Positions 1-64,000 of a stretch of 64,000 bases of DNA are shown here, piece by piece. The notes under the pieces are model-generated. The model had not been told where the DNA came from. It searched no databases and saw only the letters and a list, made by a program, of their open reading frames with translations. Every line of letters starts with the position of its first letter. Position 1 is the stretch's first letter. The position numbers and the translations under genes were made by a program. Origin of the DNA: Symbiobacteriaceae bacterium (lineage in GTDB: Bacteria > Bacillota > Sulfobacillia > Symbiobacteriales > Symbiobacteriaceae); the NCBI GenBank assembly GCA_029239785.1, contig JARBUG010000018.1, forward strand, positions 1 through 64,000, written 5' to 3'.

Positions 1-944
1 AGGTCGGCATGATCTATCTGGACGGGCTGCCGACGGACCGCGTCATTAACGAAGTTCGCCGGCGGATTACCCAAATCCAGACTGACGGCGTGCAGGATGC
101 GACCGAATTGGCAGAGGCGCTGGCCGACAGGCGGGTTTCCGTTTTTCCCACGGTGTTTGTCACGGAACGCCCCGATACCGTCGCCCACTTCATCAAGGCC
201 GGGCGGGTGGCCATCATGATGGACAACTCGCCGCGGGCGCTCATCGTTCCGGCACTCTTCGTGGACTTCTTTTCGAGCCCTGACGACTTCTACGAGTGGC
301 GGCCCTTCGTCATCTTTCTGCGGCTGCTGCGGTTTGTCGCCTTCAATATTGCGGTGCCGCTCCCGGCGTTGTACGTTTCGGTGACCACGTATCACCTGCA
401 GGCACTGCCCACGCAGCTGACGCTCAGCCTGCTGGCCCAGCGCGAGGGCGCCCCGCTGCCGCCGCCGATTGAGGCCGTCATCATGACGATTATGTTTGAA
501 ATCCTGCGGGAAGCTGGTGTGCGCCTGCCCCGGGCCATCGGCTCCACGGTCAGCATCGTGGGCGGTTTGGTGATTGGCGATGCGGCGATTCGCTCTGGCT
601 TGACCTCGCCGGCCATGGTGCTGGTGGTTTCGGCGACGGCCGTGGCGACCTTCTCGCTGCCCAGCACCACGCTGGCGAATGCGGCCACCTACTACCGGTT
701 CTTTGTGCTCGCACTGGCCAGCACCTTCGGCTTTTTCGGGCTGCTGCTGGGCTACCTGGTCGCCCTGGCCAACCTTGCCGGCATGACCTCGCTCGGCATT
801 CCTTACATGACACCGCTCTTCCCGCTGCGCAGAAAGCACATGGGGACGGCCCTGGGCACCACGCCCAGGCCACCCAAGGGCCAGGGCGCCACCCCCGAGC
901 CGGACATGGTCATCAAAGCTGACGATCATCAGGAAAGGAGCTGA
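1..944 (+). CDS. GerA-family spore germination protein (5' end outside window)
   Basis: This is the C-terminal ~313 residues of a GerA-type germinant-receptor subunit; the frame is open to the left edge, so the start lies upstream. GerA subunits sit in the spore inner membrane and help sense nutrients. The visible part runs from a soluble stretch (IYLDGLPTD) into several hydrophobic segments, with the family-typical block LREAGVRLPR followed by SIVGGLVIGDAAI. The family is usually about 480-520 residues, so roughly 170-200 residues are missing at the window edge. The stop codon overlaps the ribosome binding site of the Ger(x)C gene, so the two are co-transcribed. No GerB-type permease is visible; it may lie upstream. 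Confidence 0.93.
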   Translation, partial: VGMIYLDGLPTDRVINEVRRRITQIQTDGVQDATELAEALADRRVSVFPTVFVTERPDTVAHFIKAGRVAIMMDNSPRALIVPALFVDFFSSPDDFYEWRPFVIFLRLLRFVAFNIAVPLPALYVSVTTYHLQALPTQLTLSLLAQREGAPLPPPIEAVIMTIMFEILREAGVRLPRAIGSTVSIVGGLVIGDAAIRSGLTSPAMVLVVSATAVATFSLPSTTLANAATYYRFFVLALASTFGFFGLLLGYLVALANLAGMTSLGIPYMTPLFPLRRKHMGTALGTTPRPPKGQGATPEPDMVIKADDHQERS

Positions 945-951
945 CCAACCC

Positions 952-2160
952 GTGCGGAAGCTGGTCGCCGCTCTGTTGGCGGCAGGCGTTCTTATGTCGT
1001 CAGGTTGCTGGAGCCGCCGCGAGTTGACCGACGTCTCCTTTGCGGGTGTGATCGGCTTTGACTGGGTCGAGGATCAGTACCTGGTGACCATCGCCATTCA
1101 CTCGCCCGGGGCGCGGGCCGGCGAAAAGGGGCAGCCAACGGCCCGCACCGTCTGGACGGTATCAGAGACGGCTCCGTCACCGGACGCGGCCATCGCCCGC
1201 CTGGACCAGCTTCTGCCCCGGTCACTGACGCTGTCGCACGTGCGGTCGGTGATTTTCGGTGAGGAGATGGCCCGACACGGTATCGGCCCCATCATGGACC
1301 TGCTGTTGCGCAGTGTCGAAATCCGTCCGACGGCCTGGCTCGGCGTGACGAATGGCAAGGCGTCGGAACTGCTGGATGCCCAGCCCCGCCAAGGCGTGAT
1401 GACCGAAGGACCGTTGGGGTATCATGACTCGGCCCTCCAGCGCAGTTCGATTTCGCCGGCGCTGATGTTGACCCAGGTGGCCCAGATTCTACAGGAGGAA
1501 GGGATTGACCTGACGCTGCCGCTCTTTCGGCGCGGCAACCAGGAGCCGCCTGACCCCAAGCACTTCCAAGATGAGGGCGCCCTGAGCGGCAAGCCCGAAG
1601 ACGAGACCGAGATCGTATACGGCGGCGCCGGTGCGTTTCGCGGCGACAAACTGGTGGCTTGGCTCACCCCGAAGGAGGCCCGCGGCCAGATGTGGGCCAG
1701 CCATAAGACCGGGCACGGCGCCATTTCGGCCGAGTGCCCGAAGCCGCATCCGAGCGAACGGGTCGTCTTCCGGCTGCGCAGCAGCAAGGGGCGCATCGGT
1801 GTTGATTCTGTCGGTGGAAAGTTGCAGGGGCACGTCCGTCTCAAAGTTGTGGCCGATGTGAACGAGATCACCTGCCGGGAACCGGTCGTTGATTTCGGTG
1901 ACACAGAACGCCTGCAGGAAATCCTGAAAAGGCGGGTGGAGGACAGTGTGCAGTCGGCCCTGGAAGTTGCCCGCCGTGAGGGTTCGGACATGTTTGGCTT
2001 TGGCCAGAGTCTGTTTCGGCGGGCGCCGGCTGCGTACCGGCTACGCCAGGCCAAGTGGGACACGGTACTGAAAGATCTGCCGGTCACTGTGTCGGTGGAG
2101 GCGCAGGTTGTGCGGATGGGGCAGACCAGGGAACGGTTCCGCTGGCGGGAGGCGCATTAG
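952..2160 (+). CDS. Ger(x)C-family spore germination lipoprotein
   Basis: A 402-residue protein with a lipoprotein signal peptide (hydrophobic residues 4-16, lipobox SSGC with Cys19), followed by the CWSRRELTD start typical of mature Ger(x)C proteins. Members of this family are the lipid-anchored C subunit of GerA-type germinant receptors on the outer face of the spore inner membrane. The GTG start at 952 is placed by AGGAAAGGAG at 931-940, which lies inside the end of the preceding GerA gene, so the pair is translationally close-coupled. Length is normal for the family. Confidence 0.93.
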   Translation: MRKLVAALLAAGVLMSSGCWSRRELTDVSFAGVIGFDWVEDQYLVTIAIHSPGARAGEKGQPTARTVWTVSETAPSPDAAIARLDQLLPRSLTLSHVRSVIFGEEMARHGIGPIMDLLLRSVEIRPTAWLGVTNGKASELLDAQPRQGVMTEGPLGYHDSALQRSSISPALMLTQVAQILQEEGIDLTLPLFRRGNQEPPDPKHFQDEGALSGKPEDETEIVYGGAGAFRGDKLVAWLTPKEARGQMWASHKTGHGAISAECPKPHPSERVVFRLRSSKGRIGVDSVGGKLQGHVRLKVVADVNEITCREPVVDFGDTERLQEILKRRVEDSVQSALEVARREGSDMFGFGQSLFRRAPAAYRLRQAKWDTVLKDLPVTVSVEAQVVRMGQTRERFRWREAH

Positions 2161-2285
2161 GCTCCGGGTCCTTTTGCTACTTTACGGTGTGCGCGGATTC
2201 TGCTACAGTTGCATGTGGCATGCCCTTTCCGTTGAAGCGGGGCATACTAGAGTTAACCCTCAGTTGAAGGGGGAGAAATGTCGAA

Positions 2286-3563
2286 TTGGCCACCAAGTTT
2301 CTTATTCGTGGAGGTCGCCCCCTCACTGGTCGGGTCCACATTGGCGGCGCCAAGAACAGCGCATTGCCCATTGTAACCGCTGCTGCACTGGCAGCTGAGG
2401 GCGAGTCCATTCTCGATAATGTCCCGTCAAACAGCGATATTCATCACTTGTGCCAGATTCTCCGGGAGCTAGGCTGCGAACTGGAATGGGTGGGCGAGAA
2501 CAGCCTGCGCATTTCGGCTGTCAACCTGACCAACCACGTCGCACCGTATAACATTGCCCGCAAGCTCCGGGGCAGTACGTATGTGATGGGTTTGCTGCTG
2601 GCCCGCCTGGGCCGGGGCGAAGTTGCCTGCCCGGGCGGCTGCGAAATTGGCGCCCGTCCCGTCGACTTTCATTTGAAGGGTTTCAAGGCCCTCGGTGCTG
2701 ACGTTACGGTCGAGCACGGCGCCATGATCGCCCACGAAGTGCAGCTGCAGGGCGGCCGCTTCTACGTCGATCGCGCCAGTGTGGGCACCACAGTCAATAT
2801 GATGATCACCGCTTCGTTGACGCCCGGCATTACCATGCTGGAGAACGCCGCCTGCGAGCCGGAAATTGTCGACCTGGCCAACTTTATCAACGGCATGGGC
2901 GGTCGGGTGCGCGGCGCCGGCACAAACATGATTCGCGTGGAAGGCGTGCAGCGGCTGCACGGCTGCCGCCACGAAGTGATTCCCGACCGTATCGAAGCGG
3001 GCACCTACATGCTGGCGGTCGCCGCTGCCGGTGGCGACGTCCTGATTGAAAACGTCATTCCCGAGCATTTGAACACGCTCATCGCCAAAATGCGCGAGGC
3101 CGGGCAGGAAGTCGAAGAGCTGGAGGATTCCGTTCGGGTGCGCTCCCGCCGGCCCATCATTTCGGCGGATGTGGAAACACAGGTTCATCCCGGTTTCCCC
3201 ACCGACCTCCAGAGCCCCTGGTCCGCCCTGATCGGTCTGGCCAATGGCATCAGTGTTGTGCAGGAGACTATCTTTGAAAACCGGTTCGGGTTCGTCAACG
3301 AACTGATCCGAATGGGCGCCAACATCAAGGTCGACCGCAACACCGCCATCATACGGGGTGTGGAGCGCTACACGGGCGCCCCGGTTGAAGCAAAGGATAT
3401 CCGGGGCGGCGCTGCGCTGGTCGTTGCGGCGCTGGCGGCTGACGGCACCACCGAACTGGGCGGCCTGCAGTTCATCGATCGCGGCTACCACGGCATGGCC
3501 GAAAAGCTCGCGACCCTGGGCGCCGACATCCGTCGGGTGGATTATCCCGAGAACAACGTATAA
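2286..3563 (+). CDS. murA: UDP-N-acetylglucosamine 1-carboxyvinyltransferase
   Basis: MurA transfers enolpyruvate from PEP to UDP-GlcNAc, the first committed cytoplasmic step of peptidoglycan synthesis. The 425-residue product starts with the family-typical FLIRGG and GGAKNSALPI (UDP-GlcNAc-binding Lys-Asn) and has the loop PGGCEIGARPVDFH carrying the catalytic Cys that is the fosfomycin target. Length is normal. The start is TTG at 2286, about 11 bases after GAAGGGGGA; an ATG at 2278 is out of frame. The gene is followed by a terminator and then an FtsW-family gene, a cell-wall neighbourhood. Confidence 0.96.
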   Translation: MATKFLIRGGRPLTGRVHIGGAKNSALPIVTAAALAAEGESILDNVPSNSDIHHLCQILRELGCELEWVGENSLRISAVNLTNHVAPYNIARKLRGSTYVMGLLLARLGRGEVACPGGCEIGARPVDFHLKGFKALGADVTVEHGAMIAHEVQLQGGRFYVDRASVGTTVNMMITASLTPGITMLENAACEPEIVDLANFINGMGGRVRGAGTNMIRVEGVQRLHGCRHEVIPDRIEAGTYMLAVAAAGGDVLIENVIPEHLNTLIAKMREAGQEVEELEDSVRVRSRRPIISADVETQVHPGFPTDLQSPWSALIGLANGISVVQETIFENRFGFVNELIRMGANIKVDRNTAIIRGVERYTGAPVEAKDIRGGAALVVAALAADGTTELGGLQFIDRGYHGMAEKLATLGADIRRVDYPENNV

Positions 3564-3578
3564 CGCAGATCTGCCGTG

Positions 3579-3618
3579 GGACCGTTCTGGCAAGTTTTGT
3601 CGGAACGGTCCTTTCTTT
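3579..3618 (+). terminator. Intrinsic terminator after murA
   Basis: GGACCGTTC (3579-3587) pairs with GAACGGTCC (3603-3611), followed by CTTTCTTT. It separates murA from the FtsW-family gene. Confidence 0.8.
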
Positions 3619-3687
3619 CGCGTGTCGGCAGGAACAACGGGCCAAATGCCCAAGTTATGAAAGGTACTCGTGGAGGAGGGAAGACCG

Positions 3688-4881
3688 GTGTCAACAGTCC
3701 GCCCCCAACGGTCGCAGGCCCGCAGGGGCTCCAACGTACGTGAGTTCAAGCCGACACGACCGCCGGCCGAACCGGCCCTTCCCCTGGAACGTCCCGACAC
3801 GCTTTACCTGGTCGCCCTGGCCGGGTTAATTAGCGTGGGCATGATTATGGTGTACAGCACCACGGCGGTGGAGGGGGCCTCATCCGTCATCAAGATGCTG
3901 ATGTGGCTGGCCATCGGCGTTCCCGGAATGATTACCGCCGCTTACTTGCCCATGGGTTTTTGGCGCAAGGCAGCGCCCTGGCTGCTGGTGGTCTGTTTTG
4001 TGGCGCTTGCGGGGCTGTTATTGAAGGGGTTGAATCCCCTGGCCTACGAGGTGAACGGGGCCTACCGGTGGTACAAAATCCCCGGGGTGGGGCAGATACA
4101 GCCCTCGGAGGTGTCAAAGTTCGCGTTCATTCTGTTTGCCGCCCAGTTCCTTGACCGGCGGGGGCAGAAGATGGGCACCAGGCAGTGGCTGACTTTTCTG
4201 GGCGTATTCGGGGCCTTTGCCGCCGTGATTTACAAGGAGCCCGACCTGGGCACGGCTTTGGTGCTGGCGGGTACGGCTTTTTGCGTGCTGGTGGCCGCAG
4301 GCGTGCGCTGGGGGACACTGTTCAAGGGTGTGCTGGTGCTGGCCGTGGTGGTGGGCGCCCTGGCCTGGACGACGCAGCATCAGCGTGAGCGGTTGGAGTC
4401 ATGGCTCGACCCCTGGGGTGAGCAGCATGTGCAAGATGGCGGGTTCCAGACCGTGCGGTCTATGTCGGCCATGACCGAAGGCGGGCTGACGGGCGTGGGC
4501 CTGGGGCGGTCCATTTACAAGCTGAACGACCGTCTGCCTGAGGCGGAGACCGACTTCATTTTCGCGATCGTGGCGGAGGAGCTGGGGTTGTTCCGGGCCG
4601 TCGCGGTGCTGGGGTTGTTTGCGTTGCTGGCCTGGCGCGGGTATGTGATTGCGGCCCGGGCGCCGGACCGGTACTCGGCCCTGGTCACGGTGGGCATTAC
4701 ATCGTGGGTGGCCGTGCAAGCCTGCCTGAACGTGGCGGTGGTGACGGGCACGGTGCCCAATACGGGGGTGCCGCTGCCGTTCATTTCGTCGGGCGGTTCG
4801 TCGCTGACGGCGTTGATGATTGCGACGGGCGTGGTGGTGGGCATCAGCCGGCGCCGGGCGCCCGGCGCAGACCGGGCGTAA
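3688..4881 (+). CDS. FtsW/RodA/SpoVE-family peptidoglycan polymerase (SEDS protein)
   Basis: A SEDS-family integral membrane protein of about 397 residues with around ten hydrophobic segments. SEDS proteins polymerise lipid II into glycan strands together with a class B PBP. Recognisable blocks are the loop GAYRWYKIPG, QPSEVSKFAFI, YKEPDLGTALV, the ETDFIFAIVAEELG motif and PNTGVPLPFISSGGSS near the C-terminus, all diagnostic of FtsW/SpoVE rather than unrelated permeases. I chose GTG 3688 because GGAGGAGGG lies 7 bases upstream; an earlier in-frame GTG at 3670 would put that binding site inside the gene. Whether it serves division, elongation or spore cortex cannot be decided from sequence; the murA neighbour fits any of these. 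Confidence 0.92.
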   Translation: MSTVRPQRSQARRGSNVREFKPTRPPAEPALPLERPDTLYLVALAGLISVGMIMVYSTTAVEGASSVIKMLMWLAIGVPGMITAAYLPMGFWRKAAPWLLVVCFVALAGLLLKGLNPLAYEVNGAYRWYKIPGVGQIQPSEVSKFAFILFAAQFLDRRGQKMGTRQWLTFLGVFGAFAAVIYKEPDLGTALVLAGTAFCVLVAAGVRWGTLFKGVLVLAVVVGALAWTTQHQRERLESWLDPWGEQHVQDGGFQTVRSMSAMTEGGLTGVGLGRSIYKLNDRLPEAETDFIFAIVAEELGLFRAVAVLGLFALLAWRGYVIAARAPDRYSALVTVGITSWVAVQACLNVAVVTGTVPNTGVPLPFISSGGSSLTALMIATGVVVGISRRRAPGADRA

Positions 4882-4923
4882 TGGTTGCCATGTGACCACT
4901 GGCGACTGAGGGAGACGTGTGTT

Positions 4924-5823
4924 ATGACTTTGGCAATAACGGTGCGCAAGGCGACCCCCGCCGACAAGGATGCGGTGGTTGCGCTGTGCCGGGCGATCGA
5001 ACCGCGTGATTATGTGCCTGAGATGTTTGACGAGGCCGCCGCCGCACCGCCGCCGCAGGGGCTGTATGTGGCCGAACTGGACGGGCGCGTTGTCGGATGC
5101 CACTTGGTTGATGTGACTGCGCCGGGGACCGGGTTCTTTTTTGGGATGCGGATTGATCCCCGGGTGCAGGGGCAGGGAATCGGGTCGGCCTATGCCGGGC
5201 TCCAGGTCGCGGAGGCGGTGGCCGGCGGGCTGCGCCGGTTGTTTCTGACCAGTGCCCCGGGAAATGTGCGGGCGCACCGGACGGTGGAGAAGAACGGGTT
5301 TGTGAACCGGGGCGAGTGGGTGATCTGGGAGATGGGGGAGCCGGGGGCGGTTGGGGCGGCTGAGCCGTCCGGGGCCGGGGCGCAGCCCCTGCGGGTCCGG
5401 GCCGGCACGCCTGCCGACTTGCCCGCCGTGGCCGCCTTCCAGGGCGCCATGGCTGGCCAGGTCCTGTCCGAGGTCATTGCGGCGCCCGACTTCCCCTACG
5501 GCTTCTCCATCATCGGCGACGAGGACTGGGCAGTTGAGGACCTCGTCGTGGCGGAGGAGGTTGCCAGCGCCGACTTGGCGGGCCTCATGCTGCTGCGGCA
5601 GATTGAAATCGACGGCCAGCGTCAGACCTACGTCCGACGGCTGGAGGGATCACTTGAGGCCGCTGCGGCCCTGCTGGACTACGCCCGATCCTGGGCCGGC
5701 GCCCGGGGCCTGGAGAAGTGGTGCGTGAGCCTCCCGGCCCGGTGCGAGCCCCTGCTCGCCCCGCTCGGCCTGGACCCGGCCAAGTGTGAGCGCTGGTACA
5801 TGTTCGAGTATGAAGCCAAGTGA
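4924..5823 (+). CDS. Double GNAT-domain N-acetyltransferase
   Basis: A soluble protein of about 299 residues built of two GNAT folds. The first has the acetyl-CoA pyrophosphate-binding loop at DPRVQGQGIGSAY and the typical NVRAHRTVEKNGF helix near its end. The second, after a short Ala/Gly linker (APGAVGAAEPSGAGA-like), is more degenerate and has no clear Q/RxxGxG loop. Substrate is unknown. The start ATG 4924 has GAGGGAG about 10 bases upstream; an in-frame ATG at 4885 lacks this. It stands alone between the FtsW-family gene and a strong terminator. Confidence 0.85.
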   Translation: MTLAITVRKATPADKDAVVALCRAIEPRDYVPEMFDEAAAAPPPQGLYVAELDGRVVGCHLVDVTAPGTGFFFGMRIDPRVQGQGIGSAYAGLQVAEAVAGGLRRLFLTSAPGNVRAHRTVEKNGFVNRGEWVIWEMGEPGAVGAAEPSGAGAQPLRVRAGTPADLPAVAAFQGAMAGQVLSEVIAAPDFPYGFSIIGDEDWAVEDLVVAEEVASADLAGLMLLRQIEIDGQRQTYVRRLEGSLEAAAALLDYARSWAGARGLEKWCVSLPARCEPLLAPLGLDPAKCERWYMFEYEAK

Positions 5824-5830
5824 TGAGAAG

Positions 5831-5864
5831 GGCCCGGGCGGTCATGCAGACCACCCGGGCCTTT
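5831..5864 (+). terminator. Intrinsic terminator after the GNAT gene
   Basis: GGCCCGGGCGGTC and GACCACCCGGGCC form a near-perfect GC hairpin with loop ATGCA, followed by TTTAT. Confidence 0.85.
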
Positions 5865-6020
5865 ATCGGCTCTGCTCGTCCTCCAGCGACCGAGCGACCG
5901 CGTTATCATCGATCTGCACCCATGACCTCGGCCAAGACAGGCGATTACCCCCCCTGCAGGCAGCTGGGTCCACTTAGTACGAGTGCTTTCTTCCGATGCG
6001 CCATCGCCAATAGGCCTTGT
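5865..6020. other. Intergenic stretch with no recognised feature
   Basis: Between the terminator at 5831-5864 and the end of the minus-strand small ORF I see no convincing gene, promoter or RNA structure. Confidence 0.5.
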
Positions 6021-6353
6021 TCATGTCGGCCAACGCCAGTTTCGTATCCCCGCCGCCGCCCCGCACCGCACCACCAACGTCCTGTGAAGCCAAAACACCG
6101 AGTAAGCCCGCACCCTCACGGTCCACCCGCACCCCACCCCGGGCGCCGGCATCACCTCAACCACCCGCAGCGACCGCACCGCCAACCGCTCCGCCGGATT
6201 GTCCAGATGGCGCCGCACCACCAACAAGGCGGCCTCCGCAACCCGCCGTTGCTCGCCCTCGAACCGCCCCACCCCATCATTCACAAGCGCAGGGCCGATC
6301 ATCCCGACCATCACCAAGATCAATCCCGAAACAATCCGACGCACCCATCTCAC
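6021..6353 (-). CDS. Small hypothetical protein with N-terminal membrane segment
   Basis: A possible 110-residue gene. The product has a basic start followed by a hydrophobic stretch (residues ~7-22), resembling a signal anchor, then a soluble part with a short beta-like region (GCGWTVRVRAYSVFWL). The GTG start has GGA immediately upstream but no well-spaced ribosome binding site, and the C-terminus is not family-like. It would be transcribed divergently from the thiolase gene. No homologous family is recognised; an alternative is that this 550-base gap is non-coding. Confidence 0.4.
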   Translation of the reverse strand: MRWVRRIVSGLILVMVGMIGPALVNDGVGRFEGEQRRVAEAALLVVRRHLDNPAERLAVRSLRVVEVMPAPGVGCGWTVRVRAYSVFWLHRTLVVRCGAAAGIRNWRWPT

Positions 6354-6389
6354 TCCGTTTTGCTCAACAAATCTACCATTTGTCTGCTG

Positions 6390-6395
6390 TATAAT
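6390..6395 (+). promoter_or_regulatory. -10 element for thiolase-dehydrogenase operon
   Basis: A consensus TATAAT in an AT-rich patch 45 bases before the thiolase start. No good -35 hexamer is seen at 16-18 bases, so an activator may be needed. Confidence 0.55.
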
Positions 6396-6439
6396 GGTGA
6401 GGGTTAAAAACAGTACGACGGTTGGAGGGGATCGACCAA

Positions 6440-7630
6440 ATGAAGCGGGAAGCGGTCATCGTCAGCGCCGTGCGCACACCCTTCGGTACCTTCGGCGGGG
6501 GGCTGAAGGACCTGTCGGCCACCGACCTGGGGGCGGTCGTCATTCGGGAAGCCGTCCGGCGGGCCGGCCTTGTGGGGCGCGAGGCGGAAATCGACAACGT
6601 ATTCATGGGCCAGGTCGTCCAGGCGGGCGCCGGCCAGATTCCGTCCCGGCAGGCGACCATCAAGGCTGGCCTGCCTCTTAGCGTGCCATCTGAGACCATC
6701 AACAAGGTCTGTGCCTCCTCGCTGCGGGCCGTCAATCTGGCCGACATCATGATCCGGGCCGGCGACGCCGAAACCGTGGTCGCGGGCGGCATGGAGTCGA
6801 TGTCAAACGCACCCTACTATCTGCCGGGCGCCCGGTGGGGGCTCCGCATGGGCAACGGCCAGGTCGTCGACGGCGTCGTCCACGACGGGCTCTGGTGCGC
6901 CTTTGGCGACTGCCACATGGGCGTCTATGGCTCGGCGGGCGCCGAGGAGTACGGCATCAGCCGGCAGGAGCAGGACGAATGGGCCCTGCGCAGCCACCAG
7001 CGGGCGGCCGCCGCCTGGGACGCCGATCTCTTCAAAGACGAGGTCATCCCCGTGCCGGTGCCCCAGCGCAAGGGCGCCCCCGTGCCCTTCACGGCTGACC
7101 AGTCGCTCCGCCGGGACACGTCGCTGGAGAAGCTGGCGTCGCTGGCGCCTGCGTTCCGCAAGGACGGCACGGTGACCGCAGGCAACGCCCCGGGCCTCTC
7201 CGATGGCGCCAGCGCCCTGGTCGTCATGTCCCGGGAACGGGCCGAGGCGCTCGGCCTCGAAGTGCTGGCCACCATCGTGGCGCAGGGGCAGTACTCGACC
7301 GAGGCCGGGTCGCTGCACACGGTTGGCGCCGTGGCCGGCATGAACGCCCTGATGAAGGCCGGCCTGAGCGTCAAGGATCTCAGCCTGATCGAGATCAACG
7401 AAGCGTTTGCCGCCGTAACACTGGCTGCCATCAAGCAGTTCGAGTGCAGCCCCGAAATCATGAACGTCAACGGGGGTGCGCTGGCAATTGGGCATCCCAT
7501 CGGGGCGAGTGGCGGCCGCATCCTCATGCATTTGGTGTATGAACTGCGGCGCCGGGGCGGCGGATATGGGCTGGCCGGCCTTTGCTCAGGCGGCGGCCAG
7601 GGCGAGGCGACGTTGGTACGGGTCGGCTAG
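6440..7630 (+). CDS. thlA: Acetyl-CoA acetyltransferase (thiolase)
   Basis: A biosynthetic-type thiolase of about 396 residues that condenses two acetyl-CoA to acetoacetyl-CoA (or the reverse). All catalytic motifs are present: the nucleophilic Cys near residue 91 in INKVCASSLRA, the His in GGALAIGHPIGASGGR near residue 352, and the second Cys in GLCSGGGQGEA close to the C-terminus. The start ATG 6440 follows GGAGGGG by 9 bases. It is followed after 29 bases by 3-hydroxybutyryl-CoA dehydrogenase, so the two enzymes make 3-hydroxybutyryl-CoA. No crotonase, butyryl-CoA dehydrogenase or PHA synthase is adjacent, so the end product is not evident. Confidence 0.94.
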   Translation: MKREAVIVSAVRTPFGTFGGGLKDLSATDLGAVVIREAVRRAGLVGREAEIDNVFMGQVVQAGAGQIPSRQATIKAGLPLSVPSETINKVCASSLRAVNLADIMIRAGDAETVVAGGMESMSNAPYYLPGARWGLRMGNGQVVDGVVHDGLWCAFGDCHMGVYGSAGAEEYGISRQEQDEWALRSHQRAAAAWDADLFKDEVIPVPVPQRKGAPVPFTADQSLRRDTSLEKLASLAPAFRKDGTVTAGNAPGLSDGASALVVMSRERAEALGLEVLATIVAQGQYSTEAGSLHTVGAVAGMNALMKAGLSVKDLSLIEINEAFAAVTLAAIKQFECSPEIMNVNGGALAIGHPIGASGGRILMHLVYELRRRGGGYGLAGLCSGGGQGEATLVRVG

Positions 7631-7659
7631 GAACATACTACATAGGAGGCTCGTGAATC

Positions 7660-8544
7660 ATGGCAATCCAGACGGTTATGGTCATCGGCGCCGGGCAGAT
7701 GGGCGCCGGCATCGCACAAGTCGCCGCACAGGCCGGACTCAAGGTCATCCTCCGGGACATCGACCAAAAGTACGTCGACAAGGGCCTGGCCGGCATCGCG
7801 AAGCTCCTGACCCGCGACGTCGAAAAGGGCCGCAAAACCGCCGAAGAGAAGGCCGCCATTCTGGGCCGCATCACCGGCACGACCGACCTGGCGCCCGCTG
7901 CCGAGGCCGACTTGGTCATCGAAGCGATCGTTGAAAACCTCGACATCAAGCTGAAGCTCTTCCGGGAGCTGGACGCCATCTGCCCCGCCCACGCTATTTT
8001 GGCGTCCAACACCTCCAGCCTGCCCATTACGCAGCTGGCGGCGGCCACCAAGCGGCCCGCCCAGTTCATCGGCATGCACTTCATGAACCCCGTCCCGGTG
8101 ATGAAACTGGTCGAAGTGATCCGCGGCATCGCCACGTCAGACGAAACCTACGCCGCCACCAAGGCGCTCGCCGAGCAGATGGGCAAGACCCCGGTTTCGG
8201 TCAACGACTTCCCGGGCTTCATCTCCAACCGGGTCCTGCTCCCCATGCTGAACGAGGCCATCTTCTGCTTCTACGAGGGTATCGCCGGCGTCGAAGAGAT
8301 TGATACGGTCATGAAGCTGGGCATGAACCATCCCATGGGTCCGCTCACGCTGGCCGACTTTATCGGGCTGGATACCTGCCTGTACATCATGAACGTTCTT
8401 TACGAGGGCTATAAGGACTCGAAGTACCGCCCGTGCCCGCTGCTGGTGCAGATGGTGCAGGCTGGCTACCTGGGCAAGAAGACCGGCCGGGGCTTCTACA
8501 CCTACAACCCCGACGGGACCGCAACCCCCATGGTGCGGAAGTAG
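7660..8544 (+). CDS. hbd: 3-hydroxybutyryl-CoA dehydrogenase
   Basis: A 294-residue NAD(P)-dependent dehydrogenase that interconverts acetoacetyl-CoA and 3-hydroxybutyryl-CoA. The N-terminal Rossmann motif [11 protein letters not shown] and the sequence [18 protein letters not shown] with the catalytic His, then [12 protein letters not shown] and the C-terminal dimerisation part ([16 protein letters not shown]), match the family along its whole length. ATG 7660 follows TAGGAGG by about 11 bases. It forms an operon with the thiolase upstream and ends at a strong terminator. Confidence 0.95.
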
Positions 8545-8553
8545 CACACACCG

Positions 8554-8589
8554 AGCGCCGGGCCTCCGCAAGGGGCGCCCGGCGCTTTC
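8554..8589 (+). terminator. Intrinsic terminator after hbd
   Basis: AGCGCCGGGC (8554-8563) pairs with GCCCGGCGCT (8577-8586), followed by TTTC. Confidence 0.8.
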
Positions 8590-8620
8590 ATCACAAAGAC
8601 GAAAAGGAGACCGCCGCCAC

Positions 8621-9340
8621 ATGCGCATCCGCCAGATCACCAACCCGAGCGACCCGGCCATCGCCGCCTTCGGCGCCCTCCAGGAGCGGACCTACGCCGA
8701 CCCCGACCTGCTGATTCCGCCCGAGGTCTTCCCCGAACTGCTGTCCCGACAGTCAGGCGAACGGCGCAATCTCATGCTCGTCGCCGAGGATGATGATGCA
8801 GGTCAGGTGATCGGGGGCACGCTCTTCCACTACCTGGGCGCCGCCAACAGCGGCTTCTCCAGCTTCCTGGCCGTGGCGCCCGAGGTGCGGGAGCAGGGGG
8901 TGGCCACCCGACTCCACGCCGCCCGCTTCGCCTTGCTGGACCTCGCGGCAGGCGAGCGCGCACCCGTGCCTGGCCTTTTCATCGATGTGGTGGCGCCCGA
9001 GCGCCTGGCGCCCGGGGAGGTGGAGGCGGAGCGTGCCGCCGGCCTCGACCCTGCCGACCGCCGGCGGATCTTTCAACGGATGGGCTTCCGGAAGGTTGAC
9101 GTCGCCTACTTCCAGCCCGCCGAGGGGTCCGAGGGCGGCGAGGCCATCACCACGATGGACCTGCTCTTCTGCCCCCGCGACCCGGGCGCCACCGAGGTCA
9201 GCACAGCCCTGGTGGTCGAGACGATGCGCGCCTACTGGAAGGACTGGCTCGGCAAATCCGCCGCCAATCGCAACGCAGCCGAGTTGGCCCGGCGCTGCGG
9301 GGGCGAACGGGTTGCACTCAGGCCGGCAAGTGACCACTAA
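8621..9340 (+). CDS. GNAT-like N-acetyltransferase
   Basis: A 239-residue protein with a GNAT-like core. The central strand and loop FLAVAPEVREQGVATRLH corresponds to the acetyl-CoA-binding motif A. The last 60 residues (MRAYWKDWLGKS onward) are not part of the usual domain. Substrate is unknown. ATG 8621 is preceded by AAAAGGAGA about 12 bases upstream. Its stop overlaps by 3 bases the stop of the convergent YkvI-family gene, so no terminator fits between them. Confidence 0.75.
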   Translation: MRIRQITNPSDPAIAAFGALQERTYADPDLLIPPEVFPELLSRQSGERRNLMLVAEDDDAGQVIGGTLFHYLGAANSGFSSFLAVAPEVREQGVATRLHAARFALLDLAAGERAPVPGLFIDVVAPERLAPGEVEAERAAGLDPADRRRIFQRMGFRKVDVAYFQPAEGSEGGEAITTMDLLFCPRDPGATEVSTALVVETMRAYWKDWLGKSAANRNAAELARRCGGERVALRPASDH

Positions 9341-10413
9341 ACCGCCCCCCGCCGCCACCACACCAACCCCAGCCCCACCATCACCACCAGCGTCACAAAC
9401 CCGAACACCGGGTACAACACGGCCAGCAAATTGCTGAACCCGATCCCACTCCCGAACAGCGCCAACGCCGTAATGATGACAACCACCCCGCGGTACCCCG
9501 TCTGCATCACCGCCGCCGTCCGCTGTGCGAATCCGTAGGCACATCCGATCGCCGTCGTGTAAATCTCTGCCCATAAAATCAACGTATAAAACCACTGCAC
9601 CGGCGATGGATGCAGCCGTGCCAGATGCAACATCGGCACCTCAACCATCCCGATCTCGGGCATATGCGCCGACACGGCCAGCTTGATGCCCGCGGCCAGC
9701 ACGCCCAGCGTCAGGCCGCCGGCTACGCCCCCGGTCACCAGCACCCGGCGGTCGTTCACCTCCGCTCCCAGCGGTGCCAGCACCGAAATCGCCAGCACCA
9801 GGTTGTACCCCACGTACAGCAGCGTTGCCAGCAGCCACGACTTGACCGGCATCAGCAGCGGCCACGGCATCGACCGGGCGATAATCTCACTGAGACCGTG
9901 GTATTGCAGCGTCGCCGCCGAGAGGCCCGCCACCGCTGCCGTCAGCATCGGCACCACCACCGAGTTGGCGGCCATAATGCCTCGCATGCCGGCAAGCACC
10001 GTAAGCCCCGTCACCGCCGACGTGAAGATCGTCCCGATGCCCTTCGGCATGCCCAGCTGCTCATGCACAATCGCCCCGCCCCCGGCGATCATAATCATGA
10101 GCGTGGCGCCCAAGAAGATCGTGATGACGCCGTCCATCACTTTCCCCACCGTCGGCCCGCATGCGTAATGCAGCACCTCCCGGTGCGATCGGGCCTTCAG
10201 CCGCCGCCCCAGTTCCATGATCCAAACCCCATAGACGCAAAATAAGACCGTCGCCACGGCGATGCCCAGCAGCCCGATGCGCCCGTACGATGCGAAAAAG
10301 CGCAGCGTCTCCTGGCCTGAGGCGAAGCCGGCGCCCACGACCGTACCTACATAGGTCGCAGCCACCCGGAATACTTGTACTTTGAAACCATATTCACGTG
10401 CCACGTCCACCAC
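9337..10413 (-). CDS. YkvI-family membrane protein
   Basis: An integral membrane protein of about 355 residues with around ten hydrophobic segments, belonging to the YkvI family distantly related to APC-type transporters. Supporting blocks are the N-terminal TYVGTVVGAGFASGQETLRFF and an AGGGAIVHEQLG stretch. Its transported substrate is unknown. The upstream bases contain GGGGAG directly before GTG 10413; GTG 10404, eight bases from that site, is an equally good start. The gene converges on the GNAT gene with overlapping stops. Confidence 0.8.
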   Translation of the reverse strand: MVDVAREYGFKVQVFRVAATYVGTVVGAGFASGQETLRFFASYGRIGLLGIAVATVLFCVYGVWIMELGRRLKARSHREVLHYACGPTVGKVMDGVITIFLGATLMIMIAGGGAIVHEQLGMPKGIGTIFTSAVTGLTVLAGMRGIMAANSVVVPMLTAAVAGLSAATLQYHGLSEIIARSMPWPLLMPVKSWLLATLLYVGYNLVLAISVLAPLGAEVNDRRVLVTGGVAGGLTLGVLAAGIKLAVSAHMPEIGMVEVPMLHLARLHPSPVQWFYTLILWAEIYTTAIGCAYGFAQRTAAVMQTGYRGVVVIITALALFGSGIGFSNLLAVLYPVFGFVTLVVMVGLGLVWWRRGAV

Positions 10414-10473
10414 TCCCCGGCAGCATGTACCCTGACTAAAGGACTACGCTCGTCCCGAACTGTACATGTTTGC

Positions 10474-10503
10474 TTGCGCGTCTGATTTCGGGCACCGTAT
10501 AAT
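10474..10503 (+). promoter_or_regulatory. Promoter of the molybdenum cofactor operon
   Basis: TTGCGC (10474-10479), an 18-base spacer and TATAAT (10498-10503). Predicted transcription would start near 10510, leaving a leader of about 250 bases that contains the riboswitch. Confidence 0.75.
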
Positions 10504-10603
10504 CAGAGGTAACCACAATCAAATAGCTTACGTCCCGAGTTGTTCGGCCTACCGGCACCTACGTGCCCACGGCTGACCAACCGGCCCCGGCGCCAAACCT
10601 GGC

Positions 10604-10723
10604 ACCGGGCATGGGTCAGGCGGGAAACCGCCGGACCTCCCGCATTTGGAAAGGGGCGGAACCTCTGGTGGTCATCATGACCGGCCGGTCTGTTCTGCCA
10701 TCTCCTGCGGGGATGGCTTTTTT
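10604..10723 (+). promoter_or_regulatory. Moco-type riboswitch with intrinsic terminator
   Basis: The leader before moeA folds as a multi-stem RNA. An outer helix pairs ACCGG (10604-10608) with CCGGT (10685-10689). Inside are a GGTC-GGCGG hairpin capped by a GAAA tetraloop, the block TTTGGAAAGGGGCGGAACCT, and a GGTCAT/ATGACC hairpin. I recall this block and a GNRA loop as features of the Moco RNA motif, which responds to molybdenum or tungsten cofactor. A 9-bp hairpin (GCCATCTCC 10697-10705 with GGGGATGGC 10709-10717) and TTTTTT follow, a transcription-terminating expression platform. Assignment is by motif memory plus context (moeA directly downstream). Confidence 0.75.
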
Positions 10724-10758
10724 ACTAACCAGCCCGCCGGCAGTCTGGAGGGTACGGT

Positions 10759-12000
10759 ATGGAATTCTTCGAGCTCAAACCAGTAGAGGATGCCCGTGCT
10801 CAGTTCCTGACGGCCTCTGCCCGCGCGGCGCTGGCCGCCGAGACGGTTGCCCTGCCCGAAGCGCTCGGGCGGGTCACAGCCGCCCCCATCACGTCGCCCG
10901 CCGACTTGCCGCCGTTTCCCCGCACCAGCGTAGATGGCTACGCCGTCAAGGCGGCCGACACGTTCGGCGCCAGCGAGGGGTTGCCGGCCTATCTCAAGGT
11001 GACGGCCGAGATTCTGATGGGACAGGCACCCGCCATGCCGCTCAGCGCCGGCGAGGCGCAGCGCATCAGCACCGGGGGCGCCCTGCCCGACGGCGCCGAT
11101 GCCGTGGTCATGGTCGAGTACACCGAAGCGCTCACTGAAGATGAAATCGGTATCACCCGCCCGGTCTCCCCGGGCGAGAACGTCATGCATAAGGGTGAAG
11201 ATGCCCGGGCCGGCGCCGTCCTGCTGCCCGCCGGGCACCAGGTGCGGGCGCAGGAACTGGCCCTGCTCCAGTCCGCCGGCATTCTTCGGGTTGATGTGAT
11301 CGCACGCCCGACGGTCGCCATTATCTCCACGGGCGATGAGTTGGTCGAGCCCGAGGCGGCGCCCGGCCCCGGCCAGATCCGGGAGTCGAACGCGGCGGCC
11401 CTGACCGCCCTGGTCCGGCGTGATGGCGGCATTCCGACCTACCTCGGCAAGGCGGCCGATACGGAAGATGCCATCCACAGCCTGCTGCGAGAGGGCATGA
11501 GCTACGATGTGATCTTGATCTCGGGCGGCTCCAGCGTGGGCACCCGTGACCTTACATCCAAGATGATTGCCGAGTTGGGCGAGCCGGGCATTCTGGTGCA
11601 CGGGGTCAAGCTGAAGCCCGGCAAGCCCACCATTCTCGCCGTGGCCGGGGCCAGCCGCCGGCCGGTGATCGGCCTCCCCGGGCACCCGGTCAGCGCCCAG
11701 GTCGTGTATGGCCTCTTCGTCACCCCGCTGCTCCGGATGCTCCAGGGCCTGTCCGCCGAGCCCGACTTCAAACCCTCCGTGCGGGCCCGCCTCACTAAGA
11801 ACGTCCCTTCCGCCCCCGGCCGCACCGACTGCGTCCGGGTCCGCCTCCGCCGGGAGGGCGGCGAAGTCTGGGCCGAGCCGGTCCACGGCAAAAGCGGCCT
11901 TATCAGCACACTGGTAAAAGCCGACGGGCTGATCACCATTCCAAGCAGCAAAGAAGGACTACTCGCCGGCGACTGGGTGGACGTGGAGGTACTGGCATGA
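10759..12000 (+). CDS. moeA: Molybdopterin molybdenumtransferase MoeA
   Basis: MoeA inserts molybdate into adenylylated molybdopterin, the last general step of molybdenum cofactor synthesis. The 413-residue protein has the usual order: N-terminal domain with PRTSVDGYAVKAADT, the IMGQAP/ISTGGALPDGADAVV region, the MogA-like domain with STGDELVEP and ISGGSSVGTRD, and a C-terminal beta domain. ATG 10759 follows GGAGGG by 6 bases. It is the first gene after the Moco-type riboswitch and overlaps the next gene by four bases (ATGA), a sign of translational coupling. Confidence 0.95.
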   Translation: MEFFELKPVEDARAQFLTASARAALAAETVALPEALGRVTAAPITSPADLPPFPRTSVDGYAVKAADTFGASEGLPAYLKVTAEILMGQAPAMPLSAGEAQRISTGGALPDGADAVVMVEYTEALTEDEIGITRPVSPGENVMHKGEDARAGAVLLPAGHQVRAQELALLQSAGILRVDVIARPTVAIISTGDELVEPEAAPGPGQIRESNAAALTALVRRDGGIPTYLGKAADTEDAIHSLLREGMSYDVILISGGSSVGTRDLTSKMIAELGEPGILVHGVKLKPGKPTILAVAGASRRPVIGLPGHPVSAQVVYGLFVTPLLRMLQGLSAEPDFKPSVRARLTKNVPSAPGRTDCVRVRLRREGGEVWAEPVHGKSGLISTLVKADGLITIPSSKEGLLAGDWVDVEVLA

Positions 12001-13928
12001 GCAAGCGCAAGATCTACCTGGAGTCCGTCTCCGTACAGGAGGCGCAGGCTCGTCTGAACGCAGCACTGGACGCGGCAGGCTGGGGCCACATCGAGCGAAT
12101 CGCCCCGGTTGAGGAATGCCTGGGCCGCGTGACCGCCCGCCCCATTACCGCGAACATATCCGCCCCGCACTATCACGCATCCGCCGTAGATGGCGTTGCG
12201 GTCCGCTCCCGTGACACCTTCGCCGCCATGGAGACCAACCCGGTCACCCTCACCTTCGGTGAGCAGGCTTTCTGGGTCGATACCGGCGACCCCGTGCCCG
12301 CCGGGTGCGACGCCGTCATCATGGTGGAAGATGTGAACCTGGTCGATGATGGCCATAGCGTCGGCGCCCGCTGCGAGATTCTCGCCCCGGCGGCGCCCTG
12401 GCAGCACATTCGCGCCATCGGCGAAGATGTGGTCGCCACCGAGATCATCCTGCCCGAAGGCCACCGCATCCGCCCGCAGGACATGGGCGCCCTGCTCGCC
12501 GCAGGCGTCATGGAGATTCCCATCATCAAGCGGCCGCGGGTCGTCTTCATTCCGACCGGCACCGAACTGGTCAACCCGAAGCCCGACCCCAAGGCGGGCG
12601 AGATTATCGAGTTTAACTCCCGGGTGGTGCTCAGCCAGGTGGCTGAGTGGGGCGGCGTCCCCAAGCGCTTCCCCATCATCCCTGATAACTATGAGCTCCT
12701 GAAGGATACCGTGCTGAAGGCTGTCGACCGGGGCGACATCATCGTCGTGAACGCCGGTTCCAGCGCCGGCAGCGAAGATTACACGGTCCACGTGCTGGCT
12801 GAACTGGGCGAAGTGCTGGTCCACGGCGTCGCCATCAAGCCGGGCAAGCCCGTCATGCTGGGCATGATCAAGGGCAAGCCGGTCATCGGCCTGCCCGGGT
12901 ACCCGGTCAGCACCTGGCTGACGGCCGACATCTTCGTGCGGCCCCTGATTTACCGCCACCTGGGCATTCCAATGCCGCAGCGGCCCACCGCCACGGCGAC
13001 CCTGGCCCGGCGCCTCACCAGCCCCATGGGTGTGGAGGAGTACGTGCGGGTCAAGCTCGGCCGGGTCGGCGAAAAGCTGGTCGCCACGCCCATCAGCCGG
13101 GGCGCCGGGGTAATCTCCTCCCTGGTCCGTGCCGATGGCATGCTGGTCGTTCCCGCCGGGCGTGAAGGCATCGGTGAGGGGCAGGAGGTGCAGGTCGACC
13201 TGCTCCGCCCCCTGGACGAAATCCAGGAGACGGTGGTGGCGACCGGCTCACATGATACCGCCCTCGACCTTATGTCCAGCTTCATGCGCCGGACCGCCGT
13301 CAACCACTTCCTCTCCAGCGCCCACGTGGGCTCGCTGGGCGGGTTGCTGGCCCTGAAGCGGGGCGAAGCCCACATGGCCGGCGTCCACCTGCTGGACGAG
13401 GCTACGGGCGACTACAACGTAAGCTACGTGAAGCGCTACCTGGGGCGCCCGGCGCTGCTGGCCCTCCTGGCCCGCCGTGAGCAGGGCTTCCTGGTGCCCC
13501 GGGGCAACCCCAAGCACATACGCACCTTCGCCGACCTGGCCCGGCCCGACGTTACTTATGTGAACCGCCAGCGGGGCGCCGGCACCCGGCTCCTCCTGGA
13601 TTACCACCTCAAGCAGGAAGGCATCGACCCGAGCCAGGTGCAAGGCTACGCCCGGGAAGAGTTCACCCACCTGAACGTGGCCGCCGCCGTCCAAAGCGGC
13701 GCCGCCGACACCGGCCTCGGCATCCTCAGCGCCGCCAAGGCCCTGGACCTCGACTTCGTCCCGATCACCTGGGAAGAGTACGAACTCTGCATCCCGGCTG
13801 ACCAGGAACAGCACCCCGGCGTCCAGGCCATTCTGAACCTCCTGACCCAGCCAGCGTTCCAGCGAGCAGTAGCCGACCTGGGCGGTTACGACGTGTCGGA
13901 AGCCGGCCGCCTCCGCCGGGTGGAGTAG
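11997..13928 (+). CDS. MoeA fused to a periplasmic-binding-protein-like domain
   Basis: A 643-residue two-part protein. Residues ~1-410 are a second MoeA (HYHASAVDGVAV, DTGDPVPAGCDAVIMVED, PTGTELVNP, NAGSSAGSEDYT). Residues ~415-640 are a PBP-like substrate-binding domain (SHDTALDLMSSFMRR, GSLGGLLALKRGEAHMAG, NRQRGAGTRLLLDYHL, AAVQSGAADTGLGI) of the kind found in molybdate-responsive proteins. This fusion is a known MoeA architecture in Firmicutes and archaea. It may load metal or sense oxyanion or cofactor, but that is inference. No signal peptide is present, so it is cytoplasmic. Start ATG overlaps the moeA stop. Confidence 0.9.
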   Translation: MSKRKIYLESVSVQEAQARLNAALDAAGWGHIERIAPVEECLGRVTARPITANISAPHYHASAVDGVAVRSRDTFAAMETNPVTLTFGEQAFWVDTGDPVPAGCDAVIMVEDVNLVDDGHSVGARCEILAPAAPWQHIRAIGEDVVATEIILPEGHRIRPQDMGALLAAGVMEIPIIKRPRVVFIPTGTELVNPKPDPKAGEIIEFNSRVVLSQVAEWGGVPKRFPIIPDNYELLKDTVLKAVDRGDIIVVNAGSSAGSEDYTVHVLAELGEVLVHGVAIKPGKPVMLGMIKGKPVIGLPGYPVSTWLTADIFVRPLIYRHLGIPMPQRPTATATLARRLTSPMGVEEYVRVKLGRVGEKLVATPISRGAGVISSLVRADGMLVVPAGREGIGEGQEVQVDLLRPLDEIQETVVATGSHDTALDLMSSFMRRTAVNHFLSSAHVGSLGGLLALKRGEAHMAGVHLLDEATGDYNVSYVKRYLGRPALLALLARREQGFLVPRGNPKHIRTFADLARPDVTYVNRQRGAGTRLLLDYHLKQEGIDPSQVQGYAREEFTHLNVAAAVQSGAADTGLGILSAAKALDLDFVPITWEEYELCIPADQEQHPGVQAILNLLTQPAFQRAVADLGGYDVSEAGRLRRVE

Positions 13929-14259
13929 GAGGAGGGGCCGGGGCTGCCCGGCTCGCCCCGCCGATTGGCCACCTGTTGGGCGGGCGGCAGGGGCACCCTG
14001 AGCGCCGTTCCGAGGACGACGCCTACAGGCAGCCCCGCTACCCGACTGGTGAGCCGCCGTCGGCGGTGCGCTACCAGACTAGTCCGCTGTTCCGGTTTCG
14101 ACGGTGGCGCCAGACCGAGGGCTTACTGCCGGTTGCGGCGCCTCGGGGGCAGCGACGGGTGCCTCTGCCGACCGACCCGCCCGGTTGAAAGATCGGCGGT
14201 TGCCTCACCAAAGCCCCCGACCCGCCTCCGCATCAACCACCAAAGAAGAGGTGAGCCGC
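13929..14259 (+). other. Structured GC-rich leader before moaA, function unknown
   Basis: This 331-base stretch has no supported gene. It holds a strong hairpin: outer CTGGT (14046-14050) with ACCAG (14073-14077), and inner CCGCCG-T-CGGCGG (14054-14066). Other GC-rich inverted segments lie around it. No T-tract or recognised riboswitch consensus is seen. A structured RNA leader, or merely a spacer, are both possible. Confidence 0.4.
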
Positions 14260-15249
14260 ATGATCGACCAATGGGGCCGAAAGGTCAACTACATGCGAGT
14301 GTCCGTCACCGACCGGTGCAACCTGCGCTGCGTCTACTGCATGCCGCTGCAGGGCGTCCAACTCCGGCCCCGCGACGAATACCTCAACTACGACGAACTC
14401 CTGCGGGTCATTGAAGCCGGACTCTCCCTTGGCATCGACAAAATCCGCATCACCGGCGGCGAGCCCCTCGTCCGTGCCGGCCTCGTCGACTTCCTCGCCA
14501 AACTCAAGCCCATGGGCGTCAAAGACCTCTCCCTCTCCACCAACGGCCTTCTCTTCGCCCCCATGGCCGAGGACCTGAAGAAGGCCGGCGTCGACCGCGT
14601 CAACTTCTCCCTCGACACCCTCAAGGCCGACCGCTTCCACAAAATCGCCCGCCTTTCGGGTGACATCGACGCCGTCACTAAGGCCATGGACGCCGCCATC
14701 GAAGTGGGCATGCACCCCGTTAAAATGAACATGGTCGTCATCCGCGGCTGGAACGACGACGAAATCGTCGACATGGCGCGCCTCTCCATCGACCGGCCCA
14801 TTCACGTCCGCTACATCGAAGTCATGCCTTTCTCCGAGGCATACGAATTTACATGGGAAAACCTCGTCCCCGCCGCCGAAATGCGCCAGCGGCTCATGGA
14901 CGAATTCGAAGACCTCGAACCCCTGCGCAAGGGCATCGAGGGCAACGGTCCGGCGAAGTACTGGAAGATTCCCGGCTCCAAGGGCTCGGTCGGCTTCATC
15001 TCCGCCGTCACCGAATGCTTCTGCGGCGAATGCAACCGCATCCGCCTGTCCGCCGACGGCAAAATCAACCCCTGCCTCGGCCACGTCCACGAAGTGGACC
15101 TGAAGCCGTTCATCCGGAACCCCGAAGCGACCCTTGAGCAGCTGGCGGGCGCCATGAGCGACGCCATCCACCTCAAGCCCCGCGAACATAACTTCGACGA
15201 CGCCACCGCCGACTTCAGCAAACGCATCATGCACGGGATCGGGGGCTAA
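14260..15249 (+). CDS. moaA: GTP 3',8-cyclase MoaA
   Basis: A radical SAM enzyme of about 329 residues that converts GTP to 3',8-cyclo-7,8-dihydro-GTP, the first step of molybdopterin synthesis. The N-terminal [4Fe-4S] motif CNLRCVYCMP is intact, as are ITGGEPLVR and STNGLL, and the C-terminal cluster cysteines in CFCGECNRIRLSADGKINPCLG. The C-terminus ends in GIGG, the conserved double glycine of MoaA. ATG 14260 has GAAGAGGTGAG just upstream; an in-frame extension back to 14104 has no homology. MoaC follows after 6 bases. Confidence 0.96.
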   Translation: MIDQWGRKVNYMRVSVTDRCNLRCVYCMPLQGVQLRPRDEYLNYDELLRVIEAGLSLGIDKIRITGGEPLVRAGLVDFLAKLKPMGVKDLSLSTNGLLFAPMAEDLKKAGVDRVNFSLDTLKADRFHKIARLSGDIDAVTKAMDAAIEVGMHPVKMNMVVIRGWNDDEIVDMARLSIDRPIHVRYIEVMPFSEAYEFTWENLVPAAEMRQRLMDEFEDLEPLRKGIEGNGPAKYWKIPGSKGSVGFISAVTECFCGECNRIRLSADGKINPCLGHVHEVDLKPFIRNPEATLEQLAGAMSDAIHLKPREHNFDDATADFSKRIMHGIGG

Positions 15250-15255
15250 AGCAAC

Positions 15256-15747
15256 ATGTCTGAACTAACCCATATTGATGAGCACGGCCGTGCCCGCATG
15301 GTCGACGTGGGCGCCAAGGCCGATACCGAGCGGGTCGCCATCGCCCGGTGCGAAGTGCAAATGAAGCCCGAAACGCTGGCCCTCATTCAGTCCGGGGGCG
15401 TCGCCAAGGGCGATGTCATCGGCGTGGCCCGTGTGGCCGGCATCCTCGCCGCCAAGAAGACCGGCGACCTGATTCCGCTCTGCCATCCCCTGCCCGTCAC
15501 CAGCGCCAGCGTTGACTTTTCGTTCGACGATGCCGGCAGCCGGGTGCTAATCGAGGCCCGGGTGGCCACCGTCGGTAAGACGGGCGTCGAGATGGAGGCG
15601 CTCACCGCCTGCTCCGTCGCCGCCCTTACCATTTACGACATGGCGAAGGCCGTCGATAAGGGCATGGTGATCGGCCAGGTCCGCCTGGTCAAGAAGACCG
15701 GCGGCAAGAGCGGCATCTACCTGCGGCCGGGCGAAGATGTGGAATAG
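15256..15747 (+). CDS. moaC: Cyclic pyranopterin monophosphate synthase MoaC
   Basis: A 163-residue enzyme acting after MoaA to give cyclic pyranopterin monophosphate. It has the signature [11 protein letters not shown], the [12 protein letters not shown] block and [10 protein letters not shown]. Length is normal. It is the last gene of the cofactor cluster; moaB/mogA, moaD/E and moeB are not in the window, so the pathway is completed elsewhere. Confidence 0.96.
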
Positions 15748-15752
15748 CGTGC

Positions 15753-15788
15753 AACCCCTGCCCACCACGGTGGAAGCAGGGGTTTTTC
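15753..15788 (+). terminator. Intrinsic terminator after moaC
   Basis: AACCCCTGC (15753-15761) pairs with GCAGGGGTT (15776-15784), followed by TTTC; the molybdenum cofactor cluster ends here. Confidence 0.85.
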
Positions 15789-15801
15789 ATGCCATTTACA
15801 C

Positions 15802-15841
15802 TTGACATCCAAACCGTCCAGACATAAATTTAACTTAGTTA
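15802..15841 (+). promoter_or_regulatory. Promoter and palindromic operator of the TetR gene
   Basis: TTGACA (15802-15807), a 17-base spacer and TAAATT (15825-15830). Directly after the -10 is the palindrome TAACT-T-AGTTA (15831-15841), positioned over the probable start point. This is where an autorepressing TetR-type protein would bind; autoregulation is inferred. Confidence 0.65.
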
Positions 15842-15853
15842 GATGAGGTTGAG

Positions 15854-16471
15854 GTGTTGCCATTGACGTTGCGGGGACGGCGGATGGGCGAAGGTCGCCC
15901 CCTGCGCCCGGCCATTCTGCAGGCCGTTCGGGAGATTGTCGGTCAGGAAGGCTGGCACGGCCTCACCATGCGGAAAATCGCCGAGCGAATCTGCTACAGC
16001 GCGCCCATGATCTACGAGGTCTTCGAAAGCAAGGAAGCGCTCTACAGCGAACTCCTCGACGAGGGCTTTCAACTTCTGTACCGGCACATGTCTGCCTCTG
16101 CCGCCGGCCTTGCCGACCCCAAGCGGCGCCTGTGGGCCCTGCTCCAGGCCTTCCGGGCCTTTGCCTGGGAAAACCCGGCCTACTACCAGGTCATGTTCGG
16201 CATGGCGCCTATGAACCGCCCCGGCGACCGCTACCCGCAGGGGGAGTACGCCGCGGCCTGCCTCGGTCTGCTGGGCGATGCGCTGCTCCAGAGCGCCCCC
16301 CCGGGCCTCACCCTGGGCCCCCTGAAGGGCGCCCGGGCCCTCACCGCCGCCGCCCACGGCGTCATTTCCGGCCACCTGACCGGCCTCACCCCCGACCGCC
16401 GCGAAGCGGATGAGCTCTACGAGCACGTTCTCCGGGGGCTCCTGGCTGGCTGGGGTGCGGGCGATCGGTAA
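15854..16471 (+). CDS. TetR/AcrR-family transcriptional regulator
   Basis: About 205 residues. The N-terminal helix-turn-helix (TMRKIAERICYSAPMIYEVF, with the usual FESKEALYSELL following) is typical of TetR proteins; the C-terminal ligand-binding region (about residues 80-200) is of the WHG-like type with HGVISGHLTGL near its end. The start is uncertain: GTG 15854 and following TTG codons are possible and the binding site is weak (GATGAGG). The preceding promoter carries a palindrome suited to autorepression. Regulated partners may be the UbiB-like kinase and the small gene downstream. Confidence 0.88.
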   Translation: MLPLTLRGRRMGEGRPLRPAILQAVREIVGQEGWHGLTMRKIAERICYSAPMIYEVFESKEALYSELLDEGFQLLYRHMSASAAGLADPKRRLWALLQAFRAFAWENPAYYQVMFGMAPMNRPGDRYPQGEYAAACLGLLGDALLQSAPPGLTLGPLKGARALTAAAHGVISGHLTGLTPDRREADELYEHVLRGLLAGWGAGDR

Positions 16472-16546
16472 GGTCGGCCCGCCTTTTCTTGGCAGTTCCT
16501 GAACTTTGTTCAGTAACGGTTGCGCATTCGAAAGGGAGGGGTTCCC

Positions 16547-16822
16547 ATGTTTCTATTCCGGCGGCGCCACCATCGACCGTCCCTCTGTAAGCTGCTCCTG
16601 ATTCTGCTGGGCTTCGGCACCCTCGCCCGCCGCTGCCGTGGCGGCAACACCACCTGCGAGCACTCCCAGGAAGACCTGGCGGCCCACAAGGCCAAGGCGA
16701 AGCAGTTCCGCTCCAAGCTGAAGGAGGCCTTCAGCGTCTGGTCCGACGACGAGGAGGCCCAGGCCCAGGCCCCGGCCGCAACTGCCGAAACGACCGCAAC
16801 GTCCACGGAAGAGAAGATCTAA
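16547..16822 (+). CDS. Small hypothetical protein, signal-anchor like
   Basis: A 91-residue product, not recognised. It begins with a basic segment (FRRRHHR), a short hydrophobic stretch (KLLLILLGFGTLA, ~residues 15-27), then a charged helical part with a Lys-rich run and an acidic, Ala/Thr-rich tail. This resembles a YtxH-type or membrane-tethered small protein. ATG 16547 is well placed after AAAGGGAGGGG. It lies 22 bases before the UbiB-like gene and is probably co-transcribed with it. Confidence 0.65.
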   Translation: MFLFRRRHHRPSLCKLLLILLGFGTLARRCRGGNTTCEHSQEDLAAHKAKAKQFRSKLKEAFSVWSDDEEAQAQAPAATAETTATSTEEKI

Positions 16823-16844
16823 AGCAAGTAGGGGAGGCCCGGCG

Positions 16845-18629
16845 GTGGTGTCACAGTTCTTACGCTCCATGTCGCTGTTCTGGGTGTTCTTTCGCGTGCT
16901 GGCCGACTACTGGTGGCTCGACAAAACAGACCGGTTCCGCAGCGAGGAAGCACGCCGTGCAGCCGAGGAGCGGGCGTACCGCCGCTGGGGCCGCCTTTTG
17001 CGCAACACCGCCCTGCGCCTGACTGGGTTGATTATCAAGGTGGGGCAGTTCCTGAGCGCTCGGGCTGACGTAATGCCCGCGGCCTTCATTCAAGAGCTAT
17101 CTGCTCTGCAGGACGCCGTGCCTGCCGCCCCGTTCCCGGCCATTCGCAAGCGGGTGGAGGCGGAGTTGGGCGCCCCCATTGCTACGGTCTTCGCCGAGTT
17201 CGACGAGACGGCCCTTGCCTCCGCCTCGCTGGGCCAGGTGCACAAGGCCCGGCTCGCCGAGGGCCAGGTCGTGGCCGTCAAGGTCCTGCGCCCCGGCATC
17301 GAGCGGCTCGTCGCCACCGACTTGGCCGCCCTCTGGAAAATGGCCCGGTTCCTGCAAAAGCGGACCAAGTTCGGCCGCCGTTTCGACCTCGAAGCGATCA
17401 TGGACGAGTTCGAAACCATCACCTATCAGGAGATGGACTACCGGCAGGAGGCGGAGAACATCCGCCGCTTCCGCAAAAACTTCGCCGGCACCCGGGGCAT
17501 TGACGTGCCCTTCCCCATGGACAGCCTGGTCAGCGAACGCCTGCTGGTCATGGAGTTCAAGGCCGGCTTCAAGCTGACCGACCGTGAGCGCCTCCTCGCC
17601 TGCGGCATCGACCCCCAAGAGATGGCCGAGCGTCTGATCGACGCCTACCTCAAGCAACTCCTCGTGGACGGCTTCGTCCACGTTGACCCCCACCCCGGCA
17701 ACCTGATGGCCGAGGAAGATGGCACCCTGGTCTTCGTCGACTTCGGGATGATGGGCACCATTACGCCCGAAGACCGACGCGGCTTTGCCGACCTGGCCGC
17801 CACCCTGCTCACCCGTGACCTCGACGGCGCCGTGCGGGCGCTCGACGGCCTGGGCTTCCTGCGCCGCAAGGACGGCAACGATCCGCTCAAGAAGGCGCTC
17901 GCCTTCCTGCTTGACCGGCTCAGCGGCGTGAAGCTTCAGCCCGGCCCCGAGTTTGATCGGCTGCTCGAGGAGTTCCGGGAGTGGATCTACGAAGAGCCGC
18001 TCCAGTTCCCGGCCCGGTACCTGTTCATCGGCCGGGCCATCGGGCTGCTGGCCGGCCTCGCCTCCTCGCTCAACCCGTCCATCGACTGGGTCAAGGTGCT
18101 CAAGGAGCGGGCCCTGCCCATGCTCGACTCCGCCCGCACCCAGCCCGGGCCCGGCGCCGGCGCCCACGGCGCCAACGGCGAGGGGGCCGCCGCCGAAAAG
18201 AACGGCTTCGACTGGCGCAAGCTCCTGACCGACTGGTTCGGCCCCGGCGCCTCCACGGTCGCCGATGTCGTCCTCGAGCAGGCCAAGTCGACCGGCCTGA
18301 GTCTGGTCAAACTCCCCGGGCAGATGGAGCGCACCCTCAACCGCATTGAATCCGGCTCCGTGCAGGTCCAAACCGACCTGTCGCCCCTGACCGAGCGCCT
18401 TGACCGGCAGAACCGCTACGCCAGCCGTCTGGCCTGGGCCCTGGTCGCCGCCGGCGCCGGCATCACCGGCGCCATCCTCCGGGTCGGCGGCTTCCCCTTC
18501 GAAACCCGGGTCGCCTGGTCCATCGCCGGGGTGGCGCTGCTGCTCCTGGTGGGCAACGCCCTGTTCACCCGCACCGGTGGCAAGGGCCGCCGGCGGGCAC
18601 CGCACCCCACCTTCCGCCGTAACCGATAG
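16845..18629 (+). CDS. UbiB/ABC1/AarF-family atypical kinase
   Basis: A 594-residue membrane-anchored atypical kinase. The family signature GQFLSARADVMP (KxGQ-type motif) lies near residue 70, then the Ala-rich nucleotide-binding loop LASASLGQVHKA, the lysine in VAVKVLRPGIE, the catalytic HVDPHPGNLM and the metal-binding VDFGMMG. The C-terminal ~70 residues hold two hydrophobic segments. Family members support isoprenoid quinone or lipid metabolism; this organism type uses menaquinone, so the precise role is unclear. Two adjacent GTG codons (16845, 16848) follow AGGGGAGG. It ends at a terminator. Confidence 0.9.
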   Translation: MVSQFLRSMSLFWVFFRVLADYWWLDKTDRFRSEEARRAAEERAYRRWGRLLRNTALRLTGLIIKVGQFLSARADVMPAAFIQELSALQDAVPAAPFPAIRKRVEAELGAPIATVFAEFDETALASASLGQVHKARLAEGQVVAVKVLRPGIERLVATDLAALWKMARFLQKRTKFGRRFDLEAIMDEFETITYQEMDYRQEAENIRRFRKNFAGTRGIDVPFPMDSLVSERLLVMEFKAGFKLTDRERLLACGIDPQEMAERLIDAYLKQLLVDGFVHVDPHPGNLMAEEDGTLVFVDFGMMGTITPEDRRGFADLAATLLTRDLDGAVRALDGLGFLRRKDGNDPLKKALAFLLDRLSGVKLQPGPEFDRLLEEFREWIYEEPLQFPARYLFIGRAIGLLAGLASSLNPSIDWVKVLKERALPMLDSARTQPGPGAGAHGANGEGAAAEKNGFDWRKLLTDWFGPGASTVADVVLEQAKSTGLSLVKLPGQMERTLNRIESGSVQVQTDLSPLTERLDRQNRYASRLAWALVAAGAGITGAILRVGGFPFETRVAWSIAGVALLLLVGNALFTRTGGKGRRRAPHPTFRRNR

Positions 18630-18642
18630 CCCCTGCTGCAAG

Positions 18643-18670
18643 GCGGCCCTCCGCAGGAAGGGCCGCTTTT
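18643..18670 (+). terminator. Intrinsic terminator after the UbiB-like gene
   Basis: GCGGCCCT (18643-18650) pairs with AGGGCCGC (18659-18666), followed by TTTT. Confidence 0.85.
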
Positions 18671-18751
18671 CCATGCATGGCGCCGGGCCATGTTGCGTAT
18701 GGTTCGTTATCCCCGCCAACGGGGGGAGGACGGGCCAAAGGGGAGACGCGA

Positions 18752-19576
18752 ATGATTGTAGACGACACCTTGCGCAGGTACATCGCCCGATGGCGGACCC
18801 TGGCGCTTGGCGGCCTATTCCCAGTGCTGGTGACCGTGCTGATCGATCTGCTTCGTTCCCAGTTGGCTGGCGCAGCGGCCCTAAAGGACTTCACGCAATT
18901 CCTGATTTCGGGGCGCAATCCCACCGCCATCATTGGCGCGGCCTTCGACCTGGGCAGCGCCCTGCTGCTGGTCTCCATCGTCAGCCTGCTGTTGGCTCCC
19001 TTCGGGCAGGGCGCCCTGACCTACGCCGTGGTCCGGGTTCAGCGTGACTTACCGGTCGCACTTGGTGACCTCGTGCAGGCTGGTCTACGCTATTGGGGCC
19101 GACTCTTACGGCTCAACCTGATCATGATAGCCATCGGCATTGGCCTCTTTGCGCTCTCCTTCATCCGGCAGATCCCGGTGCTTGGGCCGCTGGCCTGGGT
19201 ATTAGGCTTTGCCCTGGTCTTGCTGGCAGTAGGCGGATACGGCCCGTACCTGATCGTCAGCGAGGACCTCGGCGCCACGGCAGCGACGGGCCGGGCCTTC
19301 CAAATCCTCTCCCGCAAATTCGCTGACCTTTTCCTCACGCTCCTGGTCCTGCTTGCTGGTGGTCTGATCGTCGGAGCGATCTCCCTGCTGATTACCGCCC
19401 TGGTGACCCGCGTACCCGGGCGGGACTTCGCACTCCTGAATGTCGCCTTCCAGGTCTTCGTCATGCCTCTGGCAACGCTCTACCTGGCCTTCCGGTACCA
19501 GAGAAACATCGCCCCGGAACTGACGCCGCCCGGCGGACAGGGAAGGTTCGACCCGGGCCCTCCCCATGGGGCATGA
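18752..19576 (+). CDS. Hypothetical multipass membrane protein
   Basis: About 274 residues with roughly five or six hydrophobic segments (e.g. ALGGLFPVLVTVLI, ALLLVSIVSLLLAPF, LNLIMIAIGIGLFAL, VLGFALVLLAVGG, LLVLLAGGLIVGAISLLI). The pattern resembles glycerophosphodiester-phosphodiesterase membrane-domain or DUF975-like proteins, but no catalytic motif is seen and I do not assign a function. ATG 18752 follows AAAGGGGAG by 6-7 bases; an in-frame ATG at 18677 has no good ribosome binding site. It stands alone between two hairpins. Confidence 0.75.
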   Translation: MIVDDTLRRYIARWRTLALGGLFPVLVTVLIDLLRSQLAGAAALKDFTQFLISGRNPTAIIGAAFDLGSALLLVSIVSLLLAPFGQGALTYAVVRVQRDLPVALGDLVQAGLRYWGRLLRLNLIMIAIGIGLFALSFIRQIPVLGPLAWVLGFALVLLAVGGYGPYLIVSEDLGATAATGRAFQILSRKFADLFLTLLVLLAGGLIVGAISLLITALVTRVPGRDFALLNVAFQVFVMPLATLYLAFRYQRNIAPELTPPGGQGRFDPGPPHGA

Positions 19577-19626
19577 CGCCGAAAATGCCCCGCGAACGCC
19601 ACGGTTTCCGCAAAGTGCGCTGAGTA

Positions 19627-19660
19627 ACACGAGCCCGACCGGCAGCGGTCGGGCTCGTGT
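19627..19660. terminator. Hairpin between convergent genes
   Basis: ACACGAGCCCGACC (19627-19640) pairs perfectly with GGTCGGGCTCGTGT (19647-19660). T-tracts are weak on both sides, but the site lies between convergent stops and probably ends both transcripts. Confidence 0.6.
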
Positions 19661-19664
19661 CATC

Positions 19665-21854
19665 CTATCGGAAGGCCATCAGGCCCACATCATCGATCAC
19701 AACACTGCCGGCGGGCGTCCGATCGAACCGGAACCGAATCTGCGCCAGTTCGGCGGGCCGGAAGGCACTGTTGGCGGCGACAAAGTCCGCCAGGGGTATG
19801 ACGAAGGTCTTTAGCACCGGACCGGGCCGGCCAGCTCGCAGCATCAGCCCATCCAGCAGGCCGAACTTCGTCACAGGGTTCGCCGGCGGCGGCAATGGAT
19901 CGCCGTACCCGCTGAGCAGCACCTGCGCAGCGTTGCCGCCGCGGTCGACCAGTTCCACCGTCAAATCGACGGATGCAGCCGGTCGGGCCCCGCCCAGGGC
20001 GAAGGTGAGCGCCCTGGGCGGGTCCGTCTGCCACGACGATGGCAGGCGAATCTCATAGCTCGGTGCGGTGCCGCCGGCCTCCCAGGTCAGCAAGCCCGCT
20101 TTGCTCTGCCTGCGATCGGTGCCTCTCAGAACAGGCTGCTGCTCCACGACGGTCAGCCCGGCAAACCCCACCTGCGCCCCCTCCAGGGAAGGGCCCTTGG
20201 GGTCTGCGTTGACCTCGAACTGCTCAACCGCCTGAAATGTCGTATCGGTAAAGAGCGGGGCGTAAGCGGTGGCCGGCAACCAGGACGCACCCGCCCGGTG
20301 GTCGCGCAGGAAGTTCAGGTAAGACCGGTCGCCCTTCAGAGAGGCGTCCAGGAAGGCCGAAACGTAGGCCTTCACCACCCGCCGCTGCGCTTGCGCTTCC
20401 AGCATGGGCCCTTCCTGGTAGAGCCAGTTCATCGGGGCCGTCCGGTCCGTGCCCCAGGTCGTGTTCATGTTCCCATGGTTCATATGCTCCACCCAGACCG
20501 CCGTTTTGAAGTGATACCCCCCGTCGTTCCAGGTCACCCGTTCATACTGGTTGACGCCACTGAACGAGAACACATCCGTATCCTGGCCGCCCTGAAGCAC
20601 CAGATAATCGACGTTCTCCGGCACCGTGGGCAGGCCCCGCACCTTGTACTGGCCATCGCAGGGCGCCAGCGCCGCCACGGCCCTGATATTGAACTTGAAG
20701 TTCATCGCCACCGACGAGTTCGACGGGTAGAGCGCCATCTGGTTGAAAACCGATGCCACCACCGCCGCCTCGCCGCCCCGGGAATGGCCCATGAGGGCGA
20801 TCTTGCCGGAGTCAACCTTGCCCTGAAGCGGTCCGCCCAACCCGAGCAGCACCTCCACGTGGCGCAGGAGCAAATAGGCCCGCACAGGCATCTCGCCCTG
20901 GGCGTTGTAGGCGAAACTGCCGTTCAAGAAGTTCTCGTCAACGGATGCAAAAATGTAGCCCCGGGAGGCCAGCAACTCGCCCAGATAGGCATACCCGGCG
21001 TCGGAGTAGTCTCCTGCCGTATGGTTGCCGTGTACCATGAGCACCAGGGGGAACGGCCCCTCACCCTCCGGATACCAGACCCGACCGTTCAGCGGCACCG
21101 CTTCGCCGGTGAAGCCCCAGAACCACCTGTAGTAGGAGGCTGCCACGCCCTTCGGCCCCGACCAAATCCGGGCGATGTCTACCGGTGCGGTGCGCAAATC
21201 GACAAGCTCACCGTACTCGGGGCGCCGCCGGTCGGTCCCGCTCCCGTACGTGAGCGTTTTGACCGCGTACTTCCCAGGCAGCGTTGGGTCAGCGACCAAG
21301 GCTGGAGGCACATGGCCTGCCATTGCCGAGTTCGTCATGGTCGGGCTGTAGAGCAGCCCCGCCAGGAGCCCCATGTTCAGGAGCAAACAGACCACGACTG
21401 CCAAAGCCCACACAGGCCGCCAGCCCCGGCTCATGGCCAGGCCGAGGGCGGCGCCCAGCAGCGTCGGCAGGAGCGGCACAATCACCGCAAGGCCAAGCAT
21501 GGCCGGTTTCGTCGGCAATCCGCCCATGATCAATCCACCCACACAACCGACGAACAGGCCGGTCACCAGCCCGGTCAGGGCGCCCGCCCGGGTGGCCCTG
21601 GCCCGCCACAACGGCCGCCGCCGAAGCAGCAGCATCGTCAGGGCCGCAACGGCGCCAAAAAGCAGTTCAAACACCAGGGAAATCAGCGCCACACCCAGCA
21701 AAGCCAGAACCACGACCACCAAGGAATCCAGCAGCGGCCCCAGGCCGTAGAAACTGGCCCGACCCGCCTGCCACATGAGCAGCAGCATTGTCAGCGCAGC
21801 GCCCGCCAGGGCGCCCTTCCAACCCGTCGGCAACGTTCTCCAAAGACGCTTCAT
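19665..21854 (-). CDS. Membrane-anchored alpha/beta hydrolase with C-terminal beta domain
   Basis: About 729 residues in three parts. The N-terminal ~190 residues contain five or six hydrophobic segments (ALAGAALTMLLLMWQAG, LVVVVLALLGVALISLVF, LTGLVTGLFVGCVGGLIM). The middle is an alpha/beta hydrolase related to chlorophyllase and PAF-acetylhydrolase: oxyanion-hole region LVLMVHGNHTAGDY and nucleophile elbow GHSRGGEA. The C-terminal ~180 residues (DLTVELVDRGGNAAQVLLSG to SVVIDDVGLMAFR) look like a carbohydrate-binding or jelly-roll fold. The catalytic part is probably outside the cell. ATG 21854 has GGGAGGA 6 bases upstream; a start 12 codons earlier has none. Substrate unknown. Confidence 0.8.
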   Translation of the reverse strand: MKRLWRTLPTGWKGALAGAALTMLLLMWQAGRASFYGLGPLLDSLVVVVLALLGVALISLVFELLFGAVAALTMLLLRRRPLWRARATRAGALTGLVTGLFVGCVGGLIMGGLPTKPAMLGLAVIVPLLPTLLGAALGLAMSRGWRPVWALAVVVCLLLNMGLLAGLLYSPTMTNSAMAGHVPPALVADPTLPGKYAVKTLTYGSGTDRRRPEYGELVDLRTAPVDIARIWSGPKGVAASYYRWFWGFTGEAVPLNGRVWYPEGEGPFPLVLMVHGNHTAGDYSDAGYAYLGELLASRGYIFASVDENFLNGSFAYNAQGEMPVRAYLLLRHVEVLLGLGGPLQGKVDSGKIALMGHSRGGEAAVVASVFNQMALYPSNSSVAMNFKFNIRAVAALAPCDGQYKVRGLPTVPENVDYLVLQGGQDTDVFSFSGVNQYERVTWNDGGYHFKTAVWVEHMNHGNMNTTWGTDRTAPMNWLYQEGPMLEAQAQRRVVKAYVSAFLDASLKGDRSYLNFLRDHRAGASWLPATAYAPLFTDTTFQAVEQFEVNADPKGPSLEGAQVGFAGLTVVEQQPVLRGTDRRQSKAGLLTWEAGGTAPSYEIRLPSSWQTDPPRALTFALGGARPAASVDLTVELVDRGGNAAQVLLSGYGDPLPPPANPVTKFGLLDGLMLRAGRPGPVLKTFVIPLADFVAANSAFRPAELAQIRFRFDRTPAGSVVIDDVGLMAFR

Positions 21855-22126
21855 ACCAAGTCCTCCCGGTGTGCGCCATCCCCGGCGCACCCGACATATG
21901 TGACGTGTGCGGCGACCGAATTGCTTTCGTAGTAAGGAAAATGTAAACTACAACATTCAACTGACCAGACCCGGCAAGTTTTGTATCTTCAGAGGCAGGA
22001 TTTTAAGGGTCCCGTCGCGTATTCTTACACGTGGCCGCTAGATATGTGGTCTGTAATCTGACTGTGCCCCCCATATGTAGGGGGAGTGTTGTGTGAAGTC
22101 AGACAGGCGTTTGAGGAGGCTTACTC
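21855..22126. other. Divergent intergenic region with short hairpin
   Basis: It separates the minus-strand hydrolase from the kinase pair. CCCCC-ATATGTA-GGGGG (about 22067-22083) is a small hairpin 45 bases before the kinase start. No confident promoter pair is found on either strand. Confidence 0.4.
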
Positions 22127-22756
22127 TTGTTTATCACCATCGAGGGCGTCATCGGGGTAGGCAAGACCACCGTTACCCGACTGCTCACCGAAGCCCTTCA
22201 TGGAGAGACCCTCTTTGAGATCGTCGAGGAGAACCCGTTTCTCAAGGACTTCTACACCGACCGCGACGCCTGGGCGCTCCAAACCGAAACCTTCTTTCTG
22301 CTGAACCGGGTGAAGCAACTGGAAGACGTGGCCAAGCGCCTGAAGGCCGGCGCCACCGTTGTTTCGGACTACAACCTCATGAAAAACCGCATTTTCGCCG
22401 GGCTGACCCTGACCGGCGTCAAGCGCGACAAGTACATGCAGCTCTTCGCCATTCTCACATCCGACCTGCCCAAGGCCGACATGGTCATCTACCTCAAGGC
22501 GGACCACACCACCGTCATGGAGCGCATCCGCCGCCGCAACCGGTCGTTCGAGCGGAACATGGACCCCGACTACATCCGCCGGCTGGCGGCCGAGTACGAA
22601 ATCTACTTCGCCGAACCGGAAGCCTACTTCGGCACCACACCCATTCTGACTGTCGATACCAACAACCTCGATCTGGTCAGCAGCGCCGCCGACAAGCAGA
22701 GTTTCATCGACCAGGTGCACCAGGCCATCGGTAAGGCCTGTGCTCGCACGGCTTAA
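22127..22756 (+). CDS. Deoxynucleoside kinase (first of pair)
   Basis: A 209-residue kinase that phosphorylates deoxynucleosides for salvage. It has the P-loop GVIGVGKTTVTR at residues ~6-17, the substrate-site EENPFLKDFYTD, and the DYNLMKNRIFAG block in place of the DRS motif, which is typical of the Bacillus Dgk/Dck family. The lid arginines RIRRRNRSFER are present. TTG 22127 follows TGAGGAGG. It is followed 21 bases later by a second, divergent kinase of the same family; the two may act as a heterodimer, as known for lactobacilli. Base specificity cannot be read from sequence. Confidence 0.9.
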   Translation: MFITIEGVIGVGKTTVTRLLTEALHGETLFEIVEENPFLKDFYTDRDAWALQTETFFLLNRVKQLEDVAKRLKAGATVVSDYNLMKNRIFAGLTLTGVKRDKYMQLFAILTSDLPKADMVIYLKADHTTVMERIRRRNRSFERNMDPDYIRRLAAEYEIYFAEPEAYFGTTPILTVDTNNLDLVSSAADKQSFIDQVHQAIGKACARTA

Positions 22757-22777
22757 GAGGGAAAGGGAGGCGCCTAC

Positions 22778-23455
22778 ATGTTTCGGATCACCAATGCGCA
22801 CTTGCGCCCGGAGCCGCGCGACTACTCGTTCGTTACCGTTATCGGCAACGTCGGTGCCGGTAAGTCGACGCTGACCCGTGAACTCTCCTCCAGGCTCGGC
22901 TTTGACGCCAGCTACGAACGAGTCGCCAACAACCCCTACCTGAGCGACTTCTACGCCGACCAGGCCGCCTGGGGCTTCCACCTGCAGATTTACTTCCTGG
23001 GCCAGCGTTATAAGGATATCGTCGACATTCAGGATGCGGCCCGCGACCACATTCAGGACCGCTCCATTTATGAAGATGTCGAGATCTTCGCCCGTGCCCT
23101 GCACGACACGGGGAAGATGGCCGACCGCGATTTCCAAACCTACCACGACCTGTTCCACAACATGGTCGATCATCTGATTCGGCCCGACCTGGCCATCTAC
23201 CTGACCGGCAGCCTCGACACCATCCTCAAGCGGATCGCCTCCCGCGGCCGCGAGTCGGAGAAGGCCGTGCCCGCCGCCTATTGGGCCGAGCTGCACACCC
23301 GCTACGAGCGTTTTATCAGCGGGTATACCCAATCGCCAATCCTCTGGGTCGATATCGACCGGTTTGATATGTATAAGCATCCTGAGCATCTTGAAATGCT
23401 GGCCGCCGAAGTCCGCCATTTCCTGGCACAGAAGAATTCGCTGGCGGCGGGGTAG
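22778..23455 (+). CDS. Deoxynucleoside kinase (second of pair)
   Basis: A 225-residue homologue of the preceding kinase, with P-loop GNVGAGKSTLTR, ERVANNPYLSDFYAD and the canonical DRS motif in IQDRSIYEDVEIFA. The catalytic Arg and Asp are thus intact here, whereas the first kinase has DYN. The N-terminal ~18 residues (MFRITNAHLRPEPRDYS) are an extension before the beta strand. The tandem arrangement, co-transcribed from the same promoter, resembles the dAK/dGK pair of lactobacilli and yaaG/yaaF of Bacillus. Confidence 0.9.
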   Translation: MFRITNAHLRPEPRDYSFVTVIGNVGAGKSTLTRELSSRLGFDASYERVANNPYLSDFYADQAAWGFHLQIYFLGQRYKDIVDIQDAARDHIQDRSIYEDVEIFARALHDTGKMADRDFQTYHDLFHNMVDHLIRPDLAIYLTGSLDTILKRIASRGRESEKAVPAAYWAELHTRYERFISGYTQSPILWVDIDRFDMYKHPEHLEMLAAEVRHFLAQKNSLAAG

Positions 23456-23531
23456 GTCGCGGTCCGACAGGTGGTCCGAAGGACCTTCGTAAGGCAAGCA
23501 GATCGCGGTCGATGGGGGAAGGGGAGTCGCC

Positions 23532-24107
23532 ATGTTGACGGTACTGCTGCAGAGCGCTGTGCTGCTCATTCTCGGACAGTTGTTGCTGGGCGCCGTTGGC
23601 TACGTGGTGCCGCAGGGGCTGGCCTGGCTTGGCCTGCCGCTGTGGATCTTCCTGTTCTGGCTGATTCTCCGGGTCGCCCGCGTCCTGCGGGCCGAAATGG
23701 AGAAGAAGGGCCTGCAGCGCCATCCCGTGGTTCCCTGGCAGATGGCGGCCTGGGCCGTTCTGCTCTGGCAGTGGCCGTCCGTCATCCTGCTGCCGAAAGG
23801 CACTTTCGTACCGGGGGTCCTGGGTCAGATTTGGAATGGCGTCATGCTGCCCGTGCAGGGCACCGTCGGCCTCGTGAGCGAGGCGGCCGGTACGGCGCTG
23901 GGGCCGTGGCTATGGATGGCCGTGGTACTGGAAGCGCTGATTTTCGGGCTGATCGTCGGGCGCCCACTGGCGACCGTCCTGCCCGGCGTAAGGCAGGCAG
24001 CCGAACTCCCGCAGCGCCAGGTGGCGGCGGCGGGCGGCTGGGCGCCGGCCCGGACGCTGAAGGATGTCCGCGGAAAGCGGCACCACACGCCGCCCAAAAA
24101 ACGATAA
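23532..24107 (+). CDS. Hypothetical membrane protein
   Basis: A 191-residue protein with three or four hydrophobic segments (LLQSAVLLILGQLLLGAVGY, LGLPLWIFLFWLILRV, AWAVLLWQWPSVILL, LWMAVVLEALIFGLIVG) and a basic C-terminal tail ending in PPKKR. No family is recognised. ATG 23532 is preceded by GGGGAAGGGGAG. It follows the kinase pair by 76 bases and ends at a strong terminator; co-transcription with the kinases is possible. Confidence 0.72.
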   Translation: MLTVLLQSAVLLILGQLLLGAVGYVVPQGLAWLGLPLWIFLFWLILRVARVLRAEMEKKGLQRHPVVPWQMAAWAVLLWQWPSVILLPKGTFVPGVLGQIWNGVMLPVQGTVGLVSEAAGTALGPWLWMAVVLEALIFGLIVGRPLATVLPGVRQAAELPQRQVAAAGGWAPARTLKDVRGKRHHTPPKKR

Positions 24108-24115
24108 CCACAGCA

Positions 24116-24152
24116 GGCGCCCGGGTCGGAAACGATCGGGGCGCCTTTTTTT
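24116..24152 (+). terminator. Intrinsic terminator
   Basis: GGCGCCC(CG) at 24116-24123 pairs with CGGGGCGCC at 24137-24145, followed by TTTTTTT; a textbook terminator after the membrane protein gene. Confidence 0.9.
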
Positions 24153-24280
24153 ACCCAGCGAACATGCGTATAACCCACGGGTAAAAAGGGGAATTGGGAA
24201 TAATTGGGGAATCCCCTCTGTGTTGCACTCGCAGAGCGTTCTTGGGGGGACGCAGCGAGACTGTTTTGGGGGGGAGTACC

Positions 24281-25045
24281 ATGAGCCCTGTGGAGCGGAG
24301 ACCGAATGAGCGGGCCATGCACGAGACCTTTCTGGTCATTAAGGCCACGCCGGCCGACATGGGGAGCCGGCCGCTCAACGGCCCCTTTGCCACGCCGGAC
24401 ATTACCGTGGGCCCCGACGGGCGCCCGCGGGTGGTGGTCTGGAACCTGGGCACTCGCCCGGTGGAGGGGGTTGTGACCGAGTTCGCGGCCGTACCGGCGG
24501 GCCAGCCCATCAAGCCCGAAAACTGCAAACCGGTCGGCATGGGGAATGTGGCCAACATTCCCGCCAACAGCTCTGTGACCGTCACCTGCCAGGCCATATG
24601 GGCGAGAACCTCGCCGGCCGACGTGCTTGTGGTCACCACGTATCACCCGGACCTGGACCCGGTCAAGGCGGCCTGTGACCCGCTGGCTGACCGGCACGTC
24701 GGGCAGATGAACTATGCCTGGGCCGGCGCCTGGGAAGGCAAGTGCGGCGGGGCCGCGGGCTTCAAGGTGCGGGTGGAAATCCGCCCGGCCAACAAGGGGC
24801 TCTTCCGGGTGCGGCTCTTCCAGTCGATTGAAGGGCGCATGCCCGGCAATCCGCAGGTCGACCGGATCATGGCGCCCAACGGCGTCCAGTTCCGCTGGCT
24901 GGAGATCACGTCCACAAGGCGTGACGACTGGGAAATGATCATGCAGGACAACGGCCGCATGTCGATGCGCCTGCGCAGCCGCCTTCTGGATGGGACAAAC
25001 AAGCCTGACACCGAGGTGACGGGCGGCATCGAGCGGGTCGGGTAA
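24281..25045 (+). CDS. Hypothetical protein with CARDB-like beta fold
   Basis: About 254 residues, no signal peptide. The middle part (PRVVVWNLGTRPVEGVVTEF, then IPANSSVTVTCQAIW) reads as an immunoglobulin-like, CARDB-type beta sandwich; Cys pairs are present (ENCKPV, VTCQAI, KAACDP, GKCGG). The C-terminal part (RPANKGLFRVRLFQSIEGR) is another beta-rich segment. ATG 24281 follows GGGGGGGAG. An identical pattern to a known enzyme is not seen. It could be a spore or surface component, but no export signal supports this. Confidence 0.65.
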   Translation: MSPVERRPNERAMHETFLVIKATPADMGSRPLNGPFATPDITVGPDGRPRVVVWNLGTRPVEGVVTEFAAVPAGQPIKPENCKPVGMGNVANIPANSSVTVTCQAIWARTSPADVLVVTTYHPDLDPVKAACDPLADRHVGQMNYAWAGAWEGKCGGAAGFKVRVEIRPANKGLFRVRLFQSIEGRMPGNPQVDRIMAPNGVQFRWLEITSTRRDDWEMIMQDNGRMSMRLRSRLLDGTNKPDTEVTGGIERVG

Positions 25046-25093
25046 AGGAACTGAGGCAATACGAAACCTGGAGCGGGCTGCGTAAATAAAACA

Positions 25094-25136
25094 GAGCACC
25101 CTGTGCCACAAGTGTGGGCACAGGGTGCTCTTCTTC
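25094..25136 (+). terminator. Intrinsic terminator
   Basis: GAGCACCCTGTGCC pairs with GGGCACAGGGTGCTC around loop ACAAGTGT, followed by TTCTTC. Confidence 0.85.
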
Positions 25137-25155
25137 GCGTGGGACATTATTTGGC

Positions 25156-25182
25156 CACGGATTTCACGGACCTGCACGGATT
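25156..25182. repeat. Outer inverted repeat, left arm
   Basis: A 27-base unit beginning CACGGATTTCACGGA and ending TGCACGGATT. It matches the reverse complement of 25524-25550 except for two bases in the middle. Internally it is three imperfect copies of a (T)CACGGAtt phrase. Confidence 0.9.
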
Positions 25183-25360
25183 AACGCCGTTCTCCAGTCT
25201 GGTTACTGGGGTTCCCAAGGCCGGGCAAACCCCTGCGAGTACTGATTACACAGATACCCAGGAAGTCGTTCCATGCCAATAATATACATTATGACCAAGA
25301 ACGATATATCCCGGTGTCAGTGTCATCTCCCAAGAAAATCCGGATTCCGGAAACTTTTCT
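25183..25360. other. Spacer inside the nested repeat element
   Basis: No gene is supported. The stretch is visibly more AT-rich than its neighbours (AATAATATACATTATGACC) and contains another GATTACACAGATAC phrase resembling the inner repeat. Confidence 0.5.
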
Positions 25361-25389
25361 GCCGCAGATGACGCAGATCGCGCAGATAC
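25361..25389. repeat. Inner inverted repeat, left arm
   Basis: A 29-base unit made of GCAGAT phrases (GCCGCAGATGACGCAGATC then GCGCAGATAC). It pairs with 25443-25471 at all but about two positions. Confidence 0.9.
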
Positions 25390-25442
25390 CATGAGAGTCT
25401 ATCCAGGTCACCAATGACAAAGTTGGCTGGATCGTTTACCCA

Positions 25443-25471
25443 GTATCTGCGGCATCTGCGTCATCTGCGGC
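25443..25471. repeat. Inner inverted repeat, right arm
   Basis: Reverse complement of the left inner arm (ATCTGC phrases: GTATCTGCGGCATCTGC then GTCATCTGCGGC). The two arms flank a 53-base central loop. Confidence 0.9.
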
Positions 25472-25488
25472 AAAAATAGAGTCACGAC

Positions 25489-26175
25489 TCACAAACCAGG
25501 TACCCTGACTGGAAGGCCAGGGCAATCCGTGCATCTCCGTGAAATCCGTGACGAAAAAACTGACTTCAACTGATGGGCGATCTCTCGGCGTCGAAGCAGA
25601 CCTTCAGGCGCATGTCGCTGAGTTGGAGGGCTTCTCGCCCATCGCCGCCCCACCGGCGCCAAGTAACCAACCCACCGCCTCACCAGGTCGGCGGCTACAT
25701 AATCCGGCTCCACATGCCCCCAGCCCGCCCGATGCTCCCCCAGGCTGCCCTCGCCCCACCCGGTCCGCACCAGTACCTTGACGGCGCCCACAGCGTGCGC
25801 CGCTAACATATCCGTCCCGCCCACGTCACCGACTACCGCACACCTGGACAAGTCCAGCCCGTGCTCAGCCGCCGCCCGCTGCAACATGCCGGGCCGGGGC
25901 TTACGGCACTCACACCGGTCATCCGGATGATGCGGACACACATAGGCCCCGTTTAGCCCGTAGCCTGCGAACTCAGCCTGGAAATCCGCCTCGGTCGCAT
26001 TGCCGAGGCTAATCTGCCATTGGTTTGTGAAGGCAAACACCTTCACTCCCGCTGCCCGGAGCCGCTGCACCGCCGCAAGCGCCCCCTCGTACGGCACAAA
26101 GTCCCGCGGGTGGATAAATTGTCCGGTGCCGCCAATGGTGCCATCTCGGTCGAGGAACACGGCCTGCAAGTTCAT
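25489..26175 (-). CDS. HAD-superfamily hydrolase, GmhB/histidinol-phosphatase type
   Basis: About 228 residues. The catalytic motif FLDRDGTIGG has Asp9 and Asp11; motif II is FAFTNQWQ; a zinc-binding Cys/His cluster CPHHPDDRCECRKPRPGM and motif GDVGGTDM follow, as in D,D-heptose bisphosphate and histidinol phosphatases (HAD-IIIA). Substrate is not determined. ATG 26175 has GGGAGGGG 7 bases upstream. The family usually ends near residue 185-190; the last ~25-30 residues (from about VFSSRISRR) are read from the outer inverted repeat, so the C-terminus appears to run into that element. Confidence 0.85.
   Translation of the reverse strand: MNLQAVFLDRDGTIGGTGQFIHPRDFVPYEGALAAVQRLRAAGVKVFAFTNQWQISLGNATEADFQAEFAGYGLNGAYVCPHHPDDRCECRKPRPGMLQRAAAEHGLDLSRCAVVGDVGGTDMLAAHAVGAVKVLVRTGWGEGSLGEHRAGWGHVEPDYVAADLVRRWVGYLAPVGRRWARSPPTQRHAPEGLLRRREIAHQLKSVFSSRISRRCTDCPGLPVRVPGL
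25524..25550. repeat. Outer inverted repeat, right arm
   Basis: AATCCGTGCATCTCCGTG then AAATCCGTG, reverse complement of the left outer arm with two mismatches. It lies within the 3' end of the HAD hydrolase gene. Confidence 0.9.
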
Positions 26176-26214
26176 GGCAAATCCCCTCCCTGACTGTTCG
26201 ATACGACGCATAAA

Positions 26215-26243
26215 GGCCGCCGCCCTGCGAGAGGGCGGCGGCC
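26215..26243 (-). terminator. Intrinsic terminator of the oadB operon
   Basis: GGCCGCCGCCCT and AGGGCGGCGGCC form a 12-bp stem; on the minus strand it is followed by TTTATG. It follows the 48-residue small gene. Confidence 0.85.
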
Positions 26244-26259
26244 GTCGTTAAAACCAACT

Positions 26260-26406
26260 TTACTTATCGTCTTTCTTCATATCAGGCAACCGGGAGAGAC
26301 CGGCGGCCAGCAACCAGAACAGCGCCATGGTCAGGAACATAAACGGTGTCGCAACAACCATCACCACGAGCGACTTATAGAAAGCGTCCATGTTTGCGTG
26401 GAACAT
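26260..26406 (-). CDS. Small membrane protein, Na+-pump gamma-like (OadG-like)
   Basis: A 48-residue gene. The product starts MFHANMDAFYKS, then one membrane segment (VVMVVATPFMFLTMALFWLLAAG, ~residues 14-36), then a short charged tail (RLPDMKKDDK). ATG 26406 follows GGGGGTGA by about 5-7 bases. It begins 14 bases after the oadB stop and ends before the operon terminator, so it is co-transcribed with the beta subunit. A single N-terminal helix with a charged tail matches the layout of OadG gamma subunits, which assemble the decarboxylase pump; sequence similarity alone is weak. Confidence 0.75.
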   Translation of the reverse strand: MFHANMDAFYKSLVVMVVATPFMFLTMALFWLLAAGLSRLPDMKKDDK

Positions 26407-26419
26407 CGCCAATCACCCC

Positions 26420-27556
26420 CTAACCCAGCAGGGCCAGAATCAGGCCGCCTGCCATAATTGACGCAATCTGGCCGGACACGTTGGCGCCTACCGCATGCAT
26501 GATCAGGTAGTTGCCCGGATCTTCCTTCTGGGCCATCTTCGCGATCACCCGGGCCGACATGGGGAAGGCGGAAATGCCCGTCGCGCCAAGCATCGGGTTG
26601 ACCTTCCGCTTCAGGAACAGGTTCAGGAACTTGGCGAAGAGCACGCCGCCGGCGGTGTCGAACACGAAGGCGACGATGCCGAGCAGCAGAATGCCGAGGG
26701 TCTGGAAGTTCAAGAAGTTCGCGGCCTGCATCGTCGAACCGATGGTGATGCCGAGCAGCAAGGTCACGATGTTGGCCATTTCGGTCTGGGCGGTCTTGGA
26801 GAGGCGCTCCAGGCCGGTCGCCTCACGCAGCAGGTTGCCGAACATGAGGGCGCCCAGCAGGGCCACCGAAGCGGGCACCAGCAAGCCGGCCACCACGGTC
26901 ACGAGAATCGGGAAGAGAATCTTGGTCAGCTTGCTGACCGGGCGCCCGCCGTCGTAGACCATGCGGATCTTCCGCTCGTTCTTGGTGGTCAGCGCCCGAA
27001 TGACCGGGGGCTGAATCAACGGAACGAGCGACATGTATGTGTACGCTGCCACTGTCAATGGACCGAGCATGTGCGGGGCGAACCGCGAGGCGACGAAGAT
27101 CGTCGTCGGGCCGTCGGCTGCACCGATGATGCCGATGGAGGCCGCTTCCTTGATATCGAAGCCGAGCAGCGCCGCCACGGCGATGGTGGCAAAGACGCCA
27201 AACTGGGCTGCCGCACCGAAGAGCATCATCCAGGGCATGGAGAGCAGCGGAGTGAAGTCGCACATGGCGCCGACCGCCACAAAGATCAGAACCGGAAAGA
27301 GCTCCGTTTGAATGCCGGCGTGCTCCAAAATGGTGAGCCAGCCGTGCGACCCGATCGCCGCCGAGAAGGGAATGTTGGCCATAATACAGCCGAAACCGAC
27401 CGGGGCCAGCAGCAGGGGCTCGTACTCCTTGGCGATCGCCAGATAAATCAGGACGCATCCGACCAGAATCATGACGGCCTGCTGCCACTGGAAGCTGAGA
27501 ATCCCCTGGAACAGATCGGCATAGTGCATGTTGCGTAGCATGTCAAGAACGATCAT
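26420..27556 (-). CDS. oadB: Na+-translocating decarboxylase beta subunit
   Basis: A 378-residue integral membrane protein that couples decarboxylation of a carboxybiotin to Na+ export. About nine or ten hydrophobic segments surround the diagnostic GIIGAADGPTTIF with the conserved Asp, and NIPFSAAIGSHGWL and SAFPMSARV are also family blocks. It could serve oxaloacetate, methylmalonyl-CoA or glutaconyl-CoA decarboxylase; the alpha/transferase subunit and biotin carrier are absent here. ATG 27556 follows AGAGGTGA. A palindromic promoter lies upstream and a small OadG-like gene downstream. Confidence 0.93.
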   Translation of the reverse strand: MIVLDMLRNMHYADLFQGILSFQWQQAVMILVGCVLIYLAIAKEYEPLLLAPVGFGCIMANIPFSAAIGSHGWLTILEHAGIQTELFPVLIFVAVGAMCDFTPLLSMPWMMLFGAAAQFGVFATIAVAALLGFDIKEAASIGIIGAADGPTTIFVASRFAPHMLGPLTVAAYTYMSLVPLIQPPVIRALTTKNERKIRMVYDGGRPVSKLTKILFPILVTVVAGLLVPASVALLGALMFGNLLREATGLERLSKTAQTEMANIVTLLLGITIGSTMQAANFLNFQTLGILLLGIVAFVFDTAGGVLFAKFLNLFLKRKVNPMLGATGISAFPMSARVIAKMAQKEDPGNYLIMHAVGANVSGQIASIMAGGLILALLG

Positions 27557-27577
27557 GTTGTCACCTCTTGCCCAACT

Positions 27578-27613
27578 GAGGTATTAATACCTCCCGAGTT
27601 ATGGTACTGCCAA
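27578..27613 (-). promoter_or_regulatory. oadB promoter with overlapping palindrome
   Basis: On the minus strand, TTGGCA (27608-27613), an 18-base spacer and TATTAA (27584-27589). A perfect 16-base palindrome, GAGGTATTAATACCTC (27578-27593), covers the -10, so a dimeric repressor could block it. The regulator is not identified. Confidence 0.65.
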
Positions 27614-27867
27614 TTTCCTTCCTATGGGAGGCACCAAAAAGGCCATCCTGCACACTCTTAAGTCTATCTTGGTGTAGGCATGCCTGTAAGTGTCAGTTAC
27701 GCAGATGACGGGTATAAGTTGTGCTTTTGATGAGTAACCTACCGGTTGGTCAGGCGGTTCCGTCGGGCTCTACCCCGCGGGCCGCCTGTTTATTGTGCCC
27801 GTCCGTTATGGTGTCATGGCTGGGCTTTCATGGGGGGCAAACGCGCGAAAATGTGGGGCATTGGGTC
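27614..27867. other. Divergent region upstream of groES
   Basis: No gene is supported. A GC hairpin (CAGGCGG 27751-27757 with CCGCCTG 27782-27788, followed by TTTATT) could be a terminator or attenuator for an unseen transcript. Confidence 0.4.
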
Positions 27868-27896
27868 TTGACTCCCATGACTCGGTTTCATATCAT
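27868..27896 (+). promoter_or_regulatory. Promoter of groESL
   Basis: TTGACT (27868-27873), a 17-base spacer and TATCAT (27891-27896), a near-consensus vegetative promoter immediately upstream of the CIRCE operator. Confidence 0.85.
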
Positions 27897-27906
27897 AAGG
27901 ATGGTG

Positions 27907-27933
27907 TTAGCACTCAGTACAAGCGAGTGCTAA
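27907..27933 (+). promoter_or_regulatory. CIRCE operator (HrcA site)
   Basis: TTAGCACTC, nine bases, GAGTGCTAA: an exact match to the CIRCE consensus. Known CIRCE elements bind HrcA and repress chaperonins at low temperature. It lies between the promoter and groES. Confidence 0.97.
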
Positions 27934-27974
27934 CAAATATCTCAGAGATCTCGTCGAGGAGGGACTCCACCCAG

Positions 27975-28268
27975 ATGAACATCAAGCCGTTGGGCTCTCG
28001 AGTGGTCATCAAGGCGCTCGAGAAGGAAGAGCGCACGAAGAGCGGCATTCTGCTGCCCGACACCGCCAAGGAGAAGCCCCAGCAGGGTAAGGTCGTCGCT
28101 GTCGGCCCGGGCCGCGTGCTCGACACGGGCGCCAAGTCTGCGCTGGAAGTCAAGGAAGGCGACACGGTCATCTTCTCCAAGTACTCTGGCACGGAAGTCA
28201 AGGTTGACGGCGAAGAGTACATCATCCTGGACGGCGAGCGCGACATTCTCGCCATCGTTCAGGGCTAA
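27975..28268 (+). CDS. groES: Co-chaperonin GroES
   Basis: A 97-residue co-chaperonin that caps GroEL. It begins [12 protein letters not shown], has the mobile-loop region [18 protein letters not shown] and the GKVVAVGPG and [14 protein letters not shown] blocks. Length is normal. ATG 27975 follows GAGGAGGGA. It precedes groEL by 20 bases and is under CIRCE/HrcA control. Confidence 0.97.
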
Positions 28269-28282
28269 TCCCAGGGAGGTAA

Positions 28283-29929
<1,647 letters not shown>

Positions 29930-29952
29930 GTCTGCGTCACCTACGCAGAAAG

Positions 29953-29992
29953 GGGTCCCCGGCGGTCAGACCGCCGGGGACCCTTACTTGTT
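29953..29992 (+). terminator. Intrinsic terminator after groEL
   Basis: GGGTCCCCGGCGGT (29953-29966) pairs with ACCGCCGGGGACCC (29970-29983), followed by TTACTTG. It also lies at the end of the convergent DoxX gene. Confidence 0.9.
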
Positions 29993-29995
29993 TAT

Positions 29996-30526
29996 TTAGG
30001 CTGCGCTTCTGGCGTGAGCCTTCTCACCATCGAAGAGGAAGGCCAGCTTGCTGCGGAACCAGGGGCGGAACCAGTAGTCGACGCCAAGGTAGCCGGCGTA
30101 GGCGCCGCCAGCGGCGACGATGATGAACTGCAGGGCGAAGAGGTTCGGGTTGGTGCTGACGGTGCCGCTCATCATGAAGGCGAAGTTCATGACCATGCCC
30201 ATAACAGCGGCGAAGATGGTGGCGAAGCCGATGATCAGAGCCAGGCCGACCAGGATCTCGCCCCACACAACCAGGAAGTTGAAGAGCTCCACGTTGGGGA
30301 GAGCAAAGCCTTCCAGGAAGTTGGCCCACCAACCCTGCACGACAGGCTTGGCGCCGGGGGTGGCGGGAACGGCCTTGGCGATGGCGCCCTTGAGCATACC
30401 GGCGGCGCTGAAGGGCGTGTCGCCCGTGAGCTTGTGCCAACCGGCGTTCAGCCACTGGTAACCAACGTACAGACGAAGCACAGTCCAGATCCAGCTACCC
30501 TTGGCGCCCGTGAAGAAGTTCGTCAT
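29996..30526 (-). CDS. DoxX-family membrane protein
   Basis: A 176-residue protein with about four hydrophobic segments, matching DoxX/SURF4-like proteins: WTVLRLYVGYQWLNAGWHKL near the N-terminus, and GEILVGLALIIGFATIFAAVMGMVMNF. The family was named for a thiosulfate:quinone oxidoreductase subunit, but most members have unknown roles. ATG 30526 is preceded by AGGGAGGA. A possible operator lies just upstream (30564-30578). It converges on groEL. Confidence 0.9.
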   Translation of the reverse strand: MTNFFTGAKGSWIWTVLRLYVGYQWLNAGWHKLTGDTPFSAAGMLKGAIAKAVPATPGAKPVVQGWWANFLEGFALPNVELFNFLVVWGEILVGLALIIGFATIFAAVMGMVMNFAFMMSGTVSTNPNLFALQFIIVAAGGAYAGYLGVDYWFRPWFRSKLAFLFDGEKAHARSAA

Positions 30527-30563
30527 GATGAGTCCTCCCTGTGATGTGAAATCCGTAAAACTC

Positions 30564-30578
30564 GAACGAGATTCGTTC
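30564..30578 (-). promoter_or_regulatory. Inverted repeat upstream of DoxX
   Basis: GAACGA-GAT-TCGTTC is a perfect 6-bp inverted repeat with a 3-base centre, about 40 bases upstream of the DoxX start. It may be an operator; no regulator is identified. Confidence 0.45.
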
Positions 30579-30785
30579 CAGCCGTGCTTTCGTTTTTCTT
30601 ACCGGGTCTGGCTTCAGCATAGCAGGGAAAGGTGGGGCGACTCTATCCGGAAATAGACTTAACTTTGAGATAGAGAATCAGTATCAATGGTCTCTAGGGT
30701 GCGCGCGCTAGGAGGCAGATCAATGTGTAGGCATATTTCTGTGACCTGGATCACACATGGGACATTGGTGTCATCTGGACGCGAA
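30579..30785. other. Intergenic region with CRP-like site
   Basis: No gene is supported. It holds TGTGA-CCTGGA-TCACA at 30741-30756 and an isolated AGGAGG (about 30710-30715) before an ATG at 30724, discussed separately. Confidence 0.5.
30741..30756. promoter_or_regulatory. CRP/FNR-family-like palindrome
   Basis: TGTGA-N6-TCACA exactly, the proteobacterial CRP consensus. In Firmicutes, a CRP/FNR-type regulator could use such a site. It is 200 bases upstream of the DoxX start and about 70 bases from the end of the minus-strand gene, so the controlled gene is unclear. Confidence 0.45.
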
Positions 30786-30815
30786 ACCGCCCTGACTGTG
30801 TGGAGTCAGGGCGGT
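30783..30815 (-). terminator. Intrinsic terminator of the hypothetical gene
   Basis: ACCGCCCTGACT (30786-30797) pairs with AGTCAGGGCGGT (30804-30815); on the minus strand TTT follows. It ends the adjacent minus-strand gene. Confidence 0.8.
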
Positions 30816-30826
30816 TGTCAATCGAT

Positions 30827-31918
30827 TTACTGCGCTTGCGCTTGCGCCAGGATCACCTTTCCGTCGGCTGCCAGGTCGGCGGCCACATCAACGGTGTCCA
30901 CAGCGGAGGGCAGAATGAAGAGGTAGTAGCCGGCCAGCAATTCCCGGTCGAGGCGTGCCTCCCGCAGCACATGGGTGCTGCCCTCCCAGAACCGTTCGAC
31001 GGGGTCGATCAGGCTGACTTCGGTTTCGTGGAGTTGGTTGTGCGCGTTCACCTGGAGCCAGCGCAGCCAGTCGAAGAACCGGTGCTTGCCACGCAGTGGC
31101 CGGTCCCAGGTGAGCCACCAGAGCAGCGGCACGGCCAGGGCGCAGGGAAGGCTCCACGCTACGTCGGGCGCCAGCCAGCCGTTGAGGGGCACCGTGGCCA
31201 TGAGGGCCAGGTTAAGCAGGCACCAGAGGGCAACGAGCCATGTGGCCGTGAACCGGGCCCGCCTGACTTCGACCTTTGCCCGCTGCAGCCGAACCGCCTG
31301 CTGCTCGCCTTCGTGACGGTAGTAGGCGATCTGGTCGTTGATGCGGTCGGGAAGGGCCAGGAGCCGGGCGCGGAGCTCGTCCGGCTCCTGGGCGAGCCGG
31401 GTGGCGGCGTGCGCGTCGTACTCCGCCGCGATGCAGAGCGGGTCCCTAATGTCGCTCAGGGTGATAATGGCCTGTCGGGCCAGCCGCTCGGCCTCGGCCA
31501 GGTCGGGCATGGCCAGTTGGGCCTGGATCAGGGTATGAACGCCCAGCGCCCAGGTGGCGAGGGCGCCCGGGGTGCCCTCGGTCTCATGGTGGAGGATCTT
31601 CAGGGCGGCCTGCGCGGCTTTGAGCGCTTCGCCGTAGTGGTGCCGGGCCGGAATCGGGTCCAGGGCCGCCGCCGCCAGCAGGCAGTGGTTGCGCAGGTCG
31701 AGGAGGTGGCCCAGGGCGGGGGTCCAGTGATAGGCGGAGCCGGGGGCAGGGGCGTGACTGTGGGCCATGGCGTGGGCCTCGCGCTGTACGGCCAGAATCT
31801 CCAACGGGTCGGGGCGTTCGAGCCAGGGGGCGGCAAAGAGCCCTTTCTGCGTAATCCTCAGAAACGAATCGACTTCGAGCGGCCAGTGGGAAGCCGGTAA
31901 CGTTGCCGCGAAGGTCAT
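30827..31918 (-). CDS. Hypothetical protein with helical repeats and two central membrane segments
   Basis: About 363 residues. The N-terminal half is all-helical and Ala/Leu-rich (HYGEALKAAQAALKILHH, IQAQLAMPDLAEAERLA), resembling TPR-like repeats. Two hydrophobic segments in the middle (TATWLVALWCLLNLALMATV, WSLPCALAVPLLWWLTW) anchor it. The C-terminal ~100 residues contain a soluble part ending in VILAQAQAQ. No family is recognised. ATG 31918 is chosen because AAGGAG lies 9 bases upstream; two earlier in-frame ATGs overlap that site. It is divergent from the peptidase-like gene. Confidence 0.7.
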   Translation of the reverse strand: MTFAATLPASHWPLEVDSFLRITQKGLFAAPWLERPDPLEILAVQREAHAMAHSHAPAPGSAYHWTPALGHLLDLRNHCLLAAAALDPIPARHHYGEALKAAQAALKILHHETEGTPGALATWALGVHTLIQAQLAMPDLAEAERLARQAIITLSDIRDPLCIAAEYDAHAATRLAQEPDELRARLLALPDRINDQIAYYRHEGEQQAVRLQRAKVEVRRARFTATWLVALWCLLNLALMATVPLNGWLAPDVAWSLPCALAVPLLWWLTWDRPLRGKHRFFDWLRWLQVNAHNQLHETEVSLIDPVERFWEGSTHVLREARLDRELLAGYYLFILPSAVDTVDVAADLAADGKVILAQAQAQ

Positions 31919-32058
31919 CGACCTCATCTCCTTCCACAAGCACCGGAAGCGGTTGACGCGGCCTCTGCCTCAATCGTACCCCTTTCCCTGTTATCTGGTA
32001 ACTACGCTTTTTGCTCAATTCTGTCGCAACCAATGTAGCAGGAGGAGAGGGGTGTCGC

Positions 32059-33006
32059 ATGGAAGGGAGGGGCGGAGGCGATTTACGCTTGAAACGTGTC
32101 ATCTATGTTGTAATCACTGTGCTTGTGCTCGCAGCCCTCACCTGGTTTGTGAGTCCGCTCTGGCATGGTTCGGCCAGTTATGCCGTGGTGCCGGGCGCCG
32201 ACGGGAAGATGGCGCTGGTCCTGCGGGTGGAGCGGCCGGGGCTGTTCGTGGACCTGGTACCGGCGCCCGACGGGCCGCACGCTGAGAGCGGTTTCGCCCC
32301 GTGGCCCGGCAGTGGCCGGCGGCGGATAGCGACCTGGTTCCGGGGGCCGATGGAACTCTCCCTGACCGAGGGAGAGGGGCCGTTTGCGCTGCGCGACCTG
32401 CCCGTGCCGGTGGGTGGCGCCGCTCCCGAGGTGCAGCTGCCGCAGGGTTGGTCGCAGGCCGGCCCGTATGTGGGTCCGTTCGGCCTGACCGGAGGCCTCT
32501 GGGCGCCGTCTGTGGCCGCAGCCAAGGCCGAGGTGAGCGCCAAGCTGGGCACGTTGCTGACTGCTGCCGAATTGCAGTTTAACCGGGCCCTGGTCCGGGA
32601 GTATCCGCCCGTGCTGATGGGCGCGGACCCGATGTCCCTTGCGACCGCCGTGACCGAGCGTTGGGTGCCCGACTACGGCCCCGAGCTTCGCTGGCTGGAG
32701 ACCGGGCTGACGCAATACCTGGCCGTGGAGTTGCTCGACAACACGAAGGTTTGGTCGGCCACCGAGCGGAACCGCTGGCTGCGGGATCATAGGGCCGACA
32801 AGGGCTACGCCATTGTCACCTGGCTGGATGCCAACCTGAAGCTGAACCGGCAGAAGCTCACGCTGCAGGACCTGCTCCTGAAAACGCAGGATGTGCGATC
32901 CACAGCCGACCTCACCAAAGTTGTGAATGAAATGGCCGGCCTGAGCGCGGCCGACCATCTGGAGCGCATGCTGAAGGGCGCCGAGCCCCTTCCCGTCACG
33001 AAGTAA
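32059..33006 (+). CDS. Membrane-anchored protein resembling an M61/M1-type peptidase without the zinc motif
   Basis: About 315 residues with one N-terminal membrane segment (VIYVVITVLVLAALTWFV, ~residues 13-30) and an exported C-terminal domain. The last ~130 residues follow the layout of gluzincin peptidases: WLETGLTQYLAVELLD (where active members have a Glu-containing helix) and KGYAIVTWLDANLKL, then LQDLLLKTQDV. However no HExxH zinc motif is seen, so it is probably not an active protease. The family link is tentative. ATG 32059 is preceded by GGAGGAGAGGGG. Confidence 0.6.
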   Translation: MEGRGGGDLRLKRVIYVVITVLVLAALTWFVSPLWHGSASYAVVPGADGKMALVLRVERPGLFVDLVPAPDGPHAESGFAPWPGSGRRRIATWFRGPMELSLTEGEGPFALRDLPVPVGGAAPEVQLPQGWSQAGPYVGPFGLTGGLWAPSVAAAKAEVSAKLGTLLTAAELQFNRALVREYPPVLMGADPMSLATAVTERWVPDYGPELRWLETGLTQYLAVELLDNTKVWSATERNRWLRDHRADKGYAIVTWLDANLKLNRQKLTLQDLLLKTQDVRSTADLTKVVNEMAGLSAADHLERMLKGAEPLPVTK

Positions 33007-33052
33007 CTCGTTCATACTAGGGTCATAAGGTCGCGAGCCGGGAGGGTTGCAC

Positions 33053-33919
33053 ATGAACCAGCGTGTTCGCATTGCCACCATTCAGTTTGACCATCGGCCG
33101 GTACGGGGGTTCGACGAGTTCGCCGCACAGGTCTTCAACTACGTCCGCCTGGCGGAAGATGACCGGAGCCAGCTCGTGGTCTTCCCTGAGTATCTGACGG
33201 CGCCCCTGGTGACCCTGGACCCCGACTGGAGCCGCTGGACGGGTCCGTACCGGGAGCTGTTCTCCGGCCTGGCCCGGTCGACGAAAATGTCGATTCTGGC
33301 CGGCACCCACATGACTGAGCGCGACGGTAAGCAGTACAACACGGCCCACATGTTCCTGCCTTCGGGCGAGCTGTTCACGCAGGATAAGCTGCACATGACG
33401 CCCTGCGAGGGAGAAGACGCATGGTGCCTCTCCCGGGGCGAGGGGATCAACGTGATTGACACGCCTTTCGGCCGGGTGGGCATTCTGGTCTGCTTCGATG
33501 TGGAGTTCGGCGAGCCGGCCCGCGTGGCGGCCGAGGCGGGCGCCGACATTCTGCTAGTGCCCTCGGCGACGGCCGACCGGGCGGGCTTCTGGCGGGTGCG
33601 CCACTGCTGCCACGCCAGGGCGGTGGAGAACCAGGTCTACGTGGTCCACAGCGCGCTGGTGGGCGGCCTGCCCGCCGTTCGGTATCTGGAGCAGTCCTGG
33701 GGCAAATCGGGCATTATTACGCCCTGCGATATCCCCTTCCCGCCCAACGGGCTGATGACCGAGGGCGACTGGAACCAGGGGCTGTGCGTGACGGGCGAGG
33801 TGGACCTGGGCCTGCTGCACCGGGTGCGGCGGGAGGGGAGCGTGCTGCCAAGGGCGGAGCGGAGGCCTGAGGCGTATCGCATTCTGGTCCCGGAGCGCCA
33901 GATGAAGCGGTCGGAGTAA
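33053..33919 (+). CDS. Carbon-nitrogen hydrolase (nitrilase superfamily)
   Basis: About 288 residues with the complete catalytic triad of the superfamily: Glu near residue 46 in VVFPEYLT, Lys near 110 in DKLHMTPCEGE and Cys near 147 in GILVCFDVEFGEPAR. Members hydrolyse amides or carbamoyl compounds; the substrate is not evident, but the sequence pattern is closest to the aliphatic-amide/N-carbamoyl type with HARAVENQVYV. ATG 33053 follows GGGAGGG by 6 bases. A terminator follows. Confidence 0.88.
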   Translation: MNQRVRIATIQFDHRPVRGFDEFAAQVFNYVRLAEDDRSQLVVFPEYLTAPLVTLDPDWSRWTGPYRELFSGLARSTKMSILAGTHMTERDGKQYNTAHMFLPSGELFTQDKLHMTPCEGEDAWCLSRGEGINVIDTPFGRVGILVCFDVEFGEPARVAAEAGADILLVPSATADRAGFWRVRHCCHARAVENQVYVVHSALVGGLPAVRYLEQSWGKSGIITPCDIPFPPNGLMTEGDWNQGLCVTGEVDLGLLHRVRREGSVLPRAERRPEAYRILVPERQMKRSE

Positions 33920-33923
33920 GCGC

Positions 33924-33957
33924 AAGGGGTGAGGCCGCCGTGGCCTCACCCCTTTTC
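33924..33957 (+). terminator. Intrinsic terminator
   Basis: AAGGGGTGAGGCC pairs with GGCCTCACCCCTT around GCCGT, followed by TTCTCT. It sits between the convergent hydrolase and MFS genes. Confidence 0.85.
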
Positions 33958-33973
33958 TCTGACCATCCGGGCG

Positions 33974-35209
33974 CTACCCGTTCGCCGCCATCTCCTCGGC
34001 ACTCCGTGCCTCATGAACCTTCATAGACACCCAAATGACGTCAAGGAGCAGCAGGGCGCCTGTCACCGGGAAAACGGCCCGCACCCCGAACTGGGCGGCC
34101 AGCACACCCCCCACCAGCGGACCCACCGTGTTGCCCAGCGAAATTGCCGAGTTGGTCATGCCAAAGATGCGGCCCTGCAACTCCCGGGGCGCCGTGCGGG
34201 CGATCAGGCCGCTAGCGGCGGGCATTAGGCCGCCCGTGAAGATGCCCAGAACGAAGCGCAGGGCAATCATCTGCCAGGTGGCGGTGGCGAACCCCTGGGC
34301 CACGTACATAACCGAGGCGCCGGCCAGACAGACCACCAGCAGCCGTTTGGAGCCAAACCGGTCGCTCAGCCGGCCCGAAATGGGCGCAACCAGCAGATTT
34401 GACACGCCGGTCATGGAGAACACGACGCCCGTGAGGAAGGAGACCCACGCCGCCGGGGCGTTCAGGGTCTGCAGGAACCGGGCCAGAATCGGCTCCGCCG
34501 TCAGCATCGAGAACGTGTTCATGAACAGGACGAACAGCATCGCCAGAATGATCGGGTACTGGGCAACGAGCCGGAAGTCGCGCACCAGGCTGTCACCACT
34601 TTTCCGGGCCACCGGCGTCACTTTCTCCCGAATGGTCAGCATGGTGACGACGCCGGCGATGATGCAGGTAATCGAGGTAATAAAGAAAATCGGCCGGTAG
34701 CCAACCCAGCGGGAGAGTACGCCGCCCGCCAGCGGCCCCAGAATCATGCCTGCCGTGGCGCCCGTCCCCAGAATGCCCAACGCCTGGCCTGAACGCTCCC
34801 TGGGAACGATGCCCGCAACATAGGCCATAGCGGCGGGAATAAAGCCGGACGCAACGCCCTGGAGCAGGCGCAGTGCCAGCAGCTGCGGGGCCGATTGCAC
34901 CAGGCCCATCAGCCAGACCACGAGCCCCATGCCGAAGGCGCTGCGGAGCATCATCGGCTTGCGGCCGACCCGGTCGGACAGGCTGCCCCAAATGGGCGCA
35001 AAGATGGCCATCATCACGAAGTTTGCCGAGAAGATTACGCCAGACCACAGCTCGACGGCGGAACCATGCACGTTCAGATCTTCCAGGTATAGCGACAGGA
35101 ACGGCATGATCAGGCTGAAGCCCAGCTGCAAGACGAAGCTACAGACCCAGAGAATATACAGGTCGCGCTTCCAGGGCTCTGTGCTGCTTGAGCGAGTCAT
35201 GATCAACAT
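33974..35209 (-). CDS. Major facilitator superfamily exporter
   Basis: About 411 residues with twelve predicted membrane segments. It carries the motif A GSLSDRVGRKPMMLRS between helices 2 and 3 and a related GRLSDRFGSKRLLVV between helices 8 and 9, the signature of MFS drug-type (MdtG-like) exporters; motif C-like GTGATAGMILGPLAGG is in helix 5. Substrate is unknown. The start is ambiguous: ATG 35209 is used because AGAAGG lies just before it. It is divergent from the PH-like gene. Confidence 0.88.
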   Translation of the reverse strand: MLIMTRSSSTEPWKRDLYILWVCSFVLQLGFSLIMPFLSLYLEDLNVHGSAVELWSGVIFSANFVMMAIFAPIWGSLSDRVGRKPMMLRSAFGMGLVVWLMGLVQSAPQLLALRLLQGVASGFIPAAMAYVAGIVPRERSGQALGILGTGATAGMILGPLAGGVLSRWVGYRPIFFITSITCIIAGVVTMLTIREKVTPVARKSGDSLVRDFRLVAQYPIILAMLFVLFMNTFSMLTAEPILARFLQTLNAPAAWVSFLTGVVFSMTGVSNLLVAPISGRLSDRFGSKRLLVVCLAGASVMYVAQGFATATWQMIALRFVLGIFTGGLMPAASGLIARTAPRELQGRIFGMTNSAISLGNTVGPLVGGVLAAQFGVRAVFPVTGALLLLDVIWVSMKVHEARSAEEMAANG

Positions 35210-35351
35210 TGACACCTTCTATGACTTCATATATTTCGAGTACGAAAACAATCTACCATGCGGACGGGTGGGCGTCCACAGAGGATTGCAAGGTAGAATT
35301 ATCGAAAGATCAAATAGTTTATTCCGCCTGAATCGGAGGGGTACGGCCGCC

Positions 35352-35864
35352 ATGCAGACCTACCAGGAAGCGCCAGACATCCGCTGGGACCGGGTCTTTG
35401 CCATCATCGTGATCGTGGGCTCGCTGGGCGGTATAGGCTGGCTGGTTTGGCGGGTGGCTGCATCGCGCAGCCAGGGCGCCTCTCACCCCGTCGAGTTTAT
35501 GGCACTGGCCCTTCTCATGGGGCTGCTGTTCTATTTTGCTTGGCTTGTGCTGGCGCTCAGCACCGTCAGGTACGTTCTCCATGACGACCGGCTCGTGCTG
35601 CGTCAGGTCAGGCAGCGGGCCGAAGTGCCCCTCACAGGCGAGACGCATCTGTACCGCTGGCGCCAGCGTTGGACCTGGGAAGGCGCCGTCCAGCGGGACT
35701 TGAAGGTCGATGCCCTGCATCTCTTTCCGCCGTTCTGGCTCTGGCGGGAAGCGGAGATATGGGTGCTCCACTGCGGTGGGCACGCCTACGCGTTCCGGCC
35801 TTCCCCACAGCTTCTGCGTCAGATTAAGGCCCGGGTACGGCACACGGGCGCCCAGGCGGGTTAG
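35352..35864 (+). CDS. Small membrane protein with a PH-like C-terminal domain
   Basis: A 170-residue protein with two hydrophobic segments (VFAIIVIVGSLGGIGWLVW, MALALLMGLLFYFAWLVLAL) followed by a compact domain (YVLHDDRLVLRQ to HAYAFRPS) that resembles bacterial PH-like or DUF2244 membrane-anchored domains. ATG 35352 is preceded by GGAGGGG. No partner gene is linked; it precedes motA by 76 bases and might be read through into it. Function unknown. Confidence 0.6.
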   Translation: MQTYQEAPDIRWDRVFAIIVIVGSLGGIGWLVWRVAASRSQGASHPVEFMALALLMGLLFYFAWLVLALSTVRYVLHDDRLVLRQVRQRAEVPLTGETHLYRWRQRWTWEGAVQRDLKVDALHLFPPFWLWREAEIWVLHCGGHAYAFRPSPQLLRQIKARVRHTGAQAG

Positions 35865-35940
35865 CTGAGGGCTTAAAAATCCAGGGAAAAAATCCGATGT
35901 ATTGGAAGTAAAGGTTGTATCGAAAGGGTGGTACTCCACC

Positions 35941-36729
35941 GTGGATATCGCAACGATCATTGGCTTCCTCATCGCCCTGGCTGCCCTGGTGGTCTCTGTC
36001 ATCATGGAAAGCGGCGCGGGGACTTTGGCAGACCTGTTCTCGGGCCCGGCCATGATTCTGATTTTCGGCGGCACGATTGGCGCAACAGTAGTGGGCTACC
36101 GCAAGGGCGACCTGACCAAACTGCCCGGTCTGATCAGGTCGGCTTTCGTGCACAAGGAGCTGGATTCGCAGGATCTGATCGACCGGATCGTCCGTATGGC
36201 CGAGAAGGCCCGGCGTGAGGGCCTGCTGGCCTTGCAGGACGATGTTGCCTCTCTGGACAACCCCCTGCTTGTCCGGGGCGTCCAGCTCATCGTGGACGGC
36301 ACCGACCCGGAAATCGTCAAGGCGACCATGGAGACGCAGGTCGAACTGGCTGAGGAGCGGCAGCTCAACGTCGCCGGTGCCCTGGATGCGGCGGGCGGCT
36401 ATGCGCCGACCATCGGCATTATCGGTACGGTTATCGGCCTCGTTAACGTACTTAGCGAACTCGGCGACGCCGAGTCGCTGGCCCATTCGATCGCCCTCGC
36501 CTTCCTGGCTACGCTGTGGGGCATTCTGTCGGCCAACCTGCTGTGGCTGCCCCTGGCCAGCAAGGTGAAGCAGAACATTCATCATGAGTCACTCATCGGC
36601 CGGATGTGCATTGCCGGCGTGAGCGGCCTGCAGACCGGCGAAGCGCCCCGCGCCCTGCGTGAGAAGCTGGAAGTCTTCATTTCGGATGCTGTCCGGCGCG
36701 ACCGCAGACGCGGAGGCGATGAGGAATGA
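35941..36729 (+). CDS. motA: Flagellar motor stator protein MotA
   Basis: About 262 residues with four membrane segments and the cytoplasmic loop characteristic of MotA (VHKELDSQDLIDRIVRMAEKARREG). The C-terminal helices contain GGYAPTIGIIGTVIGLVNVL and FLATLWGILSANLLWLP, matching the MotA/TolQ/ExbB fold. With MotB it forms the ion-driven stator. GTG 35941 follows GAAAGGG about 10 bases upstream, giving the usual DIATIIGF start; an in-frame TTG at 35902 is less likely. Its stop overlaps the motB start (ATGA). Confidence 0.95.
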   Translation: MDIATIIGFLIALAALVVSVIMESGAGTLADLFSGPAMILIFGGTIGATVVGYRKGDLTKLPGLIRSAFVHKELDSQDLIDRIVRMAEKARREGLLALQDDVASLDNPLLVRGVQLIVDGTDPEIVKATMETQVELAEERQLNVAGALDAAGGYAPTIGIIGTVIGLVNVLSELGDAESLAHSIALAFLATLWGILSANLLWLPLASKVKQNIHHESLIGRMCIAGVSGLQTGEAPRALREKLEVFISDAVRRDRRRGGDEE

Positions 36730-37475
36730 CCGGTAAGCGAAAGAAGGCCGGCGGCCACGGCGGCGGCGGCCACGAGCGTTGGCTGCTGACTTACTCGGAC
36801 ATGATCACCCTGCTGCTGGCCCTGTTCATCCTGCTCTACGCGATGTCTACGGTCGATGCGGAGAAGTACAAGTCGGTGGCCGGCGCGTTGGCCTCCGTTT
36901 TTGGTGGCGGCAACGGCGTTGTTGGTGACGGGGTCATCGGTGAAGGCGGCACGGTGCCAAACGCAGGGAACCTGACGCCCGAGCAGATCAAAGAGGCCCT
37001 GGAGCAGATCGGCCAGGGGCTGGAGGCGGACTTCGCCTCCGATGGGCGGTTCAGCGTGTACATGGCCGAGCGTGGCCTTGTGATCAGTCTGGCGGGCAAC
37101 GCCTTCTTCGATTCGGGCAAGGCAGAACTCCGGCCGGAGATCATTCCACTGCTGAACGATATTGCCGGGCGCCTCCAGGGCCTGAGCAACGATATCTCCC
37201 TGGAAGGGCATACGGACTCGGACCCGATCCGGAACGCCCAGTTCCCCTCGAACTGGGAGCTTTCGCTGGCCCGGGCCAACACGGTGCGGTCCTACCTCGA
37301 AGGGCAGGGCGTGCCGGCGAAGCAGTTGATTGTGGTGGGGTACGGCGAAACCCGTCCGCTGTTTGATAACAGTACGGCGGATGGCAAGCAGCGGAACCGC
37401 CGCGTCGACATTGTGGTCCTGCGTGACGAGCACGTCATCGATTTGGGGCAGGAGATTACCCCGGCAAAACCGTAG
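36726..37475 (+). CDS. motB: Flagellar motor stator protein MotB
   Basis: A 249-residue protein with a single N-terminal membrane helix (LTYSDMITLLLALFILLYAMS) carrying the conserved ion-binding Asp, and a C-terminal OmpA-like peptidoglycan-binding domain (GHTDSDPIRNAQFPSNWELS, ARANTVRSYL, GETRP). The sequence does not settle proton versus sodium use. It overlaps motA by four bases and a terminator follows. No other motility genes are linked in this window. Confidence 0.95.
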   Translation: MTGKRKKAGGHGGGGHERWLLTYSDMITLLLALFILLYAMSTVDAEKYKSVAGALASVFGGGNGVVGDGVIGEGGTVPNAGNLTPEQIKEALEQIGQGLEADFASDGRFSVYMAERGLVISLAGNAFFDSGKAELRPEIIPLLNDIAGRLQGLSNDISLEGHTDSDPIRNAQFPSNWELSLARANTVRSYLEGQGVPAKQLIVVGYGETRPLFDNSTADGKQRNRRVDIVVLRDEHVIDLGQEITPAKP

Positions 37476-37486
37476 TACAATAAGTG

Positions 37487-37515
37487 AGGACCTCCCCGTC
37501 GAGGGAGGTCCTTTT
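37487..37515 (+). terminator. Intrinsic terminator after motB
   Basis: AGGACCTCCC and GGGAGGTCCT form the stem, followed by TTTAA. Confidence 0.8.
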
Positions 37516-37536
37516 AATGACTCTCAGGAGGCGCTC

Positions 37537-38358
37537 ATGGGAAAGGTATTGCTACGTGAATTCATCCTTGTGCTGGTGACCGGTCTGTTCAGCTGGCTGG
37601 CCATTCCGGCGCTGATCGGCCAGTCACCGGCCTTTCCGTTGCTCTTTGTTGGCATTTTCCTGGGGTTGACCTTCACGCCCATGCATGCCATTTCGCTTAT
37701 GATTGGGCGCAGGCTCCCGCCGGCGTTGCGCATGTGGGCCGGCATGTTCGCCTGGGTTTTCGCGTTTATGGCCCAGATCAAGCTGGTGCTGGCCCTTCTG
37801 GGGCAGGGGGCGGCGATGTCGCTCACCACCATGGGCATGGAGTTGCTCCCGCCCATGCTGGGTCTGATTCTCACCATGATGGCTGCCCTTGGGGCGCCCA
37901 AGGCGGAGCGGGGGCAGGCCGCTGCCTGGTCGCTCTTCCTGTTCAGCCTGCCCATGTGGGTGGTGCGCGACGTGCTGGTGCGCATGGTCAGCCCCGATCA
38001 GAGGCTCATGGCCATGGCCATGCTGGGCGGCACATTGTACATGTTTCTGCATGGTCTGCTCCGTATTTACGCCCCGTCCGCCGTGGAAGATGAGCACCGC
38101 AGTGAGCCGCTGGTCCGGCGCCCCGTGCCCGACGCCATCGTCGGGCTGGTGGAGGGCACGCTTCACCGGCGGGCCCGGCCCTATGCCACCACGCTCCAGG
38201 GCCTTGATGACTCGGCCATTTCCGTGCTCTGCCAGCCGGACGAGGTCCCCGACGTGGTCAGCAAGCTGACTGAGGCCCTGGGCGCCCGCCCCTTTGCGGC
38301 CACCCCCGGTCGCACGGTCAAGGACAAGGTCGAAGTCGTGGTGCGCGCCAAGGTTTGA
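37537..38358 (+). CDS. Hypothetical multipass membrane protein
   Basis: About 273 residues with six or so hydrophobic segments (EFILVLVTGLFSWLAIPALI, LLFVGIFLGLTFTPMHAISL, AGMFAWVFAFMAQIKLVLALL, MELLPPMLGLILTMMAAL, AMAMLGGTLYMFLHGLLR) followed by a soluble C-terminus. The conserved GLTFTPMHAI-like motif is not tied to a family I recognise. ATG 37537 follows AGGAGG. The motAB terminator precedes it and the argC promoter follows directly, so it is its own unit or a weak read-through. Confidence 0.68.
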   Translation: MGKVLLREFILVLVTGLFSWLAIPALIGQSPAFPLLFVGIFLGLTFTPMHAISLMIGRRLPPALRMWAGMFAWVFAFMAQIKLVLALLGQGAAMSLTTMGMELLPPMLGLILTMMAALGAPKAERGQAAAWSLFLFSLPMWVVRDVLVRMVSPDQRLMAMAMLGGTLYMFLHGLLRIYAPSAVEDEHRSEPLVRRPVPDAIVGLVEGTLHRRARPYATTLQGLDDSAISVLCQPDEVPDVVSKLTEALGARPFAATPGRTVKDKVEVVVRAKV

Positions 38359-38361
38359 GTC

Positions 38362-38402
38362 TATTGCATTTTTATTCGTTTCTAGTGTATAATTATGCAT
38401 CA
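38362..38402 (+). promoter_or_regulatory. argC promoter with ARG-box-like operator
   Basis: TTGCAT (38364-38369), an 18-base spacer and TATAAT (38388-38393). Box 1 at 38362-38379 reads ACGAATAAAAATGCAATA on the minus strand, very close to the Bacillus AhrC/ArgR operator consensus (CATGAATAAAAATKCAAK). A second box-like sequence (TATAATTATGCATCA) covers the -10. Confidence 0.85.
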
Positions 38403-38415
38403 GCAGTTTGAATCA

Positions 38416-38458
38416 CCAGCTCAGAAGCAGGTCGGCTCCCAACCTGCTTCCGGGCTGG
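38416..38458 (+). promoter_or_regulatory. Leader hairpin upstream of argC
   Basis: GAAGCAGGT (38424-38432) pairs with ACCTGCTTC (38442-38450), extended by CCAGC/GCTGG. There is no T-tract, so it is a stable leader hairpin rather than a terminator. Role unknown. Confidence 0.45.
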
Positions 38459-38479
38459 TTCAGATTTGGAGGCAGTCAC

Positions 38480-39529
38480 ATGAGCATCAAAGTCGGCATT
38501 GCCGGTGCGACCGGGTACGGCGGTGTGGAATTGCTGCGGCTCCTGGGCAACCATCCCGAAGCCGAGGTGGTTTTGGCCGGTACGGAGAGCTACGTTGGTC
38601 AGGAAATGGCATCTGTTTACCCCCACCTGGCGGAGCGGGTCAAACTGACCGGCCGCGAGGCGTCGCCCGAGGCTCTGGCCGCTGAGTGCGACGTGGTTTT
38701 TACCGCCCTGCCCCATGGGGTGCCCATGAAGCTTGCCCCCGCTGTGCTGGCCGCGGGCAAAAAGTTCATCGATCTGGGCGCCGACTTCCGCCTGCGCAAC
38801 ACGGCGGCCTTTGAAACCTGGTACAAGCATAAGCACGATGCGGTGGAGTTGCAGGCGCAGGCGGTGTACGGCCTGCCTGAACTGTACCGGTCACAAATCA
38901 GCGAAGCATCGCTCGTGGCCAACCCCGGCTGCTACCCGACTTCGTGCGCCCTGGCCGCGGCGCCTCTGCTCAAGGAGGGCCTGGTGGAAACCAAGGGCAT
39001 CATCTTCGACAGCAAGTCTGGCGTTTCCGGCGCCGGCCGGGGCGTCAACCTGGGCGTCCACTACGCCGAAGTGAACGAGAACTTCAAGGCCTACAACATC
39101 GCCGGTGCCCACCGCCACACCCCCGAAATCGAGCAGACGCTGGGCGACCTGGCCGGCGCCCCGATTCTGGTTTCGTTCTCGCCGCACCTGGTGCCCATGA
39201 CCCGGGGCATCCTGACCACCGCCTACTTCCAGCTGAAAAACGAGGCGACCACCGACAGCCTCCTGGGCCTCTTCCGCGAATTCTACCGGGACGAGCCCTT
39301 CGTGCGGGTCCGCCCCGCCGGCGACCTGCCCCAGACCAAGCAGGTGTGGGGCTCCAACTACTGCGACATCGGACTCCAGGTGGATAAGCGCACCGGGCGG
39401 GTCCTGGTCGTAGCTGTCATCGACAATCTGGTCAAGGGCGCCGCCGGACAGGCGATCCAGAATATGAACATCCTCTTCGGGCTGCCCGAAACGACCGGCC
39501 TCCTCGCTGCCGCCCCCGTATACCCCTAA
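38480..39529 (+). CDS. argC: N-acetyl-gamma-glutamyl-phosphate reductase
   Basis: A 349-residue NADPH-dependent reductase in the third step of arginine synthesis. Diagnostic parts are the N-terminal GATGYGGVELLRLL, the catalytic Cys near residue 150 in VANPGCYPTS, and KSGVSGAGRG. ATG 38480 follows TTGGAGG by 10 bases. It is the first gene of an operon running argC, acetylglutamate synthase-like GNAT, argJ, probably Nudix, under an ARG-box promoter. Confidence 0.96.
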   Translation: MSIKVGIAGATGYGGVELLRLLGNHPEAEVVLAGTESYVGQEMASVYPHLAERVKLTGREASPEALAAECDVVFTALPHGVPMKLAPAVLAAGKKFIDLGADFRLRNTAAFETWYKHKHDAVELQAQAVYGLPELYRSQISEASLVANPGCYPTSCALAAAPLLKEGLVETKGIIFDSKSGVSGAGRGVNLGVHYAEVNENFKAYNIAGAHRHTPEIEQTLGDLAGAPILVSFSPHLVPMTRGILTTAYFQLKNEATTDSLLGLFREFYRDEPFVRVRPAGDLPQTKQVWGSNYCDIGLQVDKRTGRVLVVAVIDNLVKGAAGQAIQNMNILFGLPETTGLLAAAPVYP

Positions 39530-39548
39530 ACCTCCGGGAGGGCTTGCC

Positions 39549-40082
39549 ATGCAGTATCGCAAGGCCACCATGGCCGATATTCCCGCTATTCATGGGCTGA
39601 TTAACGACTACGCGCTCCAGGGTCTCATGCTGCGGCGGCCCATGCTGTACCTGTACGAATCGGTCCGCGACTTTGTGGTGGCCATCGACGAGCCGTCCGG
39701 CGAACTGGTCGGCGTTGGTGGCCTGCACATCATGTGGCAGGACCTGGCCGAAATCCGGTCGCTGGCCGTTCACCCCAAGCTCAAGGGCAAGGGCGTGGGC
39801 AAGGGCATCGTCGAATATCTCGTTGAAGAAGGCCGCCAGATGGGCCTGAAGCGGATTTTCGCGCTCACCTACCAGCAGGGCTTTTTTGAGAAGTGCGGGT
39901 TCGATGTGGTGCAGAAGGAGACGCTCCCGCAGAAGGTCTTCAAGGAATGCGTGTACTGCGACAAGTTCCACTGCTGCGATGAAATCGCCATGATCAAGTA
40001 CCTGGTGCCGCCTGAGGAACTGAATCAGAGCGGCGCCTTCGAGATTCCGCTGATTCCGATTCCGACCTGGCAGAAGGGCTAG
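39549..40082 (+). CDS. GNAT N-acetyltransferase, probable N-acetylglutamate synthase
   Basis: A 177-residue GNAT protein with the acetyl-CoA loop HPKLKGKGVGKGIVEYL and a C-terminal Cys-rich stretch (KECVYCDKFHCCDEI). Its length and location between argC and argJ match the short (S-NAGS) acetylglutamate synthase type. With ArgJ it would prime the acetyl cycle. The Cys-rich tail of four or five Cys could bind zinc, as suggested for this family. ATG 39549 follows GGGAGGG. This assignment is context-driven but strong. Confidence 0.8.
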   Translation: MQYRKATMADIPAIHGLINDYALQGLMLRRPMLYLYESVRDFVVAIDEPSGELVGVGGLHIMWQDLAEIRSLAVHPKLKGKGVGKGIVEYLVEEGRQMGLKRIFALTYQQGFFEKCGFDVVQKETLPQKVFKECVYCDKFHCCDEIAMIKYLVPPEELNQSGAFEIPLIPIPTWQKG

Positions 40083-40147
40083 CACGGCGCCGCAGCAGCG
40101 GCGGTGGCCGTGCGGAGCCCCTACATGGGGCGAAGGGGGTAATAGTA

Positions 40148-41356
40148 ATGCAGGAGATCAAAGGCGGCGTAACGGCGCCCGCCGGCTTCCTGGCGGCGGG
40201 TGTGCATGCGGATATCAAGGGGAAGGGCGGCACCAAGAAAGATGTGGCGGTGCTCTTTTCGCGGGTACCTTGTGCGGCGGCGGGCGTATACACCACCAAC
40301 CTGGTGAAAGCGGCGCCCGTGGTGCTGTCGCAGGAGCGGACGGCGGCGGGCCAACTGCAGGCCGTGGTCGTCAACTCGGGCAATGCCAACGCCTGCACGG
40401 GCGAGCAGGGCATGGCCGATGCCCGCACAATGGCCGACCTTACCGCAAAGGCCCTCGGGCTGGAGCCAGCCGCAGTCGCCGTGGCCTCCACGGGCGTGAT
40501 TGGCGTGCCTCTGCCTATGGACCGGGTCAAGGCGGGCATCGCCCGGGCGGCGGCCTCCATCGCACCGGACGGCGCCCAGGCCGCGGCGGAAGCCATTATG
40601 ACCACCGACACCTACGACAAGCAGTACGCCGTGCAATTCGACCTGGGCGGCGCTACCGTGACCATCGGCGCCATGGCCAAGGGCTCGGGCATGATTCACC
40701 CCAACATGGGCACCATGCTCGCTTTCCTGACCACCGATGCCGATGTGGACCCCGCCACCCTTCACGTGGCGCTGAAGGCATCCACGGAGAAGTCCTTCAA
40801 CATGATCACGGTCGATGGCGATACCAGCACCAACGACTGCCTGATCGCCCTGGCCAACGGCATGGCCAGGAACCCCAAGGTCGTCATGGGCTCGGCCCAC
40901 TACAATACCTTCGCAGCGGCGCTTGACCACGTTTTGATTCATCTGGCCAAGGAGATCGCCCGCGACGGCGAAGGCGCCACCAAGCTCATGGAGATGCGGG
41001 TGAAGGGCGCCCCGACCGTGCAGGACGCCCGCACGGCGGCCAAGGCTGTTTGCGGTTCGATGCTGACCAAGGCCGCCGTTTTCGGCGAAGACGCCAACTG
41101 GGGCCGGGTGCTCTGTGCCCTGGGCTACTCGGGCGCGACCTTCGACCCGGCCCGGGTGGACCTGTGGCTCGGTGACCTGCCCATGATGAAGGCCGGCGCC
41201 CCCCTCCCCTTCGATGAAGAGGCTGCGCTGGCGATTCTTAAGGAAAAGACCGTGGTCTTCACGGCCGACCTGCATAGCGGCACCGCCGAAGCCACGGCCT
41301 GGGGCTGCGACCTGACGTACGATTACGTGAAAATCAACGGCGCCTACCGCACCTGA
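40148..41356 (+). CDS. argJ: Bifunctional glutamate N-acetyltransferase ArgJ
   Basis: A 402-residue precursor that self-cleaves into alpha and beta chains; it moves acetyl from N-acetylornithine to glutamate. Family motifs are NSGNANACTGEQG, AKGSGMIHPNMGTMLAFLTTD with the nucleophilic Thr near residue 189 (cleavage before TMLAF), and GEDANWGRVLCALGYSG near the C-terminus. The beta chain also has DGDTSTNDC. ATG 40148 follows GAAGGGGGT. Having both ArgJ and an acetylglutamate synthase suggests an acetyl-recycling arginine pathway. Confidence 0.96.
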   Translation: MQEIKGGVTAPAGFLAAGVHADIKGKGGTKKDVAVLFSRVPCAAAGVYTTNLVKAAPVVLSQERTAAGQLQAVVVNSGNANACTGEQGMADARTMADLTAKALGLEPAAVAVASTGVIGVPLPMDRVKAGIARAAASIAPDGAQAAAEAIMTTDTYDKQYAVQFDLGGATVTIGAMAKGSGMIHPNMGTMLAFLTTDADVDPATLHVALKASTEKSFNMITVDGDTSTNDCLIALANGMARNPKVVMGSAHYNTFAAALDHVLIHLAKEIARDGEGATKLMEMRVKGAPTVQDARTAAKAVCGSMLTKAAVFGEDANWGRVLCALGYSGATFDPARVDLWLGDLPMMKAGAPLPFDEEAALAILKEKTVVFTADLHSGTAEATAWGCDLTYDYVKINGAYRT

Positions 41357-41410
41357 TCTGCTGGCGGATCGACCGCCTTCACGCGTCCAGTTCTCGCTTG
41401 CAGGTAATCT

Positions 41411-41460
41411 GCGGTCCTTCGGTGAATTTTTTCCTCAAGATAGGACCTCGGAAGGACCGC
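41411..41460 (+). promoter_or_regulatory. Long hairpin upstream of the Nudix gene
   Basis: GCGGTCCTTC (41411-41420) pairs exactly with GAAGGACCGC (41451-41460); the 30-base loop contains TTTTTT and TAGGACCT. Perhaps a regulatory leader; no T-tract follows. Confidence 0.4.
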
Positions 41461-41479
41461 GAGCGGTAGGGAGAGGAGC

Positions 41480-41893
41480 GTGACTGTGCGCCAGAAAGCC
41501 TACGCATTGATTGTCGAAGACGGGCAGCTCCTGCTGGTCCGGTATTACTACCCCCGGGAGAACGCCTGGTACTGGAACTTCCCGGGCGGCACGCTGGAGC
41601 CGGGCGAAACCCTGGAAGAAGCCGTTCACCGGGAACTCATGGAGGAGTGCTGCGTCGAAGTAGAGGTCGGCCCCATGCTCCTGCGCGAGGCGGTGCCCGG
41701 GCGGGGTTACATCCGCCACTTCTACAAGTGCCGTATTACCAAGGGCACGCCGACCATCAGCGATAACCCGGCCACCAACGAGTCGATCGGAGCGATCGAG
41801 TGGGTAAGGTTGGACGACCCGTCTCAGTGTGGCGAATGGGGGCGGCGCAACTTCCCGCTCGTCATGCGGGCCCTCGCAGCCGAACGGAAATAA
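41480..41893 (+). CDS. Nudix hydrolase
   Basis: A 137-residue protein with the Nudix box GTLEPGETLEEAVHRELMEE; the last consensus glycine is replaced by Cys (EECCVEV). It hydrolyses a nucleoside diphosphate linked to an unknown moiety. It sits within the arginine region, but no arginine role is known. GTG 41480 follows GGAGAGGAG. A hairpin precedes and a terminator-like hairpin follows, so it may be a separate unit. Confidence 0.87.
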   Translation: MTVRQKAYALIVEDGQLLLVRYYYPRENAWYWNFPGGTLEPGETLEEAVHRELMEECCVEVEVGPMLLREAVPGRGYIRHFYKCRITKGTPTISDNPATNESIGAIEWVRLDDPSQCGEWGRRNFPLVMRALAAERK

Positions 41894-41898
41894 GCATG

Positions 41899-41926
41899 AA
41901 TCCCCCGCGATTGCCCGCGGGGGATT
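41899..41926 (+). terminator. Hairpin after the Nudix gene
   Basis: AATCCCCCGC (41899-41908) pairs with GCGGGGGATT (41917-41926). The T-tract is poor, so termination strength is doubtful. Confidence 0.5.
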
Positions 41927-41960
41927 CCTCACAATGCGGAAAGCTAACAGCAGCAGGGGA

Positions 41961-41998
41961 TTGCATAGCGTATGCAATCGGTACTATACTTTATGCAC
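41961..41998 (+). promoter_or_regulatory. argB promoter with ARG-box-like operator
   Basis: TTGCAT (41961-41966), an 18-base spacer and TATACT (41985-41990). The 17-base palindrome TTGCATA-GCG-TATGCAA (41961-41977) covers the -35, and TATACTTTATGCAC covers the -10. The same layout occurs at argC and argG. Confidence 0.8.
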
Positions 41999-42026
41999 AT
42001 CGGATTCCGAGGGAGGCGCTGAAACG

Positions 42027-42923
42027 TTGCAGGAGCATAACACCCTCGCGCAGGGTTTGGACAAGGCGGCGGTACTGGCCGAGGCGCTGCCATACATACG
42101 CAAGTTTTCCGGCAAAACCGTGGTCATCAAGTACGGCGGGGCCGCCATGGCCGCCGCTGACTTGAAAGACGCGGTCATGCAGGATATCGCCCTGATGAAG
42201 TACGTGGGCATGAACCCGATTGTCGTACACGGCGGCGGGCCTGAAGTGTCGAACATGTCGAAGCGGCTGGGCCTGGAAGCCCGCTTTGTGGACGGCCTGC
42301 GGGTGACGGACGCCGCCACCATGGAAATCGCGCAGATGGTGCTGGTGGGGAAGACCAACCGGGAGATTGTCACCCACCTGGGCCAGCACGGCGTGAAGGC
42401 CGTGGGCCTGTCGGGCCACGACGGCGGCCTGGTCCGGGCGACCAAGCACGTCCACCTGTCGGTCAAGACCGGCGAGCCGGCCGACCTGGGCTTCGTGGGT
42501 GACGTGTCTGAAGTCAATGTTGACGTGCTGGAGTCGTTGACCCGGGCAGGCTTTGTTCCCGTCATTTCACCCATCGGCCTTGGGCCGAAGGGCGAGTCCT
42601 ACAACATCAACGCCGACACGGTGGCGGGCGAAGTGGCGGCTGCGCTGAAGGCCGAAAAGCTCGTCCTGCTGACCGATGTGGAAGGCGTCCGGGCGGACAA
42701 GGATGACCCCGCCAGCCTGCTGGCCCGGGTAACAGCCGAGGAGATTACCGGGTGGATGGCCCGCGGCAAGATCGAAGGCGGCATGATTCCCAAGCTCCAG
42801 TGTTGCCTGACCGCCCTGGAGGCCGGCGTCAGCCGGGTTCACATCATCGACGGACGGGTGCGGCATAGCCTGCTGCTGGAGATATTTACGGACAAGGGCT
42901 CCGGCACCATGGTGATCCGGTAG
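42027..42923 (+). CDS. argB: Acetylglutamate kinase
   Basis: A 298-residue kinase that phosphorylates N-acetylglutamate. It has VVIKYGGAAM (Lys), the loop HGGGPEVSNMSKRLG, NINADTVAGEVA and GGMIPKLQCC, all family-typical. The TTG start at 42027 has GAGGGAGG 10 bases upstream; upstream in-frame sequence has no homology. The promoter just before it carries ARG-box-like palindromes. argD follows after 17 bases. Confidence 0.95.
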   Translation: MQEHNTLAQGLDKAAVLAEALPYIRKFSGKTVVIKYGGAAMAAADLKDAVMQDIALMKYVGMNPIVVHGGGPEVSNMSKRLGLEARFVDGLRVTDAATMEIAQMVLVGKTNREIVTHLGQHGVKAVGLSGHDGGLVRATKHVHLSVKTGEPADLGFVGDVSEVNVDVLESLTRAGFVPVISPIGLGPKGESYNINADTVAGEVAAALKAEKLVLLTDVEGVRADKDDPASLLARVTAEEITGWMARGKIEGGMIPKLQCCLTALEAGVSRVHIIDGRVRHSLLLEIFTDKGSGTMVIR

Positions 42924-42940
42924 AGAGAGGGGAGAGGCAG

Positions 42941-44149
42941 ATGCAGAGCCAGGAACTGATGGCGAAAGATAAGAGCTACATCATGTCCACCTATGGGCGG
43001 TACCCGATTGCCCTGGTGCGGGGCCAGGGCGTGAAGGCCTGGGACGCCGAGGGGAAGGAGTACCTCGACTTCCTGGGTGGCATTGCGGTCAACTTGCTGG
43101 GGCACAGCCACCCGGCCGTTGTGGCGGCCATTGCCGAGCAGGCGGGCACGTTGATTCATACGTCGAACCTGTATTACACCGAGCCGGGCGTTGAACTGGC
43201 CGCCCTGCTGGTCGAGAACGGCGGGCTTGACAAGGTCTTCTTCTGCAACAGCGGCGCTGAGGCGAACGAAGGGGCGATCAAGCTCGCCCGTAAGTACCAG
43301 TTCCGGAAGGGCCACCCCGAGAAGACCAAGGTGGTTTCGGCCACGCATTCGTTCCACGGGCGGACGCTGGGCGCCCTGACCGCCACGGCCAAGCCCGAAA
43401 TTCAGGAAGGCTTCGGCCCCCTGCCCGCCGGCTTCGCCTACGCCGAGTTTGGCGACATTGAGGCCCTCCGGGCCGCGGTGGATGACAAGACGGCGGCGGT
43501 GATTCTGGAGCCTGTGCAGGGCGAAGGTGGCATTTACGCCCTGACGCCCGAGTACCTGCAGGCGGCCCGGGCCATCTGCGATCAGGCCGGGGCGCTGCTG
43601 ATTCTGGACGAAATTCAGGCTGGCCTGGGCCGAACCGGGCACTTCTTCGCCTACCAGGGCCTGGCGGTGAAGCCAGACATCGTCACCCTGGCCAAGGGAC
43701 TTGGCGGCGGGCTGCCCATCGGGGCCATCTGCGCCACCCAGGAGGCCGCCAGCGGCTTTCAGCCCGGCGACCATGGCACAACCTTCGGCGCCAATCCAGT
43801 CTGCTGTGCGGCCGCTGTGGCGACGCTCAAGACCATTCTCTCCTCGCACCTGGTGGAGATGGCAGCCGAAATGGGCCGTTATCTCATGGACAAGCTGGAG
43901 GGCCTCAAGGCCAAGTACCCGGCCCTGGTCAAGGAAGTCCGCGGCAAGGGGCTGATGATCGGCATCGAGCTGTCGCAGCCCGGGGCCCCGGTGCTGGCGA
44001 AGTGCCACGAACTGGGCCTGCTGGCCAACGTAACGGCGGGTACGGTGCTCCGCCTTCTGCCGCCCTATGTCATCACCGCCAAAGATGTCGATGCGGCGGT
44101 CGCGATCATCGATCAGGCGTTGGCCTCGGCAGTGAACGCAAAAGCATAA
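42941..44149 (+). CDS. argD: Acetylornithine aminotransferase
   Basis: A 402-residue class III PLP aminotransferase converting N-acetylglutamate semialdehyde to N-acetylornithine. The cofactor-binding block ILDEIQAGLGRTG and the catalytic Lys near residue 252 in TLAKGLGGGLPIGA are intact, as is CNSGAEANEGAIKLAR and GTTFGANPVCCAA. ATG 42941 follows AGAGGGGAG. It is the last gene of the argBD unit, ended by a strong terminator shared with the convergent chemoreceptor. Confidence 0.95.
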   Translation: MQSQELMAKDKSYIMSTYGRYPIALVRGQGVKAWDAEGKEYLDFLGGIAVNLLGHSHPAVVAAIAEQAGTLIHTSNLYYTEPGVELAALLVENGGLDKVFFCNSGAEANEGAIKLARKYQFRKGHPEKTKVVSATHSFHGRTLGALTATAKPEIQEGFGPLPAGFAYAEFGDIEALRAAVDDKTAAVILEPVQGEGGIYALTPEYLQAARAICDQAGALLILDEIQAGLGRTGHFFAYQGLAVKPDIVTLAKGLGGGLPIGAICATQEAASGFQPGDHGTTFGANPVCCAAAVATLKTILSSHLVEMAAEMGRYLMDKLEGLKAKYPALVKEVRGKGLMIGIELSQPGAPVLAKCHELGLLANVTAGTVLRLLPPYVITAKDVDAAVAIIDQALASAVNAKA

Positions 44150-44152
44150 GCG

Positions 44153-44195
44153 AACGGCCCTGTCCATCGCCATGGACAGGGCCGTTGCCTTTTTT
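44153..44195 (+). terminator. Intrinsic terminator after argD
   Basis: AACGGCCCTGTCCAT pairs with ATGGACAGGGCCGTT around CGCC, then GCC and TTTTTT. Confidence 0.9.
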
Positions 44196-46002
44196 ACAGG
44201 GTGAACCTTGCAGCTTCCTTCTGCAGCACACGGGCAACCTGCTCAAGGTCCCGGGCCGAACGGGCCACCTCATTGACCGAAGCGGTCACCGACTCGATTG
44301 ATGCGGACACCTCTTCTGTCGTTGCGGCGCCATCATGGGCGACGCTGGCGATGCGATGGACGGACGCACTCACCTGCTCGGTACCTGCCGACAACTCTTC
44401 GGTGGCGGCGGTATTCTCTTCCGTCACCGCTGCCAGGGAACTGAATGCGTCTACCACTCCCTGGGTGCGCTTCTGCGCCTGGTCGGTCAGGGTTGAAATC
44501 GCATGCATCTCCCATGCGGTCACCTGGGCCACTTCCAGAATCTGCGTGAGCACCGTGCCAGTATCAGCGACGAGCTTGCTGCCCTGGTCCACTTCCAGCT
44601 TGCCCGACTCCATGGCGGCCACCGCCCGGGCCGTCTGATTCTGAATACGGGCAATCAGGTCGGTAATGGTCCGGGCCGAGGCTGCTGAGCGGTCGGCCAG
44701 CTTTCTGACTTCATCTGCAACCACGGCGAAGCCCCTGCCATGTTCCCCTGCCCGGGCGGCCTCAATGGCCGCATTCAGCGCCAGCATGCTGGTCTGGTCT
44801 GCAATGCCGGAAATGGTCTCCGTTATCTCCGTGATCTGGGCGGAGAGCTTGGAGAGCCCGGCCAGTTCATGGGAGGCTTCGCCCACGCTGTGACGGATGC
44901 GATCCATACCGGCGATGGTGCCGCTCACAACACCAGTGCCCTGTTCGGCACTCTCGGCGGAATGCCGGGCAGCTTCGGCCAGGGTGGCTGCCTTGGCTGC
45001 CATGTTATCCATATCGGTCGCGGCCAGATCGAGCAGTTCAGAGGCCCGCTGTACTTCTGTGGAGGAATCGACGGCACCTGAAGCAATCTGGCTGATGTTC
45101 TGTGCGAACTCATGCATGGTACGGCCAACTTCGTCGGCGCTCCGGGCCTGTTCGGCGGCGCCATGTGCGACGTGGCTGGCGCCCTGCGAGGCGTCGGCGG
45201 CGGCTCTTGAAACCGAGGCGGAGGAGACGGCCATGGCGGCCGTAGCCCCCAGAATCGCCTCGGCGCCCTCCGTCACCCGCCCGGCAATGCTCCGCAGCCC
45301 GCCCACCATTTGCGAGAGGTCACGGGCCATTTCGCCGAACTCATCCTTCCGCTTCATCATGGCCTTGAGGTCGCTGTGGGTGGTAAGGTCGCCGCCGGCC
45401 ACACGGCGGAGCGCAACCTGGAAGCGCTTGACAAAGGCTGTCAGTGTGCTGGCGAGAATCACCGCCAGTACCACAACGACCAGAATCACGGCGACGCCGA
45501 TCAGAACCAACTGCCATATCACGGTGCGGAGCACGGCAATTTTCTGGCGGGGCTTGGACTCACCCGCATTTTGCCAGTCGTAGGTGATCGTGCCGTTGAA
45601 GTTCACCGCTCTAGCCTTTTCCAGGAAGGCTTTGCCCTGTTCGGAGGATGCGAGTTTCGTGCTGGTATCGCTAATTTTGGGGTGGAACAGATAGCTGCCA
45701 TCGTTGGTCCAGGCGGTGGCGTAACCCGTCATGCCGTTTTCCAGGAAGTAGTCGTCCATGATGGAGCGGAGAATGGGGCCCGCCAGCGATGCAAACTGTG
45801 CCTGTGAGGCGCTTTGACCTGCGGTAGCGTTGACGGCTGCAGCCAGTTGGTCGGCCATGTACTCCATGTCTCGGGTGGCCAGACCGAGAAATGCCTCGCG
45901 CGATGCCCTCAGACTGAGCCCTACCGTCAGGACACTGGATGCGGCTACGATTAACACGATTGCGACTGTCAGGTACACCCGAAGAGAGTAGAGTTTCCGC
46001 AC
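44194..46002 (-). CDS. Methyl-accepting chemotaxis protein with shortened sensor domain
   Basis: A 602-residue chemoreceptor: membrane helix 1 at residues ~7-30, an extracellular part to ~residue 155, helix 2 ([23 protein letters not shown]), a HAMP-like linker, then the signalling coiled coil with the conserved hairpin tip [36 protein letters not shown]. The extracellular part keeps [30 protein letters not shown] and TITYDWQN, but jumps directly from AVLRT into helix 2; its neighbour has ~30 more residues there. GTG 46002 follows GGAGGTTT. Confidence 0.92.
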
Positions 46003-46092
46003 GGTGAAACCTCCACGACAGGAAATTTAGTACGATAATATCATATGAACCCTGCAATAGTAAATCCTGTATATACGCGAATTATCATGGCC

Positions 46093-46124
46093 CAAAAAAA
46101 CGGAGGAGGGACGATTGTCCCTCC
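46093..46124 (-). terminator. Intrinsic terminator of the upstream chemoreceptor
   Basis: GGAGGGAC-GATT-GTCCCTCC (46105-46124) with a downstream T7 run on the minus strand (A7 at about 46094-46100). It separates the two chemoreceptor genes. Confidence 0.85.
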
Positions 46125-46129
46125 CCTTC

Positions 46130-48016
46130 TTATAGGTGAAATCGACTAACTTGTTCCTGCAAGCCTCGTGCGACCTGCTCCAACTCCCTGGCTGCCCGGG
46201 CCACGTCTCTGGCCGACCCGGTCAGCGAATCCATCGCAAATGAGACTTCTTCGGTTGCGGCTGCGGTTTCCTGTGCCACGCTGGCCATCTGCTGAATCGC
46301 GGCTGTCACCTGTTCGGTGCCGGCGGCCAGCTCTTCCGTGGCGGCAGTATTCTCTTCCGTAACGGCTGCGACAGCGTTGAAGGCGCTCACCACGCCCCGG
46401 GTCTTGTGGCGGACATCCTCGGTCAGGGCGGTAATGCCCGCCACTTCCCCGGCTGTGGCCTGGGCCAGTTCTCGGATTTGGGCGAGCACCTCGCCTGCGT
46501 TGGCGACCAGGGCGTTGCCCTGATCGACCTCGGCTGTGCCAGTATCCATAGCCTTCACGGCCCGGGCCGTCTGCTGCTGGATTCGCCCCACCAGGTCGGT
46601 AATATGCCGGGCCGATGTCGCCGAGCGGTCGGCGAGCCGGCGTACCTCCTCCGCCACCACTGCAAATCCCCTGCCCTGCTCGCCGGCCCGGGCCGCTTCA
46701 ATCGCAGCGTTCAGGGCCAGCAGGCTGGTCTGGTCGGCGATTTCGGATATCGCCTGGGTGATTTCCGTGATCTGTGTGGATAGCTGGGAGAGCCCGCGAA
46801 TCTCACCAGCGGCCTCGCCCACACGTTGCCGAATCCGCTCCATGCCGCCGATGGTGTTTGTGACGACCGCGGCGCCGTGGCGGGCGCTGTCGGCCGAGTT
46901 TCCGGCGGCCTGCGCCACGGTGGCTGCACGGCTGGCCATGGCATCAATATCGTTGACGACGGCAGACAGCATTTCTGACGCTCGCTGCACTTCGGAGGCC
47001 GAATCCTCGGCGCCAGCCGCGATCTGGCTGATGGTCATGTGGAACTCGCCCATGGTGCGGCCCGCTTCCGCAGCGCTCAGCGCCTGGTCGGAGCTGCCTT
47101 CGGCCACCTGTCCGGCGCCCTCGGAGGCCCCGTTGGCGGCGGTCGCCACCGCATCGGACGACTCGGTCAGCGCACCAGAAGCTTCTTGAATCGCCCGGGC
47201 GCCGTCCGACACACCGCGAATGATCGTGCGCAGGCTGTCGATGGTGTTCTGGATGGAACGGGCCATCTCACCAAGTTCATCCCGCCGCCGGCCAAGGGCG
47301 GTCAGATCCTGGTGATCGGTCCGCAGATCGCCCTTGGCCAGTCGTGCCAGCACGGTCTGCAGCCGGTTCAGCGTCGCGGTGAACGACCGGGCAACCATCA
47401 GGAAGGTAATCAGAATCGACACGGCCACGATCACCGCGCCCATCATGATCAGTTGGTTCTGAACGGCCCGGAACGGGAGCAGGAGATCGTCGTTGGTGTA
47501 CGCGGTAATGGCAATGTGCCAGTCGGGCCTGGCGGCCAACGGGCGCAGTACGGCAAACTTGGCCCGGGGGGCCTTCTCGCCGGGGTTCTGCCAATCGTAA
47601 AAGATGGTGCCGTTGTACCCGGCTGCTTTGGCCTTCGCCAGGTAACTCTTGCCCCAGGCGGAATCGTTCATATTCCCCTGCGCCTGCCGGGGATGATAGA
47701 TGAATGGTCCATCATTGGAAATGGCCACGGCATAGCCGTTCATGCCGCTCTTCGCAAAGTACTCCTCGCCGATTCGATTCAGGACCGGACCGGCGTTGCG
47801 TACAAAGTCTGCTGCGGTGCTGCTGTTTTGGGCGATGGGGTCCACTTCGGCCGCTAGCAGATCACTTATGTACTCAAGGTCTCGTATGGAGAGGTCGAGG
47901 TAGGCCGCCCTGGTGGTGCGAATGCTGAACCAAGCTGTTAGTGAAATCGACAGAATGAGCATCAGGCCAATTGCAACAGAAATAACGGTGCGCAAGGAAT
48001 ATAGGTGTCGCTTCAT
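46130..48016 (-). CDS. Methyl-accepting chemotaxis protein (complete sensor)
   Basis: About 628 residues. Two membrane helices ([20 protein letters not shown] and [20 protein letters not shown]) flank a periplasmic single-Cache-like domain ending in [20 protein letters not shown], then HAMP and the signalling helices with the conserved [36 protein letters not shown]. The ligand is unknown. ATG 48016 follows GGAGGCGAACT; an upstream in-frame extension is not homologous. It is a paralogue of the next gene, and a terminator separates them. motAB lies 9 kb away, but no flagellar genes are linked. Confidence 0.92.
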
Positions 48017-48210
48017 AGTTCGCCTCCGGAGATTAGTACCACTAATGCCGTGAGTATACCTGGAATTCCTTACGAATCCAATACGTTCCGAGCGCGAAAT
48101 TCTTACATGGGCGCCGCGATCGGCAACTTTGTGAAGCTGTGGACAATCGCAGGACTGGCCGGGGCGCCCGGCGAAATGCAAAAAGGCACGAAAGGGAACC
48201 GGACGGGGGG
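48017..48210. other. Divergent intergenic region, no recognised feature
   Basis: It separates the minus-strand chemoreceptor and the plus-strand FRG gene. No clear promoter pair or RNA structure was found. Confidence 0.4.
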
Positions 48211-49008
48211 ATGACCGTGGTCGAATACGTGGCCCGCGATTGGAACGACCTGACCGACCAGTTGTTCAGCGACTCCTGGCAGGAGGATTTGGGCCGGTTT
48301 CGCTCTTCCCATGTATTCCGCGGCCTTCGCAACGCCGCACACGACCTGCGCCCCAGCCTTTCCCGGCCTGAGCGCAACTATATCAACGTCGAGAATCACC
48401 TGCTCCGGGCGTTCAAAAAGTACGCCCGGCAGGATGCGGTCATCGACGATTCCCTTTGGAACCTGCTGGCCGTTGCCCAGCACCACGGCCTGCCCACCCG
48501 CCTGCTTGACTGGACCTACTCCCCGTTCGTCGCCCTGCATTTCATGACGGAGAAGGAAGAGGACTTCGTCCACGACGGGCTGGTCTGGAGCGTGGATGTG
48601 GCCCGCACCAACGAGTACCTGCCGCCGCCCCTGCGGGGAATGCTGCGCAAGGAAGGCTCCATGGTCTTTACGGCCGAAATGCTGAGCCGGGCCGCCAGCA
48701 CCCTGGAGGAGTTCGAGGCGCTTTCGACCGATGAGTTTGTGGCCTTTTTTGAGCCGCCTTCGCTTGACGCCCGCATGGTCAACCAGTACGCGCTCTTTTC
48801 GCTGATGTCGTCGGCGCGGGGCTGCCTCGATTCCTGGCTGGCGGAGCGGCCGGACCTGTGTAAAAAAATCATCGTGCCGGCCCCGCTCAAGCGGGAAATC
48901 CGCGACCGGCTGGACCAGGCGAATGTGACGGAGCGGGTGCTCTTCCCGGGCCTCGACGGCCTCAGCCGCTGGGCGGCCCGTTACTACGGGCCCCGGTCCA
49001 CATCGTGA
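48211..49008 (+). CDS. FRG-domain protein
   Basis: About 265 residues with an N-terminal FRG domain: [20 protein letters not shown] near residues 33-52 and [23 protein letters not shown] near 90-110. The FRG fold (named for its Phe-Arg-Gly motif) is often found in phage-defence or toxin-like proteins of unknown activity. The C-terminal ~100 residues ([18 protein letters not shown], then [20 protein letters not shown]) are a conserved tail of the family. ATG 48211 follows the GACGGGGGG run. No partner gene is visible. Confidence 0.88.
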
Positions 49009-49019
49009 CGCAATACGAA

Positions 49020-49058
49020 ACGCCCCCGCCAGGCCTTTATCGGGCTCGGCGGGGGCGT
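49020..49058. terminator. Bidirectional terminator
   Basis: ACGCCCCCGCC (49020-49030) pairs with GGCGGGGGCGT (49048-49058). It lies between the FRG gene and the convergent pullulanase; T-tracts are short on both sides. Confidence 0.75.
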
Positions 49059-49070
49059 CTTGCGTCTTCC

Positions 49071-51980
49071 TTACTTCTGATACAGCACCATCATGCTGAT
49101 GGCGGGAACCTTGGCTGACCCGGTCACCGAACCGGCCTCGGCAACCTTCGTGCCCTGTACCGCCACGTTCCAGGCGCCGCCCGGCAGGTTCACCGTCACA
49201 TCTTCCCGGTTCGGGTTGTAAATGACGATGATCTCCTTCCAGGCATCGCCACCGGCGTTATCCTTCAGCCGGAACGCGACCGTGTTGGCCGGCATGCCTT
49301 CTTCCAAAAAGCTGAGATGCTCGCGAATCTGCTCGGCGGTCGACAGCCGGAAGGCCGGATGTGCCTTGCGCAGCGCAATCAGACCCTTGTAGTACTCGAA
49401 GACCTGGCTGTATTGCGACTTCCGGGCCCAGTCCAACTGGTTGACCGAATCCGGGGCGTTGTAGGAGTTGTGGTTGCCGCCCTTGGTGCGCAGCATCTCC
49501 TCGCCGCCCTGAATAAAGGGCACGCCCTGGCTCGTGAAGACAATCGCCTGCGACAGCAGGTCCATCTTGATCCGGTCGGCCTCGCTGTCGGAGGCGTTGG
49601 ACTTGGCAATCTTGTCCCAGAGCGTCAGGTTGTCGTGGGACGAAGCGTAGTTAATCGACTCCACAGGCTCCTTGGTAAAGTCCTCGATCCAGTTGTCGAA
49701 GGCGATGCCGCCCACCACACCGCGCTGGATGTTCATGGTCTGGCTGCCGGCGCCGGTGGCAAAGCCCTTCGTGACGCCATCGTTATCGCCCTTGATGGCG
49801 TTGCGGATGTTGTCGTTGAAGACGGCAATGTTCAGGCCCTGCTGCTTGCCCTTGTCAATGCGCAGCCCGCCGTCGAGGGCGCTGGCGCCACCGGTCCACG
49901 GCTCGCCGTAGATGATGATCGACGGGTCGATTTCATCCAGGGCGGCCCGGACGGCCTTCATGGTCGCGACATCGTGCAGGCCCATCAGGTCGAAGCGGAA
50001 ACCGTCAACCTTGTACTCCTTCGCCCAAAGCTTGACCGAGTCCACAATGTACTTGCGCATCATCGGGCGCTCGGAAGCGGTCTCGTTGCCGGTGCCGGAG
50101 CCGTTGGAGAGCTTGCCGGTGGCATCGTAGCGGTAGTAGTAGGTCGGGGCGATGGATTCGAACGGGCTGGCGCCCATGGAGGTGTGGTTGTAGACGACGT
50201 CCATAACGACCCGCAGGCCGTTGGCGTGGAGCCCCTGGACCATCTGCTTGAACTCCTTGATGCGGGTGACGCCGTTGGGGTCGGTGGCGTAGCTGCCCTC
50301 GGGCACGTTGAAGTTCTTCGGATCGTAGCCCCAGTTGAACTGGTCGTTCCGCTTCTCATCGACCGAGGCATAGTCGAAGGCCGGCAGCAGGTGGACGTGG
50401 GTGATGCCGAGCTCCTTCAGGTGGTCGACGCCGGTCTTGACGCCGTTCGGCCCGATGGTGCCGGTCTCGGTAAAGGCCAGGAACTTGCCCTTGTTCTTGA
50501 TGCCCGAGGTGGCGTGGGTCGACATGTCACGCACATGAATTTCGTAGAGGACGGCATCGGTCGCCTTCGTGCTGAAGTTCGGCCGCTGGTGGGCTTCGAA
50601 GCCCGCCGGGTTGGTTTCACCCCAGTCGACGACCAGCGCCTTGTTACCGTTGACGCCGGCGCCCACGGCATAGGGGTCCATCACCTCAAGCTTCTGGCCG
50701 CCGGTTTCGAGCTGGAAGGTGTAGTACTTGCCCCTCAAGTCGCCATCGACGCTGCCGACCCACGTGCCGCCCTGGTCGGCCTTCAGCGGGTAGGCCTTGG
50801 CCTGGCTGGCCGCGTCCTCGGGGCCAGCGTATACCAGCACGCTGGCGCTGCCCACGGTGGGCGCCCAGAGCCGGAAATTCGTGGCGCTCGGCGTGTAGGT
50901 GTGGCCGAGGTCATTGCCGTTGTAGACGAAGGCCGCATCGTTCAGCACGCCTCGCTTGAGGATGCCGGCGCCCTTCATGCTCTTGTGCTCCAGGGTATAC
51001 TCGGCTTTGATGTCGGCGTCTTCAGCGAGGGTGATCAGCACTTCGGTCGTGCCCTTGCCCGTGGCGGTACCCTGCACCAACTGGATGTTGGACGACGGGT
51101 ACCATTCCTGACCGCTGCCGTTGTCCTTGGTGAACTTGAACTCGGCGCCGCTGCCCGGCACCTGGCCCTGGCCGCTGCCGACCGGGACGTTCAGCTCGTA
51201 GCGCTTGGCCGTGGCGTTGTAGGTCATTTTCCATTCGGGCGACGGCTTGAACGAGCCGCCCGAGGTGCCCGACCAGGCGTTAAATGCGCCCGAAATGTAG
51301 ATGGTGCTGTCGCCGGCGTCGTTCTTGGCGAGGCCCAGGCGCCCGGGCTCCAGCACGAAGCGGACCTGCTTGCCGGTGTCGATGAACTCGTAGCCAATCA
51401 GCCCGACCTCGGAGATGCGGGCGTCCTTTACGTTGTCGATTTTCCGGGCGGGGGTCAGCGTAAAGCCCTCGGTGCCGCCCGTCAGCTCAAGGGAATGGCT
51501 GAGCGAGGCGACAATCGTCCGCCGGCTGTCCATGTATGCGGTGCGGACCTTGGGGGCGGTGGAGACCTTGGCCTTGTCGGTTTCGAACTGCTCTTCGCCC
51601 TCAACGACCCAGATTTCGGCCTTGCCGTTCTGCACGTCGATGTAGCGGTCCTTACCCACGTCCTTGGCCGTCCAGCTGTCGCCGCCCTTGCGGACGATGA
51701 AGCCGACTTTGTCATGTTGCTCCGTGTAAGTAATAGTTGCTACCATGCCGAAATCGTCCTTTTCGGTGAATTTGTAGCCTGCGCCGTCCTTGCCGTTCGG
51801 CCAGACCCACAGATCCCACGGTTCATAGGCGCCGTCGTAGCGATAGTAGTGGATGGTAATGGTGGTACCGTTTGCAGCCTCGGGAGCGGGAGCCCCGGTC
51901 TTGTCGGTCTTTTTCGTGCATGCGTTGAGGATGCTGACCAGCATCAGCAGAGTCATGAGGATAGAGAGGGTTCTGCGCAT
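49071..51980 (-). CDS. pulA: Type I pullulanase, lipoprotein
   Basis: About 969 residues. A lipoprotein signal peptide with lipobox LNAC (Cys21) anchors the enzyme outside the cell. Next is a CBM41-type domain ([20 protein letters not shown]), a starch-binding beta region ([14 protein letters not shown]), a CBM48-like domain ([19 protein letters not shown], ~residue 370), then the GH13 catalytic domain. The pullulanase signature YEIHVRD and MDVVYNHT precede [12 protein letters not shown] with the nucleophile near residue 660, the acid YGEPW near 692 and SSHDN near 780. It cleaves alpha-1,6 branches. ATG 51980 follows AGGAGG. Confidence 0.95.
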
Positions 51981-52026
51981 GGATAATCCTCCTGTGTCGC
52001 GGGTACCACTGGTTGAGGTGGCAAGT

Positions 52027-52046
52027 TTGTGCAATCGTTTGCACAA
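52027..52046. promoter_or_regulatory. LacI/GalR-family operator upstream of pulA
   Basis: TTGTGCAATCGTTTGCACAA: 8-base arms and central GCAATCGTTTGC with the CG core typical of LacI/GalR operators (such as MalR). It lies 47 bases before the pulA start and downstream of the -10 at 52110-52115, a roadblock position. The controlling protein is not in the window. Confidence 0.75.
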
Positions 52047-52109
52047 CAATCGGTAGAATTCGGCGACGTGATGGAGATTCCCTGCACCCCTCGATAGTCG
52101 TACTTCTGA

Positions 52110-52115
52110 AGTATA
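52110..52115 (-). promoter_or_regulatory. Putative -10 of pulA
   Basis: On the minus strand TATACT (52110-52115) lies 130 bases upstream of the start. The -35 region is poor, so activation may be needed. Confidence 0.4.
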
Positions 52116-52164
52116 GCATGGGGTAACGGCTCGTTTGCGACCGAACATTATTTGCTTAGAAAGG

Positions 52165-52206
52165 AAAAACCCGGCCGGGTCAAGTCTATGACCACAACCG
52201 GGGTTG
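52165..52206 (-). terminator. Intrinsic terminator of the beta-propeller lipoprotein gene
   Basis: AACCCCGG and CCGGGTT form the outer stem on the minus strand (52199-52206 with about 52169-52174), followed by TTTTTC. It ends the upstream gene before the pulA promoter. Confidence 0.75.
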
Positions 52207-52216
52207 GCAAAGCAAG

Positions 52217-53722
52217 TCAGGGCGCTGTGCTGACCACGAAAACATAGGTTGAAGGCGGGTCTGACGCGTGGAGGGAGCTTAGGTTGACCGAATAGGCGAG
52301 ATGGCTGCCGGTCGGACTGAGGGATACCCAACTGACAAAGACTCCTCGGGCCAGCTCGCTTAACTGCTTGCCCTGCCGGTCGTGCAATGTGAGGGTTTGG
52401 GGCATGGTGTTGCTGACAACTGCCAGGCGATCGTTGTCAATCCACACGGCATGGCCGGGGAGGGGGATGGGCATACCTTCTCCTGCGACGGAGGTCATGT
52501 AGTACTCCGCCGGGGCGGCCGCGTTCCAGTGGACGCCGTACACCAGGGCCTTCCCGTCGGGCGCCCAGGAGTCCAGCAGAAGGGTCGTCCGACCAGCGCC
52601 GGAATCGCTCCCCGGTGGGTAGTTGCCCGGCGCCGCCACCTCGGTGATGGTGCCGGTTTTCACATCAGCCACGCAAACGCGCTGATCGGACAGTACCGCC
52701 ACGTCCGAAATGTTTGCTTCAAACTGCAGGTCACCGCACAACGTCGCGACTTTGGTGTTGTCCGGGGACCACATCAGTTCGTCGCCGCCCAGCAGCCTTC
52801 CCTCCAGGGCGAAGTAGCGGGCCGTGCCCGAGGCCAGGTCCAGCACACCCAAGCGGGGCGCCAGCTGCGGCTCGGCCCACGCCTCGGGATGCTTGGGGTA
52901 GACCGTGTCCATGGGTACAGACAGGTAGGCTATCTGACGGGAGTCAGGTGACCAGGAAGCCCAAAAGCTGTAGTAACCGGGCTCGTGCCAGGTGCTCAGG
53001 CGCCGGGCGTTCTGGTCCAGCAAGTAGAACCCCGGCACAGGGTCTGTGCGCTTGGTCTGCACCAGGTACCGGGTGCCGTCGGGGGACCAGGCATCCCACA
53101 CATTGCTGCCATAAATACCAGGGGCTTCGACCTGGTGGGACTCACCGGTTCGCAGGTCCACAAACCAGCCGGCCTCGCCCTTGGGGTAGCTGACAACGCG
53201 AGTCCGGTCCGGGCTGACCTGCCACTGCGATCCGTCTGCGATCTTCACGGCGTCGCCGCCCGACGGCTTGAGCCAGTGCCCCGGCGCCAGACCGCTGAAA
53301 ACCACGGCTAATCCGTCGAGCACCGGCTCGTTGATGTAAAAGGCCTGGCTGCTTGGAATGACGTTCAGCGCCTGCGGCAGGCCGTCCTTCAAATGGAGCA
53401 CACTCAGTGACTCTTCCGCCATGCCCCGGAACACCCCGTATACCCGACCTTCATCAACCCATTGGAGGTTCCCGACAGACTTGTACGGGCCTACTCGGAA
53501 GCCACCCGGAATTGCTCTGCGCTGCACGGGGGCTGCTTCGGCGCCGGATGTAGGAGCCGGGAGCGGGACCACGGGGGGAGAGGGAGGTTCGACCGGTGCC
53601 GTGGGAGCGCCCGGCGACGTGGCGGGAGGCGGCGGCGGGGAAGCGGGCGTCGGGGCCGGATTTCGGGCACATCCCGCCGTCAGCAGGACCGTGCAGACCG
53701 CCAGTCCGGTGATTCGTCTCAT
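52217..53722 (-). CDS. TolB/WD40-like beta-propeller lipoprotein
   Basis: A 501-residue exported lipoprotein. The lipobox LLTAGC ends the signal peptide (Cys18), then a Pro-rich linker (PTPASPPPPPATS) and a domain of PD40-like repeats: SPDRTRVVSYPKGE, WSPDGTRYLVQT, WSPDSRQIAYLS, WSPDNTKVATLCG, APDGKALVYGVHW, SPTGSHLAYSV. This forms a beta-propeller of roughly six to eight blades. It lies upstream of pulA in the same orientation but a terminator separates them. Function is unknown; binding or sensor roles are possible. Confidence 0.85.
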   Translation of the reverse strand: MRRITGLAVCTVLLTAGCARNPAPTPASPPPPPATSPGAPTAPVEPPSPPVVPLPAPTSGAEAAPVQRRAIPGGFRVGPYKSVGNLQWVDEGRVYGVFRGMAEESLSVLHLKDGLPQALNVIPSSQAFYINEPVLDGLAVVFSGLAPGHWLKPSGGDAVKIADGSQWQVSPDRTRVVSYPKGEAGWFVDLRTGESHQVEAPGIYGSNVWDAWSPDGTRYLVQTKRTDPVPGFYLLDQNARRLSTWHEPGYYSFWASWSPDSRQIAYLSVPMDTVYPKHPEAWAEPQLAPRLGVLDLASGTARYFALEGRLLGGDELMWSPDNTKVATLCGDLQFEANISDVAVLSDQRVCVADVKTGTITEVAAPGNYPPGSDSGAGRTTLLLDSWAPDGKALVYGVHWNAAAPAEYYMTSVAGEGMPIPLPGHAVWIDNDRLAVVSNTMPQTLTLHDRQGKQLSELARGVFVSWVSLSPTGSHLAYSVNLSSLHASDPPSTYVFVVSTAP

Positions 53723-53774
53723 GAAGCGGTCACCTCCTGACCCTCTGACGCTTTCCGCAGTTCTTCAGTTTCCC

Positions 53775-53812
53775 CAACAAAACGACCCGGGGCGAAAACA
53801 CGCCCCGGGTCG
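53775..53812 (-). terminator. Intrinsic terminator of the flotillin gene
   Basis: CGACCCGGGGCG and CGCCCCGGGTCG form a 12-bp stem with loop AAAACA; on the minus strand TTTTGTT follows. Confidence 0.9.
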
Positions 53813-53828
53813 CATCGCAAGAACGGAG

Positions 53829-55361
53829 TTACTCGGCCTTGGTCTCGGTTACAGTGGCGGTCTCGGCGGGCAACGCGGCCTGGATCTGCTGCACCTGGTC
53901 GCCCAGGCCGGGGATGTTGGCCAGCAGGTCGGAGATCTTCAGCCCGGTCAGCGTCTCCACCATGGCCGGGGCCGTAGCCACAACCTTGGCGATATCGCCC
54001 ATGAACTTGTTGATGCCAACCTCGGAACCGGCACCGCCCGTGGAGAGGATGGTGACCTTGTCGATCTTGGAAAGCGGCTCGGCGGCAGCCCGCATGAGCT
54101 CGGGCAGAGCAGGCAGCATCTTGTCGAGGATGGCGGCCTGGCCGTACTGCTTATACGCAGCGGCCTTCACCTGCATCGCTTCAGCTTCGGCCTTGCCCTT
54201 GGCGAGCACGACTTCGGCTTCCGCCATACCCTTGGCCCGCAGGGCCTCGGCTTCGGCCTGGCCGGCCAGCTTCCGAATGTCGGCCTCAGCCTGACCAGCG
54301 GCACGCACCGATGCGGCCTGGCCCATGGCCTCCAGCTCGACCTTGCGAGCCTGGGCGCCGGCGATGGTCTCAACGCGCTGCTTTTCGATTTCGGCCTGCT
54401 TCAGGACGGTCGCGATCAGTTCCTTCTCACGCCGCAGGATTTCGGCTTCCTGCACCTTGACCTGCTCCATGCGTTCGACCTGCTGGACCTTGACTTGCTC
54501 GGCGATCACCTGCTGCTGCATGACGTTGGTCTGAATGTCGTACGCCTTGTCAGCCTGCGCCTGCGCCTTCTTGGTCTCGGCCTCGAAGGCCGCCTTCTTC
54601 AGGTTCAGGTCACGCTGCGCCTCAGCCTGCTTCGCAGCCGAGTTCGTCTGGGCCAGAATGGTCTCCTGGTCGGCCAGGGCCTTGGCGACCGATGCCTCAC
54701 GCTGGGCAATCGCCTGCTTGATCTCGGTCTCGCGCTGGGCCTCAGCGGCGGCGATGTTCGCAGCCATCTGAATCCGGGCAATATCCGGGCGGCCCATGTT
54801 GACGATATAGTCGTTCTTATCCTTGATCTCCTTGACGGTGAAGGAAACGACCTCCAGGCCCATCTTGTTCATGTCGTCGGCGACGTTGGAGCGAATGCGG
54901 TCGGCGACCATTTCCGGCTCCTTCACGATCTGCTCGACGGTCAGCTGACCGACAATGCCGCGCAGGTGGCCTTCCATGACCAGCTTCAGCACCTGGTGCC
55001 GCTCCTGGATCGACTTGGAGAGGAACTGCTCGGAAGCAGTCAGAATTGATTCCGTATCGGACTTCACCTTGATCTGGGCGACGGCCTCAACCGTAACGGC
55101 GACGCCCTGGAGGGTGTAGAAATCCTGCTGCGGGACAACGTCGAACGACATCAGTTCCAGCGAAAGTTCCCGGAAGGACTGAATCAGAGGCCAAACCACA
55201 AGGCCGCCGCCCTTGGTAATCTTGGGGCCGCCAAGGCCGTACACGATCAGCGCCGTGTTGGGCGGAACCTTTCGGTACATCATCGCTGCGACGCTCAGCA
55301 GCAGCAGCACGCCCAAAATAGTGCCACCAACCACAATCCAGCTACCCGTATCCAAGCCCAT
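53829..55361 (-). CDS. floT: Flotillin-family SPFH membrane scaffold protein
   Basis: A 510-residue protein. One membrane segment (WIVVGGTILGVLLLLSVAAMMY, ~residues 8-29) is followed by an SPFH/band-7 domain (MYRKVPPNTALIVYGLGGPK, DVVPQQDFYTLQGVAVTVEA) and a long Ala/Glu/Lys-rich coiled coil with EA repeats (KAEAEAMQVK, GQAEAEALRAKGMAEAE). The C-terminal end contains GGAGSEVGINKFMGD. Flotillins organise lipid domains with NfeD proteins. The gene is downstream of, and 34 bases from, the NfeD-like gene, matching the Bacillus yuaF-floT layout. Confidence 0.95.
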   Translation of the reverse strand: MGLDTGSWIVVGGTILGVLLLLSVAAMMYRKVPPNTALIVYGLGGPKITKGGGLVVWPLIQSFRELSLELMSFDVVPQQDFYTLQGVAVTVEAVAQIKVKSDTESILTASEQFLSKSIQERHQVLKLVMEGHLRGIVGQLTVEQIVKEPEMVADRIRSNVADDMNKMGLEVVSFTVKEIKDKNDYIVNMGRPDIARIQMAANIAAAEAQRETEIKQAIAQREASVAKALADQETILAQTNSAAKQAEAQRDLNLKKAAFEAETKKAQAQADKAYDIQTNVMQQQVIAEQVKVQQVERMEQVKVQEAEILRREKELIATVLKQAEIEKQRVETIAGAQARKVELEAMGQAASVRAAGQAEADIRKLAGQAEAEALRAKGMAEAEVVLAKGKAEAEAMQVKAAAYKQYGQAAILDKMLPALPELMRAAAEPLSKIDKVTILSTGGAGSEVGINKFMGDIAKVVATAPAMVETLTGLKISDLLANIPGLGDQVQQIQAALPAETATVTETKAE

Positions 55362-55395
55362 CGACGATACCTCCTTGTTGCACTAACCGGGTCTA

Positions 55396-56022
55396 CTAGT
55401 TCTGTTCCTGGTCTATCGGCAGCCCGGTCCACGGCTCCACATAGGCAAGGCCGTGCTCGTAACGCAAAACCATGACCTGCTCGCCCCTGGCGATGGGGGT
55501 CCCGTTCGCGCTGCGGGCCGCGGTGACCATGCGTGTGCCGTGCAGGCTGTAAACCAGTTCGCCGGTGCCGCCTTCGCGTATCCCTACGGTCAGCTTACCG
55601 ACCACGCCGAGATAGTTCGAGGGGGGCATGGGACGTTCGTGCCGCACCAAAAACTTGAGCCACTTGTAGATCAGCCAGCCCGTGGCCAGGCCGCCGGCGC
55701 CCGCTGCCGGAATGGCCAGCAGCAAGGCAAAGGTCGATGTGCGGGTCATCAGGTAACCGACACCGCCGAAGCCCATCAAGAACGCCACCAGCGTCTGGAA
55801 GTTGACGGGCGATACACTGGCGACGTGAGCGCCGCCGCTGTCGCCAGGGCCATGCCCATGAACTCCCTGGCTCAGGTCGCCATGACCAAAGTCGCCATGG
55901 CCGCCATGCGCCCCGCCGTCGCCGACATGACCGATGCCGCTGGCATCAACAGCGCCCAGCACCGCCGAAACCAGCGTAAGGCCCAAGCCGACGAAGAACA
56001 TCATCAGGAACACGGTTGACAT
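55396..56022 (-). CDS. NfeD-family membrane protein (YuaF-like) with His-rich loop
   Basis: About 208 residues: one membrane segment near the N-terminus, then a His/Gly-rich stretch (GAHGGHGDFGHGD, GVHGHGPGDSGGAH), then two hydrophobic segments (LVAFLMGFGGVGYLM, LLLAIPAAGAGGLATGWLIY) and a C-terminal OB-fold (LGVVGKLTVGIREGGTGELVYS). The short form without a protease domain is the flotillin partner. The His-rich loop, with about nine His, is unusual and might bind metal. ATG 56022 is 8 bases after AAGGAGG; other in-frame ATGs lie closer. Confidence 0.88.
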   Translation of the reverse strand: MSTVFLMMFFVGLGLTLVSAVLGAVDASGIGHVGDGGAHGGHGDFGHGDLSQGVHGHGPGDSGGAHVASVSPVNFQTLVAFLMGFGGVGYLMTRTSTFALLLAIPAAGAGGLATGWLIYKWLKFLVRHERPMPPSNYLGVVGKLTVGIREGGTGELVYSLHGTRMVTAARSANGTPIARGEQVMVLRYEHGLAYVEPWTGLPIDQEQN

Positions 56023-56155
56023 CCACATACCCTCCTTTCGCATCCAAACGTGGTCTGCACACTAAAGAGGTAATTAGACAAGCGTTTGGTTCACACCTTG
56101 GAGATACTACAGGATGAAATCAGTTTTTTGTTGCCATTAGGGAGGTCGGCAGTTG

Positions 56156-57097
56156 ATGAAATCGAGCAAAATCGTTCTGATCGGCAGCGGAATGGTGGGG
56201 TCAACCTTTGCCTACACCGTGCTGCTGCGGGGGCTGGCGCACGAACTGGTCATTATTGATGTGAACCGTGCGAAGGCCGAAGGCGACGCCCTGGACCTGA
56301 ACCACGGCCTCATGTTGGCAAAGCCCATGAAAATCTACGCCGGCGATTATCCTGACTGCGAGGGCGCCGATATCATCGTGATCACCGCCGGCGCCGCCCA
56401 GAAGCCCGGCGAGACCCGTATCGACCTGATGAACCGGAACGTGGCCATTTTCGATGCGATCATCAAACAGGTGACAAAGTACAACACCGACGGGATCATG
56501 CTGATCGCCACCAACCCGGTTGACATTCTCACGCAGGTGGCACTCAAGCTGTCGGGCTGGTCCGCCAAGCGGGTGATTGGTTCGGGCACGCTGCTTGACA
56601 GTTCACGGTTCCGCTATCTGATTGCCGAAAAGCTGCGGCTGGACCCCCGGAGCGTGCATGGGTACATCATTGGAGAGCATGGCGACACGGAGGTGCCGGT
56701 GTGGAGCGGCCTCAACGTTGCTGGCCTGCTGCCAGACCAGTGTGAGTCGGACCACCGCTGGTGCCTGGACGAAGCCGATAAGGAGACAATTTACGAGGAG
56801 ACCCGGACGGCAGCGTACAAGATTATCGAGCGGAAGGGTTCCACCTACTATGCGATCGCCCTGGCCCTGGCCCGCATTTGTGAGGCGATACTGCGGGACC
56901 AGCACTCGGTGCTGCCCGTCTCTTCCTACCTTGAGAATTACCACGGCGTGAGCAACATTTGCCTGGGGGTGCCCACGGTGGTCGGCCGCAACGGCGTGGA
57001 GGCCGTGATGGAGATCCCCCTCAGCGCCAGAGAGGCCGACCTGTTCCGGGCCTCAGCCGCCAAACTCCAGCAGTTCCTGACCGAAATCGGGTTCTAG
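56156..57097 (+). CDS. ldh: L-lactate dehydrogenase
   Basis: A 313-residue NAD-dependent enzyme reducing pyruvate to L-lactate. It has the Rossmann motif GSGMVGSTFAY, the catalytic His in GEHGDTEVPVWS near residue 178, the substrate-binding Arg in LDSSRFR, and the TNPVDILT block. Malate specificity seems unlikely. ATG 56156 is used (TTG 56153 is also possible); GGGAGGTCGG lies just upstream. It stands alone, ended by a strong terminator; no regulator is linked. Confidence 0.94.
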   Translation: MKSSKIVLIGSGMVGSTFAYTVLLRGLAHELVIIDVNRAKAEGDALDLNHGLMLAKPMKIYAGDYPDCEGADIIVITAGAAQKPGETRIDLMNRNVAIFDAIIKQVTKYNTDGIMLIATNPVDILTQVALKLSGWSAKRVIGSGTLLDSSRFRYLIAEKLRLDPRSVHGYIIGEHGDTEVPVWSGLNVAGLLPDQCESDHRWCLDEADKETIYEETRTAAYKIIERKGSTYYAIALALARICEAILRDQHSVLPVSSYLENYHGVSNICLGVPTVVGRNGVEAVMEIPLSAREADLFRASAAKLQQFLTEIGF

Positions 57098-57105
57098 CGT
57101 GCGAA

Positions 57106-57147
57106 ACACCGCCCCGTGGCCGTAAAGGCCTTCGGGGCGGTGTTTTG
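57106..57147 (+). terminator. Intrinsic terminator after ldh
   Basis: ACACCGCCCCG (57106-57116) pairs with CGGGGCGGTGT (57133-57143), followed by TTTG. It also marks the end of the convergent minus-strand gene. Confidence 0.85.
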
Positions 57148-57151
57148 TGCG

Positions 57152-57583
57152 TCATTCATCGTCATCGATCAGACCGATGGCTGACCCGCGGCTCTGCTTG
57201 TAAAGGAAGGTCGCCTTTTGAAACTGGAGCGCCAGGCAGAGGCCGTGTTTCTGGTGCCGATAAGTGGTAACGGGTATTTCAGTGACGAGGCCGTCAGGAA
57301 TATCGGCACCCAGCCCGGTAAATGGCTCCGATAGGTCGGTGGTCAGCCGGCGCCCCTGCGGGGAACGGTGGACGGGGTGGCCACCGGCGGCGCCCGGTTC
57401 CAGGGGCCAGATGAGCAGTAGGCCTGACTGCTTGACCGGGGCGGTGGCAACGCGTTCTGGGAGGTCATCGTCCAGGTCGCGGGCGGCGCAAAGCTGTTCC
57501 ATGGCCTGCTTGAATCTATTCGACCAGACGATGGTCTTGCCTACCGCCTTAAGCGAAACCTCAATTTTTCCTGACAGGTCCAA
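57152..57583 (-). CDS. Hypothetical protein
   Basis: About 143 residues, no membrane segment, no family recognised. It starts from a TTG (57583) preceded by GAGGTGA, a good ribosome binding site. The C-terminal half contains hydrophobic beta-like segments (SGLLLIWPLEP, GLVTEIPVTTY, CLALQFQKATFLY). It lies between the ldh terminator and the argG promoter, so it is its own unit. Low homology evidence; could be a small regulatory or adaptor protein. Confidence 0.6.
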   Translation of the reverse strand: MDLSGKIEVSLKAVGKTIVWSNRFKQAMEQLCAARDLDDDLPERVATAPVKQSGLLLIWPLEPGAAGGHPVHRSPQGRRLTTDLSEPFTGLGADIPDGLVTEIPVTTYRHQKHGLCLALQFQKATFLYKQSRGSAIGLIDDDE

Positions 57584-57660
57584 TGCAGATTCACCTCACC
57601 TCTGCCGGGAATCTGCCTATATATACGATACCGGAGCGCGCTTTGTTCGGAGTAAATGGG

Positions 57661-57700
57661 TATTGCATATTTATGCACTATCGCCTTATAATTATGCGAG
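57661..57700 (+). promoter_or_regulatory. argG promoter with ARG-box-like operator
   Basis: TTGCAT (57663-57668), an 18-base spacer and TATAAT (57687-57692), overlapped by TATTGCATATTTATGCACT and TTATAATTATGCG. The architecture is base-for-base like the argC promoter. Confidence 0.85.
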
Positions 57701-57728
57701 ATGATACGTGTCGAGGAGGCGCCGCTTA

Positions 57729-58958
57729 ATGTCGAAGCAGAAGTGTGTTCTGGCGTATTCTGGCGGGTTGGATACCACTGTGGCGATCCATTGGATCAAA
57801 GAGAACTACGACTGCGACGTTGTCACGCTGGCGGTTGACGTCGGTGCGAACGATAAGGACCTCGACTACATTCAGAAGAAGGCCCTGGCAATCGGTGCCA
57901 CGGCCAGCTACGTGCATGATGCCAAGCGGGAGTATGCATACGAATACATTCTGCCGACCCTGATGGCGAATGCGATTTATGAGAGCAAGTACTACCTGTC
58001 CGCCGCCCTCTCGCGGCCGCTGATCAGCAAGCTATTGGTGGACGTGGCCCAGAAAGAAGGCGCCGACTTTGTCGCCCACGGCTGCACGGGCAAGGGCAAC
58101 GACCAGGTACGGTTCGAGGTCTCCGTGGCGGCGCTCGACCCCAACATCAAGGTGATCGCGCCGGTGCGTGACTGGGCCTGGAGCCGTGAAGAGGAGATCG
58201 ACTACGCCATCAAGCACAACATTCCGGTGCCGGTGGGCAAGGAGAACCCCTTCTCGCTCGATGTGAACCTGTGGGGCCGCTCTTGCGAGGCCGGTGTGCT
58301 GGAGGATCCCTGGACCGAGGCGCCCGAGGCGGCCTTTGAGTGGACGGTCAGCCCCCAGAACGCGCCGGAACAGCCGGAGTACCTGGAAATTGGCTTTGAG
58401 CAAGGGGTCCCGGTCTCGGTCAACGGGGAGTGCCTGGATCTGGTCGCCCTCATCGAGAAGGTGCATGCGATTGCCGCCGCTCATGGCGTGGGCCGTATTG
58501 ATCATGTGGAGAACCGGCTGGTCGGCATTAAGTCTCGCGAGGTGTACGAAATGCCCGCGGCCCACGTGCTAACCCTGGCGCACAAGGAACTGGAGACGAT
58601 CACCCTGCCCCGGGAGCTTCATCACTTTAAGCTGAGCTTGGAGCAGAAGTATGCTGAGCAGATTTACTTCGGGCTCTGGTTCACGCCGCTGCGCAAATCG
58701 CTGGACGCCTTCATCAAGGAGTCTCAGAAGACCGTGACTGGCAGCGTGCGGATCAAGCTGTACAAGGGCACGGCGGTTTGCGTGGGCCGCAAGTCGCGGC
58801 TGACGCTGTACAGCTACGACCTTGCCACCTATGACAAGGCTGATAAGTTCGATCACAAGGCTTCCAAGGGCTTCATCGATATTTTCGGGCTCCCCACCAA
58901 GGTCTTCGCAGCGGTGCAGAAGAACGCTGAGGAGAAGGAGACCGTAGCGGCCGACTAA
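57729..58958 (+). CDS. argG: Argininosuccinate synthase
   Basis: A 409-residue ligase joining citrulline and aspartate with ATP. It begins KCVLAYSGGLDTTVAIHWI (the PP-loop SGGLDT), has SYVHDAKREYAYEYI, the ADFVAHGCTGKGNDQVRFE block and KVIAPVRDWAWSREEEIDYA, all conserved. ATG 57729 follows TCGAGGAGGC. argH is not adjacent, and a DUF4365-like gene follows instead. The ARG-box promoter links it to the argC and argB units. Confidence 0.97.
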   Translation: MSKQKCVLAYSGGLDTTVAIHWIKENYDCDVVTLAVDVGANDKDLDYIQKKALAIGATASYVHDAKREYAYEYILPTLMANAIYESKYYLSAALSRPLISKLLVDVAQKEGADFVAHGCTGKGNDQVRFEVSVAALDPNIKVIAPVRDWAWSREEEIDYAIKHNIPVPVGKENPFSLDVNLWGRSCEAGVLEDPWTEAPEAAFEWTVSPQNAPEQPEYLEIGFEQGVPVSVNGECLDLVALIEKVHAIAAAHGVGRIDHVENRLVGIKSREVYEMPAAHVLTLAHKELETITLPRELHHFKLSLEQKYAEQIYFGLWFTPLRKSLDAFIKESQKTVTGSVRIKLYKGTAVCVGRKSRLTLYSYDLATYDKADKFDHKASKGFIDIFGLPTKVFAAVQKNAEEKETVAAD

Positions 58959-58975
58959 GTTGCCGAGCCTATAAG

Positions 58976-59015
58976 GAATCCGGGGCGTTGGCGTGGTCAA
59001 CGCCTCGGATTCTTT
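58976..59015 (+). terminator. Intrinsic terminator after argG
   Basis: GAATCCGGGGCGTTG pairs with CAACGCCTCGGATTC around GCGTGGT (one mismatch), followed by TTTC. Confidence 0.85.
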
Positions 59016-59130
59016 CGTCGAGCGGCTTTTTTGGAACGATGACGCCGATCTGGCAGAAAAAGGAATACCAAACAGAGAATGCCTCCGTACAGCACCAGAC
59101 CAACCGGTGTTCTCTCGGGAGGACTCAGGC

Positions 59131-59976
59131 TTGAATCGGAAGCGTCGCACGCGGGAGCACGTAGTCGAGGACCCTAGCTACAACCATATTGAGCGGCAAG
59201 TTCTGTCCTCGGGCTGGACAACCCAACGCTAGGATCACGACTATGGCATTGACCTCACTGTCCATACCTACAACGACTGCGGCGAAATCGAGAATGGCTA
59301 CATCTCGGTACAGGTCAAAGGGACTGACCACCCCCAAGTCACCGGGGGCAGCCACATCTCGGTAACCCTTCAAGCCAAGGACCTGCACTACTGGTTGCAC
59401 GAGGTCTTTCCCGTTGTTCTCATTCGCTACGACGCAACCCACGACTTGGCATACTGGCTGCACGTACAAGCCTACTTCACGGGGCAACGCCAGTGGAAAC
59501 CGTCTCCAAGAGAGAAAACCATCACTGTGCGAATTCCCGCGGCTAACCTACTAACACGGCTTGCCGTGCAGCAATTCGCCTTGGCGAAAAGTGCCGTGCT
59601 GAATACCTTCTGTGGAGTGAGCGTAATGCCCAAGCTGTCAGGCGAACATGGCAAAATCATTCGAGCTGAAGGCGAAGCCAACGCCAGGGAGGCCGTCTCT
59701 GCCTACAGTGATGGGTTGCCCGGCCTATATCTCCCGGGCACCAGGAAGAGAATCACCCTTCGGCATGGCATGTCGTTTCATGAGCTTCGCCAGGTGCTCA
59801 TGGAACTGGGGTTCCGTGAAGGTCGCCACCTGAACGGGTTCCAGTCCTTCCAGGAGGAAACCTCTGGCGCCATGGTTCTCCTCCCGGAATACCAGAAGCA
59901 TGATCACGTGCTCCGCATTCATCTCAACACGCTGCGGAAGCTCCTAATAGAAAAGAGCCTTGTAGAGTCGGTGTAA
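59131..59976 (+). pseudogene. DUF4365-like nuclease-fold gene with in-frame amber codon
   Basis: A reading frame of 281 sense-or-amber codons, broken by a single TAG at 59230-59232. TTG 59131 follows GGGAGGA by 7 bases. Before the stop: YNHIERQVLSSGWTTQR; after it: DHDYGIDLTVHTYND, then GYISVQVKGTD and LHYWLHEVFPVVLIRYD. This resembles DUF4365/PD-(D/E)XK-like domains (GID and QVKG with the catalytic acidic/Lys residues). Without readthrough it yields only 33 residues; a restart at TTG 59395 would lack the putative active site. The base composition is lower in GC than the neighbours. It is a pseudogene, a readthrough case or a sequence error. Confidence 0.6.
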
Positions 59977-59979
59977 GCA

Positions 59980-60016
59980 CAGGGGGTAGTGGCCGTTGCC
60001 ACTACCCCCTGGCCTT
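59980..60016 (+). terminator. Intrinsic terminator after the DUF4365-like gene
   Basis: CAGGGGGTAGTGGC (59980-59993) pairs with GCCACTACCCCCTG (59998-60011); GCC and TTTG follow. Confidence 0.8.
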
Positions 60017-60123
60017 TGTTCAACCTGGTTGACTTATGGGAAGCGTTCCAATCCGGCAGGAAACTTACGGTATAGATAGAACTTGGCAAGCAGAGATTGT
60101 TCCAGGAAAGGGAGAGGACCACT

Positions 60124-60990
60124 GTGAACTGTCCGCATTGTGGGGCCGCGATTGCTCCCAACAGCCGTTTTTGCACGGAATGTGGCAAGCCCCTGGCCGC
60201 TGCCGGCCCGGCTCCCATGCCCCCCGCACCTCAGCCCGGCCGGCCGCCCATGCCGGGCCAGCCTATGGGCATGCCGCCCGTTCCGCCGCCCGCCGGCGGT
60301 GCCCCGATGATGCCGCCCACCGGTGCGATGCCCATGCCGCCCCGTCCCGGCGGTGCTCCCATGATGCCGCCCACGGGCGGAGCGATGCCCATTCCTCCGG
60401 CGCCCCAGCCCATGGCGCCCGTGAACCCGGTGTTCTCGGCGCCCGCCCCGGCCCCCATGCCCCAAGCTCCCGTCCTGGCGCCCGTGGCCCCCGCACCCGC
60501 GCCGGTCCAGCCCGCCCCTGTAGCCCCGGCCCCGGTCACCCAGGTCGCCGCTGCCACCCTTACGGCCACCAGCGCCTACAAGTTGGCCACCGCGGGTGAC
60601 CTGCTCAACAACGGCACCGCGGTCGCTGTGCTCGTCACCGAAGATCAACTTACCCTCCAGGTGCCCGGCGCCGCCCCCATCGTGGAGGCGATTTCCGGCC
60701 TGCGGCACGCCGTGGTTGGCGACTTTGACGGCGACGGCCTCCAGGAACTGGCGGTCTTCAACGACACCCAGGTTTGGGTGCTGCGCTTCAGCGCCCACGG
60801 CGCCGTGCCCAGCGGCAGGGCGACCCTCAAGGAAATGCCCGAGCACCTGACCCGGGCGCCCTTCACCTACGACGGCGGGCGCACCGTGCTCATGAGCGCC
60901 ACCACCGAGCAGATCACCTTCTACGTGATCCATCCCTCCAAGGGCCTGGTGGAGATCGCCAAGACCCCGGTGCCCTTTATTGAACCCTAG
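60124..60990 (+). CDS. Zinc-ribbon protein with Pro/Met-rich linker and FG-GAP-like domain
   Basis: About 288 residues with three parts. The N-terminal zinc ribbon is NCPHCGAAI and FCTECGKPL (residues ~2-25). A ~110-residue linker is rich in Pro, Met, Ala and Gly, with imperfect repeats (GGAPMMPPTGAMPMP, GGAPMMPPTGGAMPIP). The C-terminal ~130 residues contain a beta-rich domain with VVGDFDGDGLQELAVF, an FG-GAP-like, possibly calcium-binding, repeat (DxDGDG). There is no signal peptide. GTG 60124 follows AAAGGGAGAGG. A large cluster of C-rich codons makes the linker GC-rich. Function unknown. Confidence 0.72.
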   Translation: MNCPHCGAAIAPNSRFCTECGKPLAAAGPAPMPPAPQPGRPPMPGQPMGMPPVPPPAGGAPMMPPTGAMPMPPRPGGAPMMPPTGGAMPIPPAPQPMAPVNPVFSAPAPAPMPQAPVLAPVAPAPAPVQPAPVAPAPVTQVAAATLTATSAYKLATAGDLLNNGTAVAVLVTEDQLTLQVPGAAPIVEAISGLRHAVVGDFDGDGLQELAVFNDTQVWVLRFSAHGAVPSGRATLKEMPEHLTRAPFTYDGGRTVLMSATTEQITFYVIHPSKGLVEIAKTPVPFIEP

Positions 60991-61051
60991 GCCCCCTCAA
61001 TGGGGGCCGTAGCCCGGCAGGCGTGGGCCCATTCGTGACCGGCCCACGCCG
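60987..61051 (+). terminator. GC-rich hairpins after the zinc-ribbon gene
   Basis: GGCCCCC-TCAAT-GGGGGCC near 60991-61009 and GGCGTGGGCC/GGCCCACGCC near 61020-61051 form two strong hairpins. T-tracts are absent. Confidence 0.45.
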
Positions 61052-61132
61052 AGAGGGCCTAGGCGTAACAGCAGGGGCCCGGCCGCCCTGGGCCGGGTCC
61101 CGCTTCGCTCCCGGAAGGATGGAACACGACTC

Positions 61133-61708
61133 ATGCGCAACTACATCCGTGTCGGACTCGTTCTCCTGTGCTCGCTGGCGGCGTTTGTCAGCCCGATCTT
61201 CTTCCTGGAAGACCGGCCGAAGGTCGGATACCTGATCGGCGGTCTGGTCGCCGCGGTACTGGCCAGGCAGCTTCTCGTCTGGATGATCGATGTCGAACAT
61301 CACCTGCCCACCTGGCTCCGGGGCGCCCTCGGGGCGGCGGCCGGTGCCCTCTCCTGGGCGCCCATCACGCTGGTCGCCGTCTTTGATGTGATTCCAAACA
61401 TGGCGGAAAAGGGCTTCAACCGGTTCGACCCGGTCTGGATCAGCGGCGGCGTGGCGGCGCCACTGGCGATTCTGGCCATCGCCGTTTGGCACGCGTACCG
61501 GCTGCGCCTCAGCCTGCCCGACGTCGTCATGACGGCGCTGTACAGGTACTCCTTCCCGCTGCTCGGGCTTGACCTGCTGGCCCGAATTCCGTCGGGTCTG
61601 CCCAAGCAGTACCCGTGGCTCTTCCTGTTTACGGGGGCGCTGTTCCTCACCCTGGATATCTTCATTCACGGCGTGGAGCCGAAACCGTACCGGGATTCGA
61701 AAGTGTAG
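61133..61708 (+). CDS. Hypothetical membrane protein
   Basis: A 191-residue protein with five hydrophobic segments (VGLVLLCSLAAFVSPIFF, VGYLIGGLVAAVLARQLLVW, GALGAAAGALSWAPITLVAVF, GVAAPLAILAIAVWHAY, YPWLFLFTGALFLTLDIF). The start ATG 61133 is preceded by GGAAGGATGG. The C-terminus is a short charged tail (VEPKPYRDSKV). No family is recognised. It stands alone, with no regulator or partner evident, just before the riboswitch region. Confidence 0.7.
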   Translation: MRNYIRVGLVLLCSLAAFVSPIFFLEDRPKVGYLIGGLVAAVLARQLLVWMIDVEHHLPTWLRGALGAAAGALSWAPITLVAVFDVIPNMAEKGFNRFDPVWISGGVAAPLAILAIAVWHAYRLRLSLPDVVMTALYRYSFPLLGLDLLARIPSGLPKQYPWLFLFTGALFLTLDIFIHGVEPKPYRDSKV

Positions 61709-61870
61709 CTCTTTGGTAAACTTCCGGATCTTTTGGTAGACCGAAGCGTCATACCAGTCGGGTGGCAACGCTACCCAATCGGAGCCAGGGGGCTACTTCC
61801 AAAGGAGAATTGCGGTTGCCTCCCCGGCGCGGCTACCATGTGAATAGAAGAACAAGTGAATAGCGATCTG
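61709..61870. other. Intergenic stretch before the riboswitch
   Basis: It holds GGGTGGC-AAC-GCTACCC (61760-61776), a 7-bp hairpin with one G-T pair, and a possible promoter (TTGCGG 61810-61815, 18 bases, TACCAT 61834-61839). No gene is supported and no RNA family was assigned. Confidence 0.4.
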
Positions 61871-62114
61871 GTCCGTTCTGCGGGAGAGTCTCTCCTCCAC
61901 ACCGGAGGCGAGCGCCGAAGGAGCAAACCGTCCCCTCCGTCAAGGGCACGGTGAATCTCTCAGGCCAAAGGACCGCGACGGGGCCCCGCATGGGGCAACC
62001 AGCTCTCTGGAAAGCCGCCCCCGGCGGCACCGACGGAGCAAGGCCTGCGGGGCAGGCCAAACCTCTCAGGTACAAAGACAGAGGAACGACTTTGACCAGT
62101 CGTTCCTTTTTTTG
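61871..62114 (+). promoter_or_regulatory. Tandem glycine riboswitch with terminator
   Basis: Two consecutive gcvT-type glycine aptamers. The first begins GCGGGAGAGTC, has CGCCGAAGGAGCAA and ends AATCTCTCAGGCCAAAGGACCG. The second begins GCTCTCTGGAAAG, has CACCGACGGAGCAAGG and ends ACCTCTCAGGTACAAAGACAG. Right after the second aptamer is a perfect hairpin, GGAACGACT-TTGACC-AGTCGTTCC, and TTTTTTT (62083-62114). Binding of glycine by both halves is expected to prevent termination, turning on trxB, trxA and the grd genes. Which state glycine favours is inferred from the family. Confidence 0.96.
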
Positions 62115-62180
62115 TGTCCATCTTGTGAATGTGTTCACAAGATAAAGGGGCAACCTATCGTACACGAGGAGATGAGGAGC

Positions 62181-63446
62181 ATGGCGGACCTGCAAAATCA
62201 GCATCCTACGGTGATGGAACCTTACGATTTGATCATCGTTGGCGGCGGCCCTGCGGGCATGACGGCGGCCATTTACGGAGCTCGCGCCAAAATGCGGACC
62301 CTGCTGATCGAAAAGGCGAAGCACGGCGGTCAGGCGGCTACCACTGAAGAGGTGGAGAACTGGCCTGGCAGCGGCAAGACCACCGGCCCTGAGCTTATGA
62401 AGCAGTTCCGTGAGCACACCGAGCACCTCGGCGTTGAAATGATCAAGGAAGATGTGGCCCGGGTCGACCTGAAGGGCGAAATCAAGGTCATCGAAACCCG
62501 CAAGGGCAACCGCTACGAGGGCCGGGCGGTCATTCTGTCGCCGGGCGCCCATCCCCGTACGCTGGGCGTGAAGGGCGAGGGTCCGCTGCGTGGCAAGGGC
62601 GTCTCCTACTGCGCCACCTGCGACGCCGACTTCTTCACCGAACTGGACGTGGTCGTTGTCGGCAGCGGCGACGCCGCCGTGGAGGAGTCGCTCTACCTGA
62701 CCAAGTTCTGCGAATCTGTCACGATGATCGTCCTTCATCCCGAAGGGACTATGGATGCCAATAAGGCCAGCCAGGAGCGGGCCTACGCCAACCCCAAGAT
62801 CAAGTACGTGTGGCAGTCGGCCATCGAGGAGATCAAGGGCGACGGCATCGTCGAGTCGGTGGTGCTGAAGCACCTGGGCACCGGTGACCTGACCGAAATG
62901 CCCACCAACGGTGTGTTCGTCTTCATCGGCACGGTGCCGAACACCGAGTTCCTGAAGGATACCGGCCTGGCCCTTGATTCCCGGGGCTACATGCTGGCTG
63001 ATTCCGAGACCATGGCCACCAACCTTGACGGTGTCTTCGCCGCCGGCGATGCCCGCCAGAAGTGGCTCCGCCAGATTGTAACCGCTGCGTCTGACGGCGC
63101 CATCGCCGCCTGCGCTGCCGAAAAGTACCTGGCCGAAGAGGAGCACCTGCGTCACGAGGTGCTGGAGCCTAAGGAGCCGGTGCTGGCCGTCTTCTGGTCG
63201 CCCGCCTCGAAGGAGAGCCTCGATGTACTCGGCTGGGCCGAGCAGGCCAACACCGCCGCCGGCGGCACCTTCAAGCTCGCCCGCATCGACCTGTACAAGT
63301 CCGCCCGTCTTGCCCAGCGCTATGGCGTGACACAGGTCCCGAGCGTGCTGCTGTTCATGAACGGTGAAGTTGTCGACCGGTTGGAAGGCAACTTTGACGA
63401 TTTCACGCACTGGATCACCGAGAAGACGGTGACCGCTGCGAAGTAG
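62181..63446 (+). CDS. trxB: Thioredoxin reductase fused to a cysteine-less thioredoxin-like domain
   Basis: About 421 residues. Residues ~13-325 are a thioredoxin reductase with the FAD site IIVGGGPAGMTAAIY, redox motif CATC (residues ~144-147) in YCATCDADFF, and VVGSGDAAVEESLYL. The C-terminal ~90 residues (PVLAVFWSPASKESLDVL, then QVPSVLLFMNGEVVDRLEG) follow the thioredoxin fold but the WCGPC position reads WSPASKE, so no redox cysteines remain. ATG 62181 is used; an in-frame ATG at 62172 is too close to GAGGAG. It is followed by trxA and grdE, a glycine reductase operon. Confidence 0.93.
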   Translation: MADLQNQHPTVMEPYDLIIVGGGPAGMTAAIYGARAKMRTLLIEKAKHGGQAATTEEVENWPGSGKTTGPELMKQFREHTEHLGVEMIKEDVARVDLKGEIKVIETRKGNRYEGRAVILSPGAHPRTLGVKGEGPLRGKGVSYCATCDADFFTELDVVVVGSGDAAVEESLYLTKFCESVTMIVLHPEGTMDANKASQERAYANPKIKYVWQSAIEEIKGDGIVESVVLKHLGTGDLTEMPTNGVFVFIGTVPNTEFLKDTGLALDSRGYMLADSETMATNLDGVFAAGDARQKWLRQIVTAASDGAIAACAAEKYLAEEEHLRHEVLEPKEPVLAVFWSPASKESLDVLGWAEQANTAAGGTFKLARIDLYKSARLAQRYGVTQVPSVLLFMNGEVVDRLEGNFDDFTHWITEKTVTAAK

Positions 63447-63461
63447 GAGGTGAATGCGCAG

Positions 63462-63782
63462 ATGTTGGAAGTCAACAAGGAAACCTTTGAAGCTGAAGTT
63501 CTGCAGGCCAAAGGCGCCGTCGCCGTTGACTGGTGGAGCCCCCAGTGTGAGCCCTGCAAGGAACTGATGCCCGAAGTTGAGGTTATGGCCGGCAAGTACG
63601 GGTCGACCATCAAGTTCTGCAAGGTCAACGTCATCGAGAACCGCCGCCTGGCCCTTGGTAACAAGGTCCTGGGCCTGCCCACCTTCCTGTTCTTTAAGGA
63701 TGGTCAGAAGGTGGCTGAACTGGCCGGCCCCGAGGCCTGCACCCCTGAGGCGATCGAGGCCGAACTGAAGAAGCTCGCTTAG
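63462..63782 (+). CDS. trxA: Thioredoxin with CEPC active site
   Basis: A 106-residue thioredoxin whose active site reads WWSPQCEPCKEL (Cys29 and Cys32), not the common CGPC. I recall CxPC-variant thioredoxins as typical of glycine reductase operons, where they feed electrons from TrxB to the selenoprotein GrdA. The rest (GLPTFLFFKDGQKVAEL, cis-Pro motif) is normal. ATG 63462 follows TAGGAGG. A 7-bp hairpin (CGGCACG/CGTGCCG) follows, without T-tract, before grdE. Confidence 0.93.
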   Translation: MLEVNKETFEAEVLQAKGAVAVDWWSPQCEPCKELMPEVEVMAGKYGSTIKFCKVNVIENRRLALGNKVLGLPTFLFFKDGQKVAELAGPEACTPEAIEAELKKLA

Positions 63783-63836
63783 TCGGCACGCCGATCGTGC
63801 CGTTACCCAGTCGAAGCGAGATGGGAGGGCACCTGC

Positions 63837-64000
63837 ATGAAGTTGGAGTTGGGCCGCATCTTCATCCGGGACGTGGCGTTTGGCGCCGAAACCCGGGTCG
63901 AGAACGGCGTGCTCACGGTCAACCAGGAAGAGCTTCGCAAGCTGATTCTGGCCGACGAGCGCCTGGTCGCTGTGGAGTTCCACATCGCCAAGCCTGGTGA
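63837..64000 (+). CDS. grdE: Glycine reductase component B alpha/beta proprotein (partial)
   Basis: The first 54 residues of GrdE, running off the window. MKLELGRIFIRDVAFG, then VENGVLTVNQEELRKLI and VEFHIAKPG are the N-terminal family pattern. GrdE is the proprotein of the B component that binds glycine; the complex needs the selenoproteins GrdA and GrdB, so these and sel genes should lie elsewhere. ATG 63837 follows GGGAGGG by 7 bases. It is the third gene of the riboswitch-controlled operon. Confidence 0.85.
   Translation, partial: MKLELGRIFIRDVAFGAETRVENGVLTVNQEELRKLILADERLVAVEFHIAKPG

Follow-up and report, generated by a model that had tools for sequence, protein, structure and literature searches.

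Among the closest described systems are the REP doublets of the REPIN-RAYT system (PMC3116915), which, like the element reported here, are small gene-less intergenic palindromes built of two inverted repeats, present in many copies, probably mobilised in trans and lacking target duplications. The two differ in that here no RAYT was found, the arms are tandem arrays of three phrases, the linked gene encodes a PD-(D/E)XK nuclease instead of a Y1 (HUH) transposase, and the elements are nested. REPs carry a GTAG or CGTC tag (PMC3733652), and two short imperfect palindromic REPs in inverted order were not seen in the arms of our family. The MITEs of classical DNA transposons are also non-autonomous and share terminal inverted repeats with a gene-bearing relative, but here the gene-bearing form showed no DDE transposase, no target-site duplications turned up, and the ends are conserved between lineages in their grammar and not in their sequence. 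The intervening sequences of 23S rRNA and their IVP genes (for instance the Coxiella IVS, PMC4990558) are small, selfish single-gene cassettes with inverted ends, and tandem-phrase arrays lie beside IVP genes too; however, the protein and the phrase grammar are different ones, and GxxExxY cassettes lie between protein genes. Finally, free-standing PD-(D/E)XK homing endonucleases belong to the same superfamily as GxxExxY and are likewise encoded by a small mobile cassette; one of them, I-Bth0305I, is among the weak fold matches of GxxExxY. GxxExxY, in contrast, is best matched by Cas4 (SSO0001) and lambda exonuclease folds, has no intron or host-gene target, ends in phrase arrays and is accompanied by plentiful gene-less copies.

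The window, i.e. the whole 64 kb stretch of DNA that was analysed, contains an element that we would assign to a family recognisable by its ends, in which a T-rich lead is followed by a head (GCC or ACC) and three tandem CRCNRA phrases of 9-10 bp, the two ends being inverted relative to each other. Four inverted arms with three CRCNRA phrases each are present in the window together with the T-rich lead and the GCC/ACC head, and a GxxExxY-bearing form occurs in the same genome.

Nested palindromes in the window

Two nested pairs of inverted repeats, proposed in the initial annotation of this DNA, were recovered, the outer arms matching at 25 of 27 positions and the inner arms at 27 of 29, around the 53-nt loop that had also been reported. 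In an inverted-repeat comparison within the window the pairing of the outer arms continues over 67 nt (73%) and that of the inner arms over 34 nt (91%). Folding of the region as single-stranded DNA gives -99.2 kcal/mol, against -53.6 +/- 4.7 for dinucleotide shuffles (z = -9.8). The whole window contains four arrays of three CRCNRA phrases, and these are exactly the four arms. Arms are classified by phrase as A (CACGGAT), B (CGCAGAT), C (CGCGGAT) and D (CACAGAG/CACTGAT), type E being an A arm with a 10-bp step, to which the outer arm of the window belongs. The features are, with their basis in brackets:

25093..25131, plus strand: 15-bp perfect hairpin just left of the element and outside it, the probable terminator of the upstream gene
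25140..25155, plus strand: left outer terminus, T-rich lead GGGACATTATTTGG (sibling-arm logo; same lead in the gene-bearing copies C34 and C88)
25156..25182, plus strand: outer left arm, tandem phrases CACGGATTT CACGGACCTG CACGGAT, A/E type with 9+10 spacing (inverted-repeat pairing)
25183..25229, plus strand: inner module of the outer (E-type) element, AGTCTGGTTACTGGGG..., pairing with right-side ACCCTGACTGG (sibling E-type elements; DNA fold)
25240..25328, plus strand: degenerate D-type module, core palindrome ACACAGATACCCAGG..GTCGTTCCATG / ..ACCAAGAACGATATATCCCGGTGTC (visual comparison with D-type siblings; fold pairing)
25316..25501, plus strand: B-type element with one-sided tail GTCACGACTCACAAACCAGGT (homologous copies elsewhere in the genome)
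25361..25389, plus strand: inner left arm, GC CGCAGATGA CGCAGATCG CGCAGATAC (inverted-repeat pairing)
25443..25471, minus strand: inner right arm, reverse complement of the inner left arm
25489..26211, minus strand: ORF of a HAD-family hydrolase (alignment of relatives)
25524..25550, minus strand: outer right arm, reverse complement of the outer left arm, overlapping the 3' end of the HAD ORF
25551..25566, minus strand: right outer terminus, T-rich lead CAGTTTTTTCGT read from the right

The feature thus consists of an outer A/E-type palindrome that surrounds a B-type palindrome as well as a degenerate core of D type. It is a compound of separately dispersed pieces, because the B part has its own homologues on other contigs: one at C34 (contig 34) corresponds to 25322-25501 of the window at 85% identity, and those at C202, C239 and C140 (contigs 202, 239 and 140) are shorter or weaker. 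E-type arms like the outer arm of the window are found at the sibling loci L035, L038, L042, L045 and L057, and, judged by eye, the D-type module shares with its siblings, and with many other elements, an inner core in which CGTTCCAGGTCAT and ATGACCTGGAACG enclose an AT-rich stretch. The initial annotation had read an AT-rich spacer on the left side only; AT-richness is confined to about 25264-25310, and this stretch is the core of the third, degenerate palindrome and no plain spacer. Likewise, the arms had been placed correctly, but the element reaches further out, with the T-rich leads at about 25140 and about 25566. Neither the third module nor the nuclease gene discussed below had been noticed.

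The right arm is, as previously noticed, read into the C-terminus of the HAD hydrolase. The HAD ORF aligns with its relatives only to residue 181 of 240, the C-terminal ~59 residues have no counterpart, and the element (in the right-arm region) supplies the last ~24 codons and the stop. The element has no ORF of its own between 25140 and 25566, where only neighbouring ORFs intrude, and its repeats are inverted with a single weak direct pair, in keeping with the earlier view that it is neither an IS nor a CRISPR. The upstream gene (24194-25045) has no Pfam match; it is conserved in the family of the genome and shows 60% identity in G002, the nearest relative.

Dispersed copies and the anatomy of an arm

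The host genome assembly (5.5 Mb in 302 contigs, with ~9% of the genome missing) gave 78 BLAST matches to the element, which is therefore not single-copy, and the several copies for which the initial annotation had suggested looking do exist. Exact GGATTTCACGGA words occur 59 times and exact GCAGATNNCGCAGAT words 74 times, while the reversed words do not occur at all. Exact arrays of three CRCNRA phrases number 217, compared with 2 for the reversed pattern, by far the most among 249 genomes of the phylum. They make up about 90 palindrome loci; among 88 clusters counted, 45 are simple '+-' pairs and 6 are clearly nested '++--' sets, and both arms belong to the same phrase family in 59 of 72 pairs.

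A logo of 188 arms gives the order within an arm: a T-rich lead (GGGRCA-TTTWTTT-N), then GCC or ACC, three phrases of 9-10 bp, and the inner modules. The GGGACATTATTTGG-type lead is present in nearly all sibling arms, with the consensus GGGRCA-TTTWTTT-NGC. The phrases follow the grammar CRCNRA, three in tandem per arm, and the two arms of a pair face inwards; single arms are not hairpins, each pairing with the opposite one. Several copies lie directly after terminators or stop codons. Insertion beside terminators was considered and dropped, because the 40-nt windows next to the arms fold no better than those further out, if anything worse.

At contig 34 (L018, 8385-8950) three tandem copies of ~212 bp of a gene-less phrase palindrome stand beside a GxxExxY gene, which suggests tandem amplification. 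A second dispersed mosaic repeat, with the ORF read-through VYDAPAPAGFTWLRTPLPSAHP, adjoins many phrase elements (L035, L066, L018, L016, L038, L045).

GxxExxY genes between phrase arrays

The host genome has five GxxExxY loci (TIGR04256; PF13366, PDDEXK_3), of which C34, C57 and C247 are intact and C88 and C198 are degraded, one by an internal deletion and one to a remnant. None of the five is more than about 350 bp away from phrase arms. Because C34, C88 and C198 represent homologous copies of a single gene-bearing element, the loci count as three independent lineages, in all of which phrase ends bracket the gene. When unpaired arms in this genome were inspected for other genes between arms, GxxExxY ORFs alone recurred. 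Contig 57 stops ~ten bases past the stop codon of its GxxExxY gene (L074, 12058-12553, a D-type element), so that such cassettes probably break assembly.

The association extends well beyond this genome. Across named genomes, 80 GxxExxY loci were collected, distributed over Planctomycetes, Desulfobacterota, Chloroflexi, Acidobacteria, Verrucomicrobia, Bacteroidota, Cyanobacteria, Methanosarcinales and other groups. The family can reach 14 copies in a single genome. In a test that uses no motif and is thus agnostic to sequence, 36 of 76 loci have inverted repeats straddling the gene, against 9 of 580 shifted windows taken from these loci. The straddling arms are phrase arrays (CGCCAAG, CACAGAG, CGCAGAT, CGCAAAG, CACGAAT, CACGAAA and so on), most of them CRCNRA plus a short linker, which bears out the remark in the initial annotation that similar phrases occur in unrelated bacteria. 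Exact arrays of three CRCNRA phrases lie at most 400 bp from 51 of the 80 genes, compared with 27 of 351 shifted windows, in a test that is partly circular in that the CRCNRA pattern was written after the straddling arms had been viewed. For 34 of the 80 genes such arrays stand on both sides and face inwards; upstream arrays are 43 plus to 8 minus, downstream ones 36 minus to 9 plus. Fresh GxxExxY copies, not used before but drawn from the same genomes, have CRCNRA arrays in 32 of 47 cases (2 of 47 far windows) and straddling repeats in 25 of 47 (3 of 921 with permuted flanks). About a third of the GxxExxY genes have no CRCNRA array within 400 bp, some of these having other phrases. Within the phylum of the host, four of the six array-rich genomes carry GxxExxY, against 13 of 249 overall (P = 6e-5). 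G116, a genome of the same phylum, has 19 CRCNRA arrays and no GxxExxY match; its elements may possibly have outlived, or may lack, their nuclease. No relative of the GxxExxY query was found in viral contigs, and a phage collection contained one phage genome with a relative, Halogranum tailed virus 1 (two records), at 32% identity.

In the protein alignment D71 and E81 are invariant and K83 nearly so, i.e. the PD-(D/E)XK signature with an intact catalytic motif. The AlphaFold2 model is confident (pLDDT 96.6), and its best matches among solved folds are the Cas4-like SSO0001, lambda exonuclease and MGME1, at TM-scores of 0.44-0.53 normalised by query length; a search of solved structures by sequence found no GxxExxY relative. 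The model suggests that GxxExxY is a PD-(D/E)XK nuclease with a Cas4/lambda-exonuclease-like fold, the modest TM-scores being such that superfamily and sub-type are suggested and not activity.

A comparable arrangement surrounds a different gene. Inverted tandem-phrase arrays straddle 19 of 29 IVP (four-helix-bundle, PF05635) genes of the phylum (L232-L261), with words such as GGAAGTTGGAGGTTGGAAG, AGCAGTCAGCAGTCAG and CGAAGTTCGATGTTCGAAG in a grammar that differs from that of GxxExxY, and CRCNRA arrays were found at none of 30. Phrase ends are therefore not unique to one protein. In the host genome itself no IVP genes were found, in a search without a positive control, although the family was detected elsewhere.

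Many GxxExxY ORFs start inside the left phrase array (L142, L145, L202 and others), and N-termini such as NRQDAKDAKR, HRGTEAQR and NRRGAENAER are probably translated repeats.

Mobility and competing explanations

Comparison of related genomes supports the mobility of phrase-ended elements. In Bacteroides finegoldii a cassette (CACCACAGAGGACGCAGAGGACACGGAGG...GxxExxY...CTCTGTGACCTCTGTGTCCTCTGTGGTG) lies between radA and the next gene, a FAD gene; in Parabacteroides the cassette is absent and the gap between the two genes is 13 bp. Similarly, Sphingomonas parapaucimobilis has a GxxExxY cassette with GCGAAGG phrases between fabD and fabG that is absent from S. paeninsulae. Gene-less palindromes occur at many sites in B. 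finegoldii with the same termini as the gene-bearing elements, so that terminal inverted repeats common to both forms are found there as well as in the host genome, and the left and right arms agree, by eye, within several elements even where the elements differ from one another. One gene-less element, absent from Phocaeicola, separates gmd from fcl in both B. ovatus and B. finegoldii. In G002, which belongs to the same family as the host, the upstream gene is followed directly by groES, with no element, HAD gene or OadB. The relatives without an element are about 70-76% identical in the flanks, too diverged for exact insertion junctions. The target-site duplications anticipated in the initial annotation did not materialise, direct repeats at 45 isolated pairs not being in excess over shuffled flanks. 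Within-genome empty sites for gene-less elements gave no clean case among mosaic dispersed repeats, nor did the tandem phrase repeats of Pseudoalteromonas megaplasmids, and a search for empty sites by way of G148 met with no close relatives of that genome.

The most convincing explanation, in our view, is that the nested palindromes of the window are non-autonomous members of a mobile family, that GxxExxY is carried by the gene-bearing form of this family, and that the ends are probably recognised and mobilised by that nuclease. Behind this lies comparison between sequences: the dispersed copies and their nesting, the specific association of the phrase grammar with GxxExxY, the ends shared by both forms in one genome, and elements missing from the same site in relatives. 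The small non-autonomous mobile element that the initial annotation had considered is well supported, and we infer that the gene-bearing form is autonomous. GxxExxY would recognise the tandem phrases, which may be extruded into a hairpin or cruciform, cut at them, and mobilise or copy gene-bearing elements as well as, in trans, gene-less ones. Landing would be in AT-rich or T-run intergenic sites without target duplication, and nesting might result from the insertion of one element into another or from recombination between the two. Against this explanation count the disproportion between ~90 element loci and only three intact nuclease genes in the host genome, the GxxExxY genes with no CRCNRA array nearby, the arrays without GxxExxY in G116 and the lack of target-site duplications.

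The same disproportion would be easier to understand if the palindromes were mobile and GxxExxY were a passenger or accessory, some other enzyme of the host or element moving both forms, as integrases move cassettes. This is the main rival because IVP genes, too, lie between inverted tandem-word arrays of another grammar, and the arrays without GxxExxY in G116 speak for it as well. Nonetheless, we consider it rather unlikely: the grammar is specific to the gene, CRCNRA arrays accompanying GxxExxY and not IVP, no other gene recurs inside the arms in the host genome, and RAYT (PF01797) is absent. That absence also bears on a REPIN-like origin with spread by a RAYT (TnpA-REP) transposase, for which one could cite paired inverted short repeats in many intergenic copies without target duplications. 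Membership fails because no RAYT was found, PF01797 having no match in the genome (of which ~9% is missing from the assembly) while control genomes were positive; moreover, the arms are tandem triple phrases and not the single imperfect hairpin REPs with GTAG/CGTC tags (PMC3733652). We give this origin hardly any credence. Scarcely more probable is that the palindromes do not move and are held by selection as functional structures of RNA or DNA (terminators, sRNAs, nucleoid sites). The hairpin is indeed very stable, the arms pair well, and a position just past terminators or stop codons would suit such a role, but hairpins are not enriched beside elements, copies are nested and mosaic, and the element is missing from the corresponding position of the nearest relative, as it is in relatives of B. 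ovatus and B. finegoldii. The structured RNA that the initial annotation had offered as an alternative found no positive support either, since no Rfam family reached threshold and the only matches were sub-threshold miRNA hairpins, of the kind that any long hairpin yields.

If GxxExxY does act on these ends, the unexplained intergenic phrase repeats of MAGs and the nuclease become one testable system, in which the predicted target is three CRCNRA words, probably as a hairpin. The link would account for hard assembly breaks and for palindromes nested between genes, and may also explain false N-termini such as NRQDAKDAKR as translated phrase arrays. The parallel arrays at IVP genes suggest a more general principle. 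In the open-access literature searched, phrase strings returned only coincidences in unrelated animal work, and this widespread nuclease family was scarcely mentioned, GxxExxY only in passing and PF13366 seldom. The occurrence of such ends across many bacterial and archaeal phyla points to a class of mobile DNA that is widespread and apparently not described before. Tentatively, the class could be drawn wider, to take in cassettes with a single gene together with gene-less hairpins derived from them, both ending in inverted three-word arrays, the words varying freely between lineages and the grammar being specific to the protein (CRCNRA for GxxExxY, another for IVP), again in bacteria and archaea; we regard this broader definition as quite possible but short of likely.

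In megaplasmids of Pseudoalteromonas shioyasakiensis (L332, L333) a tandem repeat of CACAGAG phrases lies between an EAL gene and a methyltransferase and varies between strains.
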